NCBI RefSeq assembly: GCF_003635045.1
Contig: NZ_RBXT01000001.1
Span: 620,001 to 684,000, forward strand
Direction: 5' to 3'
Source of the DNA: Terracoccus luteus
GTDB taxonomy: Bacteria > Actinomycetota > Actinomycetes > Actinomycetales > Dermatophilaceae
Length of the DNA: 64,000 nucleotides
Shown: in pieces, positions 1 to 64,000 of the stretch
Numbering within the stretch: the first letter of the stretch is position 1
How the letters are laid out: every line of letters begins with the position of its first letter
Translations under genes and position numbers: made by a program
Notes under the pieces: generated by a model
What the model was told of the DNA's origin: nothing
Databases searched by the model: none
Seen by the model: the letters and a program-made list of their open reading frames with translations, nothing else

Positions 1-8
1 TGAGCCAG

Positions 9-656
9 ATGACCGCCACGGCCCGTCCGCTGCGCGCCCCTCGACGCCAGGGCCCGGCCCCGCTGCGCGTCATCCCGCAGCGCATCACGAGCACCGGCAA
101 CGGCGCCTTCGCCGGGCTCTGCGTCGTGCTGCTCGTCGCCGGGCTCATCGCCCTGCTCCTGCTCAACACCGCCCTCGCCCAGGGCTCGCTCGTGCTCGGC
201 CAGCTGCAGCGCGAGTCGGGCACCCTCACCGACACCGAGAACAACCTGCGCGAGGCCATCGCCTACGACTCGGCGAGCAGCACCCTGGCCGCCACGGCGA
301 CGAAGATGGGCATGGTGCGCAGCAACACCCGCGCCTACATCGACCTCTCCAAGGGCACCGTCTCGGGCACGGCCTACCCGGCCACGACGTACCAGAAGTA
401 CACGGTCGTCACCCGCGCCACCCCGCCGCCGCGCCTGACCGACACCGACTCCGAGGGCCTGCAGAAGGCCGGCGCCTCGGTGCTCGCCACGGTGCAGCCG
501 ACGGTGACCGCGGCCGACCGCGCGGCGGCGAAGAAGGCGGCCGAGGCCAAGGCCGCCGCGGCGAAGGCGGCCACGGCGAAGAAGGCGGCCGACGCGAAGG
601 CGGCGGCGAAGAAGGCCGCCGAGGCGAAGGCGACCGGCTCCGGCGCCACCCGATGA
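9..656 (+). CDS. ftsL: Cell division protein FtsL (septum formation initiator-like)
   Basis: Small bitopic divisome protein that in the known family pairs with FtsQ and FtsB and recruits FtsW/FtsI. The 215-residue product has a basic cytoplasmic N-terminus, one strong membrane segment at about residues 34-57 (CVVLLVAGLIALLLL core) and a periplasmic coiled-coil-like stretch. It ends in an unusual Lys/Ala-rich tail of about 45 residues built from AAKKA/AEAKA units. Identity rests mainly on topology and position, first in an ftsL-ftsI-murE-murF-mraY cluster; sequence conservation in this family is poor. A TGA at the first bases of the window may be the stop of the preceding gene, normally rsmH, but that cannot be verified here. 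Confidence 0.85.
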   Translation: MTATARPLRAPRRQGPAPLRVIPQRITSTGNGAFAGLCVVLLVAGLIALLLLNTALAQGSLVLGQLQRESGTLTDTENNLREAIAYDSASSTLAATATKMGMVRSNTRAYIDLSKGTVSGTAYPATTYQKYTVVTRATPPPRLTDTDSEGLQKAGASVLATVQPTVTAADRAAAKKAAEAKAAAAKAATAKKAADAKAAAKKAAEAKATGSGATR

Positions 657-848
657 CGGCCGGTCCGTCAGCCCGGAGCGCTGCCCCGAGCCCCACCCCC
701 TCCCACCCGGGTGGCCACGCCACGCCGACGGACCGCACTGCCACGCCCGCGGGTGCCGCGAGGGCGACACTGGGCTCCGGTACCCACGTCCAGCCGGACG
801 CACCGGCAGCAGCAGAGACTCGAACGACCCCGGCCAGCAGGTGAACCC

Positions 849-3149
849 GTGACGCGACCCCCCGCCGACGAGCCCCGTCGCCCCGGCGACGACCGACCCC
901 GCCGCACTCCCGGCGGCACGCCCGGCCGGACGCCCGGCCGGACGCCCGGTCGGGCGGCTCAGACCCCCGGCCGCACCCCGCGGGCCGCCGCCGGGACGCG
1001 CACCACCCCCCGGTCGGGCGCCCCCACCACCGGACGGGGGTCCGCCTCCGCCGGGTCGGGCGCGAGGTCACCGAAGACGCCGGGCACCGCGAGCACCGCC
1101 CGCCGCAGCCCGGCATCCTCGGCATCGTCGGCCGCCCCGTCGTCACCGCGGGCACAGAGGGGGCAGGGGAGCGCCACGCCGCGGCAGGCCGCCCGCCCCG
1201 CCGCCCGGTCAACGTCCGCGTCGTCGGGCACCGGCCGCGGTCCCGCCCCCCGGCGGTCCGCTGCGGCACGGCGCGCCGGCAGCACCGGCGGCCCGCGGGG
1301 GCCCCGCGGACCCCGACGCCGGCTGCGCATCTCGCGGGCGAACCCCCGCCGCCGCGCGACGATCATGTTCGCCGTCGTCCTCGCGGTCTTCACCGTCTTC
1401 GCGGCGCAGCTGCTGCGCATCCAGGCCTTCGACGCCTCGGCCACGCAGGCCGCGGCGCTGCAGAAGCGCGCCGTCACCCACACGACGCCGCCGATGCGCG
1501 GGCAGATCGTCGACACCAACGGCGTCGTGCTCGCCGACTCGGTCGAGCGGTACACGCTCACCGTCGACCCCACGGTCGTCGACGAGTACAAGAAGCGGGT
1601 CGACGGGCGGGTCACGACGGTCGGGGTGGCCGGCGCCGTCGCCGACCTCGGACCCCTGCTCGGCATGAGCGCCGCCGAGCTGACCCCGCTGCTGACGAAG
1701 CCGAAGACGCGCTACGTCATCGTCAAGAAGGAGATCAACCCGACGGTGTGGGCCAAGATCCGCGCCCTGGGCATGCCCGGCATCGCCGCGGAGCGCCAGG
1801 CCGAGCGGGTCTACCCCAACGGCATGTCGGCGGCCCAGGTCGTCGGGTTCGTCCGCAACGACCAGACCCCGGGCGCCGGCGTCGAGTACATGCTCAACAG
1901 CACGCTGGCCGGCACCCCCGGCAAGACGGTGGCCGAGACGGCACGTGACGGCTACACCATCCCGGGGTCCGAGCGCACCGTGACCGAGGTGCAGAACGGG
2001 CGTGACGTCCGCCTCACCATCGACGCCGACATGCAGTGGTACGCCCAGAACGCGATCGCCAAGCAGGTCACCGCGGTCGGGGCCGAGTCGGGTACCGCCG
2101 TCGTCATCGAGGTCGCCACCGGCAAGGTGCGCGCCGCCGCGAGCTACCCGACCTTCGACCCCAACGACATCGCCGCCGCGGACAAGAAGACCCTCGGCAA
2201 CTTCGCCTTCAACGACGCCTTCGAGCCCGGCTCGACCGGCAAGCTCATGACGATGGCGGCGGCCCTCCAGGAGGGGGTGATCACGCCGACGACGGGCGTC
2301 ATCGTCCCCGAGCGGCTGCCGCGGGCCGGCATCCGGTTCAAGGACAACGAGGCCCACGGCGTCGAGAACATGACGGCCACCGGGGTCATCGGCAAGTCGT
2401 CGAACATGGGCACGATCCTCATCGGCGAGCGGGTCAAGCCCCAGGTCATGGAGTCGTACTACCGCAAGTTCGGCGTGGGCCAGAAGACGCCGATCGGCTT
2501 CCCCGGCGAGTCGGCCGGCGTGCTCGCCAAGGCGTCCGACTGGAACGCCCAGCAGCGCTACACCCTGCTCTTCGGCCAGGGCTACGCCGTCACCGCCGTG
2601 CAGGCCGCCAGCGTCTTCCAGACCATCGCCAACGGCGGCGTGCGCATCGCCCCGTCGCTCGTCGAGGGCACCGTCAACGACGCCGGCACCCTCGTGCCGA
2701 CGCCCGCCGCCACGGGGGAGCGGGTCGTCTCGCAGCAGACCGCCACCGAGCTCTCGCGGATGATGGAGGAGGTCACGGGCCCCGACGGCACCGCCCGCGA
2801 CGCCCGCATCAAGGGCTACCGCGTCGCCGGCAAGACCGGCACCGCCGACCGCTACGACGACAAGCTCAAGCGGTACAACGGCTTCACCGCCTCCTTCATC
2901 GGCTACGCGCCGGCCGAGAAGCCGAAGTACGTCGTCGCCGTCTTCATCCAGAAGCCCGCGTCGGGCATGTTCGGTGGCGCCCTCGCCGGCCCGGTGTTCA
3001 ACCAGGTCATGACCTACCTCATCGAGCGCGATAACACCCCGCCCAGCACGCCCTCGGACCTCGACTACCACGTGTGGGCGACGAAGCCCCTCAGCGACGA
3101 CGACCCGACGGTGCTGAGCGATGCCCGGGCCAAGCGCGACGGGCTGTAG
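849..3149 (+). CDS. ftsI: Penicillin-binding protein 2/3, septal transpeptidase FtsI
   Basis: Class B penicillin-binding protein that cross-links septal peptidoglycan with FtsW. GTG at 849 is chosen because AGGTG lies 5 bases upstream and the frame further upstream is non-conserved. The product is 766 residues. It has a very long Pro/Arg/Gly/Thr-rich cytoplasmic N-terminus (about 170 residues), a membrane segment at about 173-192, a PBP dimerisation domain, then the transpeptidase domain. Catalytic motifs are visible: S462-T-G-K465, S517-S-N519 and K662-T-G. Class B PBPs of this type are usually about 580-650 residues, so the N-terminal extension is the notable feature. It lies between ftsL and murE; the next gene appears to have its own -10 box. 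Confidence 0.95.
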   Translation: MTRPPADEPRRPGDDRPRRTPGGTPGRTPGRTPGRAAQTPGRTPRAAAGTRTTPRSGAPTTGRGSASAGSGARSPKTPGTASTARRSPASSASSAAPSSPRAQRGQGSATPRQAARPAARSTSASSGTGRGPAPRRSAAARRAGSTGGPRGPRGPRRRLRISRANPRRRATIMFAVVLAVFTVFAAQLLRIQAFDASATQAAALQKRAVTHTTPPMRGQIVDTNGVVLADSVERYTLTVDPTVVDEYKKRVDGRVTTVGVAGAVADLGPLLGMSAAELTPLLTKPKTRYVIVKKEINPTVWAKIRALGMPGIAAERQAERVYPNGMSAAQVVGFVRNDQTPGAGVEYMLNSTLAGTPGKTVAETARDGYTIPGSERTVTEVQNGRDVRLTIDADMQWYAQNAIAKQVTAVGAESGTAVVIEVATGKVRAAASYPTFDPNDIAAADKKTLGNFAFNDAFEPGSTGKLMTMAAALQEGVITPTTGVIVPERLPRAGIRFKDNEAHGVENMTATGVIGKSSNMGTILIGERVKPQVMESYYRKFGVGQKTPIGFPGESAGVLAKASDWNAQQRYTLLFGQGYAVTAVQAASVFQTIANGGVRIAPSLVEGTVNDAGTLVPTPAATGERVVSQQTATELSRMMEEVTGPDGTARDARIKGYRVAGKTGTADRYDDKLKRYNGFTASFIGYAPAEKPKYVVAVFIQKPASGMFGGALAGPVFNQVMTYLIERDNTPPSTPSDLDYHVWATKPLSDDDPTVLSDARAKRDGL
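915..950 (+). repeat. Three 12-bp tandem units inside the ftsI N-terminal extension
   Basis: Units GGCACGCCCGGC, CGGACGCCCGGC and CGGACGCCCGGT follow one another and encode a Gly-Arg-Thr-Pro repeat. The unit is a multiple of three, so copy number can change without a frameshift. It supports the view that the N-terminal extension is disordered and fast-evolving. Confidence 0.7.
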
Positions 3150-3152
3150 GTT
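3147..3152 (+). promoter_or_regulatory. Candidate -10 box for a leaderless murE transcript
   Basis: TAGGTT ends 8 nt before the murE GTG and overlaps the ftsI stop codon. A TAnnnT hexamer 6-8 nt before a start codon is the usual layout of actinobacterial leaderless promoters. No clear -35 is visible. It suggests murE can be transcribed apart from ftsI. Confidence 0.45.
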
Positions 3153-3160
3153 CGGGTGCC

Positions 3161-4828
3161 GTGCCACACCCGTTGACCCGTCTCCCGGCGCCGGGGCTGA
3201 CGCTCCACGCGCTGCTCACCCGGCTGCCTGAAGCGACCCCTTCCCCGGGCGACGCCGACCCGCTCGTCACCGGTGTCACGCTCGACAGCCGCAGCGTGCA
3301 GCCCGGCGACCTCTACGCCGCCCTGCCCGGCTTCAACGCGCACGGCGCCGACTACGCCGCGCAGGCGGTGCGCCAGGGGGCGGTCGCGGTGCTCACCGAC
3401 CCGTCCGGGCGTGACCGCCTCGGCGACGAGGTGACGGATGCCGTCCCGGTCGTCGTCGTGGACGCCCCCCGAGGGGCCCTCGGCGGTCTCGCGGCCGAGG
3501 TGTACGGCCGGGCGGGCGAGGCCCTCACGATGCTCGGCATCACCGGCACGAACGGCAAGACGACGACCGCGTACCTCGTCGAGTCGGCCCTGCGGGCGCT
3601 CGGCCGGCGCACCGGGCTCATCGGCACCGTCGAGACCCGCGTCGGCGACGACCGGCTCGACTCCGAGCGCACGACGCCGGAGGCGACCGACCTGCACGCG
3701 CTGCTCGCCCTCATGCGCGAGCGCGGCGTCGACGCCTGCGTCATGGAGGTCTCCAGCCACGCCCTCGAGCTGCACCGGGTCGACGGCGTCGTCTACGACG
3801 TCGCCCTGTTCACCAACCTCTCGCAGGACCACCTCGACTTCCACCCCGACATGGAGGCCTACTTCCGGGCCAAGGCCTCGCTCTTCACCCCGGAGCGGTC
3901 GCACGCCGGGGTCGTCTGCGTCGACGACGCGTGGGGCGCCCGGCTCGCCGCCGACGCGACCGTCCCGGTGACGACGCTCGCAACCGGCGTCGTGACCCGG
4001 CCCGACGGCGACGTCGGGGGCGACGGGGGCGGCCCCGACCACGACGCCGACTGGGTCGTCCTGCCCAGCCCGGAGGAGGAGTCCCGCCCCGGCGCCTTCG
4101 TGCTGCACCGGCCCGCCACGGGGGAGCGGATGCACCTCGTCTCGCACCTCGCCGGCACCTTCAACGTCGCCAACACCGCCCTCGCCGCGCTCGCCCTGGC
4201 CTCGTGCGGGGTCGGGCTCGACGACGCGGCGGCGGCTATGGCCGTGCCGCCCGACGTCCCGGGCCGCATGCAGCTCGTGGCCGCCGCCGACGAGCACACG
4301 CCCGGCAGCCCCCGCTGCATCGTCGACTTCGCCCACACCCCCGACGCGGTCGACGCCGCGCTCGAGGCGCTGCGACCCTCGACCCCGGGGCGGCTCGTCG
4401 TCGTCCTCGGCGCCGGTGGCGACCGCGACCGCGGCAAGCGTCCCGCGATGGGCGCCGCCGCCGCGCGACGCGCCGACGTCGTCGTCGTCACCGACGACAA
4501 CCCCCGCTCCGAGGCGCCAGAGAGCATCCGCGAGGCCCTGCTCGCGGGCGCCCGCGCGACCGTCGACGAGCAGCGCGCGTCGGGCGCTCCGGTGGCGCAG
4601 CTCGTCGACGGCGGGGCCCGCTCCGCCGCCATCGCGCAGGCCGTCGAGCTGGCCACGACGGCGGCGCGCACGTCGGGCCTGGCCTCGACCGTGGCCGTGC
4701 TCGGAAAGGGACACGAGAAGGGCCAGCAGGTCGGCGCCGTCACCCACCCCTTCGACGACCGCGACGCCGTGCTCGCCGCTCTGCTCGCGGCGGCGGGCGA
4801 GTCGGCCCGCGCGGGGAGGACGTCATGA
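3161..4828 (+). CDS. murE: UDP-MurNAc-tripeptide synthetase MurE
   Basis: Cytoplasmic ATP-dependent ligase adding the third residue to UDP-MurNAc-L-Ala-D-Glu. The 555-residue product has the Mur ligase P-loop G129-T-N-G-K-T-T and the C-terminal specificity motif DNPRSEAP. In known MurE enzymes the DNPR motif marks diaminopimelate rather than lysine as substrate, so a DAP-type peptidoglycan is inferred. The GTG at 3161 follows a TAGGTT -10 box; upstream codons in the same frame lie within ftsI and lack family similarity. A non-conserved Asp/Gly-rich insert (about residues 280-300) sits in the central domain. It overlaps murF by four bases. Confidence 0.96.
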   Translation: MPHPLTRLPAPGLTLHALLTRLPEATPSPGDADPLVTGVTLDSRSVQPGDLYAALPGFNAHGADYAAQAVRQGAVAVLTDPSGRDRLGDEVTDAVPVVVVDAPRGALGGLAAEVYGRAGEALTMLGITGTNGKTTTAYLVESALRALGRRTGLIGTVETRVGDDRLDSERTTPEATDLHALLALMRERGVDACVMEVSSHALELHRVDGVVYDVALFTNLSQDHLDFHPDMEAYFRAKASLFTPERSHAGVVCVDDAWGARLAADATVPVTTLATGVVTRPDGDVGGDGGGPDHDADWVVLPSPEEESRPGAFVLHRPATGERMHLVSHLAGTFNVANTALAALALASCGVGLDDAAAAMAVPPDVPGRMQLVAAADEHTPGSPRCIVDFAHTPDAVDAALEALRPSTPGRLVVVLGAGGDRDRGKRPAMGAAAARRADVVVVTDDNPRSEAPESIREALLAGARATVDEQRASGAPVAQLVDGGARSAAIAQAVELATTAARTSGLASTVAVLGKGHEKGQQVGAVTHPFDDRDAVLAALLAAAGESARAGRTS

Positions 4829-6540
4829 TCCCCCTGCGGCTCGACGAGGTGGCCGAGGCCACCGGTGGCGTCGTGCACGGCTGCGACGACCCGGCATCCG
4901 TGCTCGTCGACGGTCCCGTCACCACCGACTCACGCGAGTGCGGCCCCGGCGGGCTCTACGTGGCGCGCGTCGGTGAGCACGCCGACGGCCACGACTACGT
5001 GCCCGCGGCGCTCGCCGCCGGTGCCGTGGCCGTGCTCGGCTCCCGCCCGGTCGACGGTGTGGGTGTCGTCGTCGACGACGTGCAGGAGGCCTTCGGTCGC
5101 CTCGCCCGCGTCGTCGTCGACCGGGCCGTCGCCGGTGGGCTGCACGTCGTCGGCATCACCGGCTCGTCGGGCAAGACGAGCACGAAGGACCTCCTCGCCT
5201 CGGTGCTCGCCGGCAGCGGTGAGACCGTCGCGCCCGTCAACTCGCTCAACGGCGAGATCGGGGTGCCGCTGACGGTCTGCCGGGTCACGCCGACGACACG
5301 CCACCTCGTCGTCGAGATGGGCGCGCGCGGGGTCGGCCACATCGACTACCTCACCCGCATCGCGCCGCCCGCCGTCGCCGTCGTGCTCAACGTCGGGTCG
5401 GCCCACGTCGGCGAGTTCGGCAGCCGCGAGAACATCGCCCGGGCCAAGAGCGAGCTGCCCCGCGCCGTCGCGGCCGACGGCCTCAGCGTGCTCAACGCCG
5501 ACGACCCCCTCGTGCGCGGCATGGCCGACAGGCTCGCCTCACGCGTCGTGCTCGTCGGCACCGCACCGGATGCCGACGTGCGGGCCACCGACGTCACCCT
5601 CGACCCGCTGGGGCGCGCCCGCTTCACCCTCGTCACCGCGGGCGGCAGCCGGCCCGTGACGCTGCGCCAGAGCGGTGCCCACCACGTCGGCAACGCCCTC
5701 GCCGTGGCCGCCGTCGCCCTCGAGCTCGGCGTCGGGCTCGACGACGTCGCCCACCGCCTGTCCGAGGCCGTCGCCGTCAGCCGGTGGCGCATGGAGGTGA
5801 CCGAGCGCCCCGACGGCGTCACCGTGGTCAACGACGCCTACAACGCCAACCCCGAGTCGATGCTGGCGGCCCTCGAGGCGCTCGCGGCCATCGAGACCGA
5901 CGGCCGGCGCTGGGCCGTGCTCGGCAGCATGCTCGAGCTCGGCGAGGACGCCGACGCCGAGCACGCGGCCCTGCTCGGTCACGCCACCCGGCTCGGCGTC
6001 GACGAGGTCGTCGCCGTCGGTGACGGCGCCCGGGCCATCGGCGCCCCGACCTGGTTGCCCGACCGCGACGCCGCCCACGACCTGCTCGCCGACCGACTGC
6101 GCCCCGGCGACGTCGTGCTGCTGAAGTCGAGCCGCGACAGCGGCCTGCGCTGGCTCGGCGACCGGCTCGCCGGCACAGGCGAGTACGCCCCGTCGGTCAC
6201 CTTGTCGACCGACCCGTCGACCGACCCGGCGACCACCACGTCAACCTCCCGGGCCGCCGGGGCGTCGAGTGGCGGGGGCGGTGGGGTACGGCCCGACGAC
6301 GGTCACGCCCGCGCGGGCGCCGGCCCCGACGGCATCCTCGACGGATCTCGGGACGACATCCTCGACGACGACCGGGGCGAGCGACCGGACGAGACCTCCG
6401 GCACGGACCACACGAGCGAACCAGGCGACACGGACAGCGACGGCATGCACAGCGACACGACCAGACCCCCGACGAGCCCCGACGGCACCGGCGACGGCAG
6501 CGACACCAGCGAGACCGGCGACGGGGGGAGGGCACGGTGA
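4825..6540 (+). CDS. murF: UDP-MurNAc-tripeptide:D-Ala-D-Ala ligase MurF
   Basis: Adds D-Ala-D-Ala to complete the UDP-MurNAc-pentapeptide. The P-loop G113-S-S-G-K-T-S and the conserved NDAYNANP motif (about residue 336) are present. The start is the ATG in the ATGA overlap with murE. The product is 571 residues, about 100 longer than usual. From about residue 458 it becomes a low-complexity Asp/Thr/Gly/Ser-rich tail that runs to the mraY overlap. The tail has no recognised domain and is probably disordered; it could be a fast-evolving extension or a domain linker. Enzyme identity is secure; the role of the tail is unknown. Confidence 0.96.
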
Positions 6541-7619
6541 AGGGCGTCCTCTACGCGGCGGCCTTCTCGCTCGTCATCTCGCTGCTCGGCACACCGGTCT
6601 TCATCCGCTTCCTCGTCAAGCGCGGCTACGGGCAGTTCATCCGTGACGACGGCCCGACCTCGCACCACACCAAGCGCGGCACCCCGACGATGGGCGGCGC
6701 GATCATCATCGCCGCGACCGTCGGCGCCTACGCGCTCGCGCACCTCTTCACCCTCAACCCACCCTCGGCGAGCGGCCTGCTCGTGCTGTTCCTCATGGTG
6801 GGCCTCGGGCTCGTGGGCTTCCTCGACGACTTCATCAAGATCAGCAAGCAGCGCAGCCTCGGGCTGCGCTCGAAGCAGAAGCTCGCGGGGCAGACGCTCG
6901 TCGGCGTCATCTTCGCAGGACTCGCGCTGCAGTTCCCGAACGACCAGTACCGCACGCCCGCCTCGCCGTTCATCTCCTTCGTGCGCGACACGAACATCAG
7001 CCTCGCCTTCGCCGGCACCATCGTCGGCACGCTGCTGTTCATCGCCTGGGCCAACCTCATGATCGCCGGCACCTCGAACGGGGTGAACCTCACCGACGGC
7101 CTCGACGGGCTCGCCACCGGCGTCTCGACGATGGTCTTCGGCGCCTACGTGCTCATCAGCCTCTGGACGTACAACCAGAACTGCCAGACCAACCCGGGCA
7201 TCAAGTGCTACGAGGTGCGCGACTCGCACGACCTCGCGCTCATCGCCGCCGCCGGCATGGGCGCCTGCTTCGGGTTCCTCTGGTGGAACGCGACGCCGGC
7301 CAAGATCTTCATGGGTGACACCGGCTCGCTCGCCCTCGGCGGCGCGCTCGCCGGCCTCGCCATCACGACCCGCACCGAGCTGCTCATCATCATCCTCGGC
7401 GGCCTGTTCGTGCTCGAGACGCTGTCGGTCATCATGCAGGTGGCCTCGTTCAAGACGACCGGTAAACGCATCTTCAGGATCGCGCCGATCCACCACCACT
7501 TCGAGATGGTGGGGTGGAACGAGGTGACCGTCGTCGTCCGGTTCTGGATCATCGCCGGCCTCTTCGTGGCGCTCGGGCTCGGCATCTTCTACGCCGAATG
7601 GGTGGTGGGCTCCCAGTGA
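6537..7619 (+). CDS. mraY: Phospho-MurNAc-pentapeptide translocase MraY
   Basis: Integral membrane enzyme that transfers phospho-MurNAc-pentapeptide to undecaprenyl phosphate, forming lipid I. At 360 residues it has the normal length and about ten membrane segments. Hallmarks are the D97-D98 pair in the LDDFIKI loop, the N184-L-T-D-G-L-D-G motif and the H319-H-H triad (HHHFEMVGW) near the C-terminus. The GTG start overlaps the murF stop (GTGA), so translation is probably coupled. It sits between murF and murD as in nearly all actinobacterial dcw clusters. Confidence 0.98.
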
Positions 7620-9106
7620 CCGTCTTCGACCCGTCCTACGAGCCGCGCGAGGGCCTGACGCACCGCGACGCCGACTGGTCGGGGCTGTCGGTGCTCGTCG
7701 TCGGTCTCGGTGTCTCGGGGTTCGCCGCCGCCGACGCCCTCGCCGAGCGTGGCGCCCGGGTGGTCGCGGTCTCCCGCGACAGCACCGACGCCATCACCGA
7801 GCGCGCCACCATCCTCGACATCCTCGGGGTCGACGTGCGACTCGGGGCCGAGCACGTCGTCGACGTGCCCGAGGGCACCGAGCTCGTCGTCACCTCACCC
7901 GGCGTGCCCCCGCACGACCCGCTCATGCTCTCGGCCGCCACCCGTGGCGTGCCGGTGTGGGGCGAGGTCGAGCTGGCCTGGCGGATGCGGGCCCGCGAGG
8001 GCGCGGCGCCGTGGCTCACCGTGACCGGCACCAACGGCAAGACGACGACGGTACGCATGCTCGCCTCGATCCTGCAGCACGCCGGGCTGCGGGCGACCGC
8101 GGCCGGCAACGTCGGCACGCCCCTGCTCGAGGCCGTGCTGCATCCCGAGCCCTACGACGTGCTCGCCGTCGAGCTGTCGAGCTTCCAGCTGCACTGGCAG
8201 CGGTCGGTCTCGGCCGTGGCGTCGGCCGTGCTCAACGTCGCGCCCGACCACCTCGACTGGCACGGCGGCTACGCCGAGTACCTGCGGGCCAAGGGCCGCA
8301 TCTACGACAACACCCACCTCGCCTGTGTCTACAACGTCGCCGACGTCCAGACCGAGCAGCTGGTGATGGACGCCGAGGTGGTCGACGGATGCCGGGCGGT
8401 CGGCTTCACGATGGGCATCCCCGCCCCCTCGATGATCGGCATCGTCGACGACGTCCTCGCCGACCGCGCCTTCGTCGAGCAGCGCCAGCGCTCGGCCGCC
8501 GAGCTGTGCACCGTCGCCGACCTGCAGGGCGACGGCCCGCCGGTACCGCCCCACGTCGTGGCCAACGCCCTCGCCGCCGCGGCGCTGGCCCGTGCCTACG
8601 GTGTCGGGCCGATCGCCGTGCGCGACGGGCTCCGGGCCTTCCGGCCCGAGCGGCACCGCATCGCCGAGCTCGCCACGGTGCGCGGGGTGCGCTACGTCAA
8701 CGACTCCAAGGCGACCAACCCGCACGCCGCTGCGGCCGCCCTCGGCTCGTTCGACTCGGTCGTCTGGGTCGCCGGCGGGCTGCTCAAGGGAGCCGACGTC
8801 GACGCCCTCGTCGAGGAGATGGCCTCGCGCCTGCGCGGTGTCGTGCTCATCGGACGCGACCGCGAGCAGATCGCCCAAGCCCTCGAGCGACACGCGCCGG
8901 ATGTCCCCGTCGTCGACATCGCCGACACCGAGACTGGGGTCATGGATCTCGTCGTCGCGCAGGCCGCGCGCCTCGCGCAGCCCGGGGACGTCGTGCTGCT
9001 CGCCCCGGCCGCGGCGTCGATGGACATGTTCACCGACTACGGGGCCCGTGGTGACGCCTTCGAGGAGGCAGTCCGGCGGCTCGCCCTCGCGGGTGACGAC
9101 GAGTGA
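7616..9106 (+). CDS. murD: UDP-MurNAc-L-alanine:D-glutamate ligase MurD
   Basis: Cytoplasmic ligase adding D-Glu to UDP-MurNAc-L-Ala. The 496-residue protein has an N-terminal Rossmann-like UDP-binding segment ([17 protein letters not shown]), the ATP P-loop G138-T-N-G-K-T-T and the conserved [13 protein letters not shown] segment of the C-terminal domain. The GTG start overlaps the mraY stop by four bases, which decides it over an upstream in-frame ATG inside mraY. Neighbours and spacing fit one translationally coupled operon. Confidence 0.97.
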
Positions 9107-10470
9107 CGACGACGACACGCGGCACCCGCCGCCCGGCATCGGCCACCGGTACCCGACCCGCGGCACCCCGCACGACGGCCGGTCGTGCCGGTGCTGTCGG
9201 TTCCGCCGGTGACGACGCCCGCCCGCTCATCGGGCGGCTCGAGTCGCCGCTGACGACGTACTACCTCATCCTCGGCTCCACGGTGACGCTCGTCGTCTTC
9301 GGGCTCGTCATGGTCTTCTCCGCCTCCAGCGTCGAGCAGCTGCTGTCCGACCAGGCCTCGTACGGCATCTTCGTGCGGCAGCTCTCGTTCGCGGTCGTCG
9401 GCGGCGTCGGGGCCTGGCTCGCGATGCGGCTGTCGGTGACGACGTGGCGACGCCTCTCGGCACCGCTGCTCATCGCCGTGCTCCTCATGCAGGCGCTCGT
9501 GCTCGTGCCCGGCCTCGGGGTGTCGGTCAACGGCAACCGCAACTGGCTCGCGGTCGGCCCGATCCAGTTCCAGCCCAGCGAGTTCGCCAAGGTCGCGCTC
9601 ATCCTCGTCGGGGCCCTCATCTTCGCCAACAAGGGCGCCCTCGTCGCGCGGGCGTCGCACGTGCTCGTGCCCTACGTCGTGCCCGTCGTCGCCCTCGTGA
9701 TCGCCCTCGTGCTCGCCGGCCACGACCTCGGCACCGCCATGGTGCTGCTCGTCATCGTCGGTGCCGTGCTCGCCGTCGCGGGCGCCCCGACGTGGCTGTT
9801 CGGCGCGGGCGCCACCGTGGGGCTCGCGGGCGTCGCGTACATGGTCGCCACGAGCAGCAACCGCATGGACCGCATCACCCGCTTCATGTCGCCGGAGTGC
9901 CAGACCGACCCCGACGGCTGGTGCGGCCAGTCGGTGCACGGCATGTACGCGCTCGCCGACGGCGGCTGGTGGGGCGTCGGGCTCGGCGCCTCCAAGGAGA
10001 AGTGGGAGTGGCTCTCGGAGGCCCACAACGACTTCATCTTCGCCATCATCGGCGAGGAGCTCGGGCTGCCCGGCACCCTCATGGTGCTCGTCCTCTTCGG
10101 CGTCCTCGCCTGGGCCTGCTACCGCCTCGTCAAGCGCACCCAGGACCGTTTCGTGCGCATCGCGACGGCCGGCATCATGGCGTGGCTGCTCGGGCAGGCC
10201 ATCATCAACATCGGCTCGGTCATCGGCCTGTTCCCCGTCGTCGGGGTCCCGCTGCCGCTCGTGTCGGCCGGTGGGTCCTCGCTCATCACGACGATCGTCG
10301 CCCTCGGCATCCTGCTGTCCTTCGCGCGCCACGAGCCCGGATGCCGCGAGCTGCTGGCCGCGCGCCCCGGGGTGCTCTCCCGCTCGCTGGCCGTGCTGCC
10401 GCGGCGGGCCCCCCGCGCCGCCCGTCGTGACGGGGCCGGCGGGTCCGACCGCCCCGACCGGAGCCGGTGA
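9103..10470 (+). CDS. ftsW: SEDS peptidoglycan glycosyltransferase FtsW
   Basis: SEDS-family membrane polymerase that extends septal glycan strands from lipid II together with FtsI. The 455-residue product has a Ser/Thr/Arg-rich cytoplasmic head of about 45 residues and about ten membrane segments. SEDS motifs are visible, such as the NGNRNWLAVGPIQFQPSEFAK region and the C-terminal GVPLPLVSAGGSSL stretch. The GTG start overlaps the murD stop by four bases. FtsW rather than RodA is favoured by its place between murD and murG. Confidence 0.96.
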   Translation: MTTTTRGTRRPASATGTRPAAPRTTAGRAGAVGSAGDDARPLIGRLESPLTTYYLILGSTVTLVVFGLVMVFSASSVEQLLSDQASYGIFVRQLSFAVVGGVGAWLAMRLSVTTWRRLSAPLLIAVLLMQALVLVPGLGVSVNGNRNWLAVGPIQFQPSEFAKVALILVGALIFANKGALVARASHVLVPYVVPVVALVIALVLAGHDLGTAMVLLVIVGAVLAVAGAPTWLFGAGATVGLAGVAYMVATSSNRMDRITRFMSPECQTDPDGWCGQSVHGMYALADGGWWGVGLGASKEKWEWLSEAHNDFIFAIIGEELGLPGTLMVLVLFGVLAWACYRLVKRTQDRFVRIATAGIMAWLLGQAIINIGSVIGLFPVVGVPLPLVSAGGSSLITTIVALGILLSFARHEPGCRELLAARPGVLSRSLAVLPRRAPRAARRDGAGGSDRPDRSR

Positions 10471-11588
10471 CCCCGATGTCCGCACCCACCTCCGTCCTGC
10501 TCGCGGGAGGGGGCACGGCCGGCCACGTGTCGCCGCTGCTCGCCCTCGCCGACACCCTCGTGCGCCGCCACCCCGACGTCACCGTCACCGCCCTCGGCAC
10601 CGAGGCCGGCCTCGAGGCGCGTCTCGTGCCCGCCCGTGGCTTCGCCCTGCGCTACGTGCCCAAGGTGCCGCTGCCTCGGCGCCCCAGCGGCGACCTCGCC
10701 CGGCTCCCGCGCAACCTCAAGCGGGCCGTCGACGCCGCGGGGGCGGCCATCGACGAGACCGGGGCGCAGGTCGTCGTCGGCTTCGGTGGCTACGTCAGCA
10801 CCCCCGCCTACCTCGCGGCCCGACGTCGCCGCATCCCCATCGTCGTGCACGAGCAGAACGCCCGCCCGGGTCTGGCCAACCGGGTCGGGGCCCGTTTCAC
10901 CCCGTTCGTCGCGACGACGTTCTCGAACACCGTGCTGCCCCACGCGACCCGCATCGGAATGCCGTTGCGCCGCGAGATCACGACGCTCGACCGGGCCGCC
11001 CTGCGACCGGCTGCCCTCGCGCACTTCGGTCTCGAGCCCGACTGGCCGACGGTGCTCGTCACGGGCGGCTCGCTCGGCGCCAAGCGCCTCAACGACGCGT
11101 TCGCGGCGCGAGCGGCGACCCTGTCGGCCCGGGGGGTGCAGGTGCTGCACGTCACCGGGCGCGACAAGGAGTTCACCCCCGAGCGTCCCGGGGTGGGCGC
11201 GCCGTACGTCGTCGTGCCCTACGCCGAGCGCATGGAGCTCGCCTACGCCGTCGCCGACCTCGTCGTCGCCCGGTCGGGGGCCAACACGGTCTGCGAGCTG
11301 ACGACGGTCGGCCTGCCCGCCGTCTACGTGCCGCTGCCCATCGGCAACGGTGAGCAGCGGCTCAACGCCGCCGACGTCGTCACCGGCGGGGGAGGGCTGC
11401 TCGTCGAGGACGCGCAGCTGACCCCCGACTGGGTCGACTCGGTGCTCGTGCCGCTGGCCACCGACGGCGACCGGCTGACCCGCATGGCGCGGGCCGCGGC
11501 CTCGCTCGGCGAGCCCCGGGCCGACGAGTTGCTCGCCGACCTCGTCGAGCGCGCGGTCGACGGGCGCCGCCCCGGGGGTGCGTCGTGA
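10467..11588 (+). CDS. murG: UDP-GlcNAc:lipid I GlcNAc transferase MurG
   Basis: Peripheral membrane glycosyltransferase (GT28) converting lipid I to lipid II. The 373-residue protein carries the N-terminal G-loop G14-G-G-T-A-G-H20, the VHEQN segment (about residue 127) and the GGSLGAKRLND loop of the C-terminal UDP-GlcNAc domain. The GTG start overlaps ftsW by four bases; an ATG three codons downstream is an alternative. Identity is clear and the length is normal. Confidence 0.97.
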   Translation: MTPMSAPTSVLLAGGGTAGHVSPLLALADTLVRRHPDVTVTALGTEAGLEARLVPARGFALRYVPKVPLPRRPSGDLARLPRNLKRAVDAAGAAIDETGAQVVVGFGGYVSTPAYLAARRRRIPIVVHEQNARPGLANRVGARFTPFVATTFSNTVLPHATRIGMPLRREITTLDRAALRPAALAHFGLEPDWPTVLVTGGSLGAKRLNDAFAARAATLSARGVQVLHVTGRDKEFTPERPGVGAPYVVVPYAERMELAYAVADLVVARSGANTVCELTTVGLPAVYVPLPIGNGEQRLNAADVVTGGGGLLVEDAQLTPDWVDSVLVPLATDGDRLTRMARAAASLGEPRADELLADLVERAVDGRRPGGAS

Positions 11589-13105
11589 GCACGCCGACCG
11601 ACGGCGGGGCGGGTACGCCCACCGTCGACCACCCCTTCGCGGCGTCGCGGTTCGACTTCTCCGCGCCCCTGCCGTCGGCCGACGACCTCGGCCGGGTGCA
11701 CTTCCTCGCCATCGGCGGGGCCGGGATGTCCGGCGTCGCCCGCATCATGCTGGCCCGGGGCATGACCGTCTCGGGAACCGATGCCAACGACGTCCCGGTG
11801 CTCGCCGCCCTGGCGAAGGAGGGGGCGGGCGTCCGGGTCGGCTTCGACGCCGACAACCTCGGCGATGCCGACGCCGTCGTCATGAGCTCGTCCATCCGCG
11901 ACGACAACCCCGAGCTCGTCGCCGCCCGTGAGCGCGGGCTGCCGGTGCTGCACCGGGCCCAGGGGCTCGCCGTGCTCATGCAGGGCCGCCGTGGTGTGGC
12001 CGTGGCCGGCGCCAACGGCAAGACGACGACCACGTCCATGCTGACCGTCGCGCTGCAGGGCACCGGCCTCGACCCCTCGTTCGCGGTCGGTGGCGAGCTC
12101 GCCCGGCACGGCACCAACGCGCACCTCGGCCGTGACGACGTCTTCGTCGTGGAGGCCGACGAGAGCGACGGCTCGTTCGTCGTCTACCACCCCGAGGTGG
12201 CGATCGTGACGAACGTGCAGCCCGACCACCTCGACTTCTACTCGGGCTTCGACGTCGTGCAGGCGGCCTACGACGCCTTCGTGGGCACCATCGCGCCCGG
12301 TGGCCTGCTCGTGACGTGCGCCGACGACGCCGGCTCCCGCGAGCTGGCCGAGCGGGCCCGCGGTCGTGGCATCCGCACGGTCACCTACGGCTTCGACGAG
12401 GGCGCCGACGTCGTGCTCGGCGACCACGTCGACGGGCTCACCTCGTCGGTGACCCTCCGCGACGGCGACCGGGTGGTGCCGTTGCGGCTCGCCGTGCCCG
12501 GCCGCCACAACGCCCTCAACGCGGCCGCCGCCTACGCCGCCGCGGTGCACGGCCTCGACCGCCCGGCCGACGCCGTCGCCGACGGGCTGGCCGCCTTCAC
12601 CGGCACCCGTCGCCGCTTCGAGCCCAAGGGCGAGGCCGGTGGCGTGGCCCTCGTCGACGACTACGCCCACAACGCCGGCAAGGTCACCGCCGTGGTGCAG
12701 ACGGCCGCCGGTCTCGTCGCCGGCTCGGGCCGGCTCGTCGTCGTCTTCCAGCCCCACCTCTACAGCCGAACGCGTGACTTCGCCGCCGGTCTCGGCGCCG
12801 GACTGTCACCGGCCGACGTCGTCGTCGTCATGGACGTCTACGCCGCCCGCGAGGACCCCGAGCCCGGGGTGACCGGCGAGCTCGTCGCGCGGGCCGTCAC
12901 CGACGCCCGACCGGAGGTGCAGGTGCACTACGAGCCGTCGTGGTCGGCCGTGGCGCCCCTCGTGGCCGGGCTCGTACGGCCCGGCGACCTCGTGCTCACC
13001 GTCGGCGCCGGCGACGTCACCATGATCGGGCCGGAGGTGCTGCGGCTGCTCGAGCAGCACGACACCGACGACACCGCCGGTCGCGACCCCGAGGGGGACC
13101 GATGA
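11585..13105 (+). CDS. murC: UDP-MurNAc:L-alanine ligase MurC
   Basis: First Mur ligase of the pathway, attaching L-Ala to UDP-MurNAc. The 506-residue product has the UDP-binding GGAGMSG motif at residues 44-50, the P-loop G142-A-N-G-K-T-T and the FQPHLYSRT segment of the third domain. The GTG start overlaps the murG stop, and the stop overlaps the first ftsQ ATG. About 35 variable residues precede the conserved core. Confidence 0.97.
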   Translation: MSTPTDGGAGTPTVDHPFAASRFDFSAPLPSADDLGRVHFLAIGGAGMSGVARIMLARGMTVSGTDANDVPVLAALAKEGAGVRVGFDADNLGDADAVVMSSSIRDDNPELVAARERGLPVLHRAQGLAVLMQGRRGVAVAGANGKTTTTSMLTVALQGTGLDPSFAVGGELARHGTNAHLGRDDVFVVEADESDGSFVVYHPEVAIVTNVQPDHLDFYSGFDVVQAAYDAFVGTIAPGGLLVTCADDAGSRELAERARGRGIRTVTYGFDEGADVVLGDHVDGLTSSVTLRDGDRVVPLRLAVPGRHNALNAAAAYAAAVHGLDRPADAVADGLAAFTGTRRRFEPKGEAGGVALVDDYAHNAGKVTAVVQTAAGLVAGSGRLVVVFQPHLYSRTRDFAAGLGAGLSPADVVVVMDVYAAREDPEPGVTGELVARAVTDARPEVQVHYEPSWSAVAPLVAGLVRPGDLVLTVGAGDVTMIGPEVLRLLEQHDTDDTAGRDPEGDR

Positions 13106-13908
13106 TGCTGACGCGGTCCCGCCGCACCGACCGCGCTCGTACCGGTGGGTCGGGCGGCACCGGTGCCACCGGCGGCACCGGCTTCGGGTCGGCCCGCTCC
13201 CGCTTCGAGCGACGCGCCCTCGCCGCCCGCCGACGCCCGCGCCTGCTCGCCGGCATCGGGGTCGGACTCCTGTTGCTCGTCGGCCTGCTCGCCTGGGCCG
13301 GCTGGTACAGCCCCCTGCTCACCGCCGACCTCGTCGAGGTCACCGGCGTGAGCGGCAGCCAGGCGGCGCAGGTGCGCCGGCTCGCCGACGTGCCCCTCGG
13401 TGGCCCGCTGCTGCGGGTCGACACCGACGCTGCCGTGACCCGCGTCGAGTCCGACCGGCAGTGGAAGGACGTCACCGTCGAGCGGGCGCTGCCGCACACC
13501 GTGCGCATCGATGTCACGCCCCGCGAGCCCGCCCTCGCCGTCCGCACCGCCTCCGGCGAGGTCCAGGTCGTCGACCGCGAGGGCGTCGTGCTGCGCACCG
13601 CCGACACGCCGCCCAAGGGCATCCCGCTTGTCACCTCCGGGGCGCAGCAGGTGACGCCCGAGGGCGTGACCGCGGCCCGGCAGGCCCTGTCCTCCCTCGA
13701 CGCCGGGCTGCAGAAGGAGGTGTCGGGCGTGAGCGTCTCGGCCGCCGACCAGGTGACCTTCAGCCTCACCGTGAAGGGAACGAAGCGCACCGTCGTCTGG
13801 GGCGGACCTGGCGAGGCCGCGACGAAGGCCCGCCTCGTCGCCATCCTCGTCAAGGAGTCGACCGGCACCATCGACGTGAGCGTGCCCTCCTCGCCCGTCA
13901 CCCGCTGA
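13102..13908 (+). CDS. ftsQ: Divisome POTRA-domain protein FtsQ/DivIB
   Basis: Bitopic divisome scaffold that binds FtsL/FtsB in the known system. The 268-residue product has a basic head, one membrane segment at about residues 49-70 (LLAGIGVGLLLLVGLLAWAG), a POTRA-like region (LVEVTGVSG to ERALPHTVRIDVTPREPA) and a FtsQ-type beta domain. Two adjacent in-frame ATG codons (13102 and 13105) are possible starts; the first overlaps the murC stop. No ftsA follows, as is normal in Actinobacteria. Confidence 0.95.
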   Translation: MMLTRSRRTDRARTGGSGGTGATGGTGFGSARSRFERRALAARRRPRLLAGIGVGLLLLVGLLAWAGWYSPLLTADLVEVTGVSGSQAAQVRRLADVPLGGPLLRVDTDAAVTRVESDRQWKDVTVERALPHTVRIDVTPREPALAVRTASGEVQVVDREGVVLRTADTPPKGIPLVTSGAQQVTPEGVTAARQALSSLDAGLQKEVSGVSVSAADQVTFSLTVKGTKRTVVWGGPGEAATKARLVAILVKESTGTIDVSVPSSPVTR

Positions 13909-13948
13909 CCCCGTCGAGAGGGCGCCCAGCCCCCGTCGAGTGGTCACC
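13909..13948 (+). repeat. Two GTCGAG(A/T)GG dispersed-repeat motifs after ftsQ
   Basis: CCCCGTCGAGAGG (from 13909) and CCCCGTCGAGTGG (from 13931) follow the ftsQ stop codon immediately. The same core recurs near 28.3, 31.3 and 60.4 kb, so this is one location of a dispersed short-repeat family. Confidence 0.6.
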
Positions 13949-14083
13949 GCCGCGCGCCGTCACGCTCGGACAGGCAGCGGATGCCGGTGTGGCGGCCCGT
14001 CCTTCGAGGCGAGGTCGAGGGTGTGTCGGGCCTCCCGGGTCGACGACCTGCGATGATGGCGGCCCGACACGCCGGGGGCCGGG

Positions 14084-14111
14084 TTGCCGCCGCTCGGGCC
14101 GACGTCATACG
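14084..14111 (+). promoter_or_regulatory. Candidate promoter for ftsZ
   Basis: TTGCCG (14084-14089) and CATACG (14106-14111) are separated by 16 bases, an acceptable sigma-70-like arrangement about 165 bases before ftsZ. Both hexamers deviate from consensus, so this is tentative. A dedicated ftsZ promoter here is usual in Actinobacteria. Confidence 0.3.
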
Positions 14112-14141
14112 GTCAGGGCACCACGGCCGTGACCGAACTGT

Positions 14142-14166
14142 AACCTTTACGTCGACGTTGAAGGTT
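14142..14166 (+). promoter_or_regulatory. Near-symmetric inverted-repeat element upstream of ftsZ
   Basis: AACCTT (14142-14147) and AAGGTT (14161-14166) form perfect outer arms around an ACGTCGACGT palindrome. The 25-bp block lies about 110 bases before the ftsZ start and is AT-richer than its surroundings. It could be an operator or a promoter-proximal element (TGTAACCT resembles an extended -10). The binding factor is unknown. Confidence 0.5.
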
Positions 14167-14275
14167 GAGCCACGGAACCGCAGCGTCCGGCCATGCACGA
14201 CCACGCACGACCACGCTGATCACCCGCACCACCAGCACCGGCATCGACCGTCATCACCCAGGAAGGCCCACTCAC

Positions 14276-15589
14276 GTGGCAGCAGCACCGCAGAACTACT
14301 TGGCCGTCATCAAGGTCGTCGGAATCGGTGGTGGTGGCGTCAACGCCATCAACCGGATGATCGAGGTCGGACTCAAGGGCGTCGAGTTCATCGCCATCAA
14401 CACCGACGCGCAGGCGCTGCTCATGAGCGACGCCGACGTCAAGCTCGACGTCGGCCGTGAGCTGACCCGAGGGCTCGGCGCCGGCGCCGACCCCGAGGTC
14501 GGGAAGAAGGCGGCCGAGGACCACGCGGAGGAGATCGAGGAGGTCCTGCGCGGGGCCGACATGGTCTTCGTCACCGCCGGCGAGGGCGGCGGCACCGGAA
14601 CCGGTGGCGCGCCCGTCGTGGCCCGCATCGCCAGGGGCATCGGCGCCCTGACCATCGGTGTCGTCACGCGGCCCTTCACCTTCGAGGGTCGCCGTCGTGC
14701 CAACCAGGCAGAGTCGGGCATCGGCAGCCTCCGGGAGGAGGTCGACACCCTCATCGTCATCCCCAACGACCGGCTGCTGTCGATCAGCGACCGCAACGTC
14801 TCGATGATGGACGCCTTCCGTTCGGCCGACCAGGTGCTGCTCTCCGGTGTGCAGGGCATCACCGACCTCATCACGACGCCGGGCCTGATCAACCTCGACT
14901 TCGCCGACGTCAAGTCGGTCATGCAGGGCGCCGGCTCGGCCCTCATGGGCATCGGCTCCGCCCGCGGCGAGGACCGCGCCGTCCAGGCCGCCGAGCTCGC
15001 CATCAGCAGCCCGCTGCTCGAGGCCTCCATCGACGGGGCCCACGGTGTGCTGCTCTCGGTCCAGGGTGGCTCCGACCTCGGCCTCTTCGAGATCAACGAG
15101 GCCGCCCGGCTCGTCCAGGAGGCCGCGCACCCCGAGGCCAACATCATCTTCGGTGCCGTCATCGACGACGCCCTCGGCGACGAGGTCCGCGTCACCGTCA
15201 TCGCGGCCGGCTTCGACGCCGGCGGCCCCATGCGCCGCGACGACGACCGGGCCCTCGGGCAGGTCATGGGCCGGTCGGCGCAGCAGCAGCAGCGCCAGCC
15301 CGCGGCCCCGGCCCAGCAGCAGTCGCAGCACCAGGGCGGTCAGCAGCAGTCCCAGCAGCAGTCCCAGCGGCCGGTGCAGGCAGTCCCGGCGGTCGCCCCC
15401 CAGCAAGGTCAGGGCGGTCAGGGCGAGCCCGCGCACGAGGGGCAGGGCGGCCAGTCCGGTCAGCAGGGTCAGCAGCAGGGCGGCTACGGTCAGCAGCAGG
15501 CCCAGCCGCAGCAGGGCGCCGGCACGCCGCCGCGCCAGGTGACGTTCGAGAACGACGACGAGCTCGACGTCCCCGACTTCCTCAAGTGA
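14276..15589 (+). CDS. ftsZ: Cell division GTPase FtsZ
   Basis: Tubulin-like GTPase that forms the Z ring. GTG at 14276 is chosen for the AGGAAGG Shine-Dalgarno 9 bases upstream and for the family start [15 protein letters not shown]. The 437-residue product has the tubulin signature GGGTGTG at 104-110, the NTDAQAL loop and the RGEDRA region. Residues about 336-417 are a Gln/Gly-rich disordered linker of CAG-type codons. It ends in the conserved C-terminal peptide [11 protein letters not shown], which binds SepF in Actinobacteria. A strong hairpin terminator follows, marking the end of the main dcw unit. Confidence 0.98.
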
Positions 15590-15611
15590 CGCGGGCGGCT
15601 CCGGCCGCCCG

Positions 15612-15657
15612 CACGACGAGACCCCCACCGCCCTCGGGCCGTGGGGGTCTCGTCGTG
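15612..15657 (+). terminator. Strong hairpin terminator after ftsZ
   Basis: A perfect 17-bp stem (CACGACGAGACCCCCAC paired with GTGGGGGTCTCGTCGTG) with a 12-nt loop begins 22 bases after the ftsZ stop. No T-run follows, as is common in high-GC Actinobacteria. Confidence 0.85.
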
Positions 15658-15751
15658 TGAAGGCCGGTGGTCGCCGGTGCCCACCCCGCCCATCCGCAGC
15701 CGGCCCCTCCGCACCCGGCCGCCCACGCGCACCCGTCGCCGCGCCGCTCGG

Positions 15752-15757
15752 TAGGTT
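15752..15757 (+). promoter_or_regulatory. Candidate -10 box for leaderless pgeF
   Basis: TAGGTT ends 6 nt before the GTG start of the next gene and lies downstream of the ftsZ terminator, so pgeF-yggS probably has its own leaderless promoter. No convincing -35 is seen. Confidence 0.5.
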
Positions 15758-15763
15758 GAGGGG

Positions 15764-16513
15764 GTGTTCTTCTGGCGATCGACCGTGCCCCCGCGGGCCC
15801 CGGGGCTGCCTGCCGTCGAGCTGGCCGTGACCGGCCGGGGCGCCGGCCGCGGGGCGGCCCCCTTCACCGGCCTCAACCTCGGCGGTCACGTCGGGGACGA
15901 CCCGGTGACGGTCGAGCAGAACCGCCACGAGGTCGCGTCGGCTATGGGCGTCGACCGCGACCACCTGCTGTTCCTCGCCCAGGTGCACGGCGACACCGTC
16001 GCCCATGCCACCGGCCCGTGGTCGGGTGACGCGCCGGAGGCGGACGCCGCCGTGACGGCGACCCCGGGCCTCGCCCTCGCCGCGCTCGTCGCCGACTGTG
16101 TGCCGGTGCTCCTGCACGACGCCGACGCCGGGGTCGTCGCGGCGGTCCACGCGGGCCGCCCGGGCCTGCTCGCCGGGGTGGTCGACCGCGCCGTCGACGC
16201 CCTTGCCGAGCGCGGTGCCCGCCACCTCAGCGCGGTCGTGGGCCCGTCGGTCTGCGGGCGGTGCTACGAGGTGCCGGAGGCCATGGCGCGCGACGTCGCA
16301 CACGTCGCCCCGTCCGCCCTCGCGCGGTCGTGGGCCGGCACCCCCGCCGTCGACGTCGCCGCCGGCGTGGTCGAGCGCCTGTCCGCCCGACGCGTGGTGG
16401 TGCAGTGGCTGCCCGGCTGCACGCGGGAGGACGGCGACCTCTACTCCTACCGCCGCGACGGTCGCACCGGCCGCTTCGCCGCGGTCGTCGCCCTCCGCGA
16501 GGTGGCCGCGTGA
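15764..16513 (+). CDS. pgeF: Laccase-domain (DUF152/YfiH) purine nucleosidase-like protein PgeF
   Basis: Member of the YfiH/LACC1 family. Known members have been linked to purine nucleoside phosphorolysis/deamination and to editing of peptidoglycan precursors carrying L-Ser. The metal-binding triad is visible: H75 (QVHGDTV), C112 (VADCVPVL) and H129 (VHAGRPG), followed by VGPSVCGRCYEV. The length of 249 is typical. It lies between ftsZ and yggS, a conserved position in Actinobacteria. The GTG start sits 6 nt after a -10 box and overlaps the next gene's start at its stop. Confidence 0.9.
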   Translation: MFFWRSTVPPRAPGLPAVELAVTGRGAGRGAAPFTGLNLGGHVGDDPVTVEQNRHEVASAMGVDRDHLLFLAQVHGDTVAHATGPWSGDAPEADAAVTATPGLALAALVADCVPVLLHDADAGVVAAVHAGRPGLLAGVVDRAVDALAERGARHLSAVVGPSVCGRCYEVPEAMARDVAHVAPSALARSWAGTPAVDVAAGVVERLSARRVVVQWLPGCTREDGDLYSYRRDGRTGRFAAVVALREVAA

Positions 16514-17232
16514 GCGGCGGGGCGGATGCCGGTCGGCGGGCCGAGCTGGAGCGCTCGCTCGCACAGGTCACCGAGCGCATCGAGCGGGCGTGCGCGGACG
16601 CCGGTCGCGACCCCGCCGACCTCACCCTCGTCGTCGTGACGAAGCGCTTCCCGCTCGAGGACGTCCTGGCCCTGCACGAGCTCGGGGTGCGCGACATCGG
16701 CGAGAACCGCGACCAGGAGGCCGGTGAGAAGGTGGCGGAGCTCCGCGAGCGCCTCGGCGCCGACGCGCCCACCGTGCACTTCATCGGTCAGCTGCAGTCG
16801 AACAAGGCCGGGCACGTGGCCGGCTACGCCGACGTCGTCCAGTCGGCCGACCGGGCCAAGATCGTCGACGCGCTCGCCCGTGGTGCGCAGGCGTCCGGCC
16901 GTGACGTCGACGTGCTCGTGCAGGTCGGCCTCGACGACGAGCAGGGACGCGGCGGCGTACGACCTGACGAGGCGGCCACGCTCGCCGACCGTGTCGCCGG
17001 CCACGACGGGCTGCGGCTGCGCGGCGTCATGGCCGTGGCGCCGCTCGACGCCGACCCCGCGCCCGCCTTCGCGCGGCTGCGCGAGCTGGCTGACGGCATC
17101 CGGTCGAAACACCCTGACGCGCACTGGATCTCGGCGGGCATGAGTGGTGACCTCGAGGCCGCGGTCGCGCACGGGGCGACTCACCTGCGTGTCGGGACCG
17201 CAATCCTCGGTTCGCGGACGGCCGTTCTGTAA
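16510..17232 (+). CDS. yggS: PLP homeostasis protein YggS/PROSC family
   Basis: Single-domain TIM-barrel PLP-binding protein that buffers pyridoxal phosphate and affects amino acid homeostasis; no catalysis is established. The PLP lysine is K45 in VVVTKRFP, followed by GENRDQEAGEKV and the C-terminal GMSGDLEAAVAHGATHLRVGTAI segment that binds phosphate. GTG at 16510 overlaps the pgeF stop. The 240-residue length is normal. It is a standard member of the ftsZ-sepF interval. Confidence 0.93.
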   Translation: MSGGADAGRRAELERSLAQVTERIERACADAGRDPADLTLVVVTKRFPLEDVLALHELGVRDIGENRDQEAGEKVAELRERLGADAPTVHFIGQLQSNKAGHVAGYADVVQSADRAKIVDALARGAQASGRDVDVLVQVGLDDEQGRGGVRPDEAATLADRVAGHDGLRLRGVMAVAPLDADPAPAFARLRELADGIRSKHPDAHWISAGMSGDLEAAVAHGATHLRVGTAILGSRTAVL

Positions 17233-17280
17233 CGTCGCCTGCGACCGCACATCGAACGATCGTTCCACTGGGAGTTGGCC

Positions 17281-17760
17281 ATGGCAGGGGCACTGCGCAA
17301 GACGATGGTGTACCTCGGACTCAGCGAGGAGGACCCGCGCGCGCAGCAGCGCTACGACGACGACGGCTACGACGAGCACGACGCGTACGACGAGCCGGAG
17401 CACACCGCCGCCGTCACGCAGCTGCCGACGAAGCGCCCCGTCGCGGCCGTCGTGCGGGAGACCGAGGTGGGCGGCCTGAGCCGAATCACGACCATCCACC
17501 CGCGCACGTACAACGAGGCCAAGAACATCGGTGAGTGGTTCCGTGACCAGGTGCCGGTCATCATGAACCTCAGCGACATGGACGACGCCGACGCCAAGCG
17601 TCTCGTCGACTTCGCCGCCGGCCTCGTCTTCGGCCTGCACGGCACCATCGAGCGGGTCACCTCGAAGGTGTTCCTGCTCTCGCCGGCGCACGTCGAGGTC
17701 GCCGCCGACGAGCCCGAGGCGCCGGTCGCCACGACGCGCAACTTCTTCAACCAGAGCTGA
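17281..17760 (+). CDS. sepF: Cell division protein SepF
   Basis: FtsZ membrane anchor that replaces FtsA in Actinobacteria. ATG at 17281 is preferred over a TTG two codons earlier because GGGAG ends 6 bases before it, and because the product then starts [14 protein letters not shown], the amphipathic membrane-targeting helix. A variable acidic linker (about residues 15-55) leads to the SepF core ([23 protein letters not shown] to [10 protein letters not shown]). The length of 159 is typical. It is flanked by yggS and yggT. Confidence 0.96.
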
Positions 17761-17824
17761 CCGACGACCGGCGTTCTGCAGCGGTCGATTACGAACACCA
17801 CCACTCTTCGGTCACACTGGTCCC

Positions 17825-18112
17825 ATGGATGCGTTCTGGACCGTGTACGGAGTGGTGGTGTTCACCTTCTTCATCGCTCTGATCGGCCGGTTCGTCATCG
17901 ACTGGGTCCAGGTGCTCGCCCGCTCGTGGAAGCCCTCGGGTGCGCTGCTCGTCGTCGCCGAGGCGATCTACACCGTGACCGACCCGCCGCTGCGGGCGCT
18001 GCGCAAGGTCGTGCCGTCGCCGGCCATCGGCGGCATGCGCCTCGACCTCTCCTTCCTCGTGCTCATGCTGCTGACCTCCGTGGCGCTGAACCTCCCGGGC
18101 TTCTTCGCCTGA
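17825..18112 (+). CDS. YggT family membrane protein
   Basis: A 95-residue protein with two hydrophobic segments (about 7-29 and 70-92) separated by the family region SWKPSGALLVVAEAIYTVTDPPLRALRKVVP. YggT proteins are of uncertain function and have been linked to osmotic or ion stress tolerance and, by gene order, to division. The position between sepF and divIVA is strongly conserved in Actinobacteria. Confidence 0.9.
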   Translation: MDAFWTVYGVVVFTFFIALIGRFVIDWVQVLARSWKPSGALLVVAEAIYTVTDPPLRALRKVVPSPAIGGMRLDLSFLVLMLLTSVALNLPGFFA

Positions 18113-18205
18113 CCCCCCGAACGGGGGTTGCGCCGAGCCCTTTGGCGGCGCGTCGGGCGGGCCGATAACGTGGCCACGACCCTTTCCGTCCGACCGAGGT
18201 GACAC

Positions 18206-19543
18206 ATGGCGCTTACGCCCGAGCAGGTGCTCAACAAGCACTTCCAGACCACGCAGTTCCGTCGGGGTTACGAGGAGCGCGACGTCGACGACTTCCTCGA
18301 CGAGATCGTCGCCGAGATGCGCTCGCTCATCGAGCAGCGTGACGACTACCTCAAGCAGCTCAACGACTGCCGGGCGAGCAAGAACCAGCCCGCGGTGCGG
18401 GCGAGCGACGCGACCGGCGCCGCCGCTGCCACGGGAGCCACGGCGGCGACGGACGACGAGCGCGCCGGCACCGCGAGCGCCAAGGTGGACGACGCCGAGC
18501 GCGCCACCCGTGCGGCCGCCGACCGCGTCGCCGCCGCCGAGAAGGAGGCCGAGCAGGCCGAGGCCGACGCCAGGGCGCGCATCGAGAAGGCGCAAGCGGA
18601 GGCCGAGCAGGCCGAGAAGGATGCCGCAGTGGCCCGTGAGCGCGCCGCCTCCGACCACACCGCCGACCGCACCGCCGACGTGCCCGACGACACCTCGGGT
18701 GCCGCCGCCGACGCTTCCGGCGAGGGGGAGGGCGACGAGGCCGGCCGGTCGGCCGCCCCGGCCGCCTTCGCCGGTGTGGCCGCGGGCGCCGCAGGTGGCG
18801 CGGCGACGTCGGGACTCGACGCCGCCGGCGTCATCCAGCTCGCCCAGCGCCTGCACGACGAGCACGTCGCCGCCGGTGAGGCCCGTCGCGACGAGCTCGT
18901 CGCCGAGGCCGAGAGCCGCCACCAGGCGCTCGTCAGCGAGGCCGAGCAGCGCCACGCCAGCCTCATCGCGGAGGCCGAGAGCCGCCACGCCGAGCTGCTG
19001 TCGACCGGTCAGGCACGCTACGACGAGCTCGTCGGAAGCGGCCAGAGCACGCACGACGAGGCGCAGGCCACGGCCCAGCGGCTCGCCGAGGAGGCCGCGG
19101 CGCAGCGCGACGAGATGATCTCGGCGGCGACGAAGCAGCGCGACGAGATGCTCGCTGCTGCCGGCGCCGAGCGCGACCAGATGCTCACCGAGGCGCGCGA
19201 GCGCGCCACCGGCATGGTCGCCCAGGCGCAGCAGCAGAAGGCGGCCGTGCTCGAGGAGCTCGAGCAGCAGAAGAGCCTCCTCGGCCGTCAGATCGACGAG
19301 CTGCGCGGGTTCGAGCAGAGCTACCGCAGCAACCTGCGCTCGTACATCGAGGGGCAGCTGCACGAGCTCGACCACAACGAGCAGGAGCCCGAGGTCGCCC
19401 CCGAGGGAGCCCCGGCCACCGAGCCGACCGGGTCCACGGAGCCCACCGGGTCCACCGACGGCGACGCGGCGACCGAGGCCGCCGAGGCGCCCGAGGGCAC
19501 GCCGGCGCAGGACACGAAGGACGGCAAGCCCACCCAGGGCTGA
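18206..19543 (+). CDS. divIVA: DivIVA/Wag31 polar growth and septum-site protein
   Basis: Coiled-coil protein that marks negatively curved membrane at poles and septa and organises cell wall synthesis. The N-terminal lipid-binding domain is clear (MALTPEQVLNKHFQTTQFRRGY then DVDDFLDEIVAEM). At 445 residues it is longer than Wag31 of mycobacteria (about 260). The extra length is an Ala/Glu-rich stretch (about 70-215) and a regular coiled coil with recurring ESRHxxL and QRDEM units (about 225-380). The tail is Glu/Thr/Pro-rich and disordered. GAGGTG precedes the ATG. A terminator follows. Confidence 0.95.
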   Translation: MALTPEQVLNKHFQTTQFRRGYEERDVDDFLDEIVAEMRSLIEQRDDYLKQLNDCRASKNQPAVRASDATGAAAATGATAATDDERAGTASAKVDDAERATRAAADRVAAAEKEAEQAEADARARIEKAQAEAEQAEKDAAVARERAASDHTADRTADVPDDTSGAAADASGEGEGDEAGRSAAPAAFAGVAAGAAGGAATSGLDAAGVIQLAQRLHDEHVAAGEARRDELVAEAESRHQALVSEAEQRHASLIAEAESRHAELLSTGQARYDELVGSGQSTHDEAQATAQRLAEEAAAQRDEMISAATKQRDEMLAAAGAERDQMLTEARERATGMVAQAQQQKAAVLEELEQQKSLLGRQIDELRGFEQSYRSNLRSYIEGQLHELDHNEQEPEVAPEGAPATEPTGSTEPTGSTDGDAATEAAEAPEGTPAQDTKDGKPTQG

Positions 19544-19562
19544 TCGCACGCACCACCGGTCG

Positions 19563-19598
19563 GGAGGCCACCTCGGGCACGCGCTCGGGGTGGCCTCC
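19563..19598 (+). terminator. Hairpin terminator after divIVA
   Basis: GGAGGCCACC pairs with GGTGGCCTCC across a 16-nt loop, 19 bases after the divIVA stop. No U-tract follows. It separates divIVA from the next unit. Confidence 0.75.
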
Positions 19599-19795
19599 TG
19601 CCGTCCCCGCACCCGCCGGATGCCGGTGGGCTGACGTCCGGGGCCGCGCCGGGCCGCGGTGGTCGACCTCGAGGCCCGCGTCCGCGCCGACATCCGCGTG
19701 TCCGCTGCGCGTTTCGCGATTGTGCCGTGCCGATGCGACCCCTATTGTCGGGCCCACTCGAGGGGCGTCGACGGCCGAGGGCCATGGAGGGCGAG

Positions 19796-20914
19796 ATGGC
19801 TGCGAAGAAGACTGCGACGACGTCCACGACCGCGAAGGCTGTGGCGACGAAGACTGCGCCGGTGAAGGCCGCGACGAAGACCGCGCCTTCCAAGACCGCG
19901 ACGAAGACCGCGCCGGCCAAGGCCGCCACGAAGACCGCGCCGGCCAAGGCCGCCACGAAGACGGCGACCACGGCACCCGCCAAGACGGCGACCACGGCGG
20001 CCACGAAGAAGGCGACCACGGCGCCCGCCAAGAAGGCGACCACGGCGCCCGCCAAGAAGGCGACCACGGCGCCCGCCAAGAAGGCGACCACGGCGCCCGC
20101 CAAGAAGGCGACCACGGCGGCCACGAAGAAGGCGACCAAGGCACCTGCGAAGACGGCGACCACGGCGCCCGCGAAGGCCGGTGCCGCGGCCCGGAACGCG
20201 ACGGCATCCTCGCTCGTTGGTGCGGGCAGGGCCCGCGCGACGAACGCCGGGGCCGCACGGGGTACGACGAAGCCGTCCGCGACGTCCTCGGCTCCGAAGA
20301 AGGCCACGAGGGCGTCACGCACGACGACCGGCAGCACGACAGGCACCGCCAGCACCACCTCACCGAGGGCGACGAAGAAGACGTCGGCCAGCACGTCCAC
20401 TCCGCCCAGCACCCCGGCCCGCTCGGGGGCCGCGGCGACCAAGGCCGCGAGGAAGACCACAGTGACCCAGGCACGAACCGCGCGCAGCGCGACCCGCACG
20501 GCGCCGGCGAGCACGATCGCCGAGAAGCTGCGCGTCAAGGACGACGAGAGCCCGTGGAGCCCGGAGGAGATCACCGAGCAGCGCGGCATCCTCGTCGAGG
20601 AGATCGAGGAGCACCGCCGTGAGCTGGCCCTCGCCGAGGAGGAGCTCGACCAGCTGCTCCGCTCCACCGGTGACGGCGCGGGCGACGACCAGGCCGACGC
20701 CGGGTCGAAGACCGCCGAGCGCGAGCACGAGATCGCCCTCGCCGCCAACGCCCGGGCCTCGCTCGACCAGGCCGAGCACGCCCTCGAGCAGCTCGAGGCC
20801 GGCACGTACGGCATGTGCGAGAACTGTGGCAACCCGATCGGCAAGCTTCGACTGCAGGCCCGCCCGCGTGCGACCCTGTGCATGTCATGCCAAGCCAAGC
20901 AGAACCGCCACTGA
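19796..20914 (+). CDS. Histone H1-like / TraR-DksA zinc-finger fusion protein
   Basis: ATG at 19796 is chosen for the GGAGG 5 bases upstream. The 372-residue product begins with about 230 residues of Lys/Ala/Thr-rich sequence built from KKATTAPA units, resembling histone H1 tails and Lsr2/HU C-terminal extensions. It ends with a TraR/DksA domain: an acidic coiled-coil region (EEITEQRGILVEEIEEHRREL) and a four-Cys finger CENCGN...[11 protein letters not shown]. DksA-type proteins bind the RNA polymerase secondary channel; the basic tail could add DNA binding. This is inference. It lies just before lspA and overlaps its start. Tandem 24-bp DNA repeats encode the tail. Confidence 0.88.
   Translation: MAAKKTATTSTTAKAVATKTAPVKAATKTAPSKTATKTAPAKAATKTAPAKAATKTATTAPAKTATTAATKKATTAPAKKATTAPAKKATTAPAKKATTAPAKKATTAATKKATKAPAKTATTAPAKAGAAARNATASSLVGAGRARATNAGAARGTTKPSATSSAPKKATRASRTTTGSTTGTASTTSPRATKKTSASTSTPPSTPARSGAAATKAARKTTVTQARTARSATRTAPASTIAEKLRVKDDESPWSPEEITEQRGILVEEIEEHRRELALAEEELDQLLRSTGDGAGDDQADAGSKTAEREHEIALAANARASLDQAEHALEQLEAGTYGMCENCGNPIGKLRLQARPRATLCMSCQAKQNRH
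20012..20107 (+). repeat. Four perfect 24-bp tandem repeats in the basic tail coding region
   Basis: Four identical 24-bp units starting at 20012, 20036, 20060 and 20084 each encode an eight-residue ATTAPAKK-type unit. Degenerate copies flank the block on both sides. Perfect identity at silent sites points to recent slippage or recombination, so copy number is likely polymorphic. Confidence 0.9.
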
Positions 20915-21615
20915 GCCCCCGCCCCGTCGACGCCGGCCCCCGCCGCGGCCCCGACGACCCACCCCACGAGGGAACGGTCGCGCCCTCCCGCGGGCCGTCG
21001 GCCGACGGGCCGGGCACCCGCCACGTGTCGCCGCACCGTCGCCGACGCCTCTTCACGCTGCTCGGCGTGGTCGCGGTGCTCGCCTACGCCAGCGACCAGC
21101 TGACCAAGCTCGTCGCCCTAGACCTGCTCGACGACGGTCGGTCACGGCCCTTTATCGGCGAGCTCATCCGCTTCACCCTCATCGGCAACCCCGGCGCGGC
21201 GCTGTCGCTCGGCGCCGGCAACACGTGGGTCATGACGGCCATCGCCGTCGGGGTGCTCGTCGCCATCGTCGTCGTCGCCAAGGGGCTCGGCTCGCGCGTC
21301 TGGGCGGTCGCCCTCGGCATGCTGCTCGGCGCCGCGCTCGGCAACCTCACCGACCGGTTCGTGCGCCCACCGGGCGGTGGGCAGGGTCACGTCGTCGACT
21401 TCATCGACTACAACCGATGGTTCATCGGCAACGTCGCCGACATCTGGATCGTGTCCGCGGCCGTGCTCATCGTGCTGCTCGCCCTCCTCGGCATCGGCGT
21501 CGACGGGGTGCGTGACCGCGACCGCAAGGCCGCCGAGACGGACGCCGCCGAGACGGACACCGACGCTGACCGCACCGCCCACCGCTCCACCGACGACACC
21601 TCGAGCCATGCCTGA
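20887..21615 (+). CDS. lspA: Lipoprotein signal peptidase LspA
   Basis: Membrane aspartyl protease that cleaves prolipoproteins ahead of the lipidated cysteine. Four membrane segments follow a long hydrophilic N-terminus. Motifs: [16 protein letters not shown], and the catalytic Asp pair D171 (VVDFIDY) and D185 (GNVADIWI). The start is uncertain: ATG 20887 overlaps the previous gene and gives 242 residues; GTG 21025 gives a more usual 196-residue protein starting just before [10 protein letters not shown]. An Asp/Glu/Thr-rich tail follows the last helix. The overlap with rluD suggests one transcript. Confidence 0.92.
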
Positions 21616-22543
21616 GGTGCGCACCGTGCTCGTGCCCGAGGGGCTCGAGGGCGAGCGGGTGGATGCCGGCGTGGCCCGTCTCTTCGGGGTCAGCCGCACC
21701 CGCGCGGCCGAGCTCGCCGCCGGCGGCCACGTCGTGCTCGACGGCAGGACGGCGGGCAAAAGCGACCGGCTCGGCTCCGGGGCGATGCTCGAGGTCTCCC
21801 TCCCCACGGCCGGGGAGCAGCGACCCGGCCCGGTCGTGCGGCCCGAGGCCGTGCCCGGCATGCGCATCGTGCACGACGACGACGACATCGTCGTCGTCGA
21901 CAAGCCCGTCGGGGTGGCCGCGCACCCGAGCGTCGGCTGGGAGGGCCCCGACGTCGTCTCCGGCCTCGCCGCCGCGGGCTACCGCATCTCGACGTCCGGG
22001 GCGGCCGAGCGTCAGGGCATCGTCAGCCGCCTCGACGTCGGCACCTCGGGCCTCATGGTCGTGGCCAAGAGCGAGTACGCGTACTCCCGCCTCAAGCAGG
22101 CCTTCCGCAGCCGCACGGTCGACAAGACCTACCACGCGCTCGTCCAGGGCCTGCCCGACCCGCTCGTCGGCACCGTCGACGCCCCCATCGGTCGCCACCC
22201 CGGTCACGACTACAAGTTCGCCGTCATGAAGAGCGGCAAGCCGTCGGTGACGCACTACGAGGTGATCGAGGCCTTCCGGCGCGCCAGCCTGCTCGAGGTC
22301 CACCTCGAGACCGGCCGCACGCACCAGATCCGCGTGCACTTCGCCGCGCTCAAGCACCCCTGCTGCGGCGACCCGATGTACGGCGCCGACCCGACCCTCT
22401 CCGCCCGCCTCGGCCTCGACCGGCAGTGGCTGCACGCGATGGGCCTCGGCTTCGAGCACCCCGGTACGGGCGAGTACGTGCACTTCGAGAGCCGGTACCC
22501 GGCCGACCTGCAGCACGCGCTCGACGTCGCCGCCACCTTCTGA
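21608..22543 (+). CDS. RluD-type 23S rRNA pseudouridine synthase with S4 domain
   Basis: Isomerises uridines in rRNA. The 311-residue protein has an N-terminal S4 RNA-binding domain ([21 protein letters not shown]) and an RluA-family catalytic domain with the nucleophile D143 in SRLDVGTSG, plus the RTHQIRVH motif. The ATG at 21608 lies within the lspA end, an 8-base overlap. The lspA-rluD pair is conserved in many bacteria. A terminator follows. Confidence 0.92.
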
Positions 22544-22548
22544 GGATG

Positions 22549-22573
22549 CCGGGTGGCGGGCTCCGCCACCCGG
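22549..22573 (+). terminator. Hairpin terminator after the RluD-type gene
   Basis: CCGGGTGGCG pairs perfectly with CGCCACCCGG around a 5-nt loop, 5 bases after the stop. Its left arm overlaps a GGATGCCG octamer. It closes the division and cell-wall region before dnaE. Confidence 0.8.
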
Positions 22574-22632
22574 TGCCGTGGGCGCCCCGCCGGGGCCCAC
22601 CCCGACACGCCGAGGCTGTCTCCGGTGAGGCT

Positions 22633-22638
22633 TAGACT
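22633..22638 (+). promoter_or_regulatory. Candidate -10 box for leaderless dnaE
   Basis: TAGACT ends 8 nt before the dnaE ATG, downstream of a terminator; no Shine-Dalgarno is seen. This is consistent with a leaderless transcript. Confidence 0.55.
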
Positions 22639-22646
22639 CGTCCACG

Positions 22647-25600
22647 ATGTCGACCCAGAGCGCCGCCCCGAACGACCCGAGCTTCGTCCACCTCCACGTG
22701 CACACGGAGTACTCGATGCTCGACGGGGCCGCCCGCATCGGTGACCTCTTCAGCGAGGCGGCCCGCATGGGGATGCCGGCCCTCGCCACGACCGACCACG
22801 GCTACGTCTTCGGCGCCTACGAGTTCTGGAAGAAGGCGCAGGGCACCGGCGTCAAGCCGATCATCGGCGTCGAGGCGTACATCACCCCGGGCACCCACCG
22901 CACCGACCGCACGAAGATCAGCTGGGGCGACGGTGGGCGCGACGACATCTCCGGTGGCGGTGCCTACACCCACATGACGATGCTCGCGCAGGACAACGTG
23001 GGCATGCACAACCTCTTCCGGATGACCTCGATCGCGAGCCTCGACCAGGTCTACACGAAGTGGCCCCGCATCGACCGCGAGCTGCTCTCGACCTACGGCA
23101 AGGGCCTCATCGTCACGACGGGCTGCCCGAGCAGCGAGATCCAGACCCGGCTGCGCTTCGGCCAGTACGACGAGGCCCGCCAGACGGCATCCGACCTGCG
23201 TGACATCTTCGGCGCCGAGAACGTCTACTGCGAGCTCATGGACCACGGGCTCGACATCGAGCGGCGCGTGCAGAAGGACCTCATCCGTCTCGCCCGCGAC
23301 CTCAAGCTGCCGCTCGTGGCCACGAACGACCTGCACTACACCAAGGCCGAGGACGCCCGGGCCCACGCCGCCCTGCTCTGCGTGCAGTCGGGCAGCACCC
23401 TCATGGACCCGGGCCGTTTCAAGTTCGACGCCGACGACTTCTACCTCAAGTCGGCCGCCGAGATGCGCCACGTGTGGCGCGAGCTGCCCGAGGCGTGCGA
23501 CAACACCCTCGAGATCGCCGAGCGCTGCGAGGTCTCCTTCACCGAGGGCGAGGGGCGCTACATGCCCCGTTTCCCCTGCCCCGAGGGTGAGAGCGAGACC
23601 TCGTGGTTCATCAAGGAGGTCGAGACCGGGCTGCGTCGCCGGTTCCCCGACGGCGTGCCCGACTACGCCGTCAAGCAGGCCGCCTTCGAGCAGGACGTCA
23701 TCGTCTCCAAGGGCTACCCGGGCTACTTCCTCGTCGTCGCCGACTTCATCAACTGGGCCAAGCGCAACGGCATCCGGGTGGGTCCGGGGCGCGGGTCGGG
23801 CGCAGGCTCGATGTGCGCGTACGCCATGGGCATCACCGACCTCGACCCAGTGCCCCACGGCCTCATCTTCGAGCGCTTCCTCAACCCGGAGCGCATGTCG
23901 ATGCCCGACTTCGACGTCGACTTCGACGAGCGCCGGCGCGGTGAGGTCATCCGCTACGTCACCGAGAAGTACGGCTCGGAGCGCGTCGCCCAGATCGTCA
24001 CCTACGGCACCATCAAGGCCAAGCAGGCCGTCAAGGACGCCGCCCGCGTCATGGGGCACCCCTTCAGCGTCGGCGAGCAGCTGACGAAGGCGATGCCACC
24101 GGACGTCATGGGCAAGGGCGTGCCCCTCGCCGAGATCTACAACCCCGAGCACAAGCGGTACAACGAGGGCGGCGACTTCCGCGCGCTCGTGCAGACCGAG
24201 CCGTACTTCCAGGAGGTCGTCGAGACCGCGAAGGGCCTCGAGGGCCTGAAGCGCCAGTGGGGCGTGCACGCCGCCGGCGTCATCATGAGCAGCGAGCCGC
24301 TCGTCGACGTCATCCCGATCATGAAGCGGCTGCAGGACGGCCAGGTCATCACCCAGTTCGACTACCCGAGCTGCGAGTCGCTCGGCCTGGTCAAGATGGA
24401 CTTCCTCGGGCTGCGCAACCTCACCATCCTCGACGACGCCATCGACAACATCCGCAGCAACCGCGACGAGGAGATCGACCTCGACGCGCTGTCGAAGGAC
24501 ATGACCGACCGGGCGACGTACGAGCTGCTCGGCCGCGGTGACACCCTCGGCGTCTTCCAGCTCGACGGCGGCGGCATGCGGGCGCTGCTGCGCCTCATGC
24601 AGCCCGACAACTTCGAGGACATCTCGGCCGCCCTCGCGCTTTACCGACCCGGCCCGATGGGTGTCAACGCCCACACGAACTTCGCCCTGCGCAAGAACGG
24701 CAAGCAGGAGCTGACCCCGCTGGACCCCCAGCTGGCGGGCAAGCTGCAGCAGGAGATGGTCGACGCCCTCGACCCCATCCTCGGCATGACGTACGGCCTG
24801 GTGATCTACCAGGAGCAGGTCATGGAGATCGCGCAGAAGCTCGCCGGGTACACCCTCGGCAACGCCGACCTGCTGCGCCGGGCCATGGGCAAGAAGAAGA
24901 AGGAGGTGCTCGACGCCGAGTACGTGCCCTTCTCCGAGGGCATGAAGGCGCAGGGCTTCACCGAGGCCTCGATCGCGGCCCTCTGGGGCGTGCTCGTCCC
25001 CTTCTCCGACTACGCGTTCAACAAGGCCCACACCGCGGCCTACGGGCTCGTCTCGTACTGGACCGCGTACCTCAAGGCCAACTACCCGGCCGAGTACATG
25101 GCCGCCCTGCTCACGAGCGTGCGCGACGACAAGGACAAGTCGGCGCTCTACCTCAACGAGTGCCGGCACATGGGCATCAAGGTGCTGCCGCCCGACGTCA
25201 ACGAGTCGGTGGCCAACTTCGCCGCCGTCGGCACCGACATCCGCTTCGGTCTCGCCGCCATCCGCAACGTCGGCCTGCCCGTCGTCGAGGCCATCGTCAG
25301 GTCTCGCGAGGAGAAGGGCGCCTACGGCTCGTTCAAGGACTTCCTGTCCAAGGTGCCGGCGGTCGTCTGCAACAAGCGCACCATCGAGTCGCTCATCAAG
25401 GGTGGCGCCTTCGACTCGCTCGGCGAGAGCCGCCGCGGCATGGTCGAGGTGCACGAGCGGTACATCGACGCCCTCGTCGAGGTCAAGAAGCAGGAGGCCA
25501 TCGGCCAGGACAGCCTCTTCGGGGCCCTCATGGGCGACGTCGACGACGCCGGCGGGGGAGCGGGCGCCTTCGACGGACTCCCGCCCGTGCCGACGATGGA

Positions 25601-26237
25601 GTGGGACAAGGCCAGCCTCCTCTCGTTCGAGCGAGAGATGCTCGGTCTCTACGTCAGCGACCACCCGCTCTTCGGCATCGAGCACATCCTCGCCACCCAC
25701 GCCGACACCTCGATCGCCTCGCTCATGGGCGACGACCCCAAGCCCGACGGCACGCCCGTCACGGTGGCCGGTCTCATCACGAGCCTGCAGCTGAAGCGGA
25801 CGAAGAAGGGCGACCTCTGGGCCATCGCGACGGTCGAGGACCTCGACGGCGCCGTCGAGTGCCTGTTCTTCCCGTCGTCGTACATGATGTTCTCGACGAT
25901 GCTGGCCCAGGACACCGTCTGCGCCGTCAAGGGCCGGGTCAGCGCGCGCGACGACTCCATCTCGATCTTCGCGCAGGAGCTCACCCTCCCCGACATCAAG
26001 GAGGGCCCGCGCGGACCGGTCGTGCTCTCGATGCCGGTGGCCCAGGTGACGACGGCGCGGGCCGAGCGCCTCAAGGAGATCCTGCGCGAGCACCCCGGGG
26101 CGACCGAGGTGCAGCTGCGGCTCGTGCAGCCGGGCCGCTCGGTGCTCATGTCCCTCGGCGACGGACACCGGGTCACGGCCACGTCCGCGCTGTTCGGCGA
26201 CCTCAAGGCCCAGTTCGGGCCGGCCGTCCTGGGCTGA
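22647..26237 (+). CDS. dnaE: DNA polymerase III alpha subunit
   Basis: Replicative DNA polymerase (C family). The 1196-residue protein begins with a PHP domain (FVHLHVHTEYSMLDG), followed by the catalytic palm with D423 and D425 in MPDFDVDFDERR, the GRGSGAGS motif, a helix-hairpin-helix region and a C-terminal OB fold (VTVAGLITSLQLKRTKKG). Length matches DnaE1 of Actinobacteria. The ATG is preceded by a -10 box rather than a ribosome binding site. Confidence 0.98.
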   Translation: MSTQSAAPNDPSFVHLHVHTEYSMLDGAARIGDLFSEAARMGMPALATTDHGYVFGAYEFWKKAQGTGVKPIIGVEAYITPGTHRTDRTKISWGDGGRDDISGGGAYTHMTMLAQDNVGMHNLFRMTSIASLDQVYTKWPRIDRELLSTYGKGLIVTTGCPSSEIQTRLRFGQYDEARQTASDLRDIFGAENVYCELMDHGLDIERRVQKDLIRLARDLKLPLVATNDLHYTKAEDARAHAALLCVQSGSTLMDPGRFKFDADDFYLKSAAEMRHVWRELPEACDNTLEIAERCEVSFTEGEGRYMPRFPCPEGESETSWFIKEVETGLRRRFPDGVPDYAVKQAAFEQDVIVSKGYPGYFLVVADFINWAKRNGIRVGPGRGSGAGSMCAYAMGITDLDPVPHGLIFERFLNPERMSMPDFDVDFDERRRGEVIRYVTEKYGSERVAQIVTYGTIKAKQAVKDAARVMGHPFSVGEQLTKAMPPDVMGKGVPLAEIYNPEHKRYNEGGDFRALVQTEPYFQEVVETAKGLEGLKRQWGVHAAGVIMSSEPLVDVIPIMKRLQDGQVITQFDYPSCESLGLVKMDFLGLRNLTILDDAIDNIRSNRDEEIDLDALSKDMTDRATYELLGRGDTLGVFQLDGGGMRALLRLMQPDNFEDISAALALYRPGPMGVNAHTNFALRKNGKQELTPLDPQLAGKLQQEMVDALDPILGMTYGLVIYQEQVMEIAQKLAGYTLGNADLLRRAMGKKKKEVLDAEYVPFSEGMKAQGFTEASIAALWGVLVPFSDYAFNKAHTAAYGLVSYWTAYLKANYPAEYMAALLTSVRDDKDKSALYLNECRHMGIKVLPPDVNESVANFAAVGTDIRFGLAAIRNVGLPVVEAIVRSREEKGAYGSFKDFLSKVPAVVCNKRTIESLIKGGAFDSLGESRRGMVEVHERYIDALVEVKKQEAIGQDSLFGALMGDVDDAGGGAGAFDGLPPVPTMEWDKASLLSFEREMLGLYVSDHPLFGIEHILATHADTSIASLMGDDPKPDGTPVTVAGLITSLQLKRTKKGDLWAIATVEDLDGAVECLFFPSSYMMFSTMLAQDTVCAVKGRVSARDDSISIFAQELTLPDIKEGPRGPVVLSMPVAQVTTARAERLKEILREHPGATEVQLRLVQPGRSVLMSLGDGHRVTATSALFGDLKAQFGPAVLG

Positions 26238-26240
26238 GCC

Positions 26241-27362
26241 GTGCACGCCCGGGTCACGACGGCGTTCCGCCGTCAGCGGATGGCCGCGCTCGGGCTGGCC
26301 CCGGCCCTCGGCGACGCGGCGGCACCGGCATCCGCCCTCGACGTCGTGCGGGCGCTCGGCGCGCTGCAGGCCCAGGACCACGGCTCGGGCGTCTGGTCGC
26401 TCGGTGTGCGCTCGGGGCTCACGGCCGCCGATCTCGCGGAGGCGGTGGACCGCCGCGAGATCGTGCGCACGTGGCCCATGCGCGGCACGATCCACTGGGT
26501 CGCCGCCGAGGACGCCCGCTGGATGTGCCGGCTGCTGGCGTCCCCGCGCGCCGGCGCGCTCGTGTCGAGGTACGCCCAGCTCGGCATCACCGAGGCCGGC
26601 ATCGAGCGCAGCGGTGAGCTGTTCGAGACCCACCTGCGTGAGCCGATGAGCCGGCCCGACGTCGTCGCGCTGCTCGTCGAGCACGGCATCGACCCGACCG
26701 ACCAGCGCGCCTACCACCTCGTCGGCCACCACTGCATGACCGGCCTGCTGTGCCAGGGGCCCCTCATCGGTCGCCAGCCGAGCTTCGTGCTCATCGACTC
26801 CTGGGTGCCGCGCCCCCTCGCGCCCGGGCGGGAGGAGGCGATGGCCACGGTCGTGGAGCGGTACGTGCGGGGGCACGGTCCCGTGACGGAGAAGGACGTC
26901 GCCGGCTGGATGCTGCGCCCGCTCGGTTTCACCCGGGAGGCGCTGGCGCTGCTGGGCGACCGCCTCGAGCGCGAGGAGGTCGACGGGACGACGTGGCTCA
27001 CGAACGCCGACGCCGGACCCGCCTCCGGGGGTGGTCACCCCGATGCCGGCGTGCACCTGCTGCCGCAGTGGGACGAGCTGCTGCTCGGGTACCGCTCCCG
27101 TGACGTGTCGCTGCCACCCGAGCGCTTCCGGGCCGTCGTGCCCGGCCGCAACATGGTCTTCAAGCCCACCCTCGTCGTCGACGGTGAGGTCGCCGGCACG
27201 TGGCGTCGCGTCGCCCGCCGTGGCGGGGTGGTCGTCGAGGTCAGCCCCTTCGCCGCGATGTCCGCCCGGCGACGGCGGCAGCTCGAGGCCGCGGCCCAGG
27301 GGTACGGGCGCTTCCTCGGCACGGACGTCGAGCTGGCGGTGCTCGACCCGGACGCCGCGTGA
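26241..27362 (+). CDS. Winged-helix protein of the AlkZ/YcaQ (HTH_42) family
   Basis: The 373-residue product has the HTH_42 family pattern: VRALGALQAQDHGSGVWSLGVRSG, RTWPMRGTIHWVAAEDARWM, and the C-terminal LLPQWDELLLGYRSRD and RNMVFKPTLVVDGEVAGTW segments. The family includes AlkZ, a glycosylase that unhooks DNA interstrand crosslinks; its catalytic motif is Gln-x-Gln. A QAQ motif is seen here at residues 43-45. Whether this homologue is a glycosylase is inference. It starts 3 bases after dnaE, suggesting cotranscription with replication/repair functions. The GTG start is the first codon after dnaE. Confidence 0.8.
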   Translation: MHARVTTAFRRQRMAALGLAPALGDAAAPASALDVVRALGALQAQDHGSGVWSLGVRSGLTAADLAEAVDRREIVRTWPMRGTIHWVAAEDARWMCRLLASPRAGALVSRYAQLGITEAGIERSGELFETHLREPMSRPDVVALLVEHGIDPTDQRAYHLVGHHCMTGLLCQGPLIGRQPSFVLIDSWVPRPLAPGREEAMATVVERYVRGHGPVTEKDVAGWMLRPLGFTREALALLGDRLEREEVDGTTWLTNADAGPASGGGHPDAGVHLLPQWDELLLGYRSRDVSLPPERFRAVVPGRNMVFKPTLVVDGEVAGTWRRVARRGGVVVEVSPFAAMSARRRRQLEAAAQGYGRFLGTDVELAVLDPDAA

Positions 27363-27389
27363 CGCCGGTACCGGCGGGGGAGCACTGAC

Positions 27390-28340
27390 GTGGCCAGGGG
27401 AGGCATCCCCGCCTCGCCGCTGCCGCCGCGGCAGGGGGTCGACGCGCAGCGCTACCGGATGCCGCAGGGCGGTCCGTGGCGCACGCTGCGCGACCACCTC
27501 GTCGAGCGTCTCGCGGCCGGCCTGTCGGCGGACGAGGTAGACCGGATGCTGCGGGAGGGCGAGTTCGTCGACGCCTCAGGGCGACCCGTGCCGGCCGACG
27601 CGGCCTTCGTGCCCCGCTCGGTCGTGTGGGCGCACCGTGACCTGCCCACCGAGCCGCCGCTCGCCGAGGACGTCGTCGTGCGGCACCGCGACGAGCGGCT
27701 CGTCGTCGTCGACAAGCCCCACGACATGGCGACGATGCCGCGCGGTGACCACGTCGCCGGCAGCGCCCTCGCCCGGGCCCGGGTCGTCACCGGCCTCGAC
27801 CGGCTCGCCCCCGCCCACCGCCTCGACCGGCCGACGGCGGGGGTGCTGCTGCTGACGACCGAGCAGCGGTGGCGCGGCGCGTACCAGTCGCTGTTCGCGC
27901 AGGGGCGCGTGCACAAGGAGTACCTCGCCGTGGCGCCGGTGCGCGACGACCTGGAGCTGCCCCTCGTGCGCCGCACCCGGCTGCTCAAGGAGCACGGCGT
28001 GCACCAGGCCCGCGAGGTGCCCGGCGAGCCCAACGCCGACACCCTCGTCGAGCTGCTCGAGCAGTGCGACGGTCTGGGCCTCTACCGGCTGACCCCGCGC
28101 ACGGGGCGCACCCACCAGCTGCGCGCCCAGCTGAGCGGTCTCGGCATCCCCATCGTCGGCGACCCGCTCTACCCGGTCGACCGCACCCCACCGCCCGGCA
28201 CCGTGCGCGACGCGGAAACCCCTGCGCTGCAGCTGGTCTCGGCGGTGCTCGCCTTCGACGACCCCGTCGACGGTACGCCGCGCCGCTTCACCACCCGCCG
28301 CTCCCTCTCCACCTGGCCGCCCCGTCGAGAGGACGATTGA
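27390..28340 (+). CDS. RluA-family pseudouridine synthase (second paralogue)
   Basis: A 316-residue RluA-type synthase without a clear S4 domain. The catalytic aspartate is D146 in AHRLDRPTAGVLLL, with HKEYLAV and RTHQLRAQ motifs downstream. The N-terminal segment (WRTLRDHLVERL...VDRMLREGEFVDASG) is a diverged S4-like region. The target uridine is unknown; it may modify tRNA or rRNA. GTG at 27390 follows GGGGGAG by about 10 bases. The end of the gene carries one GTCGAGAGG repeat core, which codes for the last residues. Confidence 0.88.
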   Translation: MARGGIPASPLPPRQGVDAQRYRMPQGGPWRTLRDHLVERLAAGLSADEVDRMLREGEFVDASGRPVPADAAFVPRSVVWAHRDLPTEPPLAEDVVVRHRDERLVVVDKPHDMATMPRGDHVAGSALARARVVTGLDRLAPAHRLDRPTAGVLLLTTEQRWRGAYQSLFAQGRVHKEYLAVAPVRDDLELPLVRRTRLLKEHGVHQAREVPGEPNADTLVELLEQCDGLGLYRLTPRTGRTHQLRAQLSGLGIPIVGDPLYPVDRTPPPGTVRDAETPALQLVSAVLAFDDPVDGTPRRFTTRRSLSTWPPRREDD

Positions 28341-28378
28341 CCCCCGTCGAGAGGGCGCGTCGCCCTCGTCGAGTGGGC
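28321..28378 (+). repeat. Three GTCGAG(A/T)GG repeat motifs at the end of the RluA-type gene
   Basis: CCCGTCGAGAGG at 28321 (coding), CCCCGTCGAGAGG near 28343 and CTCGTCGAGTGGG near 28365. Same core as the families at 13.9, 31.3 and 60.4 kb. Confidence 0.6.
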
Positions 28379-28400
28379 AGCCGAACCCGAGTCACCCCCC

Positions 28401-28532
28401 ATGCGACCCGACGGGACCGGCGTGCGCAACCTCACGGCGAACAACCCGGCACCCGGTGCCCCGCCGCCCGCCACGCTCTACTCCGACCTGCAGCCCGACT
28501 GGGACCGCCTGCGGCTGACCCCGGCCACGTGA
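28401..28532 (+). CDS. Small uncertain ORF, 43 residues
   Basis: An ATG-initiated frame encoding a Pro/Ala-rich head and the segment LYSDLQPDWDRLRLTPAT. It converges on the lipoprotein gene 7 bases away. There is no ribosome binding site or -10 box, and no family is recognised. It could be a small protein, a fragment of a degraded gene, or chance. Confidence 0.2.
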   Translation: MRPDGTGVRNLTANNPAPGAPPPATLYSDLQPDWDRLRLTPAT

Positions 28533-28539
28533 CCCCCGG

Positions 28540-29019
28540 TCACGCGCCGCCGCGGCCGAGCAGGGCCCCGAGGGCGTCCCAGCGCGAGATCTCGCACCCG
28601 TTCGTGCGGTCGAAGCGGGCGTCGACCGGCGCCCCTCGCCAGGTGCCCGTCACGGTCGCGGTCTGCGGACCGCCGTAGAGCTGGGTGCACACGGCGTCGG
28701 CCGGGGTGGGCGCGAAGGGGTCGCGCCCACCGTCGGACGCGGCCGCCAGCGCGGCGCACGCCGCCGCCGCGTCCGGGTGGTCGCCTCCGACGGGGTCGCA
28801 CGCGAGGGTCGTCCGGCGTGGCGACGCGCCCGCGCCATCGGTGACCGTCACCACGAGCCGTCCTCCCGTGGTCGCCGTGGTCGCCGTCGTGCTGCTGCCG
28901 TCGTTCGTCCCCTGCACGGTGGTTCCTCCTGCGTCCGGTCCGGGTGTGGACGTGCCGCACGCGGTGGTCGCCCCCGCCACGAGCAGCAGCGAGGCGGCCA
29001 TGGCCCGGGCGGTCGTCAC
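28540..29019 (-). CDS. Subtilisin inhibitor-like lipoprotein
   Basis: A 159-residue exported lipoprotein. The signal peptide ends in a lipobox-like GATTAC with lipidated C21, followed by a Thr/Gly-rich linker to about residue 50. The rest resembles the SSI (Streptomyces subtilisin inhibitor) family: TLACDPVGGDHPDAAAACAAL, VCTQLYGGPQTATVTGTWRG, and FDRTNGCEISRW, with four cysteines placed as in the two SSI disulphides. SSI proteins inhibit serine proteases; a membrane-anchored form would act at the cell surface. It is divergent from oligopeptidase B. Inhibitory activity is inference. Confidence 0.8.
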   Translation of the reverse strand: MTTARAMAASLLLVAGATTACGTSTPGPDAGGTTVQGTNDGSSTTATTATTGGRLVVTVTDGAGASPRRTTLACDPVGGDHPDAAAACAALAAASDGGRDPFAPTPADAVCTQLYGGPQTATVTGTWRGAPVDARFDRTNGCEISRWDALGALLGRGGA

Positions 29020-29175
29020 GACCCAAGGATGCCCGGTCGGCGGGCGCCCGCACGGTCAGCGAGCCACCGTGTCGCTCGCGATACCCCCACCCCGCGCGCG
29101 CCCCCGACGACTCCGCGGCCGGGAGCGGGGCGCACGTGCGAGCACCCGACCGACGACGTCGACGCCGGCCGTGCC

Positions 29176-29181
29176 TAGAGT
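29176..29181 (+). promoter_or_regulatory. Candidate -10 box for leaderless ptrB
   Basis: TAGAGT ends 7 nt before the oligopeptidase ATG, without a ribosome binding site. Confidence 0.5.
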
Positions 29182-29188
29182 GACGAGC

Positions 29189-31327
29189 ATGGAGCAGCCC
29201 CCCGTCGCGCGGCGCAAGCCGGTCGCACGCACCCACCACGGCGACACCGTCGAGGACCCCTACGCGTGGATGGCCGACCGCGGCGCCGTCGAGTTCGTCG
29301 ACCACCTCGCCCTGGAGAACGCCTGGGCGGCGCAGCAGACCGCCCCGCTCCAGGGCCTCGCCGACGACGTCTTCGAGGAGTTCCGCTCCCGCATCGAGGA
29401 GACCGACCTCTCGGTACCGGTGCGGCACGACCGCTGGTGGTACTACACCCGCACCGTCGAGGGCGAGCAGTACGCCGTGGAGGCCCGCGTGCTCGTGGCC
29501 GACCACCCTGATCGGCCTGCCCTCACCGAGGGCCGGCCGCCGGCCGGTGAGCAGGTGCTGCTCGACCAGAACGCCGAGGCGCAGGGGCAGGAGTTCTTCG
29601 GGGTCGGCGCGAGCGAGGTCAGCCCGGCGGGTGACCTGCTCGCCTACAGCGTCGACCTCGCCGGCGACGAGCGGTACGACGTCCGGGTCCGCCGCATCGA
29701 CACGGGCGAGCTGCTCGACGACGCGGTCCGGCGCACCGGCGGCTCGCTCGCCTTCTCGCTCGACGGTCGCCACCTGTTCTACACGCGCGTCGACGACGCG
29801 TGGCGCCCGCACCAGGTGTGGCGCCACGAGCTCGGGACCCCGTCGGAGCAGGACGTGCTCGTGCACGACGAGCCCGACGAGCGCTTCTTCGTCGGCGTCG
29901 GGACGAGCCGCGACGACCGCTGGGTCGTCATCGCCATCGGCAGCAAGACGACGTCCGAGTACCGGCTCGTCGACGCCTCGACCCCGCTCGACGAGCCCCG
30001 CGTCGTCGCCCCCCGCCGCCAGGGCGTCGAGTACGACGTCGAGCCGTTCGGCGACCAGCTGCTCGTCGTGCACAACGCCCAGCGGGTCAACTTCGAGCTC
30101 GCCCTCGCCCCCGTCACGTGCACGAGCGTCGACGAGTGGCAGCCGCTCGACCTCACCGGCGACGACGAGTTCGTCACCGGTGCGGAGGGATTCGACGACT
30201 TCATCGCGGTCACCCTCCGTCGGGCGGGTGGCACCGGCATCCGCATCGTGCTTCGCGACGCCGACGCCCCGAACGGGCTCGGCGAGGCCCACGACGTCTC
30301 GTTCGGCGAGCCGGTGCACACCGTGCACGTCGGGGCCAACCCCGAGTCGTCGACCCCGACCATCCAGGTCGTGCACGAGTCGCTCGTGACGCCCCGCACC
30401 GTCGAGGACTACGACGTGCGCTCGCGCACCTTCACGCTGCTCAAGCAGCAGCACGTCCGCGGCGGTCACGACCTCGCGCGCTACCGCCAGCGCCGCGAGT
30501 GGGCGACCGCGGCCGACGGCACCCGCATCCCGATCTCCGTCGTGCACCGCGACGACGTCGAGCCCGACGGCACCGCGCCCGGGCTGCTGCACGGCTACGG
30601 CGCGTACGGCATCAGCAGCGACCCGTGGTTCTCGGTGCTGCGGCTGTCGCTGCTCGACCGTGGCTGGGTCTTCGCCGTCGCGCACGTGCGCGGCGGCTCC
30701 GAGATGGGCCGCTCGTGGTACGACGACGGCAAGCTCGAGCACAAGCCCCACACGTGGGGCGACTTCGTCGCCTGTGCCGACCACCTCGTCGACGGCGGCA
30801 TCGTCGCGCGCGACCGCCTCGCCGCGGAGGGCGGCTCGGCCGGCGGGCTGCTCATGGGCGTCGTCGCCAACGAGGCGCCCGACCGCTTCGCCTTCGTGCA
30901 CGCGTCGGTGCCCTTCGTCGACCCGCTCACGACGATCCTCGACCCGTCGATGCCGCTGACGGTCATCGAGTGGGAGGAGTGGGGCAACCCGCTCGAGGAC
31001 CCCGAGGCCTACCGCCTGATGAAGTCGTACTCGCCCTACGAGAACGTGCGTCCGCAGCGCTACCCGAGCCTGCTCGTGACGACGAGCCTCAACGACACCC
31101 GCGTCTACGCGACGGAGCCGGCCAAGTGGGTGGCCGCGCTGCGGCACGCGCTCGAGGGCGTCGACGACGCCCGCCCGCTGCTGTTCCGCACCGAGATGGC
31201 CGGCGGCCACGGCGGCCAGTCGGGCCGCTACGACACGTGGCGCCAGTGGGCCTGGGAGACCGCCGTCCTCATCGACCAGACGACGGGCCACCCCCGACCG
31301 GATGCCGACCCGCCCGCCCCCGCCTGA
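29189..31327 (+). CDS. ptrB: Oligopeptidase B (S9A prolyl oligopeptidase family)
   Basis: Cytosolic serine peptidase cleaving short peptides after basic residues. The 712-residue product has the N-terminal start PVARRKPVARTHHGDTVEDPYAWM, a beta-propeller region and a C-terminal alpha/beta-hydrolase domain with nucleophile S550 in EGGSAGGLLMG. The catalytic Asp and His are expected in NDTRV and the GGHGGQSGR segment. The ATG was chosen from the -10 spacing and the family start. A repeat array follows the stop. The neighbouring SSI-like lipoprotein is extracellular, so it is unlikely to meet this enzyme directly. Confidence 0.95.
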   Translation: MEQPPVARRKPVARTHHGDTVEDPYAWMADRGAVEFVDHLALENAWAAQQTAPLQGLADDVFEEFRSRIEETDLSVPVRHDRWWYYTRTVEGEQYAVEARVLVADHPDRPALTEGRPPAGEQVLLDQNAEAQGQEFFGVGASEVSPAGDLLAYSVDLAGDERYDVRVRRIDTGELLDDAVRRTGGSLAFSLDGRHLFYTRVDDAWRPHQVWRHELGTPSEQDVLVHDEPDERFFVGVGTSRDDRWVVIAIGSKTTSEYRLVDASTPLDEPRVVAPRRQGVEYDVEPFGDQLLVVHNAQRVNFELALAPVTCTSVDEWQPLDLTGDDEFVTGAEGFDDFIAVTLRRAGGTGIRIVLRDADAPNGLGEAHDVSFGEPVHTVHVGANPESSTPTIQVVHESLVTPRTVEDYDVRSRTFTLLKQQHVRGGHDLARYRQRREWATAADGTRIPISVVHRDDVEPDGTAPGLLHGYGAYGISSDPWFSVLRLSLLDRGWVFAVAHVRGGSEMGRSWYDDGKLEHKPHTWGDFVACADHLVDGGIVARDRLAAEGGSAGGLLMGVVANEAPDRFAFVHASVPFVDPLTTILDPSMPLTVIEWEEWGNPLEDPEAYRLMKSYSPYENVRPQRYPSLLVTTSLNDTRVYATEPAKWVAALRHALEGVDDARPLLFRTEMAGGHGGQSGRYDTWRQWAWETAVLIDQTTGHPRPDADPPAPA

Positions 31328-31336
31328 CCGCTCCCA

Positions 31337-31418
31337 CCCCGTCGAGAGGCCAAATAGACCCCGTCGAGAGGCCAGATAGAGCCCGTCGAGAGGCCAGATA
31401 GAGCCCGTCGAGAGGCCA
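31337..31418 (+). repeat. 22-bp tandem repeat array, GTCGAGAGGCCA family
   Basis: Four direct copies start at 31337, 31359, 31381 and 31403, with consensus (C/G)CCCGTCGAGAGGCCA(A/G)ATAGA; the last is truncated. There are no unique spacers. The array begins 10 bases after the ptrB stop. Two inverted copies lie about 100 bases downstream. Confidence 0.9.
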
Positions 31419-31511
31419 CCGGGGGCCTCCCGGACGGTGGGCCGGCCCTGTCGCGGCTGTGGACCACGCCGTCGGTCACGACCATCGGCATCGACGCCAC
31501 TGCCGGCCCCG

Positions 31512-31550
31512 ATCTGGCCTCTCGGTGGCCTCCATCTGGCCTTTCGACGG
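31512..31550 (-). repeat. Two inverted copies of the GTCGAGAGGCCA repeat
   Basis: ATCTGGCCTCTCG (31512-31524) and ATCTGGCCTTTCGACGG (31534-31550) are reverse complements of the 22-bp units upstream. Together they could fold with the direct array into a long hairpin between ptrB and the DedA gene, perhaps acting as a terminator. Confidence 0.8.
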
Positions 31551-31577
31551 TCGGCCGGGGGGTTGGGGTGGGTCGCC

Positions 31578-31583
31578 TAGCAT
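31578..31583 (+). promoter_or_regulatory. Candidate -10 box for the leaderless DedA gene
   Basis: TAGCAT ends 6 nt before the ATG, just downstream of the inverted repeats. Confidence 0.5.
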
Positions 31584-31589
31584 CGGGGC

Positions 31590-32264
31590 ATGGGGGAGGT
31601 CGGGGACGTCGCGGGGGCGATGCTGCACGCGCTGCAGGCCGCCATGCTCTCCCCGTGGCTCTACGCCATCCTCGTCGGGCTCGCCGTGCTCGACGTCTTT
31701 TTCCCCCTCGTGCCGAGCGAGACCGCGTTGCTGCTCGCCGGCACCTACGCGGCGACGGCCGGCCCGGAGCCGGTGCTCGTCGTGGCGGCGGGGGCGCTCG
31801 GCGCCGTGCTCGGCGACCTCGGCGCCTACGGGCTCGCGCGGGCCCTCGGCGCCGGCCTGCTCGACCGTGCCCGCCCCGGCTCGCACGCCGACCGCGCGCA
31901 CACCTGGGCCCGCACCGCCACCGAGCGCCGCGGGGCGGCCGTGCTCGTCGGGGCGCGCTTCGTGCCGTTCGGTCGCACCGCCGTGACGATGACGATGGGC
32001 GCGACCCGGTACCCCCTGCGCGGCTTCGTCGCCTTCGACGTCCTCGCGAGCGTCGTGTGGGCGAGCTTCCACTGCACGGCCGGCTACGTCGGCGGGGTCA
32101 CCTTCAGTGAGCACCCCGTCGTCGGCGTCCTGTGCGGCATGACCATCGCCGTCACGGTCGGAGCGCTCGTCGAGGTGCTCGGTCGCCGGCGCGACCGCGC
32201 CGCTGCCGCTGCCGCGACTCCCGCCCCTGAGCCCGCCCCGAGCCCGCCCCGAGCCCGCCCCTGA
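31590..32264 (+). CDS. DedA family membrane protein
   Basis: A 224-residue polytopic protein of the DedA/SNARE-associated family; some members act as undecaprenyl phosphate or phospholipid flippases. The family pattern is seen in FFPLVPSETALLLAGTYAA, GARFVPFGRTAVTMTMGATRYPLRGF and the ASVVWASFHCTAGYVGG helix. A Pro/Ala-rich tail (APEPAPSPPRARP) ends the protein. It stands alone between ptrB and hisD. Confidence 0.88.
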   Translation: MGEVGDVAGAMLHALQAAMLSPWLYAILVGLAVLDVFFPLVPSETALLLAGTYAATAGPEPVLVVAAGALGAVLGDLGAYGLARALGAGLLDRARPGSHADRAHTWARTATERRGAAVLVGARFVPFGRTAVTMTMGATRYPLRGFVAFDVLASVVWASFHCTAGYVGGVTFSEHPVVGVLCGMTIAVTVGALVEVLGRRRDRAAAAAATPAPEPAPSPPRARP

Positions 32265-32295
32265 GCCCGCGACGGGAGCGGCGGCAGCGAACTCC

Positions 32296-32301
32296 TAGAA
32301 T
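32296..32301 (+). promoter_or_regulatory. -10 box for leaderless hisD (his operon promoter)
   Basis: TAGAAT, a good match to TAnnnT, ends 6 nt before the hisD ATG. No Shine-Dalgarno is present. This is the likely promoter of hisD-hisC-hisB-hisH. Confidence 0.6.
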
Positions 32302-32307
32302 CGAGGC

Positions 32308-33672
32308 ATGATCTCCCGTCTCGACCTGCGCGGCCGCACGCTCGACGTGCGCTTCCTGCGCAGCGCCATGCCCCGCGCCGAGTTCGACGTGACGGCCGCC
32401 CTCGAGCAGGTGCGGCCGATCTGCGAGGACGTCGCGCATCGCGGGGCCGAGGCGCTGTACGAGCTGGGGGAGCGCTTCGACGGGGTCCGCCCGCCGCGGC
32501 TGCGCGTGCCCACCGCCGTGCTCGACGCGGCGCTCGCCGCCCTCGACCCCGACCTGCGGGCCGCCCTCGAGGAGTCGATCCGTCGCGCGCGGCTCGTGCA
32601 CGCCGACCAGCGCCGCACCGACACCCGCACCCAGGTCGTCCCCGGCGGCAGCGTCACCGAGCGCTGGGTGCCCGTCGACCGGGTCGGCCTCTACGTGCCC
32701 GGCGGCATCGCCGTCTACCCGAGCAGCGTCATCATGAACGTCGTCCCCGCCCAGCTCGCCGAGGTGGGCTCGCTCGCCGTCGCGTCCCCGCCGCAGCGCG
32801 AGAACGTGGGCGAGTTCGCGGGCTACCCGAACCCGACCATCCTCGCGACGTGCGCGCTGCTCGGCGTCGACGAGGTGTACGCCGTCGGCGGTGCTCAGGC
32901 GGTCGCGATGTTCGCCTACGGCTTCGACGAGCAGGTCACCGCCGACGACGGCACGACCGAGGACGTCGTCTGCGACCCCGTCTCGCTCGTGACGGGCCCG
33001 GGCAACATCTACGTCGTCGCGGCAAAGCGGCTGCTCAAGGGCCTCATCGGCATCGACGCCGAGGCCGGGCCGACCGAGATCGCGGTGCTCGCCGACGACT
33101 CCGCCGACGCCGACCACGTCGCCGCCGACCTCGTCAGCCAGGCCGAGCACGACCCGCTGGCCGCCGCCGTGCTCGTCACCGACAGCGAGGCCCTCGCCGA
33201 CGCCACCGAGGCCGCCCTCGAGCGCCGCGTCCCCGCCACGAAGCACACCGAGCGCGTCCGGACCGCCCTCGCCGGCCGCCAGTCACGCGTCGTGCTCGTC
33301 GACGACGTCGCTGCGGGCCTGCAGGTCGTCGACGCCTACGCCGCCGAGCACCTCGAGATCCAGACCCGTGACGCAGCCGCCGTGGCCGCGCGCGTGCGCA
33401 ACGCCGGGGCGATCTTCGTCGGGCCGCACTCGCCCGTCAGCCTCGGCGACTACGCCGCGGGCAGCAACCACGTGCTGCCGACGGCGGGCTGTGCCACGCA
33501 CTCGAGCGGGCTGTCGGTGCAGTCGTTCCTGCGCGGCATCCACGTCGTCGAGTACGACGAGACCGCGCTGCGCGGCATCGCCGCCCACGTCGTCACCCTC
33601 GCGCAGTCGGAGGACCTCCCCGGCCACGGCGAGGCCGTCACCGCGCGGTTCGGCGACGAGGTCCCGCGGTGA
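32308..33672 (+). CDS. hisD: Histidinol dehydrogenase HisD
   Basis: Zinc enzyme that oxidises L-histidinol twice to histidine, the last step of the pathway. The 454-residue protein has [22 protein letters not shown], the [12 protein letters not shown] signature and the [27 protein letters not shown] region with metal and active-site histidines. An Asp/Thr-rich insertion ([18 protein letters not shown], about residue 210) matches actinobacterial HisD. First gene of the his cluster; its stop overlaps hisC. Confidence 0.97.
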
Positions 33673-34874
33673 CGACCACCGAACGCGAGCGCACCGCGGG
33701 CGAGGAGGTCGAGCGGCTGCTGCGCCCCGACCTGCGCGGCCGCAGCGCGTACGGCGCACCCCAGCTCGACGTGCCGGTACGCCTCAACACGAACGAGAAC
33801 AGCCACCCCGTTCCGGATGCCGTGGTACGCGCCGTCATGGATGCCCTCGCCGCCGACGTGGCGAATCTCAACCGCTACCCGGACCGCGAGTTCACCGCGC
33901 TGCGAACGGCGCTCACCGACTACCTGCACCGGCAGTCAGGGGTCCGCGTGGCCCCCGAGCAGGTGTGGGCGGGCAACGGGAGCAACGAGGTGCTCTCCCA
34001 CGTCGTGCAGGCGTTCGGCGGTCACGGGCGGGTCGCGCTCGGCTTCACGCCCAGCTACTCGATGCACTCGATCATCACCGAGACCCTCGGCACGACGTGG
34101 GTGCACGGCGAGCGCGACGCGGAGACGTTCGACCTCACCGCCGAGTCGGCCGCCGAGCAGGCGCGCCGGCACCGCCCGGCCATCGTGTTCCTCTGCTCCC
34201 CGAACAACCCCACGGGGTCCGCGCTGCCGTTCGAGACGGTCGAGGCCGTCCTCGACGCGGCGCCGGATGCCGTCGTGGTGGTCGACGAGGCCTACGCCGA
34301 GTTCGCCCGGCCGGGCACCCCGAGCGCGCTGACCCTGCTCGAGGGCAACCCCCGTCTCGTCGTGACGCGCACGATGAGCAAGGCCTTCGCCTTCGCCGGC
34401 GGCCGCCTCGGGTACCTCGTCGCGGCGCCCGAGCTCGTCGACGCCCTGCGTCTCGTGCGGCTGCCCTACCACCTCAGCACACCCACACAGACGATCGCGC
34501 GCGTCGCCCTCGAGCACGCCGACGCCCTGCTCGCGACCGTCGAGTCCATCAAGGAGCAGCGCGACCGCATCGTGTCTGGCCTGGCCGAGCTCGGCGCCAC
34601 GCCCACCCCGAGCGACTCGAACTTCGTGCTCTTCGGCAACCTGCCCGACGCCCCCGGCACGTGGCAGGCGCTGCTCGACGAGGGCGTTCTCGTGCGCGAC
34701 GTCGGCATCTCCGGTCACCTGCGCGTCACCGCCGGAACGGCCGACGAGACGACTGCGTTCCTCGACGCCATGACCCGCCTCGCCCCGACGCACGTCGGGC
34801 CACGCGAGACGCCGACCACGTCCGCATCCGCCGCGAACCAGTCCGCCCCCGAGAGCGAAGGTCCCACCTCGTGA
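33669..34874 (+). CDS. hisC: Histidinol-phosphate aminotransferase HisC
   Basis: PLP enzyme (fold type I) converting imidazole acetol phosphate to histidinol phosphate. The Schiff-base lysine is K238 in [15 protein letters not shown]; other motifs are [22 protein letters not shown] and VVDEAYAEF. The 401-residue length includes an Ala/Thr-rich tail of about 30 residues. The GTG start overlaps hisD by four bases and the stop overlaps hisB, so the three genes are coupled. Confidence 0.96.
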
Positions 34875-35536
34875 GCATGTCACCTGCGAAAGCGACTGCA
34901 GCACAGGCAGACCCGACCGGTTCGGTCGGTGACGAGGCCCACCGCACGGCCCACGTCGCCCGCACCACGAGCGAGTCGTCGGTCGAGCTGTGGCTCGACC
35001 TCGACGGCACCGGCGAGGCCGACGTCGAGACCGGCGTGCCGTTCTACGACCACATGCTGCGCTCGCTCGCCAAGCACTCGCTCATCGACCTGCGGGTGCG
35101 CTCCAGCGGCGACATCGAGATCGACGTGCACCACACCGTCGAGGACACCGCCATCGTGCTGGGCCAGGCCCTGCGCGAGGCGCTCGGCGACAAGAGCGGC
35201 ATCTCCCGCTTCGGTGACGCGACCGTGCCGCTCGACGAGGCCCTCGCCACCGCCGTCGTCGACGTCGCCGGGCGTCCGTACGTCGTGCACGAGGGAGAGC
35301 CCGAGGGGCAGCAGTACGTGCTCATCGGCGGCCACTTCACGGGCTCGATGACCCGCCACGTGCTCGAGTCGTTCGCCACCAACGCCGGCCTGTGCCTGCA
35401 CGTGCGCGTCCTCGCCGGGCGCGACCCCCACCACATCGTCGAGGCGCAGTTCAAGGCGGTGGCGCGGGCCCTGCGGGCGGCCGTCGCCCGCGACCCCCGC
35501 GTCGTCGGCATCCCGAGCGCGAAGGGTGCGTTGTAG
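34871..35536 (+). CDS. hisB: Imidazoleglycerol-phosphate dehydratase HisB
   Basis: Manganese-dependent dehydratase of the histidine pathway, without the phosphatase domain found in E. coli HisB. Metal-binding HHTVED and [12 protein letters not shown] motifs are present, as is [17 protein letters not shown] 34871 overlaps the hisC stop and gives 221 residues; ATG 34877 is the alternative. The N-terminal 30 residues are longer than the core family. Confidence 0.96.
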
Positions 35537-35539
35537 CCG

Positions 35540-36178
35540 ATGGCCCGTGACGTCGTCGTCCTCGACTACGGCAGCGGCAACGTCCGCTCCGCCGTGCGCG
35601 CCCTCGAGCGGGTGGGCGCCACCGTCACGCTCACCGGAGACCCCCACGCCGCCCTCGAGTGCGACGGCCTCTTCGTGCCCGGCGTCGGCAACTTCCACGC
35701 CTGCATGGCCGGGCTGGCCGAGGCCCGCGGACCGCGCATCATCGGCCGCCGCCTCAGCGGGGGTCGGCCGGTGCTGGGGGTCTGCGTCGGCATGCAGGTG
35801 CTCTTCGAGGGCTCGACCGAGCCGTCGGACGCCCCGCTCGACGGGATGGCCGAGTGGCCCGGCACGGTCGAGCGGCTGCCGGCCGACGTCGTGCCGCACA
35901 TGGGCTGGTCGACCGTCGCGGCCGGGTCGGGCTCGCGCCTCTTCGCCGGCGTCGAGGGTGAGCGCTTCTACTTCGTGCACTCCTACGCGGCGCAGCGCTG
36001 GACCCTCGAGGCCACCGGCCCCTTCGCGCGGGTCGCGCCCGTCGTCACGTGGGCGCGTCACGGTGCGGACTTCGTCGCCGCGGTCGAGAATGGACCCCTG
36101 AGCGCCACCCAGTTCCACCCGGAGAAGAGCGGCGACGCCGGGGCGCAGCTGCTCGAGAACTGGGTCCGCTCGCTCTGA
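35540..36178 (+). CDS. hisH: Imidazole glycerol phosphate synthase glutaminase subunit HisH
   Basis: Glutamine amidotransferase that supplies ammonia to HisF. The triad is visible as C82 in [12 protein letters not shown] and H193/E195 in TQFHPEKSG. The 212-residue length is normal. The ATG is 3 bases after hisB. HisF is not in the window. Confidence 0.96.
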
Positions 36179-36226
36179 CCCCCGGTGACGCCCGTCACCG
36201 CGACCGCCCGTCCGAAGGAGCGCACC

Positions 36227-36676
36227 GTGGCCACCCGCAAGACGCCGGCGAAGAAGACGACACCGGCCGCCGGGAGGACTCCCGCGAAGTCGTCCGCGAA
36301 GACGTCGACCGCGAAGCGGACGGCCGCGCGCACGACGGCCACGAAGACCCGGACGACGACGCGCCGCACGACCCGGCGCACCACCCCCGCCCTGTCGACC
36401 ACCCTGGGCAGCGCCCTCGGGACGCTGCTCGTCACGACGCTGCTCGACCTCTCGTGGCCGGTGCGCATCGGCCTGCTGCTGCTCGTGCTCGCCCTCGGTG
36501 TCGGCTACCTCCTGTGGCGCGCCCGCGGCGAGATCGCCTCTGCTGCAACCTCGCCCGACGGAGGAGCGCCGGCCGGCACACAGCCCACCGCGCCGCCGAC
36601 GGCGGGCATGCCCGGCGCCACCGGCGGCGGGACGACGCCCCCGGCATCCTCGCCCCCGGTCGACCCGCCCCGCTGA
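36227..36676 (+). CDS. Hypothetical membrane protein with basic N-terminal tail
   Basis: GTG 36227 is chosen for GAAGGAG 6 bases upstream. The 149-residue product starts with about 55 residues rich in Lys, Thr, Arg and Ala (KKTTPAAGRTPAKSS units), then two closely spaced hydrophobic segments (about 57-71 and 76-96), then a Pro/Gly/Ala-rich tail. A small membrane protein at this place between hisH and hisA is common in Actinobacteria, but its function is unknown. The last gene of the left his block. Confidence 0.75.
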   Translation: MATRKTPAKKTTPAAGRTPAKSSAKTSTAKRTAARTTATKTRTTTRRTTRRTTPALSTTLGSALGTLLVTTLLDLSWPVRIGLLLLVLALGVGYLLWRARGEIASAATSPDGGAPAGTQPTAPPTAGMPGATGGGTTPPASSPPVDPPR

Positions 36677-36705
36677 CCGCGCCGCGGCGTCCGGCGGCGC
36701 GGGTC
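36675..36705. terminator. Bidirectional hairpin between convergent genes
   Basis: GACCGCGCCGC pairs with GCGGCGCGGGTC with a single bulged base. It overlaps the stop codons of the membrane protein (plus) and the UvrA-like gene (minus) and probably terminates both. Confidence 0.6.
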
Positions 36706-39088
36706 AGGCGCCGACGTACTCGGCGAGGTGCTGCCCGGTCAGGGTCGACCGGTCGGCGACGAGCTGGGCCGGGGTGCCCTCGAAGACGACGCGGCCGCCG
36801 TCGTGCCCGGCCCCCGGCCCGAGGTCGACGACCCAGTCGGCGTGGGCCATGACGGCCTGGTGGTGCTCGATGACGACGACCGAGCGGCCCGAGTCGACGA
36901 GCCGGTCGAGCAGGCCGAGCAGGTTGGCGACGTCGGCGAGGTGCAGCCCCGTCGTCGGCTCGTCGAGCACGTAGACCTCGCCCTTGTCGGCCATCTGCGT
37001 GGCGAGCTTGAGCCGCTGGCGCTCGCCGCCCGAGAGGGTCGTCAGCGGCTGGCCCAGGGTGAGGTAGCCGAGGCCGACGTCGACGAGCCGCTCGAGGATC
37101 GCCGTGGCCGCCGGCACGCGCGCCTCACCCTCGGAGAAGAACGCGAGCGCCTCCTGCACCGGCAGCGCCAGCACCTGCGCGATGTCGCGACCGCCGAGCG
37201 TGTACTCGAGCACGGCGGCCTGGAAGCGTCGGCCCTCGCACTCCTCGCAGACCGACTCCACGGTCGCCATGACGCCGAGCTCGGTGAAGACGACCCCGGC
37301 ACCGTTGCACGTCGGGCAGGCGCCCTCGGAGTTGCTGCTGAAGAGGGCGGGCTTGACCCCGTTGGCCTTGGCGAAGGCCTTGCGCACCGGCTCGAGCAGC
37401 CCGGTGTACGTGGCCGGGTTGCTGCGACGCGAGCCCTTGATGGCGCCCTGGTCGACGACGACCACCCCGTCCCGCTTCGCGACGGAGCCGTGCACGAGCG
37501 AGCTCTTGCCCGAGCCCGCGACGCCGGTGACGACGCACAGCACGCCGAGCGGCACGTCGACGTCGACGTCGCGCAGGTTGTGCGTCGCGGCCCCGCGCAC
37601 CTCGAGCACCCCGGTGCGCTCACGCACCTGCGGCTTGAACTCGACCCGGTCGTCGAGGTGCCGACCGGTCACGGTGTCGCTGCGGCGCAGGGCGGCGACG
37701 TCCCCCTCGAAGCAGACGGTCCCACCCGCCGTGCCGGCGCCCGGGCCGAGGTCGACGACGTGGTCGGCGATGGCGATCGTCTCCGGCTTGTGCTCGACGA
37801 CGAGCACCGTGTTGCCCTTGTCGCGCAGCTGCACGAGCAGCCGGTTCATCCGCTCGATGTCGTGGGGGTGCAGGCCGATGGTCGGCTCGTCGAAGACGTA
37901 CGTCACGTCGGTGAGCGACGAGCCGAGGTGCCGGATCATCTTGGTGCGCTGCGCCTCCCCGCCCGACAGCGTCCCCGACGGGCGGTCGAGCGAGAGGTAG
38001 CCCAGGCCGATGTCGGTGAACGAGTCGAGCAGGTGCTGCAGGCCGCCGAGCAGCGGCGCCACCGACGGCGCGTCGAGCTCGCGCAGCCACGCGCCGAGGT
38101 CGGTGATCTGCATGGAGCACAGCTCGGCGATGTTGCGGCCGCCGACCTTCGACGACAGCGCCTCCTTCGACAGGCGGGTGCCCCCGCAGTCGGGGCACGT
38201 CGTGAAGGTGACCGCCCGCTCGACGAAGCGGCGTACGTGCGGCTGCATCGCCTCGAGGTCCTTCGACAGCATCGACTTCTGGATCTTCGTCAGCACCCCC
38301 TCGTACGTGAGGTTGACTCCGTCGACGCGGATCTTCTCCGGGGCGCCGTGCAGCAGCTTGTCGAGCTGCTTCGCGGTGAAGCGCCCGACGGGCCGGTCCA
38401 TGGGCAGACCAGCGCCGGCGAAGATGCGCCCGTACCAGCCGTCCATGCTGTAGCCGGGCACGAGCAGGGCCCCGTCGGCGAGCGAGCGGCTCTCGTCGTA
38501 GATGGCGGTGAGGTCGATGTCGTTCACCGCCCCCATGCCCTCGCACCGCGAGCACATGCCGCCCTGGTAGACGGCGTCCTTGACGACCGACTTCTCCTCG
38601 CGGCCGCCCTTGTCGGTGCGCATGACCCCGCTCGCGACCCGGGTGGGGATGTTGAAGGCGAAGGCCGTCGGCGGGCCGATGTGCGGGGTTCCCAAGCGGC
38701 TGAACAGGATCCGCAGCATCGCGTTGGCGTCGGTGGCGGTGCCCACCGTCGAGCGGGGGTTGGCGCCCATGCGCTCCTGGTCGACGACGATCGCCGTCGT
38801 CAGGCCCTCCAGGTGGTCGACGTCGGGCCGGGCCATCGTCGGCATGAAGCCCTGCAGGAACGCCGGGTAGGTCTCGTTGATGAGGCGCTGCGACTCCGCC
38901 GCGATGGTCGCGAAGACGAGCGAGCTCTTGCCCGAGCCCGACACCCCGGTGAAGACGGTCAGGCGCCGCTTCGGCAGCTCGACCGTGACGTCGCGCAGGT
39001 TGTTCTCACGCGCGCCCTGCACCCTGATGACGTCGTGCCGGTCCGCGGCCTGCCCCGCCGTCGCCGTCGCCCTTGCAGCCGTGCCCAT
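36704..39088 (-). CDS. UvrA-like ABC ATPase lacking the UvrB-binding domain
   Basis: A 794-residue UvrA paralogue with two ABC modules: Walker A at residues 48-55 (GVSGSGKS) and a second GVAGSGKSS, signatures [11 protein letters not shown] and [11 protein letters not shown], and zinc-finger CxxC pairs CSRCEG, CPDCGG, CPTCNG and CEECEG. After RLGTPHIG the sequence jumps to AFAFNIPTR and CSRCEG, so the domain that binds UvrB in true UvrA (usually about 950 residues) is missing. Such paralogues are linked to drug tolerance or target protection rather than excision repair. Start ATG has GGGAGGAG upstream. It lies antisense between the two his blocks. Confidence 0.88.
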
Positions 39089-39190
39089 GGTGCTCCTCCC
39101 GCCGGGTCGCCGGGGCCGTGCCACCGGCGGTGACAGCCTAGAGGCGTCCGGGGCCCGTGCGCCTCCGTCGTGCCGGTCGGTCGGGCCACG

Positions 39191-39228
39191 TCGGATGCCG
39201 GTGGGTCGGGTCGCGTCGGATGCCGGGC
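39191..39228 (+). repeat. Pair of direct GTCGGATGCCGG repeats upstream of hisA
   Basis: Two copies of CGTCGGATGCCGG spaced 25 bases apart, in the 208-bp region between the UvrA-like start and hisA. Both contain the over-represented GGATGCCG octamer. Confidence 0.6.
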
Positions 39229-39256
39229 GGCCGGATCGGGGCCGCGGCTCGCTTGG

Positions 39257-39262
39257 CATACT
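39257..39262 (+). promoter_or_regulatory. Candidate -10 box for hisA
   Basis: CATACT lies 34 bases before the hisA GTG, which also has a GGAGAG ribosome binding site (39283-39288). A local promoter is needed because the antisense UvrA-like gene separates hisA from the upstream his genes. Confidence 0.4.
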
Positions 39263-39296
39263 CGGGGTCGGCCCCACGACCGAGGAGAGCGACCCC

Positions 39297-40082
39297 GTGA
39301 CCGAGCACAACCCGCCCGCGACCGCACCGGACGGCACGGCCCCCCGGCTGCAGCTGCTGCCCGCCGTCGACATCTCGGAGGGGCAGGCCGTCCAGCTCGT
39401 GCAGGGCGTCGCCGGCTCGGGCGGCCGGTTCGGTGACCCGTGGGAGGCGGCCCTCGCCTGGCAGGACGCCGGCGCCGAGTGGATCCACCTCGTCGACCTC
39501 GACGCCGCCTTCGGCCGGGGGAGCAACCGCGAGCTCATCGCCTCCGTCGTCGGCCGCCTCGACCTGCAGGTCGAGCTGTCCGGCGGCATCCGCGACACCG
39601 AGACCCTCGACGCGGCGCTCGCGACGGGCTGCCGTCGGGTGAACATCGGCACGGCCGCCCTCGAGGACCCGGCGTGGACGGCCTCCGTCATCGCCGAGCA
39701 CGGCGACCGCGTCGCCATCGGGCTCGACGTGCGCGGCACGACGCTCGCAGCCCGCGGCTGGACCCGTGACGGCGGCGACCTGTGGGAGACGCTCGAGCGG
39801 CTCGACCGAGAGGGCTGTGCCCGGTACGTCGTCACCGACGTCAACAAGGACGGCATGCTGCAGGGCCCGAACGTCGACCTGCTGCGCGAGGTCTGCGAGC
39901 GCACCGACCGGCCCGTCGTCGCGAGCGGCGGCGTCTCGACGCTCGCGGACATCGCCACCCTGCGCACCCTCGTGGGGGAGGGCGTCGAGGGGGCCATCGT
40001 CGGGTCGGCCCTCTACCGCGGCGCGTTCACGATCACCGAGGCCCTCGACACCGCCGGCCGCCCGGGCGGCGTCGTCGCGTGA
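39297..40082 (+). CDS. hisA: Phosphoribosyl isomerase HisA/PriA
   Basis: TIM-barrel isomerase of histidine biosynthesis. In most Actinobacteria lacking trpF the PriA form also acts in tryptophan synthesis; PriA identity is inferred from lineage and sequence. Catalytic aspartates are expected at D25 ([18 protein letters not shown]) and D181 ([15 protein letters not shown]). The 261-residue product has a 15-residue N-terminal extension. The GTG start has GGAGAG 8 bases upstream. Its stop overlaps sseB. It is cut off from hisDCBH by the UvrA-like gene. Confidence 0.94.
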
Positions 40083-40861
40083 GTACCACCGACGCCGAGG
40101 GCCGCCCGGCCGACTCGGCGGGGCAGGCGTGGGCGGGCAAGTCCATCCCGTCGCACGGCTTCGCCGGTGACACGGGCGGGGCCGACGCCGCCCTGCTCGC
40201 CCTGCTCGAGCAGCCACCGACCGCGAGCGGCGCGGAGGCCGCGGCCCACGAGCAGCGCCTCGTCGCGGCCGTCGCCGGCGCGCGCTGGCTCGTGCCGGTC
40301 GTGGCCGTCGCCACCGAGGTGCAGGGCGAGGGGGCGCACGCCGTCGACGCCCGCAGCGACATGGCCGCGGTGACGCTCACGGCCCCCGACGGGTCGCGGG
40401 CCCTGCCCGTCTTCACCTCCCTCGCGGCCCTCACCACGTGGGACGCCGGCGCCCGTCCCGTCCCGGTCGCGGCGTCCGCCGCCGCCCAGTCGGCGATCAC
40501 CGAGGAGTGCTCGGTGCTCGTCGTCGACGTCGGCTCCGACCACGCGACGGTGCTGCGTCCGAGCATGCTGTGGGCCCTGGCCCAGCAGCGCGACTGGCTG
40601 CCCGCCCACGTCGACCCCCACGTCGAGCGGGCCGTCGCGGCGGCCGCCGCCGAGCAGCCCGCCGTGCGGGGCCACCGCCTCGGGGCGGGTGAGCCGGCCG
40701 GGGCCGGTGTGCTGCGCGTCGTGCTGCAGCTCGCCCCGGGCCTCGACGCCGAGGCGGTCGGGGCCGTCGCGACGGCGGTGGGGGAGCGCCTCGCCACCGA
40801 CGGCGAGACCCGTGCGAGGATCGACGCCCTGACGTTCGCGCTCGAGGTGGCCCCCGCCTGA
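40079..40861 (+). CDS. SseB family protein
   Basis: A 260-residue protein with the SseB N-terminal domain pattern ([33 protein letters not shown], followed by a [16 protein letters not shown] segment). The molecular role is unknown. SseB-like genes often sit next to hisA or priA in Actinobacteria. The GTG start overlaps the hisA stop, so the pair is coupled. Confidence 0.8.
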
Positions 40862-40910
40862 GCGTCGCCCGCCGGGACCCGTGCCACCGGGCGTGACCCG
40901 TCACGCAGCC

Positions 40911-40946
40911 TGCACGGCCACCTGCACGACCACCTGCACGACCACG
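40911..40946 (+). repeat. Three 12-bp tandem units in the sseB-DUF445 gap
   Basis: TGCACGGCCACC, TGCACGACCACC and TGCACGACCACG follow one another in the 140-bp leader before the DUF445 gene, followed by related ACGACC-type motifs. Function is unknown; they precede a GGAGG-like ribosome binding site. Confidence 0.6.
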
Positions 40947-41001
40947 CGAACCACCCCTGAACGACCCGGAACGACCACGGACGACCCACGGAGGTGCCCC
41001 G

Positions 41002-42270
41002 GTGAGCGGACCCCTCGCCTTCGCCGTCGACCCGGCGGTCGACGCCCGGCGGCGGCGCGACCTGCGCCAGATGCGGCTCGTCGCGACAGGCCTGCTCGTG
41101 CTGGCCGCGGTCGTCTACGTGCTGACGCGCGGGCACGACGACGGCGTGCTCGGCTTCGTCAACGCCGGGGCGGAGGCCTCGATGGTCGGCGCCTGCGCCG
41201 ACTGGTTCGCCGTGACCGCGCTGTTCCGGCATCCGCTCGGGCTGCCCATCCCGCACACCGCGCTCATCCCGCGGAAGAAGGAGATGCTCGGGCGCAGCCT
41301 CGAGGAGTTCGTCGGCGAGAACTTCATGCGCGAGGACATCATCCGCGAGCGCGTCGCCGACGCGGAGCCGACCCGGCGCGCGGCCGAGTGGGCCCTCGGG
41401 CCCGGCCACGCCAAGCGTCTCGTCGACGAGGTGGCCACGGTCGGGGCCCACGCCCTCGCCCGGATCCCCGACGACGACGTGCGCGCCGTCATCGAGCAGG
41501 CGGTGCTGCCCCGGCTCATGTCCGAGCCGGTCAGCTCGCTCGCCGGCGGCCTGCTCGACCAGGTCGTCAAGGACGACGCCCACGTCGGCCTCGTCGACCT
41601 CGCCCTCGACGAGATGCGCACGTGGCTGGTCGACCACGAGGACGTCTTCGAGTCGCTCATCATCCGCCGCGCCCCGACGTGGGTGCCGGCCGCCCTCAAC
41701 GACATCGTCGCCCGACGCATCCACGTCGAGGCCCTCAAGTGGGTCGCCGACATCCGCCGCGATCCCGACCACGAGGTGCGCCAGGCCCTCGACGGGCTGC
41801 TCGTCGACCTCGCCCACAACCTCCAGCACGACCCGGCCACGCAGGAGAAGGCCGAGCGCCTTAAGGAGCGGCTGCTCTCGCACCCGCAGGTCTCGGCCAC
41901 TGCGATGTCGCTGTGGGTCTCGGCCCGCGGCGTCGCCATCTCGGCCCTCGAGGACGTCGACGGTCCGCTGCGCTCGCGCGCGCTCGCCGAGGTCGTGGCG
42001 CTGGCCGAGCGGCTCCTCGCCGACGACGCGCTGCGGGGGCGCATCGACGCCCGCATCACCGACATGGCCGTCTTCGCCGTCGAGCGGTACGGCACCGAGC
42101 TGACCCAGGTGATCAGCCAGACCGTCGACCGCTGGGACGGCAAGGAGACCGCCGAGCGCGTCGAGCTGCAGGTCGGCCGCGACCTCCAGTTCATCCGCAT
42201 CAACGGCACGCTCGTCGGCGGGCTCATCGGCGTGCTCATCCACGCCGTCTCGGTGCTGCTGCCCTCCTGA
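41002..42270 (+). CDS. DUF445 family membrane-anchored protein
   Basis: A 422-residue protein of the DUF445/YheB-YjiN type. The N-terminal hydrophobic segment (LVATGLLVLAAVVYVL) is followed by the family region NAGAEASMVGACADWFAVTALFRHPLG and IPRKKEMLGRSLEEFVGENF. A long helical middle and a C-terminal hydrophobic segment (GTLVGGLIGVLIHAVSVLL) follow. The function is unknown. GTG start with GGAGGTG 8 bases upstream. Confidence 0.85.
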   Translation: MSGPLAFAVDPAVDARRRRDLRQMRLVATGLLVLAAVVYVLTRGHDDGVLGFVNAGAEASMVGACADWFAVTALFRHPLGLPIPHTALIPRKKEMLGRSLEEFVGENFMREDIIRERVADAEPTRRAAEWALGPGHAKRLVDEVATVGAHALARIPDDDVRAVIEQAVLPRLMSEPVSSLAGGLLDQVVKDDAHVGLVDLALDEMRTWLVDHEDVFESLIIRRAPTWVPAALNDIVARRIHVEALKWVADIRRDPDHEVRQALDGLLVDLAHNLQHDPATQEKAERLKERLLSHPQVSATAMSLWVSARGVAISALEDVDGPLRSRALAEVVALAERLLADDALRGRIDARITDMAVFAVERYGTELTQVISQTVDRWDGKETAERVELQVGRDLQFIRINGTLVGGLIGVLIHAVSVLLPS

Positions 42271-42416
42271 GGCGCCCGGGTGGCGCAGCCGGGCGGGCGC
42301 CTCGGGGTGGCGGCGTGGGGTGCATCACGCGCCGGACGGGCATGGATGCCGGTCGGTGCCGCGTTGCCCCCAGCGACCGACGCGACCAGCGCGCCACCGA
42401 CCACGAGGAGCCCTTC

Positions 42417-42851
<435 letters not shown>

Positions 42852-42900
42852 CGGCATCCGGCCCGACCCACCCACGCGAACACCCACGCGAAGGAGAACC

Positions 42901-43971
<1,071 letters not shown>

Positions 43972-44003
43972 CGGACCGGTGTTCCCGGCGTGACCGCCGG
44001 TGT

Positions 44004-44038
44004 CGAGGGGCCGGGCTCATCACGAGCCCGGCCCCTCG
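44004..44038. terminator. Bidirectional hairpin terminator
   Basis: A perfect 15-bp stem (CGAGGGGCCGGGCTC with its complement) and 5-nt loop lies between the convergent oxidoreductase and EF-G2 genes and likely ends transcription from both. Confidence 0.85.
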
Positions 44039-44049
44039 TCGCACGCGGC

Positions 44050-46176
44050 TCAGCGCGACTGCTGCGGCAGCAGGTCCCGGGCGCGGTCGGGCGGCAGCAG
44101 CTCGAGGCGCAACGGCTCCCGGGTGAACGAGCCCGTGCCGTGCGAGACCGAGCGCAGGTCGATCGGGTAGCGCGACAGCTCGGCGGCGGGGACCTCGGCG
44201 TGCACGAGGGTCCACCCTCCGTCGGTGTCGGCGCCCGCCCCCGCGGCGGATGCCGGGGAGCCTCCGCCCGACCCGGCCATCACCGGCTCGGTGCCGACGA
44301 CGTGGCCCCGGCGCCCGCGCAGGTCGGCCATGACGGCGCCCAGGTGCTCGTCGGCCGTCGTCACGCAGACGCGGTCGACGGGCTCGAGCAACGCCACGGT
44401 CGACGCGTCCGCGGCATCCTTGAGCGCGATCGCTGCCGCGGTCTGGAAGGCGACGTCGGACGAGTCGACCGAGTGCGCCTTGCCGTCGACGAGCGTCACC
44501 CGGACGTCGACGACGGGGTGACCGGTGAGCACGCCCCGGTCGAGCTGCGCCCGCACCCCCTTCTCGACGGAGGCCACGAACTGGCGCGGCACCGACCCGC
44601 CCACGACGCGGTCGACGAACTCGACGCCCGCGCCCCGCGGCAGCGGCTCGACCTCGAGGGTGCACACGGCGTACTGGCCGTGACCGCCCGACTGCTTGAC
44701 GTGCCGGCCCTGCGAGCGGCACGACCGCACGAACGTCTCGCGCAGGGCGGTCCGGTACGGCTCGGACGTCACCGTCACGCTGTGCCGCTCGGACAGCCGG
44801 GCGAGCAGGTCGTCGACGTGGGCCTGGCCCATCGTCCAGAGCACGATCTGGTCGTTCTCGGCGTCGTGCTCCATGCGCACCGTGACGTCCTCGGCGACGA
44901 TGCGGGCGAGGGCCCCGGCGAGGCGGTCGTCGTCGCTCTTCGTGGCGGCGCGCACGGCCACGGGCAGCAGCGGCTCGGGCAGCAGCCAGGGGGCCACGAC
45001 CACCGGCCGGTCGGGCGACGACAGGGTGTCGGAGGTCTCGGCCCGCTGCAGCTTCGACACGAGGGCGAGGTCGCCGGCCGTGACGGTGCCGCGAGGACGG
45101 TGGGCGTCGAGGTAGGGGGAGCCGAGCGGGCCCACCCGCTCGTCGTCGTCGTGGGAGGGGTGACCGGGCACGTCGTGGCCGACGAAGTCACCGAGGTGGC
45201 CCGAGACGTGCACCGGCTCGTCGACCCGCAGCGTGCCGGAGAAGACGCGCACGAGGGACAGGCGGCCGACGTAGGGGTCCGTCGTCGTGCGCACGACCTC
45301 CGCCACGAGCGGTTGGGCCGGGTCGCAGGTCACCCCGCCGACGGCGCGCCCGGCGGGCGTCGTGACGTCCGGCAGCGGGTGCACCGTGGGGTCGGGGAAG
45401 GCCCGGCGCACGAGCCCGAGCAGCTGCTCGACGCCCACCCCGGTCGGCGGCGACACGGGCAGCACCGGGAAGAAGGTGCCCAGGCACACCGCCCGACGGA
45501 CGTCGGCGACGAGGGCCTCGACGTCGACCGCGCCACCCTCGAGGTAGCGGTCGAGCAGCTCGTCGTCCTCGGCCTGCTCGATGACCGACTCGACGAGGGC
45601 AGAGCGGGCGTCCGCCGCGTCGTCGCCGAGGCCGTCGGCGTCGCCGGTGAGCAGGCCGGTCACGTCGGTGAGCCGGCCCTGGTCGGTCACCGGCCAGTGC
45701 GTGGCGCGCACGTCGCCGAAGGCGAGACGGCACCGCTGCACGGTCTCGGCGAAGTCGGAGCGCGGCTGGTCGAGGTGCGTGACGGCCACGGCCCGCGGCA
45801 TCCCGACGGCGGCGCACTCACGCCACAGCAGCGACACCGTCCGGTCGACGTCGTCGGCGGCCGAGACGACGAAGACCGCGGCGTCGGCCGCCCTCAGCCC
45901 TGCGCGCAGCTCACCGACGAAGTCGGGGAACCCGGGGGTGTCGAGCAGGTTGAGCGTCACGCCCTCGCTCTGCACCGCGGCCGCGACGAGCGTCGTCGTG
46001 CGCACGTGCACCTCGGCGCCGGCGCGATGACCCGGTACCAGCGCGGCGAGCAGCGCGTCGAGGAGGGCGCTCTTGCCGGCGCCGCCCGGCCCGACGAGCA
46101 CGACGTTGCGGATGTCGCTCACCGAGTCCGGCGCGGGCGCCGGGGGGAGCTCTGACCTGCCGGGCGTCTTCGCCAT
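44050..46176 (-). CDS. Elongation factor G-like protein EF-G2
   Basis: A 708-residue translational GTPase paralogous to EF-G. The P-loop is GPGGAGKS at 29-36; the G3 motif reads DTPGFPDF. The G4 motif, usually NKxD in EF-G, reads THLD in VAVTHLDQP. Domains II-V follow, with the domain IV loop around GGHGQYAVCTLEVEPL. This subtype is common in Actinobacteria and is not the main translocase; its role is unclear. ATG 46176 has AGAGAGGTGG just upstream. It is expressed opposite to its neighbours. Confidence 0.9.
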   Translation of the reverse strand: MAKTPGRSELPPAPAPDSVSDIRNVVLVGPGGAGKSALLDALLAALVPGHRAGAEVHVRTTTLVAAAVQSEGVTLNLLDTPGFPDFVGELRAGLRAADAAVFVVSAADDVDRTVSLLWRECAAVGMPRAVAVTHLDQPRSDFAETVQRCRLAFGDVRATHWPVTDQGRLTDVTGLLTGDADGLGDDAADARSALVESVIEQAEDDELLDRYLEGGAVDVEALVADVRRAVCLGTFFPVLPVSPPTGVGVEQLLGLVRRAFPDPTVHPLPDVTTPAGRAVGGVTCDPAQPLVAEVVRTTTDPYVGRLSLVRVFSGTLRVDEPVHVSGHLGDFVGHDVPGHPSHDDDERVGPLGSPYLDAHRPRGTVTAGDLALVSKLQRAETSDTLSSPDRPVVVAPWLLPEPLLPVAVRAATKSDDDRLAGALARIVAEDVTVRMEHDAENDQIVLWTMGQAHVDDLLARLSERHSVTVTSEPYRTALRETFVRSCRSQGRHVKQSGGHGQYAVCTLEVEPLPRGAGVEFVDRVVGGSVPRQFVASVEKGVRAQLDRGVLTGHPVVDVRVTLVDGKAHSVDSSDVAFQTAAAIALKDAADASTVALLEPVDRVCVTTADEHLGAVMADLRGRRGHVVGTEPVMAGSGGGSPASAAGAGADTDGGWTLVHAEVPAAELSRYPIDLRSVSHGTGSFTREPLRLELLPPDRARDLLPQQSR

Positions 46177-46310
46177 GGGCCACCTCTCTCGTCCGCGCCC
46201 ACCCTTCTCCTCCGACCCGTCGGCTGACAAGAGCGGCGGTCGGCGGCAGGTCGGCGCCGTGGCGAAGAACCCGGGTGCGCGCTGTCGGTGGTGGGTGACA
46301 GGGTGGGCGC

Positions 46311-47675
46311 ATGGATCTCGGGCAGTACCGTCACGTGCTCGCGATCCGCGACACCCGCAACGCGTTGCTGCTCGGCCTGCTCATCCGCATCCCGATGTTC
46401 GCGGGCACCGTCCTGCTCACCCTGCACGTCGTCACCTCGCTCGGGCGCAGCTACGGCGCGGCCGGGCTGCTCAGCGCCGCCGCCACCATCGCGATCGCGA
46501 TCTCCGGGCCGTGGCGCGGTCGCCTCCTCGACCGCCTCGGCCTGCGCCGCACCGTCGCGCCGTCGCTCGTCGTGCAGGCGGTCTGCTGGTCGATCGCCCC
46601 GTGGGTCGACTACCTGCCGCTCATGGGGCTCGCGGCCCTCGCCGGCCTCTTCGTCGTCCCGACCTTCTCGATCCTGCGCCAGGTCATCATCCGGTCCGTG
46701 CCCGACCACCAGCGCCGCACCGCGCTCTCGCTCGACTCGGCCGCGACCGAGCTCGCCTTCATGGCCGGGCCCGCCCTCGGCGTCTGGGCCGCCACGTCCT
46801 ACAGCACCGGCTGGGCCCTCTTCGGGTGCGAGATGGCCGCTGTCGCCGCCGGCTTCGTCCTCTTCGTCGTCAACCCGGCCGTCAGGAGCGACGACGCGCG
46901 CCTCGCCACCCCGGATGCCGGTGTGCCCGACGCCACCGCCGACGCCACCGCCGACGCCACCGCCGACGCCACCGCCGACGCCACGGGGGTCGCGGCGGGG
47001 CGTGACGACGTCGCCGACGAGCCCGCTGCAGGCCGGGTCTGGCGCGGCTTCGTCACCGTGCCGGTGGCCGCCATCTACCTCGCCGCCCTGTGCTCCACCC
47101 TCGTGCTGAGCGGCACCGACGTCGCCATCGTCGCGGCGCTCCGCTCGTTCGACGCCACGACCTCCATCGGCTGGATCCTCGCCCTGTGGGGCGGCGGGTC
47201 GCTGGTCGGCGGCCTCGTCTACGGCGCGTGGCACCGCTCCTTCTCAGCCTTCTGGCTGCTGGGCGGCCTCGCCGCCACGACCGCCCCGGTCGCTCTCGCC
47301 GTCGGCGTGCCGAGCTTCGCGGTGCTCATCACCGTCTCGGGCATCTTCTGCGCCCCCACCATCACCGCGACCGTCGAGCAGCTGAGCCGTGCCGTCCCCG
47401 AGCGTTTCCGCGGCGAGATGATGGGATGGCACGGCTCGGCCATGACCGCCGGCTCGGCGGTCGGCGCCCCCGTGGCGGGCTTCGCCATCGACCACGGCGG
47501 CTGGCGCACGGGCTTCCTCGTCGTCGGCGTGGTCGGGGTGCTGGTCGCCCTCGTCGGCGCCCTCTCGCAGCGCAGCCTGGCCCGGCGCGACGGCCGGCGG
47601 TCGGAGCCCGTCGGGTCGCCGGCGCCGTCGCGCGATTCGGACCGCAGCCGCCCGGCTGCTACCATTGACAACTGA
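46311..47675 (+). CDS. Major facilitator superfamily transporter
   Basis: A 454-residue protein with about 12 membrane segments in two halves joined by a central loop (about 200-245) that carries a DATA-repeat. Motif A-like residues occur in GPWRGRLLDRLGLRRT after TM2. No substrate is indicated; similarity is to multidrug-type efflux carriers. It lies on its own between EF-G2 (divergent) and infC. Its end overlaps the candidate infC promoter. Confidence 0.85.
   Translation: MDLGQYRHVLAIRDTRNALLLGLLIRIPMFAGTVLLTLHVVTSLGRSYGAAGLLSAAATIAIAISGPWRGRLLDRLGLRRTVAPSLVVQAVCWSIAPWVDYLPLMGLAALAGLFVVPTFSILRQVIIRSVPDHQRRTALSLDSAATELAFMAGPALGVWAATSYSTGWALFGCEMAAVAAGFVLFVVNPAVRSDDARLATPDAGVPDATADATADATADATADATGVAAGRDDVADEPAAGRVWRGFVTVPVAAIYLAALCSTLVLSGTDVAIVAALRSFDATTSIGWILALWGGGSLVGGLVYGAWHRSFSAFWLLGGLAATTAPVALAVGVPSFAVLITVSGIFCAPTITATVEQLSRAVPERFRGEMMGWHGSAMTAGSAVGAPVAGFAIDHGGWRTGFLVVGVVGVLVALVGALSQRSLARRDGRRSEPVGSPAPSRDSDRSRPAATIDN
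46929..46985 (+). repeat. 12-bp tandem repeats in the MFS central loop
   Basis: Four perfect GACGCCACCGCC units plus a partial fifth encode Asp-Ala-Thr-Ala repeats. Copy-number change would alter loop length without a frameshift. Confidence 0.85.
47660..47670 (+). promoter_or_regulatory. Candidate infC operon promoter elements
   Basis: TACCAT (47660-47665) could be a -10 box with TTCGGA 18 bases upstream. TTGACA (47665-47670) is a perfect -35 match, but a -10 at the right distance is poor. Either would give a long leader before infC. Confidence 0.35.
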
Positions 47676-47840
47676 CCAGTCGCGGTCACGGATCTCCGTG
47701 TCCACGACGTGCCAAGAGAAGCTCGCTTCCACCCGCGTCGGCCTCACGGCTGCCGGGTACCGGGTCTGCTCGACGACCGTCCCCGTGACGACCGGAGAGC
47801 CGTGTGTCGCACAGCCCTGCTGTGCCGGCATCCGACACCC

Positions 47841-47876
47841 AGAGGGCTTCTCGTGCACGCACGGGGGGCCCTTTTT
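47841..47876 (+). terminator. Attenuator-like terminator hairpin in the infC leader
   Basis: A 15-bp stem runs from 47841 to 47874 with a 4-nt loop (47856-47859); several G-U pairs are included. Five T residues at 47872-47876 follow the GC-rich arm, rare in this genome. AGCCCT at 47813-47818 could pair with AGGGCT at 47843-47848 and so disrupt the terminator. It lies about 70 bases before the infC start. Attenuation is inferred from folding. Confidence 0.65.
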
Positions 47877-47945
47877 CCGTTGCTGGCCACGGAACCGGGC
47901 AGGCAACCCCCCCGCAGGTCCATCACACGAGCTAAGGAGCACCAC

Positions 47946-48599
47946 ATCAGCGAGCCTCGCATCAACGAGCGCATCCGGGTCCCGGAAGTGCGCTTGGTCG
48001 GCCCGAACGGCGAGCAGGTCGGCATCGTGCGCGTCGAGGACGCGCTGCGCCTGGCCGAGGAGGCGAACCTCGATCTCGTCGAGGTCGCCCCCATGGCCAA
48101 GCCGCCCGTCGCCAAGCTCATGGACTTCGGCAAGTTCAAGTACGAAGCAGCGCTGAAGGCCCGTGAAGCACGCAAGAACCAGGTCAACACGGTCATCAAG
48201 GAGATCAAGCTCCGCCCGAAGATCGACCCGCACGACTACGGCACGAAGAAGGGCCACGTCGAGCGGTTCCTCAAGGCGGGCGACAAGGTCAAGGTGACGA
48301 TCATGTTCCGTGGCCGCGAGCAGAGCCGTCCCGAGCTGGGCCGTCGACTGCTCGAGCGCCTCGCGGAGGACATCGTCGAGCTCGGCTTCGTCGAGTCGGC
48401 CCCCAAGCAGGACGGCCGCAACATGATCATGGTCATCGGCCCGACCAGGAAGAAGGCCGAGGCCAAGGCCGAGCAGCGCCGCACCCGTGAAGAGGAGCGG
48501 TCCGAAAGATCCGAGGGCGCCACCGGCATCCCGGACCCCGAGGCCCAGGCCGCGGCCGAGCAGCGCGCTGCCGAGCAGGAGACCGCCTCGGCCGAGTGA
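47946..48599 (+). CDS. infC: Translation initiation factor IF-3, probable ATC start
   Basis: IF-3 checks start-codon and initiator tRNA fidelity on the 30S subunit. The family start [19 protein letters not shown] lies 6 bases after AAGGAG (47934-47939), and the codon there is ATC. A rare non-AUG start (AUU in E. coli) is a known basis of IF-3 autoregulation, so ATC is the likely start. An open frame continues upstream without a plausible start. The 217-residue product has the normal two domains and a Glu/Ala-rich tail of about 35 residues. First gene of infC-rpmI-rplT. Confidence 0.93.
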
Positions 48600-48702
48600 C
48601 GCGGGCCCTCACCGGCCCCCGACATGACCCCCGACATGACCCCACGCACCCCGCTGCGGTCGACATCGCAGCAGACACGACAGCACGACAAGGAGATCGG
48701 CC

Positions 48703-48897
48703 ATGCCGAAGATGAAGACGCACAGCGGTGCGAAGAAGCGGTTCCGCCTCACCGGCACCGGCAAGGTGATGCGCGAGCAGGCCGGCGGTCGCCACCTGCT
48801 CGAGCACAAGTCGAGCAAGAAGATGCGTTCGATCGCGAACGACGTCGAGCTCGCCAAGCCGGACGCCAAGAAGGCCAAGAAGCTCCTCGGCAAGTGA
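48703..48897 (+). CDS. rpmI: 50S ribosomal protein L35
   Basis: A 64-residue basic protein starting MPKMKTHSGAKKRFRLTGTGK, an unambiguous L35. It is preceded by AAGGAG 9 bases before the ATG and lies between infC and rplT as in most bacteria. Confidence 0.98.
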   Translation: MPKMKTHSGAKKRFRLTGTGKVMREQAGGRHLLEHKSSKKMRSIANDVELAKPDAKKAKKLLGK

Positions 48898-48983
48898 GCC
48901 GAGACCCCCACCGATCAGCACCTCGCTGAGCAACCGGGCTCTCTCGGTACGCCAGCAGCACCAAGCAGAGAAGGAGTATTCAC

Positions 48984-49376
48984 GTGGCACGCGTGAAGCG
49001 GGCGGTCAACGCCCAGAAGAAGCGTCGGGTCGTCCTCGAGCGGGCCAGCGGCTACCGCGGTCAGCGCTCGCGGCTCTACCGCAAGGCCAAGGAGCAGGTC
49101 ACCCACTCGCTCGGCTACGCCTACCGTGACCGCCGGGCCCGCAAGGGCGACTTCCGTCGCCTCTGGATCCAGCGCATCAACGCCGCGGCCCGCGCCAACG
49201 GCATGACCTACAACCGCTTCATGCAGGGCCTCAAGGCCGCTGGTGTCGAGGTCGACCGCAAGATCCTCGCGGACCTCGCCGTCAACGACGCCCCGGCCTT
49301 CGCCGCCCTCGTCGAGCTCTCGCGCGCCAACGTGCCCGCGCAGGCCGACAAGGCCGCCGCCGGCGACGCCGCCTGA
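48984..49376 (+). CDS. rplT: 50S ribosomal protein L20
   Basis: A 130-residue L20 with the conserved start [19 protein letters not shown] and the [12 protein letters not shown] motif. GTG start with AGAAGGAG 9 bases upstream. In other bacteria L20 represses its own operon by binding the leader or internal mRNA. An Ala-rich tail follows the core. Confidence 0.98.
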
Positions 49377-49429
49377 GTCATCCCGACTCCGACGGACTCC
49401 ACGTCACACCCCGAGCGCCGGGACACCCC

Positions 49430-50293
49430 GTGCTGACCAACCCCCGATCCGATCGGGTGAAGGCGGTACGGGCGCTGTCCCGGCGCTCGGTGCGTTCCCG
49501 CTCCGGCGAGTTCGTCGCCGAGGGGCCGCAGTCGGTGCGGGAGGCGCTGCGCCACCGACCCGACGCGGTGCGCGACGTCTACGTCACGCCCGAGGCGGCC
49601 GACCGGCATCCGGCCATCGTCGACGCGGCCCGCGCGGCGGGGGTGACGGTGCACGACACCGCCCCCGAGGTGCTGGCCGCGATGGTCGACACCGAGAGCC
49701 CTCAGGGGCTCGTCGCCGTCTGCCGGGCCGTCGACCGACCGCTCGACGAGGTGCTCGACGGGCTTCCCGAGCGCGCCCTCGTCCTCGTCCTGACCCACGT
49801 GCGCGACCCCGGCAACGCCGGCACCGTCATCCGGGGTGCGGACGCCGCGGGGGCGGATGCCGTCGTGGTCAGCGACGCGAGCGTCGAGCTGTACAACCCC
49901 AAGGTTGTCCGCTCCACCGCCGGCTCGCTGTGGCACCTGCCCGTGAGCGTGGGGGCGCCGGTGACCGAGATCCTCGACGGGCTGCGCGCCCGTGGGGTGG
50001 CGCTGCTCGCCGCCGACGGCGCGGGCACGACCCTGCTGCCCGAGGTCGACCTCGACCGGTCGCACGCCTGGGTCATGGGCAACGAGGCGTGGGGTCTGCC
50101 CGAACCGCTGCGCGCGCAGTGCGAAGAGGTCGTGCGCGTGCCGATCCACGGTCACGCCGAGTCGCTCAACCTCGCGATGGCCGCCACGGTCTGCCTCTAC
50201 GCCTCCGCGGGCGCCCGGCACCCCGACGGCCGCGGCGACACCCCGGTCGGCACCGAGGCCGGCAGCGACGTCGGCGTCGGCGGGCGCGGCTAG
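49430..50293 (+). CDS. TrmH-family (SpoU) RNA 2'-O-methyltransferase
   Basis: SAM-dependent SPOUT methyltransferase acting on rRNA or tRNA ribose. SpoU motifs: THVRDPGNAGTVIR (motif 1), WVMGNEAWGLP (motif 2) and VPIHGHAESLNLAMAAT (motif 3). The 287-residue product has an N-terminal substrate-binding domain (RSRSGEFVAEGPQSVREAL). The GTG lies 53 bases after rplT and may be cotranscribed with it. Substrate unknown. Confidence 0.92.
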   Translation: MLTNPRSDRVKAVRALSRRSVRSRSGEFVAEGPQSVREALRHRPDAVRDVYVTPEAADRHPAIVDAARAAGVTVHDTAPEVLAAMVDTESPQGLVAVCRAVDRPLDEVLDGLPERALVLVLTHVRDPGNAGTVIRGADAAGADAVVVSDASVELYNPKVVRSTAGSLWHLPVSVGAPVTEILDGLRARGVALLAADGAGTTLLPEVDLDRSHAWVMGNEAWGLPEPLRAQCEEVVRVPIHGHAESLNLAMAATVCLYASAGARHPDGRGDTPVGTEAGSDVGVGGRG

Positions 50294-50296
50294 GGT
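50291..50296 (+). promoter_or_regulatory. Candidate -10 box for the leaderless histidine kinase gene
   Basis: TAGGGT overlaps the TrmH-gene stop and ends 7 nt before the kinase ATG. Confidence 0.45.
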
Positions 50297-50303
50297 CGGG
50301 AGC

Positions 50304-51497
50304 ATGGGCCCGGACGACGAGGAGGTCGTGCACCGCACCGACCACCGGTCGGGGCGTCCCGGTGCCCTGCCCGACACGGCCGCCGAGCTGGCCCAGCTCG
50401 GCGCGATGGGCGAGCTGCTGCCCGACGGCCTCGTCGTCGTCGGGGGTGACCGCGTCGTCCGCTTCGCGAACGGCGAGGCCCTGCGCATCCTCGAGCGGAC
50501 GCCGGCCGAGATCCTCGACCGGCCGGTCTCGGAGGGTCTGACCCTGCGGGACAAGTACGGCCGCGACTGGTGGGCGCACACCGACCCGTGGGGAGGGCTC
50601 ACCACCCGCACCGGCCACCGCGAGAAGCTGCTCGTCGGCCCCGCCGGCAACGACCTGCTCGTCACGGCCCGCTACCTGCGCGCTGACCGCGGCGGGCCGG
50701 TCGAGCGGGTCATGCTCGGTCTGCGCGACGCCGAGGCCCGGCTGCGGGCCGAGCGCGACCAGGCCACCGTGCTGACGACCGTCGCGCACGAGCTGCGGGC
50801 GCCGCTGACGTCGGTGGCCGGCTTCACGAGCAGCCTGCTGCGACGCTGGGAGCGGTTCACCGACGCCCAGAAGAAGATGATGATCGAGACGATCGAGTCC
50901 GACGCCAACCGGCTCACCCGCCTCATCACCGAGCTGCTCGACATCTCGCGGCTCGACACCCACGCCCTGAGCCTGCGCCTCGGCCCGGTCGACCTGCACG
51001 ACGTGCTGACGGGGCACGTCCTGCGCCACGAGCTCGGCCGACGGCCGGGGTCGGTGCAGCTGCGGCTCGGCACCCGCGCCGAGCAGGAGGGGCTGCCCGA
51101 GCTGTGGGCCGACACCGACCGCCTCGAGCAGGTGTTCCACAACCTCGTCGAGAACGGGCTGCGCCACGGGTCCGGGGTCGTCACCGTCACCCTCGAGCGC
51201 GACGGCCACGCCGACGGCGACGGGCACGCCCGCGGACGCACCGGCAGCGACCGTCCCGACGCGGTGACCGTGACGATCGACGACGAGGGCGACGGCATCC
51301 CCCCGGAGCACCGCGAGAAGGTCTTCGGCCGGTTCTGGCACGGCCCGTCCAACGCGAGCACCGGCCTCGGCCTCTACGTCGTCAAGGGGCTGGTCGAGGC
51401 CCACGGCGGTTCGGTCTGGGCCGACGGCAACGAGACCGGCGGCGCCCGCTTCGTCGTCCGGCTGCCGTCCGGGCTGCCCGACCTCGTCGGCCCCTGA
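50304..51497 (+). CDS. Orphan cytoplasmic PAS-type sensor histidine kinase
   Basis: A 397-residue kinase without membrane segments. A PAS-like sensor (about residues 35-140: LLPDGLVVVGGDRVVRFANGEALRILERTP) precedes HisKA with phospho-acceptor H162 (TVAHELRAPLTSVAGF). The HATPase domain has an N box (VFHNLVENGLRHG), G1 (DEGDGIPPEHREKVFGRF) and G2 (STGLGLYVVKGLVEAHGG). No response regulator is encoded nearby, so its partner is unknown. A kinase at this site upstream of pheS is frequent in Micrococcales. Two hairpin elements follow the gene. Confidence 0.9.
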   Translation: MGPDDEEVVHRTDHRSGRPGALPDTAAELAQLGAMGELLPDGLVVVGGDRVVRFANGEALRILERTPAEILDRPVSEGLTLRDKYGRDWWAHTDPWGGLTTRTGHREKLLVGPAGNDLLVTARYLRADRGGPVERVMLGLRDAEARLRAERDQATVLTTVAHELRAPLTSVAGFTSSLLRRWERFTDAQKKMMIETIESDANRLTRLITELLDISRLDTHALSLRLGPVDLHDVLTGHVLRHELGRRPGSVQLRLGTRAEQEGLPELWADTDRLEQVFHNLVENGLRHGSGVVTVTLERDGHADGDGHARGRTGSDRPDAVTVTIDDEGDGIPPEHREKVFGRFWHGPSNASTGLGLYVVKGLVEAHGGSVWADGNETGGARFVVRLPSGLPDLVGP

Positions 51498-51523
51498 CCC
51501 CGCCCGAGGCGGCCGACCGCGCG

Positions 51524-51570
51524 GGTGGAGGTAATCCGTCGCGAAATGTGGTCGCCGATCACCTCCACCC
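51524..51570. repeat. 47-bp palindromic element, copy 1
   Basis: Ends are GGTGGAGGT and ACCTCCACC, perfect inverted arms of 9 bp. It is 37/47 identical to a second copy 16 bases downstream. It may terminate the kinase gene or be a REP/MITE-like unit. Confidence 0.75.
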
Positions 51571-51586
51571 GGATGCCACTCGTCCA

Positions 51587-51633
51587 GGTGGAGGTATCAC
51601 GTCGCGCCAGGCGGTCGCCCATTACCTCCATCC
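51587..51633. repeat. 47-bp palindromic element, copy 2
   Basis: Same layout as copy 1, with arms GGTGGAGGT and ACCTCCATC differing at one position. Compensating and non-compensating changes relative to copy 1 are both present. It ends about 50 bases before the likely pheS -10 box. Confidence 0.75.
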
Positions 51634-51679
51634 GCGCGCCGGCGCTGACACCTGCAGGCGCCCCCGTCGGCCCGGACCA

Positions 51680-51685
51680 TAGACT
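51680..51685 (+). promoter_or_regulatory. Candidate pheS -10 box
   Basis: TAGACT 81 bases upstream of the pheS ATG, downstream of the twin hairpins. The leader in between shows no T-box or leader peptide that I can recognise. Confidence 0.4.
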
Positions 51686-51766
51686 TGGCGCGCCTCGGAG
51701 CGGCCCCCCGCCCGCGGCCCCGCAGAGCCAGCAGCCCCAGACGACGAGAGCAGCGAACGCACGCCG

Positions 51767-52876
51767 ATGTCCGGACCGAACACGAACTACGACCCCGTCG
51801 AGGTCTCGGCGCTCGACCCGGCCAACGTCGACGCCGCCGTCGAGCAGGCACTCGCCGCCATCGCCGGTGCCACCGACCTCGAGGCGCTCAAGGCCGCGCG
51901 GCTCGCGCACGCCGGCGACAAGAGCCCCCTCGCCCTCGCCAACCGCGAGATCGGTGCGCTGCCCCCGACCGCCAAGGCCGAGGCCGGCAAGCGGGTCGGC
52001 CAGGCCCGCGGCCAGGTGAGCAAGGCCCTCGCCTCCCGTCAGGTCGAGCTCGAGGCCGAGCGCGACGAGCGCATCCTCACCGACGAGAAGGTTGACGTGA
52101 CGAGGCCCGCCGTCCGTCGCCACCCCGGCTCCCGGCATCCGATCGAGCTCACCGCCCAGCGCCTCGTCGACGCCTTCGTCGGCATGGGCTGGGAGGTCGC
52201 CGAGGGCCCCGAGCTCGAGAGCGAGTGGCTCAACTTCGACGCCCTCAACCTCGGGCCCGACCACCCGGCGCGCCAGATGCAGGACACGTTCTTCCTCGAC
52301 CCCGTCGACAGCGGCCTCGTGCTGCGCACCCAGACCTCGCCGGTGCAGATCCGCACGATGCTCGAGCAGGAGCCGCCGATCTACATCGTGGCGCCGGGCA
52401 AGGTGTTCCGCACCGACGACCTCGACGCGACGCACACGCCGGTCTTCCACCAGATCGAGTGCCTCGCCATCGACAAGGGGCTGACGATGGCCCACCTGCG
52501 CGGTGCGCTCGACGCCTTCGTGCGCATCATGTTCGGCGCCGAGACGCGCACCCGCGTGCGGGCCAACTACTTCCCCTTCACCGAGCCGAGCATGGAGACC
52601 GACTTCCTCTGCTTCGCGTGCCACGGCGCCGAGACGTGGGGGACACCCGAGCAGTGCCGCACGTGCGGCGGCTCGGGCTGGATCGAGCTCGGCGGCTCGG
52701 GCATGGTCAACCGGAAGGTGCTGCGCACGTGCGGCATCGACCCCGACGTCTACTCCGGGTTCGCCTTCGGGCTCGGCATCGAGAGGGCACTGATGTTGCG
52801 CCACGGGGTGCAGGGGATGCACGAGATGGTCGAGGGCGACGTCCGCTTCTCGCGCCAGTTCGGGACGGGGGCCTGA
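51767..52876 (+). CDS. pheS: Phenylalanyl-tRNA synthetase alpha subunit
   Basis: Class II synthetase catalytic subunit. The 369-residue protein has an N-terminal coiled-coil (about 20-100), then motif 2 (PGKVFRTDDLDATHTPVFHQIE) and motif 3 (GFAFGLGIERALMLRHGV). Substrate-binding region FPFTEPSMETDF is intact, and a CFACHG/CRTCGG zinc-like segment is present as in other actinobacterial PheS. Two bases separate it from pheT. Confidence 0.97.
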   Translation: MSGPNTNYDPVEVSALDPANVDAAVEQALAAIAGATDLEALKAARLAHAGDKSPLALANREIGALPPTAKAEAGKRVGQARGQVSKALASRQVELEAERDERILTDEKVDVTRPAVRRHPGSRHPIELTAQRLVDAFVGMGWEVAEGPELESEWLNFDALNLGPDHPARQMQDTFFLDPVDSGLVLRTQTSPVQIRTMLEQEPPIYIVAPGKVFRTDDLDATHTPVFHQIECLAIDKGLTMAHLRGALDAFVRIMFGAETRTRVRANYFPFTEPSMETDFLCFACHGAETWGTPEQCRTCGGSGWIELGGSGMVNRKVLRTCGIDPDVYSGFAFGLGIERALMLRHGVQGMHEMVEGDVRFSRQFGTGA

Positions 52877-52877
52877 G

Positions 52878-55445
52878 ATGCGGATGCCGCTGAGCTGGCT
52901 CGCCGAGTACACCGACCTCCCCGAGGGCACCACGGGCGCCGTCGTCGCCGCGGGGCTCGTTTCCGTCGGGCTCGAGGAGGAGGACCTCCACGGCGGCGAC
53001 CTCACCGGGCCGCTCGTCGTCGGACGCGTGCTCGACCTCGTCGCCGAGCCGCAGAAGAACGGCAAGACGATCCGCTGGTGCACCGTCGACGTCGGCGAGC
53101 ACGGCCAGATGGTGACCGAGGGCAAGCACCAGGAGATCGTCTGCGGGGCGCACAACTTCGAGGTGGGCGACCTCGTCGTCGTCGTGCTGCCCGGGGCGGT
53201 GCTCCCGGGCGGCTTCGCCATCGCCGCCCGCAAGACCTACGGCCACGTCTCGAACGGGATGATCTGTGCCGAGGACGAGATCGGCCTCGGCACCGACCAC
53301 GAGGGCATCATCGTGCTGCAGCGCCTGCTCGGCGACGAGAAGGCGTCGCAGCTGCGCCCCGGCGACGACGCCATCGCCCTGCTCGGCCTCGCCGAGGAGA
53401 CGGTCGAGACGAACGTGACTCCCGACCGCGGCTACTGCCTGTCGGTGCGCGGCCTCGCCCGCGAGTTCTGGCACAGCCTCGGCAGCCCCGCCGGTGGCTA
53501 CCGCGACCCCGCCGCCGTCGAGACCCCCGCGGCCAACGAGGCGGGGTACCCGGTCGAGCTGACCGACACCTCGCCGATCGACGGGCGCGACGGGTGCGAC
53601 CGCTACGTGGCCCGGGTCGTGCGCGGCATCGACCCGACCCGACCCTCGCCGGCCTGGATGCAGCGCCGGCTCACGCAGTCCGGGATGCGGCCGATCTCGC
53701 TCGCCGTCGACGTGACGAACTACGTCATGCTCGCGGTCGGCCAGCCGCTTCACGCCTTCGACCTCGACACCCTCTCGGGCCGCGTCGTCGTGCGGCGTGC
53801 CCGCGACGGCGAGAGCCTGACGACCCTCGACGACGTCGAGCGCCGCCTCAGCCCCGACGACCTGCTCATCACCGACGGCGGCGAGCGCCCGCTCGCCATC
53901 GCGGGGCTCATGGGCGGCGCGTCGTCCGAGGTCACCGACGTCACGACCGACGTCCTCGTCGAGGCGGCCCACTTCGACGCCACGACGGTGGCCCGCAGCT
54001 CGCGGCGCCACCGGCTGGTCACCGAGGCCTCGAAGCGCTACGAGCGCGGGGTCGACCCCGCGGTCACGGCGGCCGCGGCGCAGCTCGCCGTCGACCTGCT
54101 CGTCGAGCACGGCGGCGGCACGGCCGACCCGGGCGTCACCGACGTCGACCGCACGCAGCCCCCGGCGGCCGCCCTGCTCGACGTCACGGAGCCCGGCCGC
54201 ATCGTCGGGCGCGCGTACCCGCGGGGCCGGGTGGTCGGCATCCTGCGCGACCTCGGCTGCACGGTCGACGAGACCGGCGACGGCACCGACGAGGCTCACG
54301 TGCTCGTGACCCCGCCGACGTGGCGCCCCGACCTCGCCGGCGACGCGCCCGCGCCCGACTACGCCGAGGAGGTCGCCCGCATCGACGGCTACGACCTCAT
54401 CCCGTCGGTGACGCCCACCCCGAGCGAGGGGCAGGGGCTGACCCACGGCCAGCAGGTGCGCCGGCGCGTGGCCGACGCCGTCGCGGCCGCCGGCTACGAC
54501 GAGGTGCTCACCTACCCCTTCGTCGGCGAGGGCTCGGCCGACGCGCTGCGGCTGCCGGAGAACGACGACCGCCGCCACGCGGTCCGCCTCGCCAACCCGC
54601 TCTCGGAGGAGCGCCCGCTGCTGCGCACCTCGGTGCTCTCGACGCTCGTCGACGCCCTGCGCCGCAACGTCGCGCGCGGCCAGCGCGACGTCGCGCTCTA
54701 CGAGCTCGGGCTCGTCTTCCGTCCCGGCGGCCCGGTCGGCACCGCACCGCTGCTGCCCGTGGGCACCCGCCCGGATGCCGCGTCGCTGGCCGCGCTCTAC
54801 GCCGCGGTGCCGCACCAGCCGCGTCACGCCGCCGTCGTCGCCTGCGGCCAGGCCGAGCCCGCCGGCTGGTGGGGTCCGGGTCGCCCCGCCGACTGGAGCG
54901 ACATGGTCGCGGTCGTGCAGACGGCCGCCCGCGCGCTCGCCGTCGAGGTACGGGTCGAGGCGGACGCCGACCACGCCCCGTGGCACCCCGGCCGGTGCGC
55001 CCGCATCACGCTCGTCGACGGGACCCTCGTCGGGCACGCCGGCGAGCTGCACCCCAAGGTGCTCGCCTCCCTCGAGCTGCCCCCGCGCACCGTCGCGGCG
55101 GAGTTCGACGTCGACGTGCTCACGGCGGCCAGCGAGCAGCCGGTGCAGGTGCAGCCGTTCTCGTCCTTCCCGCCGGCCCTGACCGACGTCGCCCTGCTCG
55201 TCTCCGCCGACGTCCCCGCGGCAGCGGTCGAGCAGTCCCTGCGCGAGGGCGCCGGCGAGGCGCTCGAGAGCGTGACCCTCTTCGACGTCTACGAGGGGGA
55301 GGGCATCGAGCCCGGACACGTCTCGCTCGCCTTCCGGCTGACCTTCCGGGCGCCCGACCGCACCCTGACGACCGAGGAGGTCAACAGCTACCGCGACGCG
55401 GCGGTCGCGGCGGCCACGGCCGCGACGGGGGCCACGCAGCGCTGA
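52878..55445 (+). CDS. pheT: Phenylalanyl-tRNA synthetase beta subunit
   Basis: Structural and editing subunit of PheRS. The 855-residue product has an EMAP-like tRNA-binding domain (about 45-155), B3/B4 editing domain, B5 domain, a catalytic-like core and the C-terminal anticodon-binding FDX-ACB domain (VQPFSSFPPALTDVALLV to YRDAAVAAATAATGA). Start MRMPLSWLAEYTDLP is the family start. The length is typical. Confidence 0.97.
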   Translation: MRMPLSWLAEYTDLPEGTTGAVVAAGLVSVGLEEEDLHGGDLTGPLVVGRVLDLVAEPQKNGKTIRWCTVDVGEHGQMVTEGKHQEIVCGAHNFEVGDLVVVVLPGAVLPGGFAIAARKTYGHVSNGMICAEDEIGLGTDHEGIIVLQRLLGDEKASQLRPGDDAIALLGLAEETVETNVTPDRGYCLSVRGLAREFWHSLGSPAGGYRDPAAVETPAANEAGYPVELTDTSPIDGRDGCDRYVARVVRGIDPTRPSPAWMQRRLTQSGMRPISLAVDVTNYVMLAVGQPLHAFDLDTLSGRVVVRRARDGESLTTLDDVERRLSPDDLLITDGGERPLAIAGLMGGASSEVTDVTTDVLVEAAHFDATTVARSSRRHRLVTEASKRYERGVDPAVTAAAAQLAVDLLVEHGGGTADPGVTDVDRTQPPAAALLDVTEPGRIVGRAYPRGRVVGILRDLGCTVDETGDGTDEAHVLVTPPTWRPDLAGDAPAPDYAEEVARIDGYDLIPSVTPTPSEGQGLTHGQQVRRRVADAVAAAGYDEVLTYPFVGEGSADALRLPENDDRRHAVRLANPLSEERPLLRTSVLSTLVDALRRNVARGQRDVALYELGLVFRPGGPVGTAPLLPVGTRPDAASLAALYAAVPHQPRHAAVVACGQAEPAGWWGPGRPADWSDMVAVVQTAARALAVEVRVEADADHAPWHPGRCARITLVDGTLVGHAGELHPKVLASLELPPRTVAAEFDVDVLTAASEQPVQVQPFSSFPPALTDVALLVSADVPAAAVEQSLREGAGEALESVTLFDVYEGEGIEPGHVSLAFRLTFRAPDRTLTTEEVNSYRDAAVAAATAATGATQR

Positions 55446-55458
55446 GCCGCGGCTGGCG

Positions 55459-56031
55459 TCACCGGTCGGGGTCGGGGCTCCGTGCCGGGGGAGTATCGAG
55501 CCGCGGCAGGGTGGGCCACCGCTGCGAGGCCCACTCGAGCCAGGCCTCGCACGGCGCCGGTGGGGCGGGAGGCGGACCACCGGCGCGTTCGGCCGGCGTC
55601 GGCGGCACGAACGAGGCGAGGTAGTGGTCGTGGTGGGCGTCGGTCATCTCGAACGTCGTGTCGGGCGCCTCGACCCACCGTCGGGCGGCCCGGGCGCGAC
55701 GTTCCGCCTCCGTCAGCTCGAGGTGGACGAGGCGGTACTCGGCCCCGGCCACCGCGGCGACGGCGGCGACGGCCCACCGCTCCTCGGGCGACCAGCAGCC
55801 GAAGTCGAGCACGACGGACGAGCCGCCGGCCAGCACCTCGTGGGCCACCCAGATGAAGCGCCCCTCGAGGATGTTCCGCCTGCCCGCCGCGTCGGAGTGG
55901 CCGAAGAGCGGGGCCATCCACTCGTCGGGGGTGAGGCGCAGCAGGTGGTCGCGGGCGGCGATCCGCCGGGCCTCGGTGGTCTTGCCGACCCCCGGGAGCC
56001 CGACGGTGAGGTGGAGCGTGGGCCTGGGCAT
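55459..56031 (-). CDS. P-loop kinase-like ATP-binding protein
   Basis: A 190-residue P-loop protein with Walker A GLPGVGKT at residues 11-18, an LTPDEWMAPLFG segment and a VVLDFGCW strand, typical of small AAA/zeta-toxin-like or APH/Chloramphenicol phosphotransferase-like kinases. The substrate is unknown. The start ATG 56031 is chosen for the family start PTLHLTVGLPG and the upstream GGGAGG; an upstream ATG extends the protein by 21 residues into the ARG-box region. It is divergent from argC and shares its promoter region. Confidence 0.8.
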   Translation of the reverse strand: MPRPTLHLTVGLPGVGKTTEARRIAARDHLLRLTPDEWMAPLFGHSDAAGRRNILEGRFIWVAHEVLAGGSSVVLDFGCWSPEERWAVAAVAAVAGAEYRLVHLELTEAERRARAARRWVEAPDTTFEMTDAHHDHYLASFVPPTPAERAGGPPPAPPAPCEAWLEWASQRWPTLPRLDTPPARSPDPDR

Positions 56032-56056
56032 GGGGCCATCCTCCCGTGGGGTGGCC

Positions 56057-58337
<2,281 letters not shown>

Positions 58338-58341
<4 letters not shown>

Positions 58342-59396
58342 GCGGCACCCCCGACCCCGTCCCGACCACGGCCGCCGACCAGCGCCAGCAGCTGCGCGGG
58401 CTCATCGACGCGGCCGCCCTGCGTGTGGCCGCGGGCAAGGCGGCCACGCTCGTCGAGGCGCTGCCGTGGCTCGAGCGGTTCCGCGGGGCGCTCGTCGTCA
58501 TCAAGTACGGCGGCAACGCCATGCTCGACGACGACCTCAAGCGGGCCTTCGCCGACGACGTCGCCTTCCTGCGCTACGCCGGCCTGCGCCCCGTCGTCGT
58601 GCACGGCGGCGGCCCCCAGATCAAGAGCATGCTGTCGCGGCTCGGCCTCACCAGTGAGTTCAAGGGCGGCCTGCGCGTCACGACCCCCGAGGTCATGGAG
58701 GTCGTGCGCATGGTGCTCACCGGCCAGGTCGGGCGCGAGCTCGTCGGCCTGCTCAACCAGCACGGGCCCATCGCGGTCGGCCTCTCCGGCGAGGATGCCG
58801 GCCTGCTGGGTGCCCGTCGCCGCGGCGCCGTCGTCGACGGCGAGCTCGTCGACATCGGCCTCGTCGGCGACGTCGAGAGCGTCAACCCCTCCGCGGTGCT
58901 CGACATCCTCGCCGCCGGCCGGGTGCCCGTCGTCTCGACGATCGCGCCCGACCTCGACGTCGACGGTCAGGTGCTCAACGTCAACGCCGACACGGCCGCC
59001 GCGGCGCTCGCCGTCGCCCTGCAGGCGGAGAAGCTCGTCGTGCTCACCGATGTCGAGGGCATCTACGCGAACTGGCCCGACCGCGGCTCACTGCTCTCGA
59101 GCATCCGCGTCGACGCCGCCCGGCGGCTGCTCGACCGCGTCGACGACGGCATGGTGCCCAAGCTCGAGGCCTGCATCCGGGCGGTCGACGGCGGGGTGCC
59201 GCAGACGCACGTCGTCGACGGGCGGGCGCCGCACTCGATCCTGCTCGAGATCTTCACCGACGAGGGCATCGGCACGATGGTGCTGCCCGACGACTCCGTC
59301 GACGTTGTCGACGACGCCGGCGCTCATGACGACGCCGGCGCTCATGACGACCCCGTCGCTCGTGACACCTCCGACGACTCCGAGGTGGGACCGTGA
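58338..59396 (+). CDS. argB: Acetylglutamate kinase ArgB
   Basis: Phosphorylates N-acetylglutamate, normally the feedback-regulated step. Motifs: [18 protein letters not shown] and [13 protein letters not shown]. The 352-residue product has a C-terminal Asp-rich tail after GTMVLPDD, encoded partly by three 18-bp repeats; typical ArgB ends near that point. GTG overlaps argJ and the stop overlaps argD. Confidence 0.96.
59313..59366 (+). repeat. Three 18-bp tandem repeats in the argB tail
   Basis: Two perfect 18-bp units (59313-59330 and 59331-59348, GACGCCGGCGCTCATGAC) and a third degenerate unit encode the acidic tail. It lies after the conserved kinase core. Confidence 0.85.
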
Positions 59397-60690
59397 CCGC
59401 GAACAGCGACCTGCTCGCCCGCTACTCCGCGTCGATGGTGCAGGTGTTCGGCGCGCCGCAGCTCGTGCTCGCCTCCGGCCACGGCTGCTGGGTGACCGAC
59501 GTCGACGGGCGCCGCTATCTCGACCTGCTCTCGGGCATCGCCGTCAACGCCCTCGGCCACGGGCACCCGGCGCTCGTCCAGGCCGTCGCGAAGCAGGCGG
59601 AGACCGCCATCCACGTATCCAACTTCTTCACGACCCGTCCCGCCGTCGAGCTCGCGGAGCGGCTGCTCGAGATCAGCCGCGCACCCGCGGGCTCCGGGGT
59701 CTTCTTCGCCAACTCGGGCGCCGAGGCGACCGAGGCGGCGGTCAAGCTGTCGCGGCGCACCGGTCGCCACCGCATCGTCGCGCTCGAGGGCTCCTTCCAC
59801 GGCCGCACGACCGGGGCGCTGGCCCTCACGCACAAGGCGGCCTACCGCGAGCCGTTCGAGCCGCTGCTGCCCGGCGTCGTCTTCGTCCCGCCCGGCGACC
59901 ACGACGCGCTGCGCCGGGCCGTCGACGAGCAGACGGCGGCGGTGTTCCTCGAACCGGTGCAGGGCGAGGCCGGCGTCGTGCCGCTCGGCGACGACTACCT
60001 GCGCCTGGCCCGCGAGGTCACGACGCGCGCCGGCGCGCTGCTCGTCGTCGACGAGATCCAGACGGGCATCGGGCGCACGGGCGACTGGTTCGCCCACCAC
60101 CGCTCCGGGGTCGTCCCCGACGCGATGACGCTAGCGAAGGGGCTCGGCGGCGGGGTGCCGATCGGGGCGCTCGTGACCTTCGGCCCCGACGTCACCGGAC
60201 TGCTGACGGCCGGCCAGCACGGCACGACCTTCGGCGGCAACCCGCTCGCCTGCGCCGCCGGCCTCGCCGTCATCGACACCATCGAGCGCGACGGGCTGCT
60301 CGAGCACGTCCGCGACGTCGCCACGGTGCTCGACCGCCTCGGCCCCACCGGGGTGGCCCCGCCCACCCCGACCGTAGAGAGGCCACGTCCCGACGCCGCG
60401 AGCACCGTCGAGAGGCCACGTCCCGACGCCGTCGCCGCGACGTCCGTGGCGTCAGTCCCGGGTGTCCTCGGCACCCGCGGGCGCGGCCTCCTGCGGGCCG
60501 TGCAGCTCGACGGGATCGACGCCGCGACCGCGATGCTGGCCGCCCGCGAGGCCGGCTTCATCGTCAATGCCGTCACCCCGACGGCGCTGCGCCTCGCCCC
60601 GCCGCTCGTCGTGTCGGCCCGCGAGCTCGAGGGCTTCGTCGACGCCCTGCCCGGCATCCTCGAGGCCGCGCGCGGCGGGGGAGCGCCACG

Positions 60691-60694
<4 letters not shown>
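59393..60694 (+). CDS. argD: Acetylornithine aminotransferase ArgD
   Basis: PLP aminotransferase forming N-acetylornithine. The Schiff-base lysine is K249 in [24 protein letters not shown] and [12 protein letters not shown] motifs are intact. The 433-residue product carries a low-complexity insertion (about residues 327-356) that contains two TVERPRPDA units encoded by GTCGAGAGG-family repeats. The insertion keeps the frame and lies in the C-terminal small domain. GTG overlaps argB; argR follows. Confidence 0.95.
60371..60431 (+). repeat. Two in-frame GTCGAGAGGCCA-family repeats inside argD
   Basis: Two 28-bp copies with a 33-bp period (60371-60398 and 60404-60431). The core GT(C/A)GAGAGGCCACG matches the intergenic repeat at 31.3 kb. 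They encode Thr-Val-Glu-Arg-Pro-Arg-Pro-Asp-Ala. Confidence 0.85.
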
Positions 60695-62771
<2,077 letters not shown>

Positions 62772-62845
62772 CCGGCATCCACGCACCGTCCACGGCGACG
62801 GCTCGAGCACCGCACCGCACCGGCGCCGGCGTCGGTGGCGTGACC

Positions 62846-62851
62846 TAACGT
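62846..62851 (+). promoter_or_regulatory. Candidate -10 box for leaderless mpg1
   Basis: TAACGT ends 7 nt before the GTG at 62859 and decides that start over an in-frame GTG at 62850 within the box. Confidence 0.5.
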
Positions 62852-62858
62852 GGGGCCG

Positions 62859-63491
62859 GTGACGACCGACCGGATGCCGCGTGGCTTCTTCGCGCGCCCG
62901 GCCACCGAGGTGGCGCCGGACCTCCTCGGGCGGCACCTCGCCTTCGGGGGCGTCACGGTGCGGCTCACCGAGGTCGAGGCGTACAGCGGCGAGGGCGACC
63001 CCGGGTCGCACGCCTACCGTGGCCCCACGCCGCGCACCCGCCCCATGTTCGGCCCGCCGGGGTTCACCTACGTCTACTTCACCTACGGCGCCCATTGGTG
63101 CGTCAACCTGGTCGTCGGCGAGGAGGGCAGCGCCTCCGCGGTGCTGCTGCGGGCGGCGGAGGTCCTCGACGGAGGCGATCTCGTGCAGCAGCGGCGCGGC
63201 CGCGCGCGCGTGGTCGACTGGGCTCGCGGTCCCGGACGGCTCGGGCAGGCCCTCGCCCTGCGCGGCGAGCACACCGGCCGCGACTTCTGCCGGCCGCCCC
63301 TGGGTGAGCCCATCGACCTGGCCGTCACCGCGGGCGACCCGGTGGCTCCCGACCGGGTGGCCACCGGCCCGCGGGTCGGGGTGAGCGGGCCCGGTGGCGA
63401 CGGGGACCTCTTCCCGTGGCGGTTCTGGGTGTCCGGTGACCCCAACGTGTCCGCCTACCGGCCGGGCGTGCGCCGCCGGGGCACGCGGTGA
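62859..63491 (+). CDS. 3-methyladenine DNA glycosylase (AAG/Mpg family), copy 1
   Basis: Base-excision glycosylase for alkylated purines. Aligning by eye to human AAG, catalytic Glu125 is E40 (EVEAY), Tyr127 is Y42, His136 is H51 and Asn169 is N83 (WCVNLV). The TPRTRPMF and VLLRA segments are conserved. The product is 210 residues, a standard length for bacterial Mpg. GTG 62859 follows a -10 box by 7 nt. The stop overlaps the start of a second Mpg gene. Confidence 0.93.
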   Translation: MTTDRMPRGFFARPATEVAPDLLGRHLAFGGVTVRLTEVEAYSGEGDPGSHAYRGPTPRTRPMFGPPGFTYVYFTYGAHWCVNLVVGEEGSASAVLLRAAEVLDGGDLVQQRRGRARVVDWARGPGRLGQALALRGEHTGRDFCRPPLGEPIDLAVTAGDPVAPDRVATGPRVGVSGPGGDGDLFPWRFWVSGDPNVSAYRPGVRRRGTR

Positions 63492-64000
63492 CGGGGCACC
63501 CCGTCGACCACGACGATCTACTGCGCCCGGTGACCGACGTCGCCCGCTCCCTGCTCGGCTGCCATGTCAGCAGGGCGGGCGTGACGGTGCGCATCACGGA
63601 GACCGAGGCCTACGCGGGCCTGACGGACCCCGCCTCGCGGGTGCTGTCGCGCCCGACGGCCCACAACGCGCCCGTCTTCGGCCCACCGGGGCACGCGTTC
63701 GTCTACTTCACCTACGGCCACCACTGGATGATGTGCGTCGTCACCGGGCCGGTCGGCGTGCCCGACGTCGTGCTGCTCCGGGCTGGCGAGGTCGTCGAGG
63801 GTCACGATGTCGTCGCCGCGCGCCGGGGTGGCGCCCGGCCGCGCGACTGGTGCCGTGGGCCGGGACGGCTGACCCGAGCGCTCGGCGTCGACGGCTCCTT
63901 CAGCGGCGTCGACCTCGTGACGGCGCGCCACCGGGGTGGGCCGGACCCCGACGAGGCGTTGCGCCTGACGACGGGGGATGCCGTGGGGCCGGCGTCCGTG
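63488..64000 (+). CDS. AAG/Mpg-family glycosylase, copy 2, divergent and truncated by the window end
   Basis: Starts at GTG in the four-base overlap with copy 1 and remains open to the end of the window (171 residues seen). It shares the fold pattern (VRITETEAYAG, FGPPGHAFVYFTYGHHW, VVLLRAGEVVEG). Catalytic Glu (E40) and Tyr (Y42) are kept, but the His136 position is R51 and the Asn169 position is C83. The TPR(N/T)R segment reads TAHNAP. It may have altered specificity or weak activity. The 3' end is missing, so its length is unknown. Confidence 0.85.
   Translation, partial: MTGHPVDHDDLLRPVTDVARSLLGCHVSRAGVTVRITETEAYAGLTDPASRVLSRPTAHNAPVFGPPGHAFVYFTYGHHWMMCVVTGPVGVPDVVLLRAGEVVEGHDVVAARRGGARPRDWCRGPGRLTRALGVDGSFSGVDLVTARHRGGPDPDEALRLTTGDAVGPASV

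Follow-up and report, generated by a model that had tools for sequence, protein, structure and literature searches.

In structures of human AAG (MPG), the base is framed by His136 and Asn169, the latter of which collides with the guanine 2-amino group. In the mechanism outlined in an excerpt of PMC12347255, Glu125 deprotonates the attacking water, Arg182 helps to coordinate this water, Tyr127 stacks on the base, and Tyr159 orients it. His136 is described, in the excerpted text of PMC13299579, as essential and invariant and as hydrogen-bonding with the flipped base. Engineered MPG variants that excise normal guanine contain N169S, accompanied by six further replacements, or N169G, accompanied by nine, and the simultaneous replacements E125A/Y127A/H136A provide a dead MPG control (PMC10317176, excerpt). 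For Kineococcus radiotolerans, one MPG is listed in an excerpt of PMC2587704. Neither a tandem Mpg pair nor a subfamily with Arg at position 136 is described among the best matches listed in our literature search, whose scope leaves most subscription papers outside; this agrees with an earlier sequence-only reading of the DNA studied here, which knew of no characterised tandem pair.

The analyzed window is a stretch of 64,000 nucleotides from Terracoccus luteus (C1:620001-684000 of a genome of 4,023,595 bases in one contig). The whole genome contains exactly two matches to PF02245, which are adjacent and free of internal stops (E 7.8e-58 and 1.1e-50). The first gene, mpg1 (62850..63491, + strand; GTG start at 62850 or 62859), encodes an ordinary Mpg/AAG-type DNA glycosylase with His136 and Asn169 kept, as judged from the list of open reading frames, PF02245, NF002003, and the residue table. 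The second, mpg2, occupies 63488..64000 of the window on the + strand and ends at 64141, with 171 of its 217 codons inside the window and the last 141 nt beyond the window end; the full gene (L003:2489-3142, equal to window positions 63488-64141) has a GTG start and a TGA stop. The stop of mpg1 and the start of mpg2 overlap by the four bases GTGA (63488..63491, + strand) in 9 out of 9 mpg2 carriers; the start is a predicted one, since seven of these nine have other in-frame GTG codons close by. The two T. luteus proteins are 55% identical, and both score above the cut-offs of PF02245 (172.6 bits for mpg2 and 196 bits for mpg1; cut-off 27) and NF002003 (193.2 and 240.3 bits, respectively; cut-off 182). 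The tandem Mpg pair with a four-base overlap proposed by the sequence-only reading is therefore borne out, and recovery of the full second gene gives an uninterrupted frame that reads open to the TGA at 64141, which rules out in this genome the frameshift past the window end that had been considered. Upstream of mpg1 lies a gene that we take to be argH, whereas mpg2 is followed by a presumed tyrS and then by 16S rRNA; relatives carry the argH and tyrS frames in corresponding positions. The window also holds an AlkZ-like DNA glycosylase gene (PF06224, 210.3 bits) at positions 26346-27314, approximately 35 kb before mpg1, and PF06224 has four matches in the T. luteus genome, one of them weak (34.5 bits).

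To compare the base pockets, residues were numbered by human AAG positions using a HMMER alignment to 1f4r and column tables. The comparison set, drawn from 170 matches after removal of short and identical ones, comprises 148 different Mpg domains of at least 150 residues from several phyla, namely 8 mpg2 and 140 others; its members were selected for similarity to mpg2 and PF02245, so it does not amount to a census. The Glu40 codon of mpg2 (63605..63607, + strand) aligns with the catalytic general base Glu125, which is kept. The Arg51 codon (CGG, 63638..63640, + strand) stands at human His136, a column with Arg in 8 out of 148 domains, every one of them mpg2, and His in the remaining 140. Further + strand codons with replacements are those for Arg55 (63650..63652) in the column of human Gly140, with Arg in all eight mpg2; His59 (63662..63664) at human Arg145, with His in all eight and Arg in 137 of the 140 others; and Phe71 (63698..63700) at human Tyr157, which changed together with position 136, since Phe is found in 8/8 mpg2 and Tyr in 140/140 others. 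The N-terminal piece of a broken mpg2 in another carrier (G039) shows the same changed residue set. The Cys83 codon (TGC, 63734..63736, + strand) corresponds to human Asn169, a column with Cys in 17 domains, i.e., in all eight mpg2 and in nine of the 140 others, all with His136; the latter include mpg1 of both Humibacillus genomes and the Mpgs of Knoellia sinensis, K. subterranea, Janibacter sp. HTCC2649, and Phycicoccus elongatus.

The alignment supports the assignments made by the sequence-only reading, which had placed Arg51 at His136, Cys83 at Asn169, and Glu40 at the catalytic Glu125. The conservation of R51 and C83, which it had proposed to check, holds for both residues in 8/8 mpg2, but C83 does not distinguish the paralogue, because nine His136 Mpgs share Cys169; for the same reason, N169C was rejected as a mark of new specificity. 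Since Cys169 occurs in ordinary Mpgs, the mark of mpg2 is rather the His136 to Arg replacement together with the changes at positions 137, 140, 145, 149, 157, and 178. Glu125, Tyr127, and Arg182 are kept in 148/148 domains, and Tyr159 and Tyr162 in 8/8 mpg2, so that the canonical AAG residues for water activation, base placement, and intercalation are all present in the eight mpg2. The canonical His136 is replaced by Arg in each of them, and for this reason we refrain from classifying mpg2 among the canonical 3-methyladenine glycosylases; the canonical Asn169 is likewise replaced by Cys in 8/8, although the Cys169/His136 Mpgs indicate that this position does not define the family here.

The predicted structure of the mpg2 orthologue from Terrabacter tumescens, which is 72% identical to T. 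luteus mpg2, has a mean pLDDT of 92.6 and superimposes on human AAG 1f6o with Z 28.0 and rmsd 2.0 over 190 aligned residues. As modelled for this orthologue, rather than for the T. luteus protein itself, mpg2 has the AAG fold, and by sequence and predicted fold it is a member of the MPG/AAG family. It shares with human AAG (1f6o, 1f4r, 1ewn) this modelled fold and the residues Glu125, Tyr127, Tyr159, Tyr162, and Arg182, but differs by His136 to Arg, Tyr157 to Phe, Arg145 to His, Asn169 to Cys, and Met149 to Val; the long unstructured N-terminus of the human protein, as described in the excerpt of PMC12347255, is missing from mpg2. The neighboring mpg1 and the single-copy Intrasporangiaceae Mpgs pass NF002003, as does mpg2, and mpg1 is likewise located between argH and tyrS; however, mpg1 retains His136, Arg145, and Tyr157 in contrast to the remodelled set of its partner. 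The Cys169 Mpgs of Knoellia, Janibacter sp. HTCC2649, and Phycicoccus elongatus have Met167 and Cys169 as in mpg2, whereas they have an ordinary pocket otherwise, His136 included, and the gene is present in a single copy. The engineered MPG of the G base editor also carries a changed position 169 (Ser or Gly), but its six or nine further changes, as given in the excerpt of PMC10317176, do not include His136, and mpg2, a natural variant, carries a different set. The AlkX/AlkZ-type (HTH_42) glycosylases of actinomycetes are a further glycosylase family that has members with special functions; they belong to another superfamily, and the example in the excerpt of PMC9040887 is tied to a genotoxin gene cluster, whereas mpg2 is located between argH/mpg1 and tyrS.

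From the pattern of kept and replaced residues, we lean towards reading mpg2 as an active glycosylase whose pocket was rebuilt after duplication of mpg and whose lesion set would differ from that of mpg1. In such an enzyme, the retained Tyr162 would intercalate and flip out the damaged nucleotide, Tyr127 would provide the stacking surface for it, and Glu125 and Arg182 would activate the water. The changed position 169 may give the pocket room for a guanine-type base, and Arg136 together with this change would favor neutral guanine-like lesions, such as deaminated or oxidised purines with an O6/N7 edge that Arg can bind; cationic 3-methyladenine and 7-methylguanine would be disfavored and should both be handled by mpg1. 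The GTGA overlap may couple translation of mpg2 to that of mpg1. The fuller proposal, i.e., a natural AAG-fold subfamily with an invariant pocket His to Arg replacement, a pocket rebuilt as a unit, a new specificity for neutral guanine-type lesions, and a translationally coupled pair, is tentative, and we regard it as a possible rather than a probable account. The sequence-only reading had assigned to both His136 and Asn169 a part in excluding guanine; for Asn169 this gains indirect support from the N169S and N169G replacements in guanine-excising MPGs (PMC10317176, excerpt), whereas His136 is described in the excerpt of PMC13299579 as a hydrogen-bond partner. The latter source also calls His136 essential, and H136A is part of the dead MPG described in the excerpt of PMC10317176, so mpg2 may be inactive.

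The absence from mpg2 of Arg145, present in 137 of the 140 other Mpgs, also counts against an active glycosylase. A protein without glycosylase activity could have persisted in a lesion-binding or partner role, its production tied to that of mpg1, for instance for lesion marking or for modulation of mpg1, and the overlapping genes, which suggest co-translation, would suit such a role. AAG enzymes are not known to act in pairs, however, and this counts against it. The replacement in 8/8 mpg2 of a residue called essential (PMC13299579, excerpt) agrees with a protein that only binds, yet Glu125, Arg182, Tyr127, and Tyr159, with the roles given in the excerpt of PMC12347255, are kept in all eight, and a pure binder needs no Glu125; on balance, we find this explanation rather unlikely.

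The preferred reading of mpg2 as an active enzyme with a rebuilt pocket also draws support from the distribution of changes along the domain. We defined as conserved those columns in which one residue reaches at least 90% in the 140 other Mpg domains, which gave 40 columns. Eight of them (136, 137, 140, 145, 149, 157, 169, and 178) have switched to one identical residue in 8/8 mpg2, and 25 are unchanged in 8/8; columns 122, 225, and 260 differ in one mpg2 row only, and columns 261, 263, 274, and 276 fail only by a gap in one mpg2 row that is cut at a contig end. All eight switched columns fall within 136-178, a stretch with 15 of the 40 conserved columns, and the chance of such clustering, calculated by hand for a stretch that was picked after the data were seen, is about 8 in 100,000. 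When an 85% threshold was combined with near-absence of the new residue elsewhere, mpg2 showed six fixed differences, and the same test gave none in nine mpg1 from the same genomes and none in seven single-copy Cys169 Mpgs. The mpg2 proteins are 64-72% identical to T. luteus mpg2, with the new pocket residues still invariant. Judged by these alignments, the pocket of mpg2 is a conserved and remodelled one and not a product of decay.

The phylogeny of mpg2 was analyzed in a quick tree of 98 rows and in a careful tree of 67 rows, for which 31 rows were left out (seven with long branches or an uncertain place, two from Actinomadura, and 22 for thinning). In both trees mpg2 constitutes one clade (support 100/99 and 100 for the careful and quick trees, respectively), and not the randomly decaying copies that the sequence-only reading had thought a tree might reveal. 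In the careful tree its stem branch is long (0.39 changes per column), and the clade lies inside a 30-row group (95/98) with mpg1 from the same genomes and the Mpgs of Knoellia and Phycicoccus. The grouping of mpg2 with mpg1 of Terrabacter, Humibacillus, and G045 has a support of only 74/89 in this tree, whereas the quick tree places mpg2 outside that mpg1 clade. A duplication of mpg near the base of the Terrabacter-Humibacillus group, followed by losses, fits best, and this date is provisional. The long stem branch bears on another explanation, by which mpg2 is redundant with the usual Mpg substrates and its pocket changes are tolerated drift fixed on that single branch, as its length makes chance fixation possible. 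The gene is also broken or missing in several close relatives, and the Asn169 to Cys change is tolerated in nine ordinary Mpgs. Drift of this kind is nevertheless hard to reconcile with eight fixed changes confined to 136-178, with no change in 25 of the remaining 32 conserved columns, or with new residues that then stay invariant in proteins that have otherwise diverged; thus we consider such redundancy unlikely.

We identified mpg2 in 9 out of 186 genomes of the family, always directly after mpg1. The carriers are T. luteus (G000), Terrabacter tumescens (G178), T. aerolatus (G170), Terrabacter sp. Root85 (G174), Terracoccus sp. 273MFTsu3.1 (G171), G040, G039, and two Humibacillus genomes (G017 and G018). 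The gene is intact and full-length in seven of them and open up to the contig end in G018, whereas the G039 copy is frameshifted near codons 81-84, which may reflect either a genuine mutation or an artefact of sequencing. An intact mpg2 is missing from five members of the Terrabacter group (G172, G173, G175, G176, and G177) and from G045: Terrabacter sp. Ter38 (G177) has a clear relic with an internal deletion, G172 has a possible and more decayed relic that was recognised by eye (tblastn E 2.7, not significant), and in the remaining four no mpg2 match better than E 0.45 was found in the mpg1-tyrS gap, which measures 113-169 nt in these genomes and 719-855 nt in the eight carriers whose sequence reaches tyrS. 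Because it is frameshifted, a relic, or absent in several relatives, mpg2 is dispensable rather than essential. Pairwise dN/dS values (NG86) were calculated for the seven full intact pairs, i.e., without G018 and G039, giving 21 comparisons for each gene and using the last 202 codons of mpg1. They range from 0.16 to 0.37 for mpg2 versus 0.06 to 0.37 for mpg1, and the mpg2 value is higher in 13 of the 21 comparisons, lower in six, and equal to two digits in two. As estimated from these sequences, mpg2 is under purifying selection that is somewhat weaker than that on mpg1. That mpg2 is a pseudogene on its way out, which the frameshifted G039 copy, the G177 relic, and the possible G172 relic might suggest, is highly improbable given its intact frames in seven genomes, an open one to the contig end in an eighth, and dN/dS far below 1 in 21/21 pairs. 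For the T. luteus gene this interpretation was rejected outright on its full-length frame without internal stop, and the decaying pseudogene that the sequence-only reading had named as the alternative is not what this genome contains, though relatives show a broken copy, a relic, or none.

Outside the family, no mpg2-like match was found by similarity scores in 396 sampled genomes of the order or in 394 of the class (E limit 1e-60), searches that an Arg136 Mpg elsewhere could escape; the best non-family score was 244 bits (G186), compared to 253 bits for the own mpg1 and 367 bits for the own mpg2. Two matches occur in certain genomes from outside the family, as in G650, whose two long Mpgs lie on separate contigs. 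A plasmid search returned 130 records, all below 60% identity, and no relative was found among 28 pattern matches in viral contigs. At least two matched stretches are present in 17 of the 186 family genomes, of which nine represent mpg1 with mpg2 and one (G177) the relic; broken mpg2 copies could escape this count, and that of G039 came from locus-level inspection. In G088 the additional match is weak (E 6.2e-4) and lies on a different contig, G151 has one frame matched in two pieces, and G011, G047, G109, G119, and G155 have an interrupted or frameshifted mpg and not the mpg1/mpg2 tandem.

In three of the latter genomes (G109, G047, and G155), mpg is broken at one common place, the Tyr162-Gly163 motif (His-Gly in G109). 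The interrupted genes are located at L199 (G109:C32:6000-16500) 1123-8977, L200 (G047:C77:4500-13500) 1055-7674, and L201 (G155) 1400-2270. The G109 and G047 inserts encode large serine recombinases (PF00239, PF07508) that are 42% identical to each other; the G109 insert has its own full Mpg adjoining the recombinase, and the broken N-terminal mpg piece of G155 is followed by a full but divergent Mpg. These arrangements suggest that mpg may be used as an attachment site and that some of the elements supply a substitute Mpg. Our literature search found no paper that brings together a serine integrase, attB, and a methyladenine DNA glycosylase, and the matches to the Mpg of the G109 element in 13 phage records are all distant (below 60%). 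In G011, an insertion that contains an ISL3-type transposase (PF01610) divides mpg at L202 (G011:C1:1165000-1169000) 1520-2611.

The repair gene content was compared in 15 genomes, including nine mpg2 carriers (with the broken G039 copy counted) and six genomes without mpg2. Tag was identified in 14, AlkZ-like proteins in all 15, AlkD-like proteins in 11, and endonuclease V in none, and the presence of mpg2 tracks none of these four across the 15 genomes. Since a match to endonuclease V is absent, hypoxanthine repair may rest on Mpg in all 15 genomes; the absence does not explain mpg2, because it is common to carriers and non-carriers alike. G039 contains three AlkZ-like genes of equal score (217.4 bits; C1:7204-8247, C1:14135-15178, and C2:1588470-1589513), possibly the result of a recent multiplication.

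The annotation "DNA-3-methyladenine glycosylase" hides the distinct mpg2 subfamily. With an ordinary paralogue beside one that has a few fixed pocket changes and a kept catalytic core, the mpg1/mpg2 pair amounts to a natural experiment in changed glycosylase recognition, which makes the roles of His136, Tyr157, and Arg145 directly testable, and the mpg2 sequences are starting points for the engineering of purine-excising enzymes.
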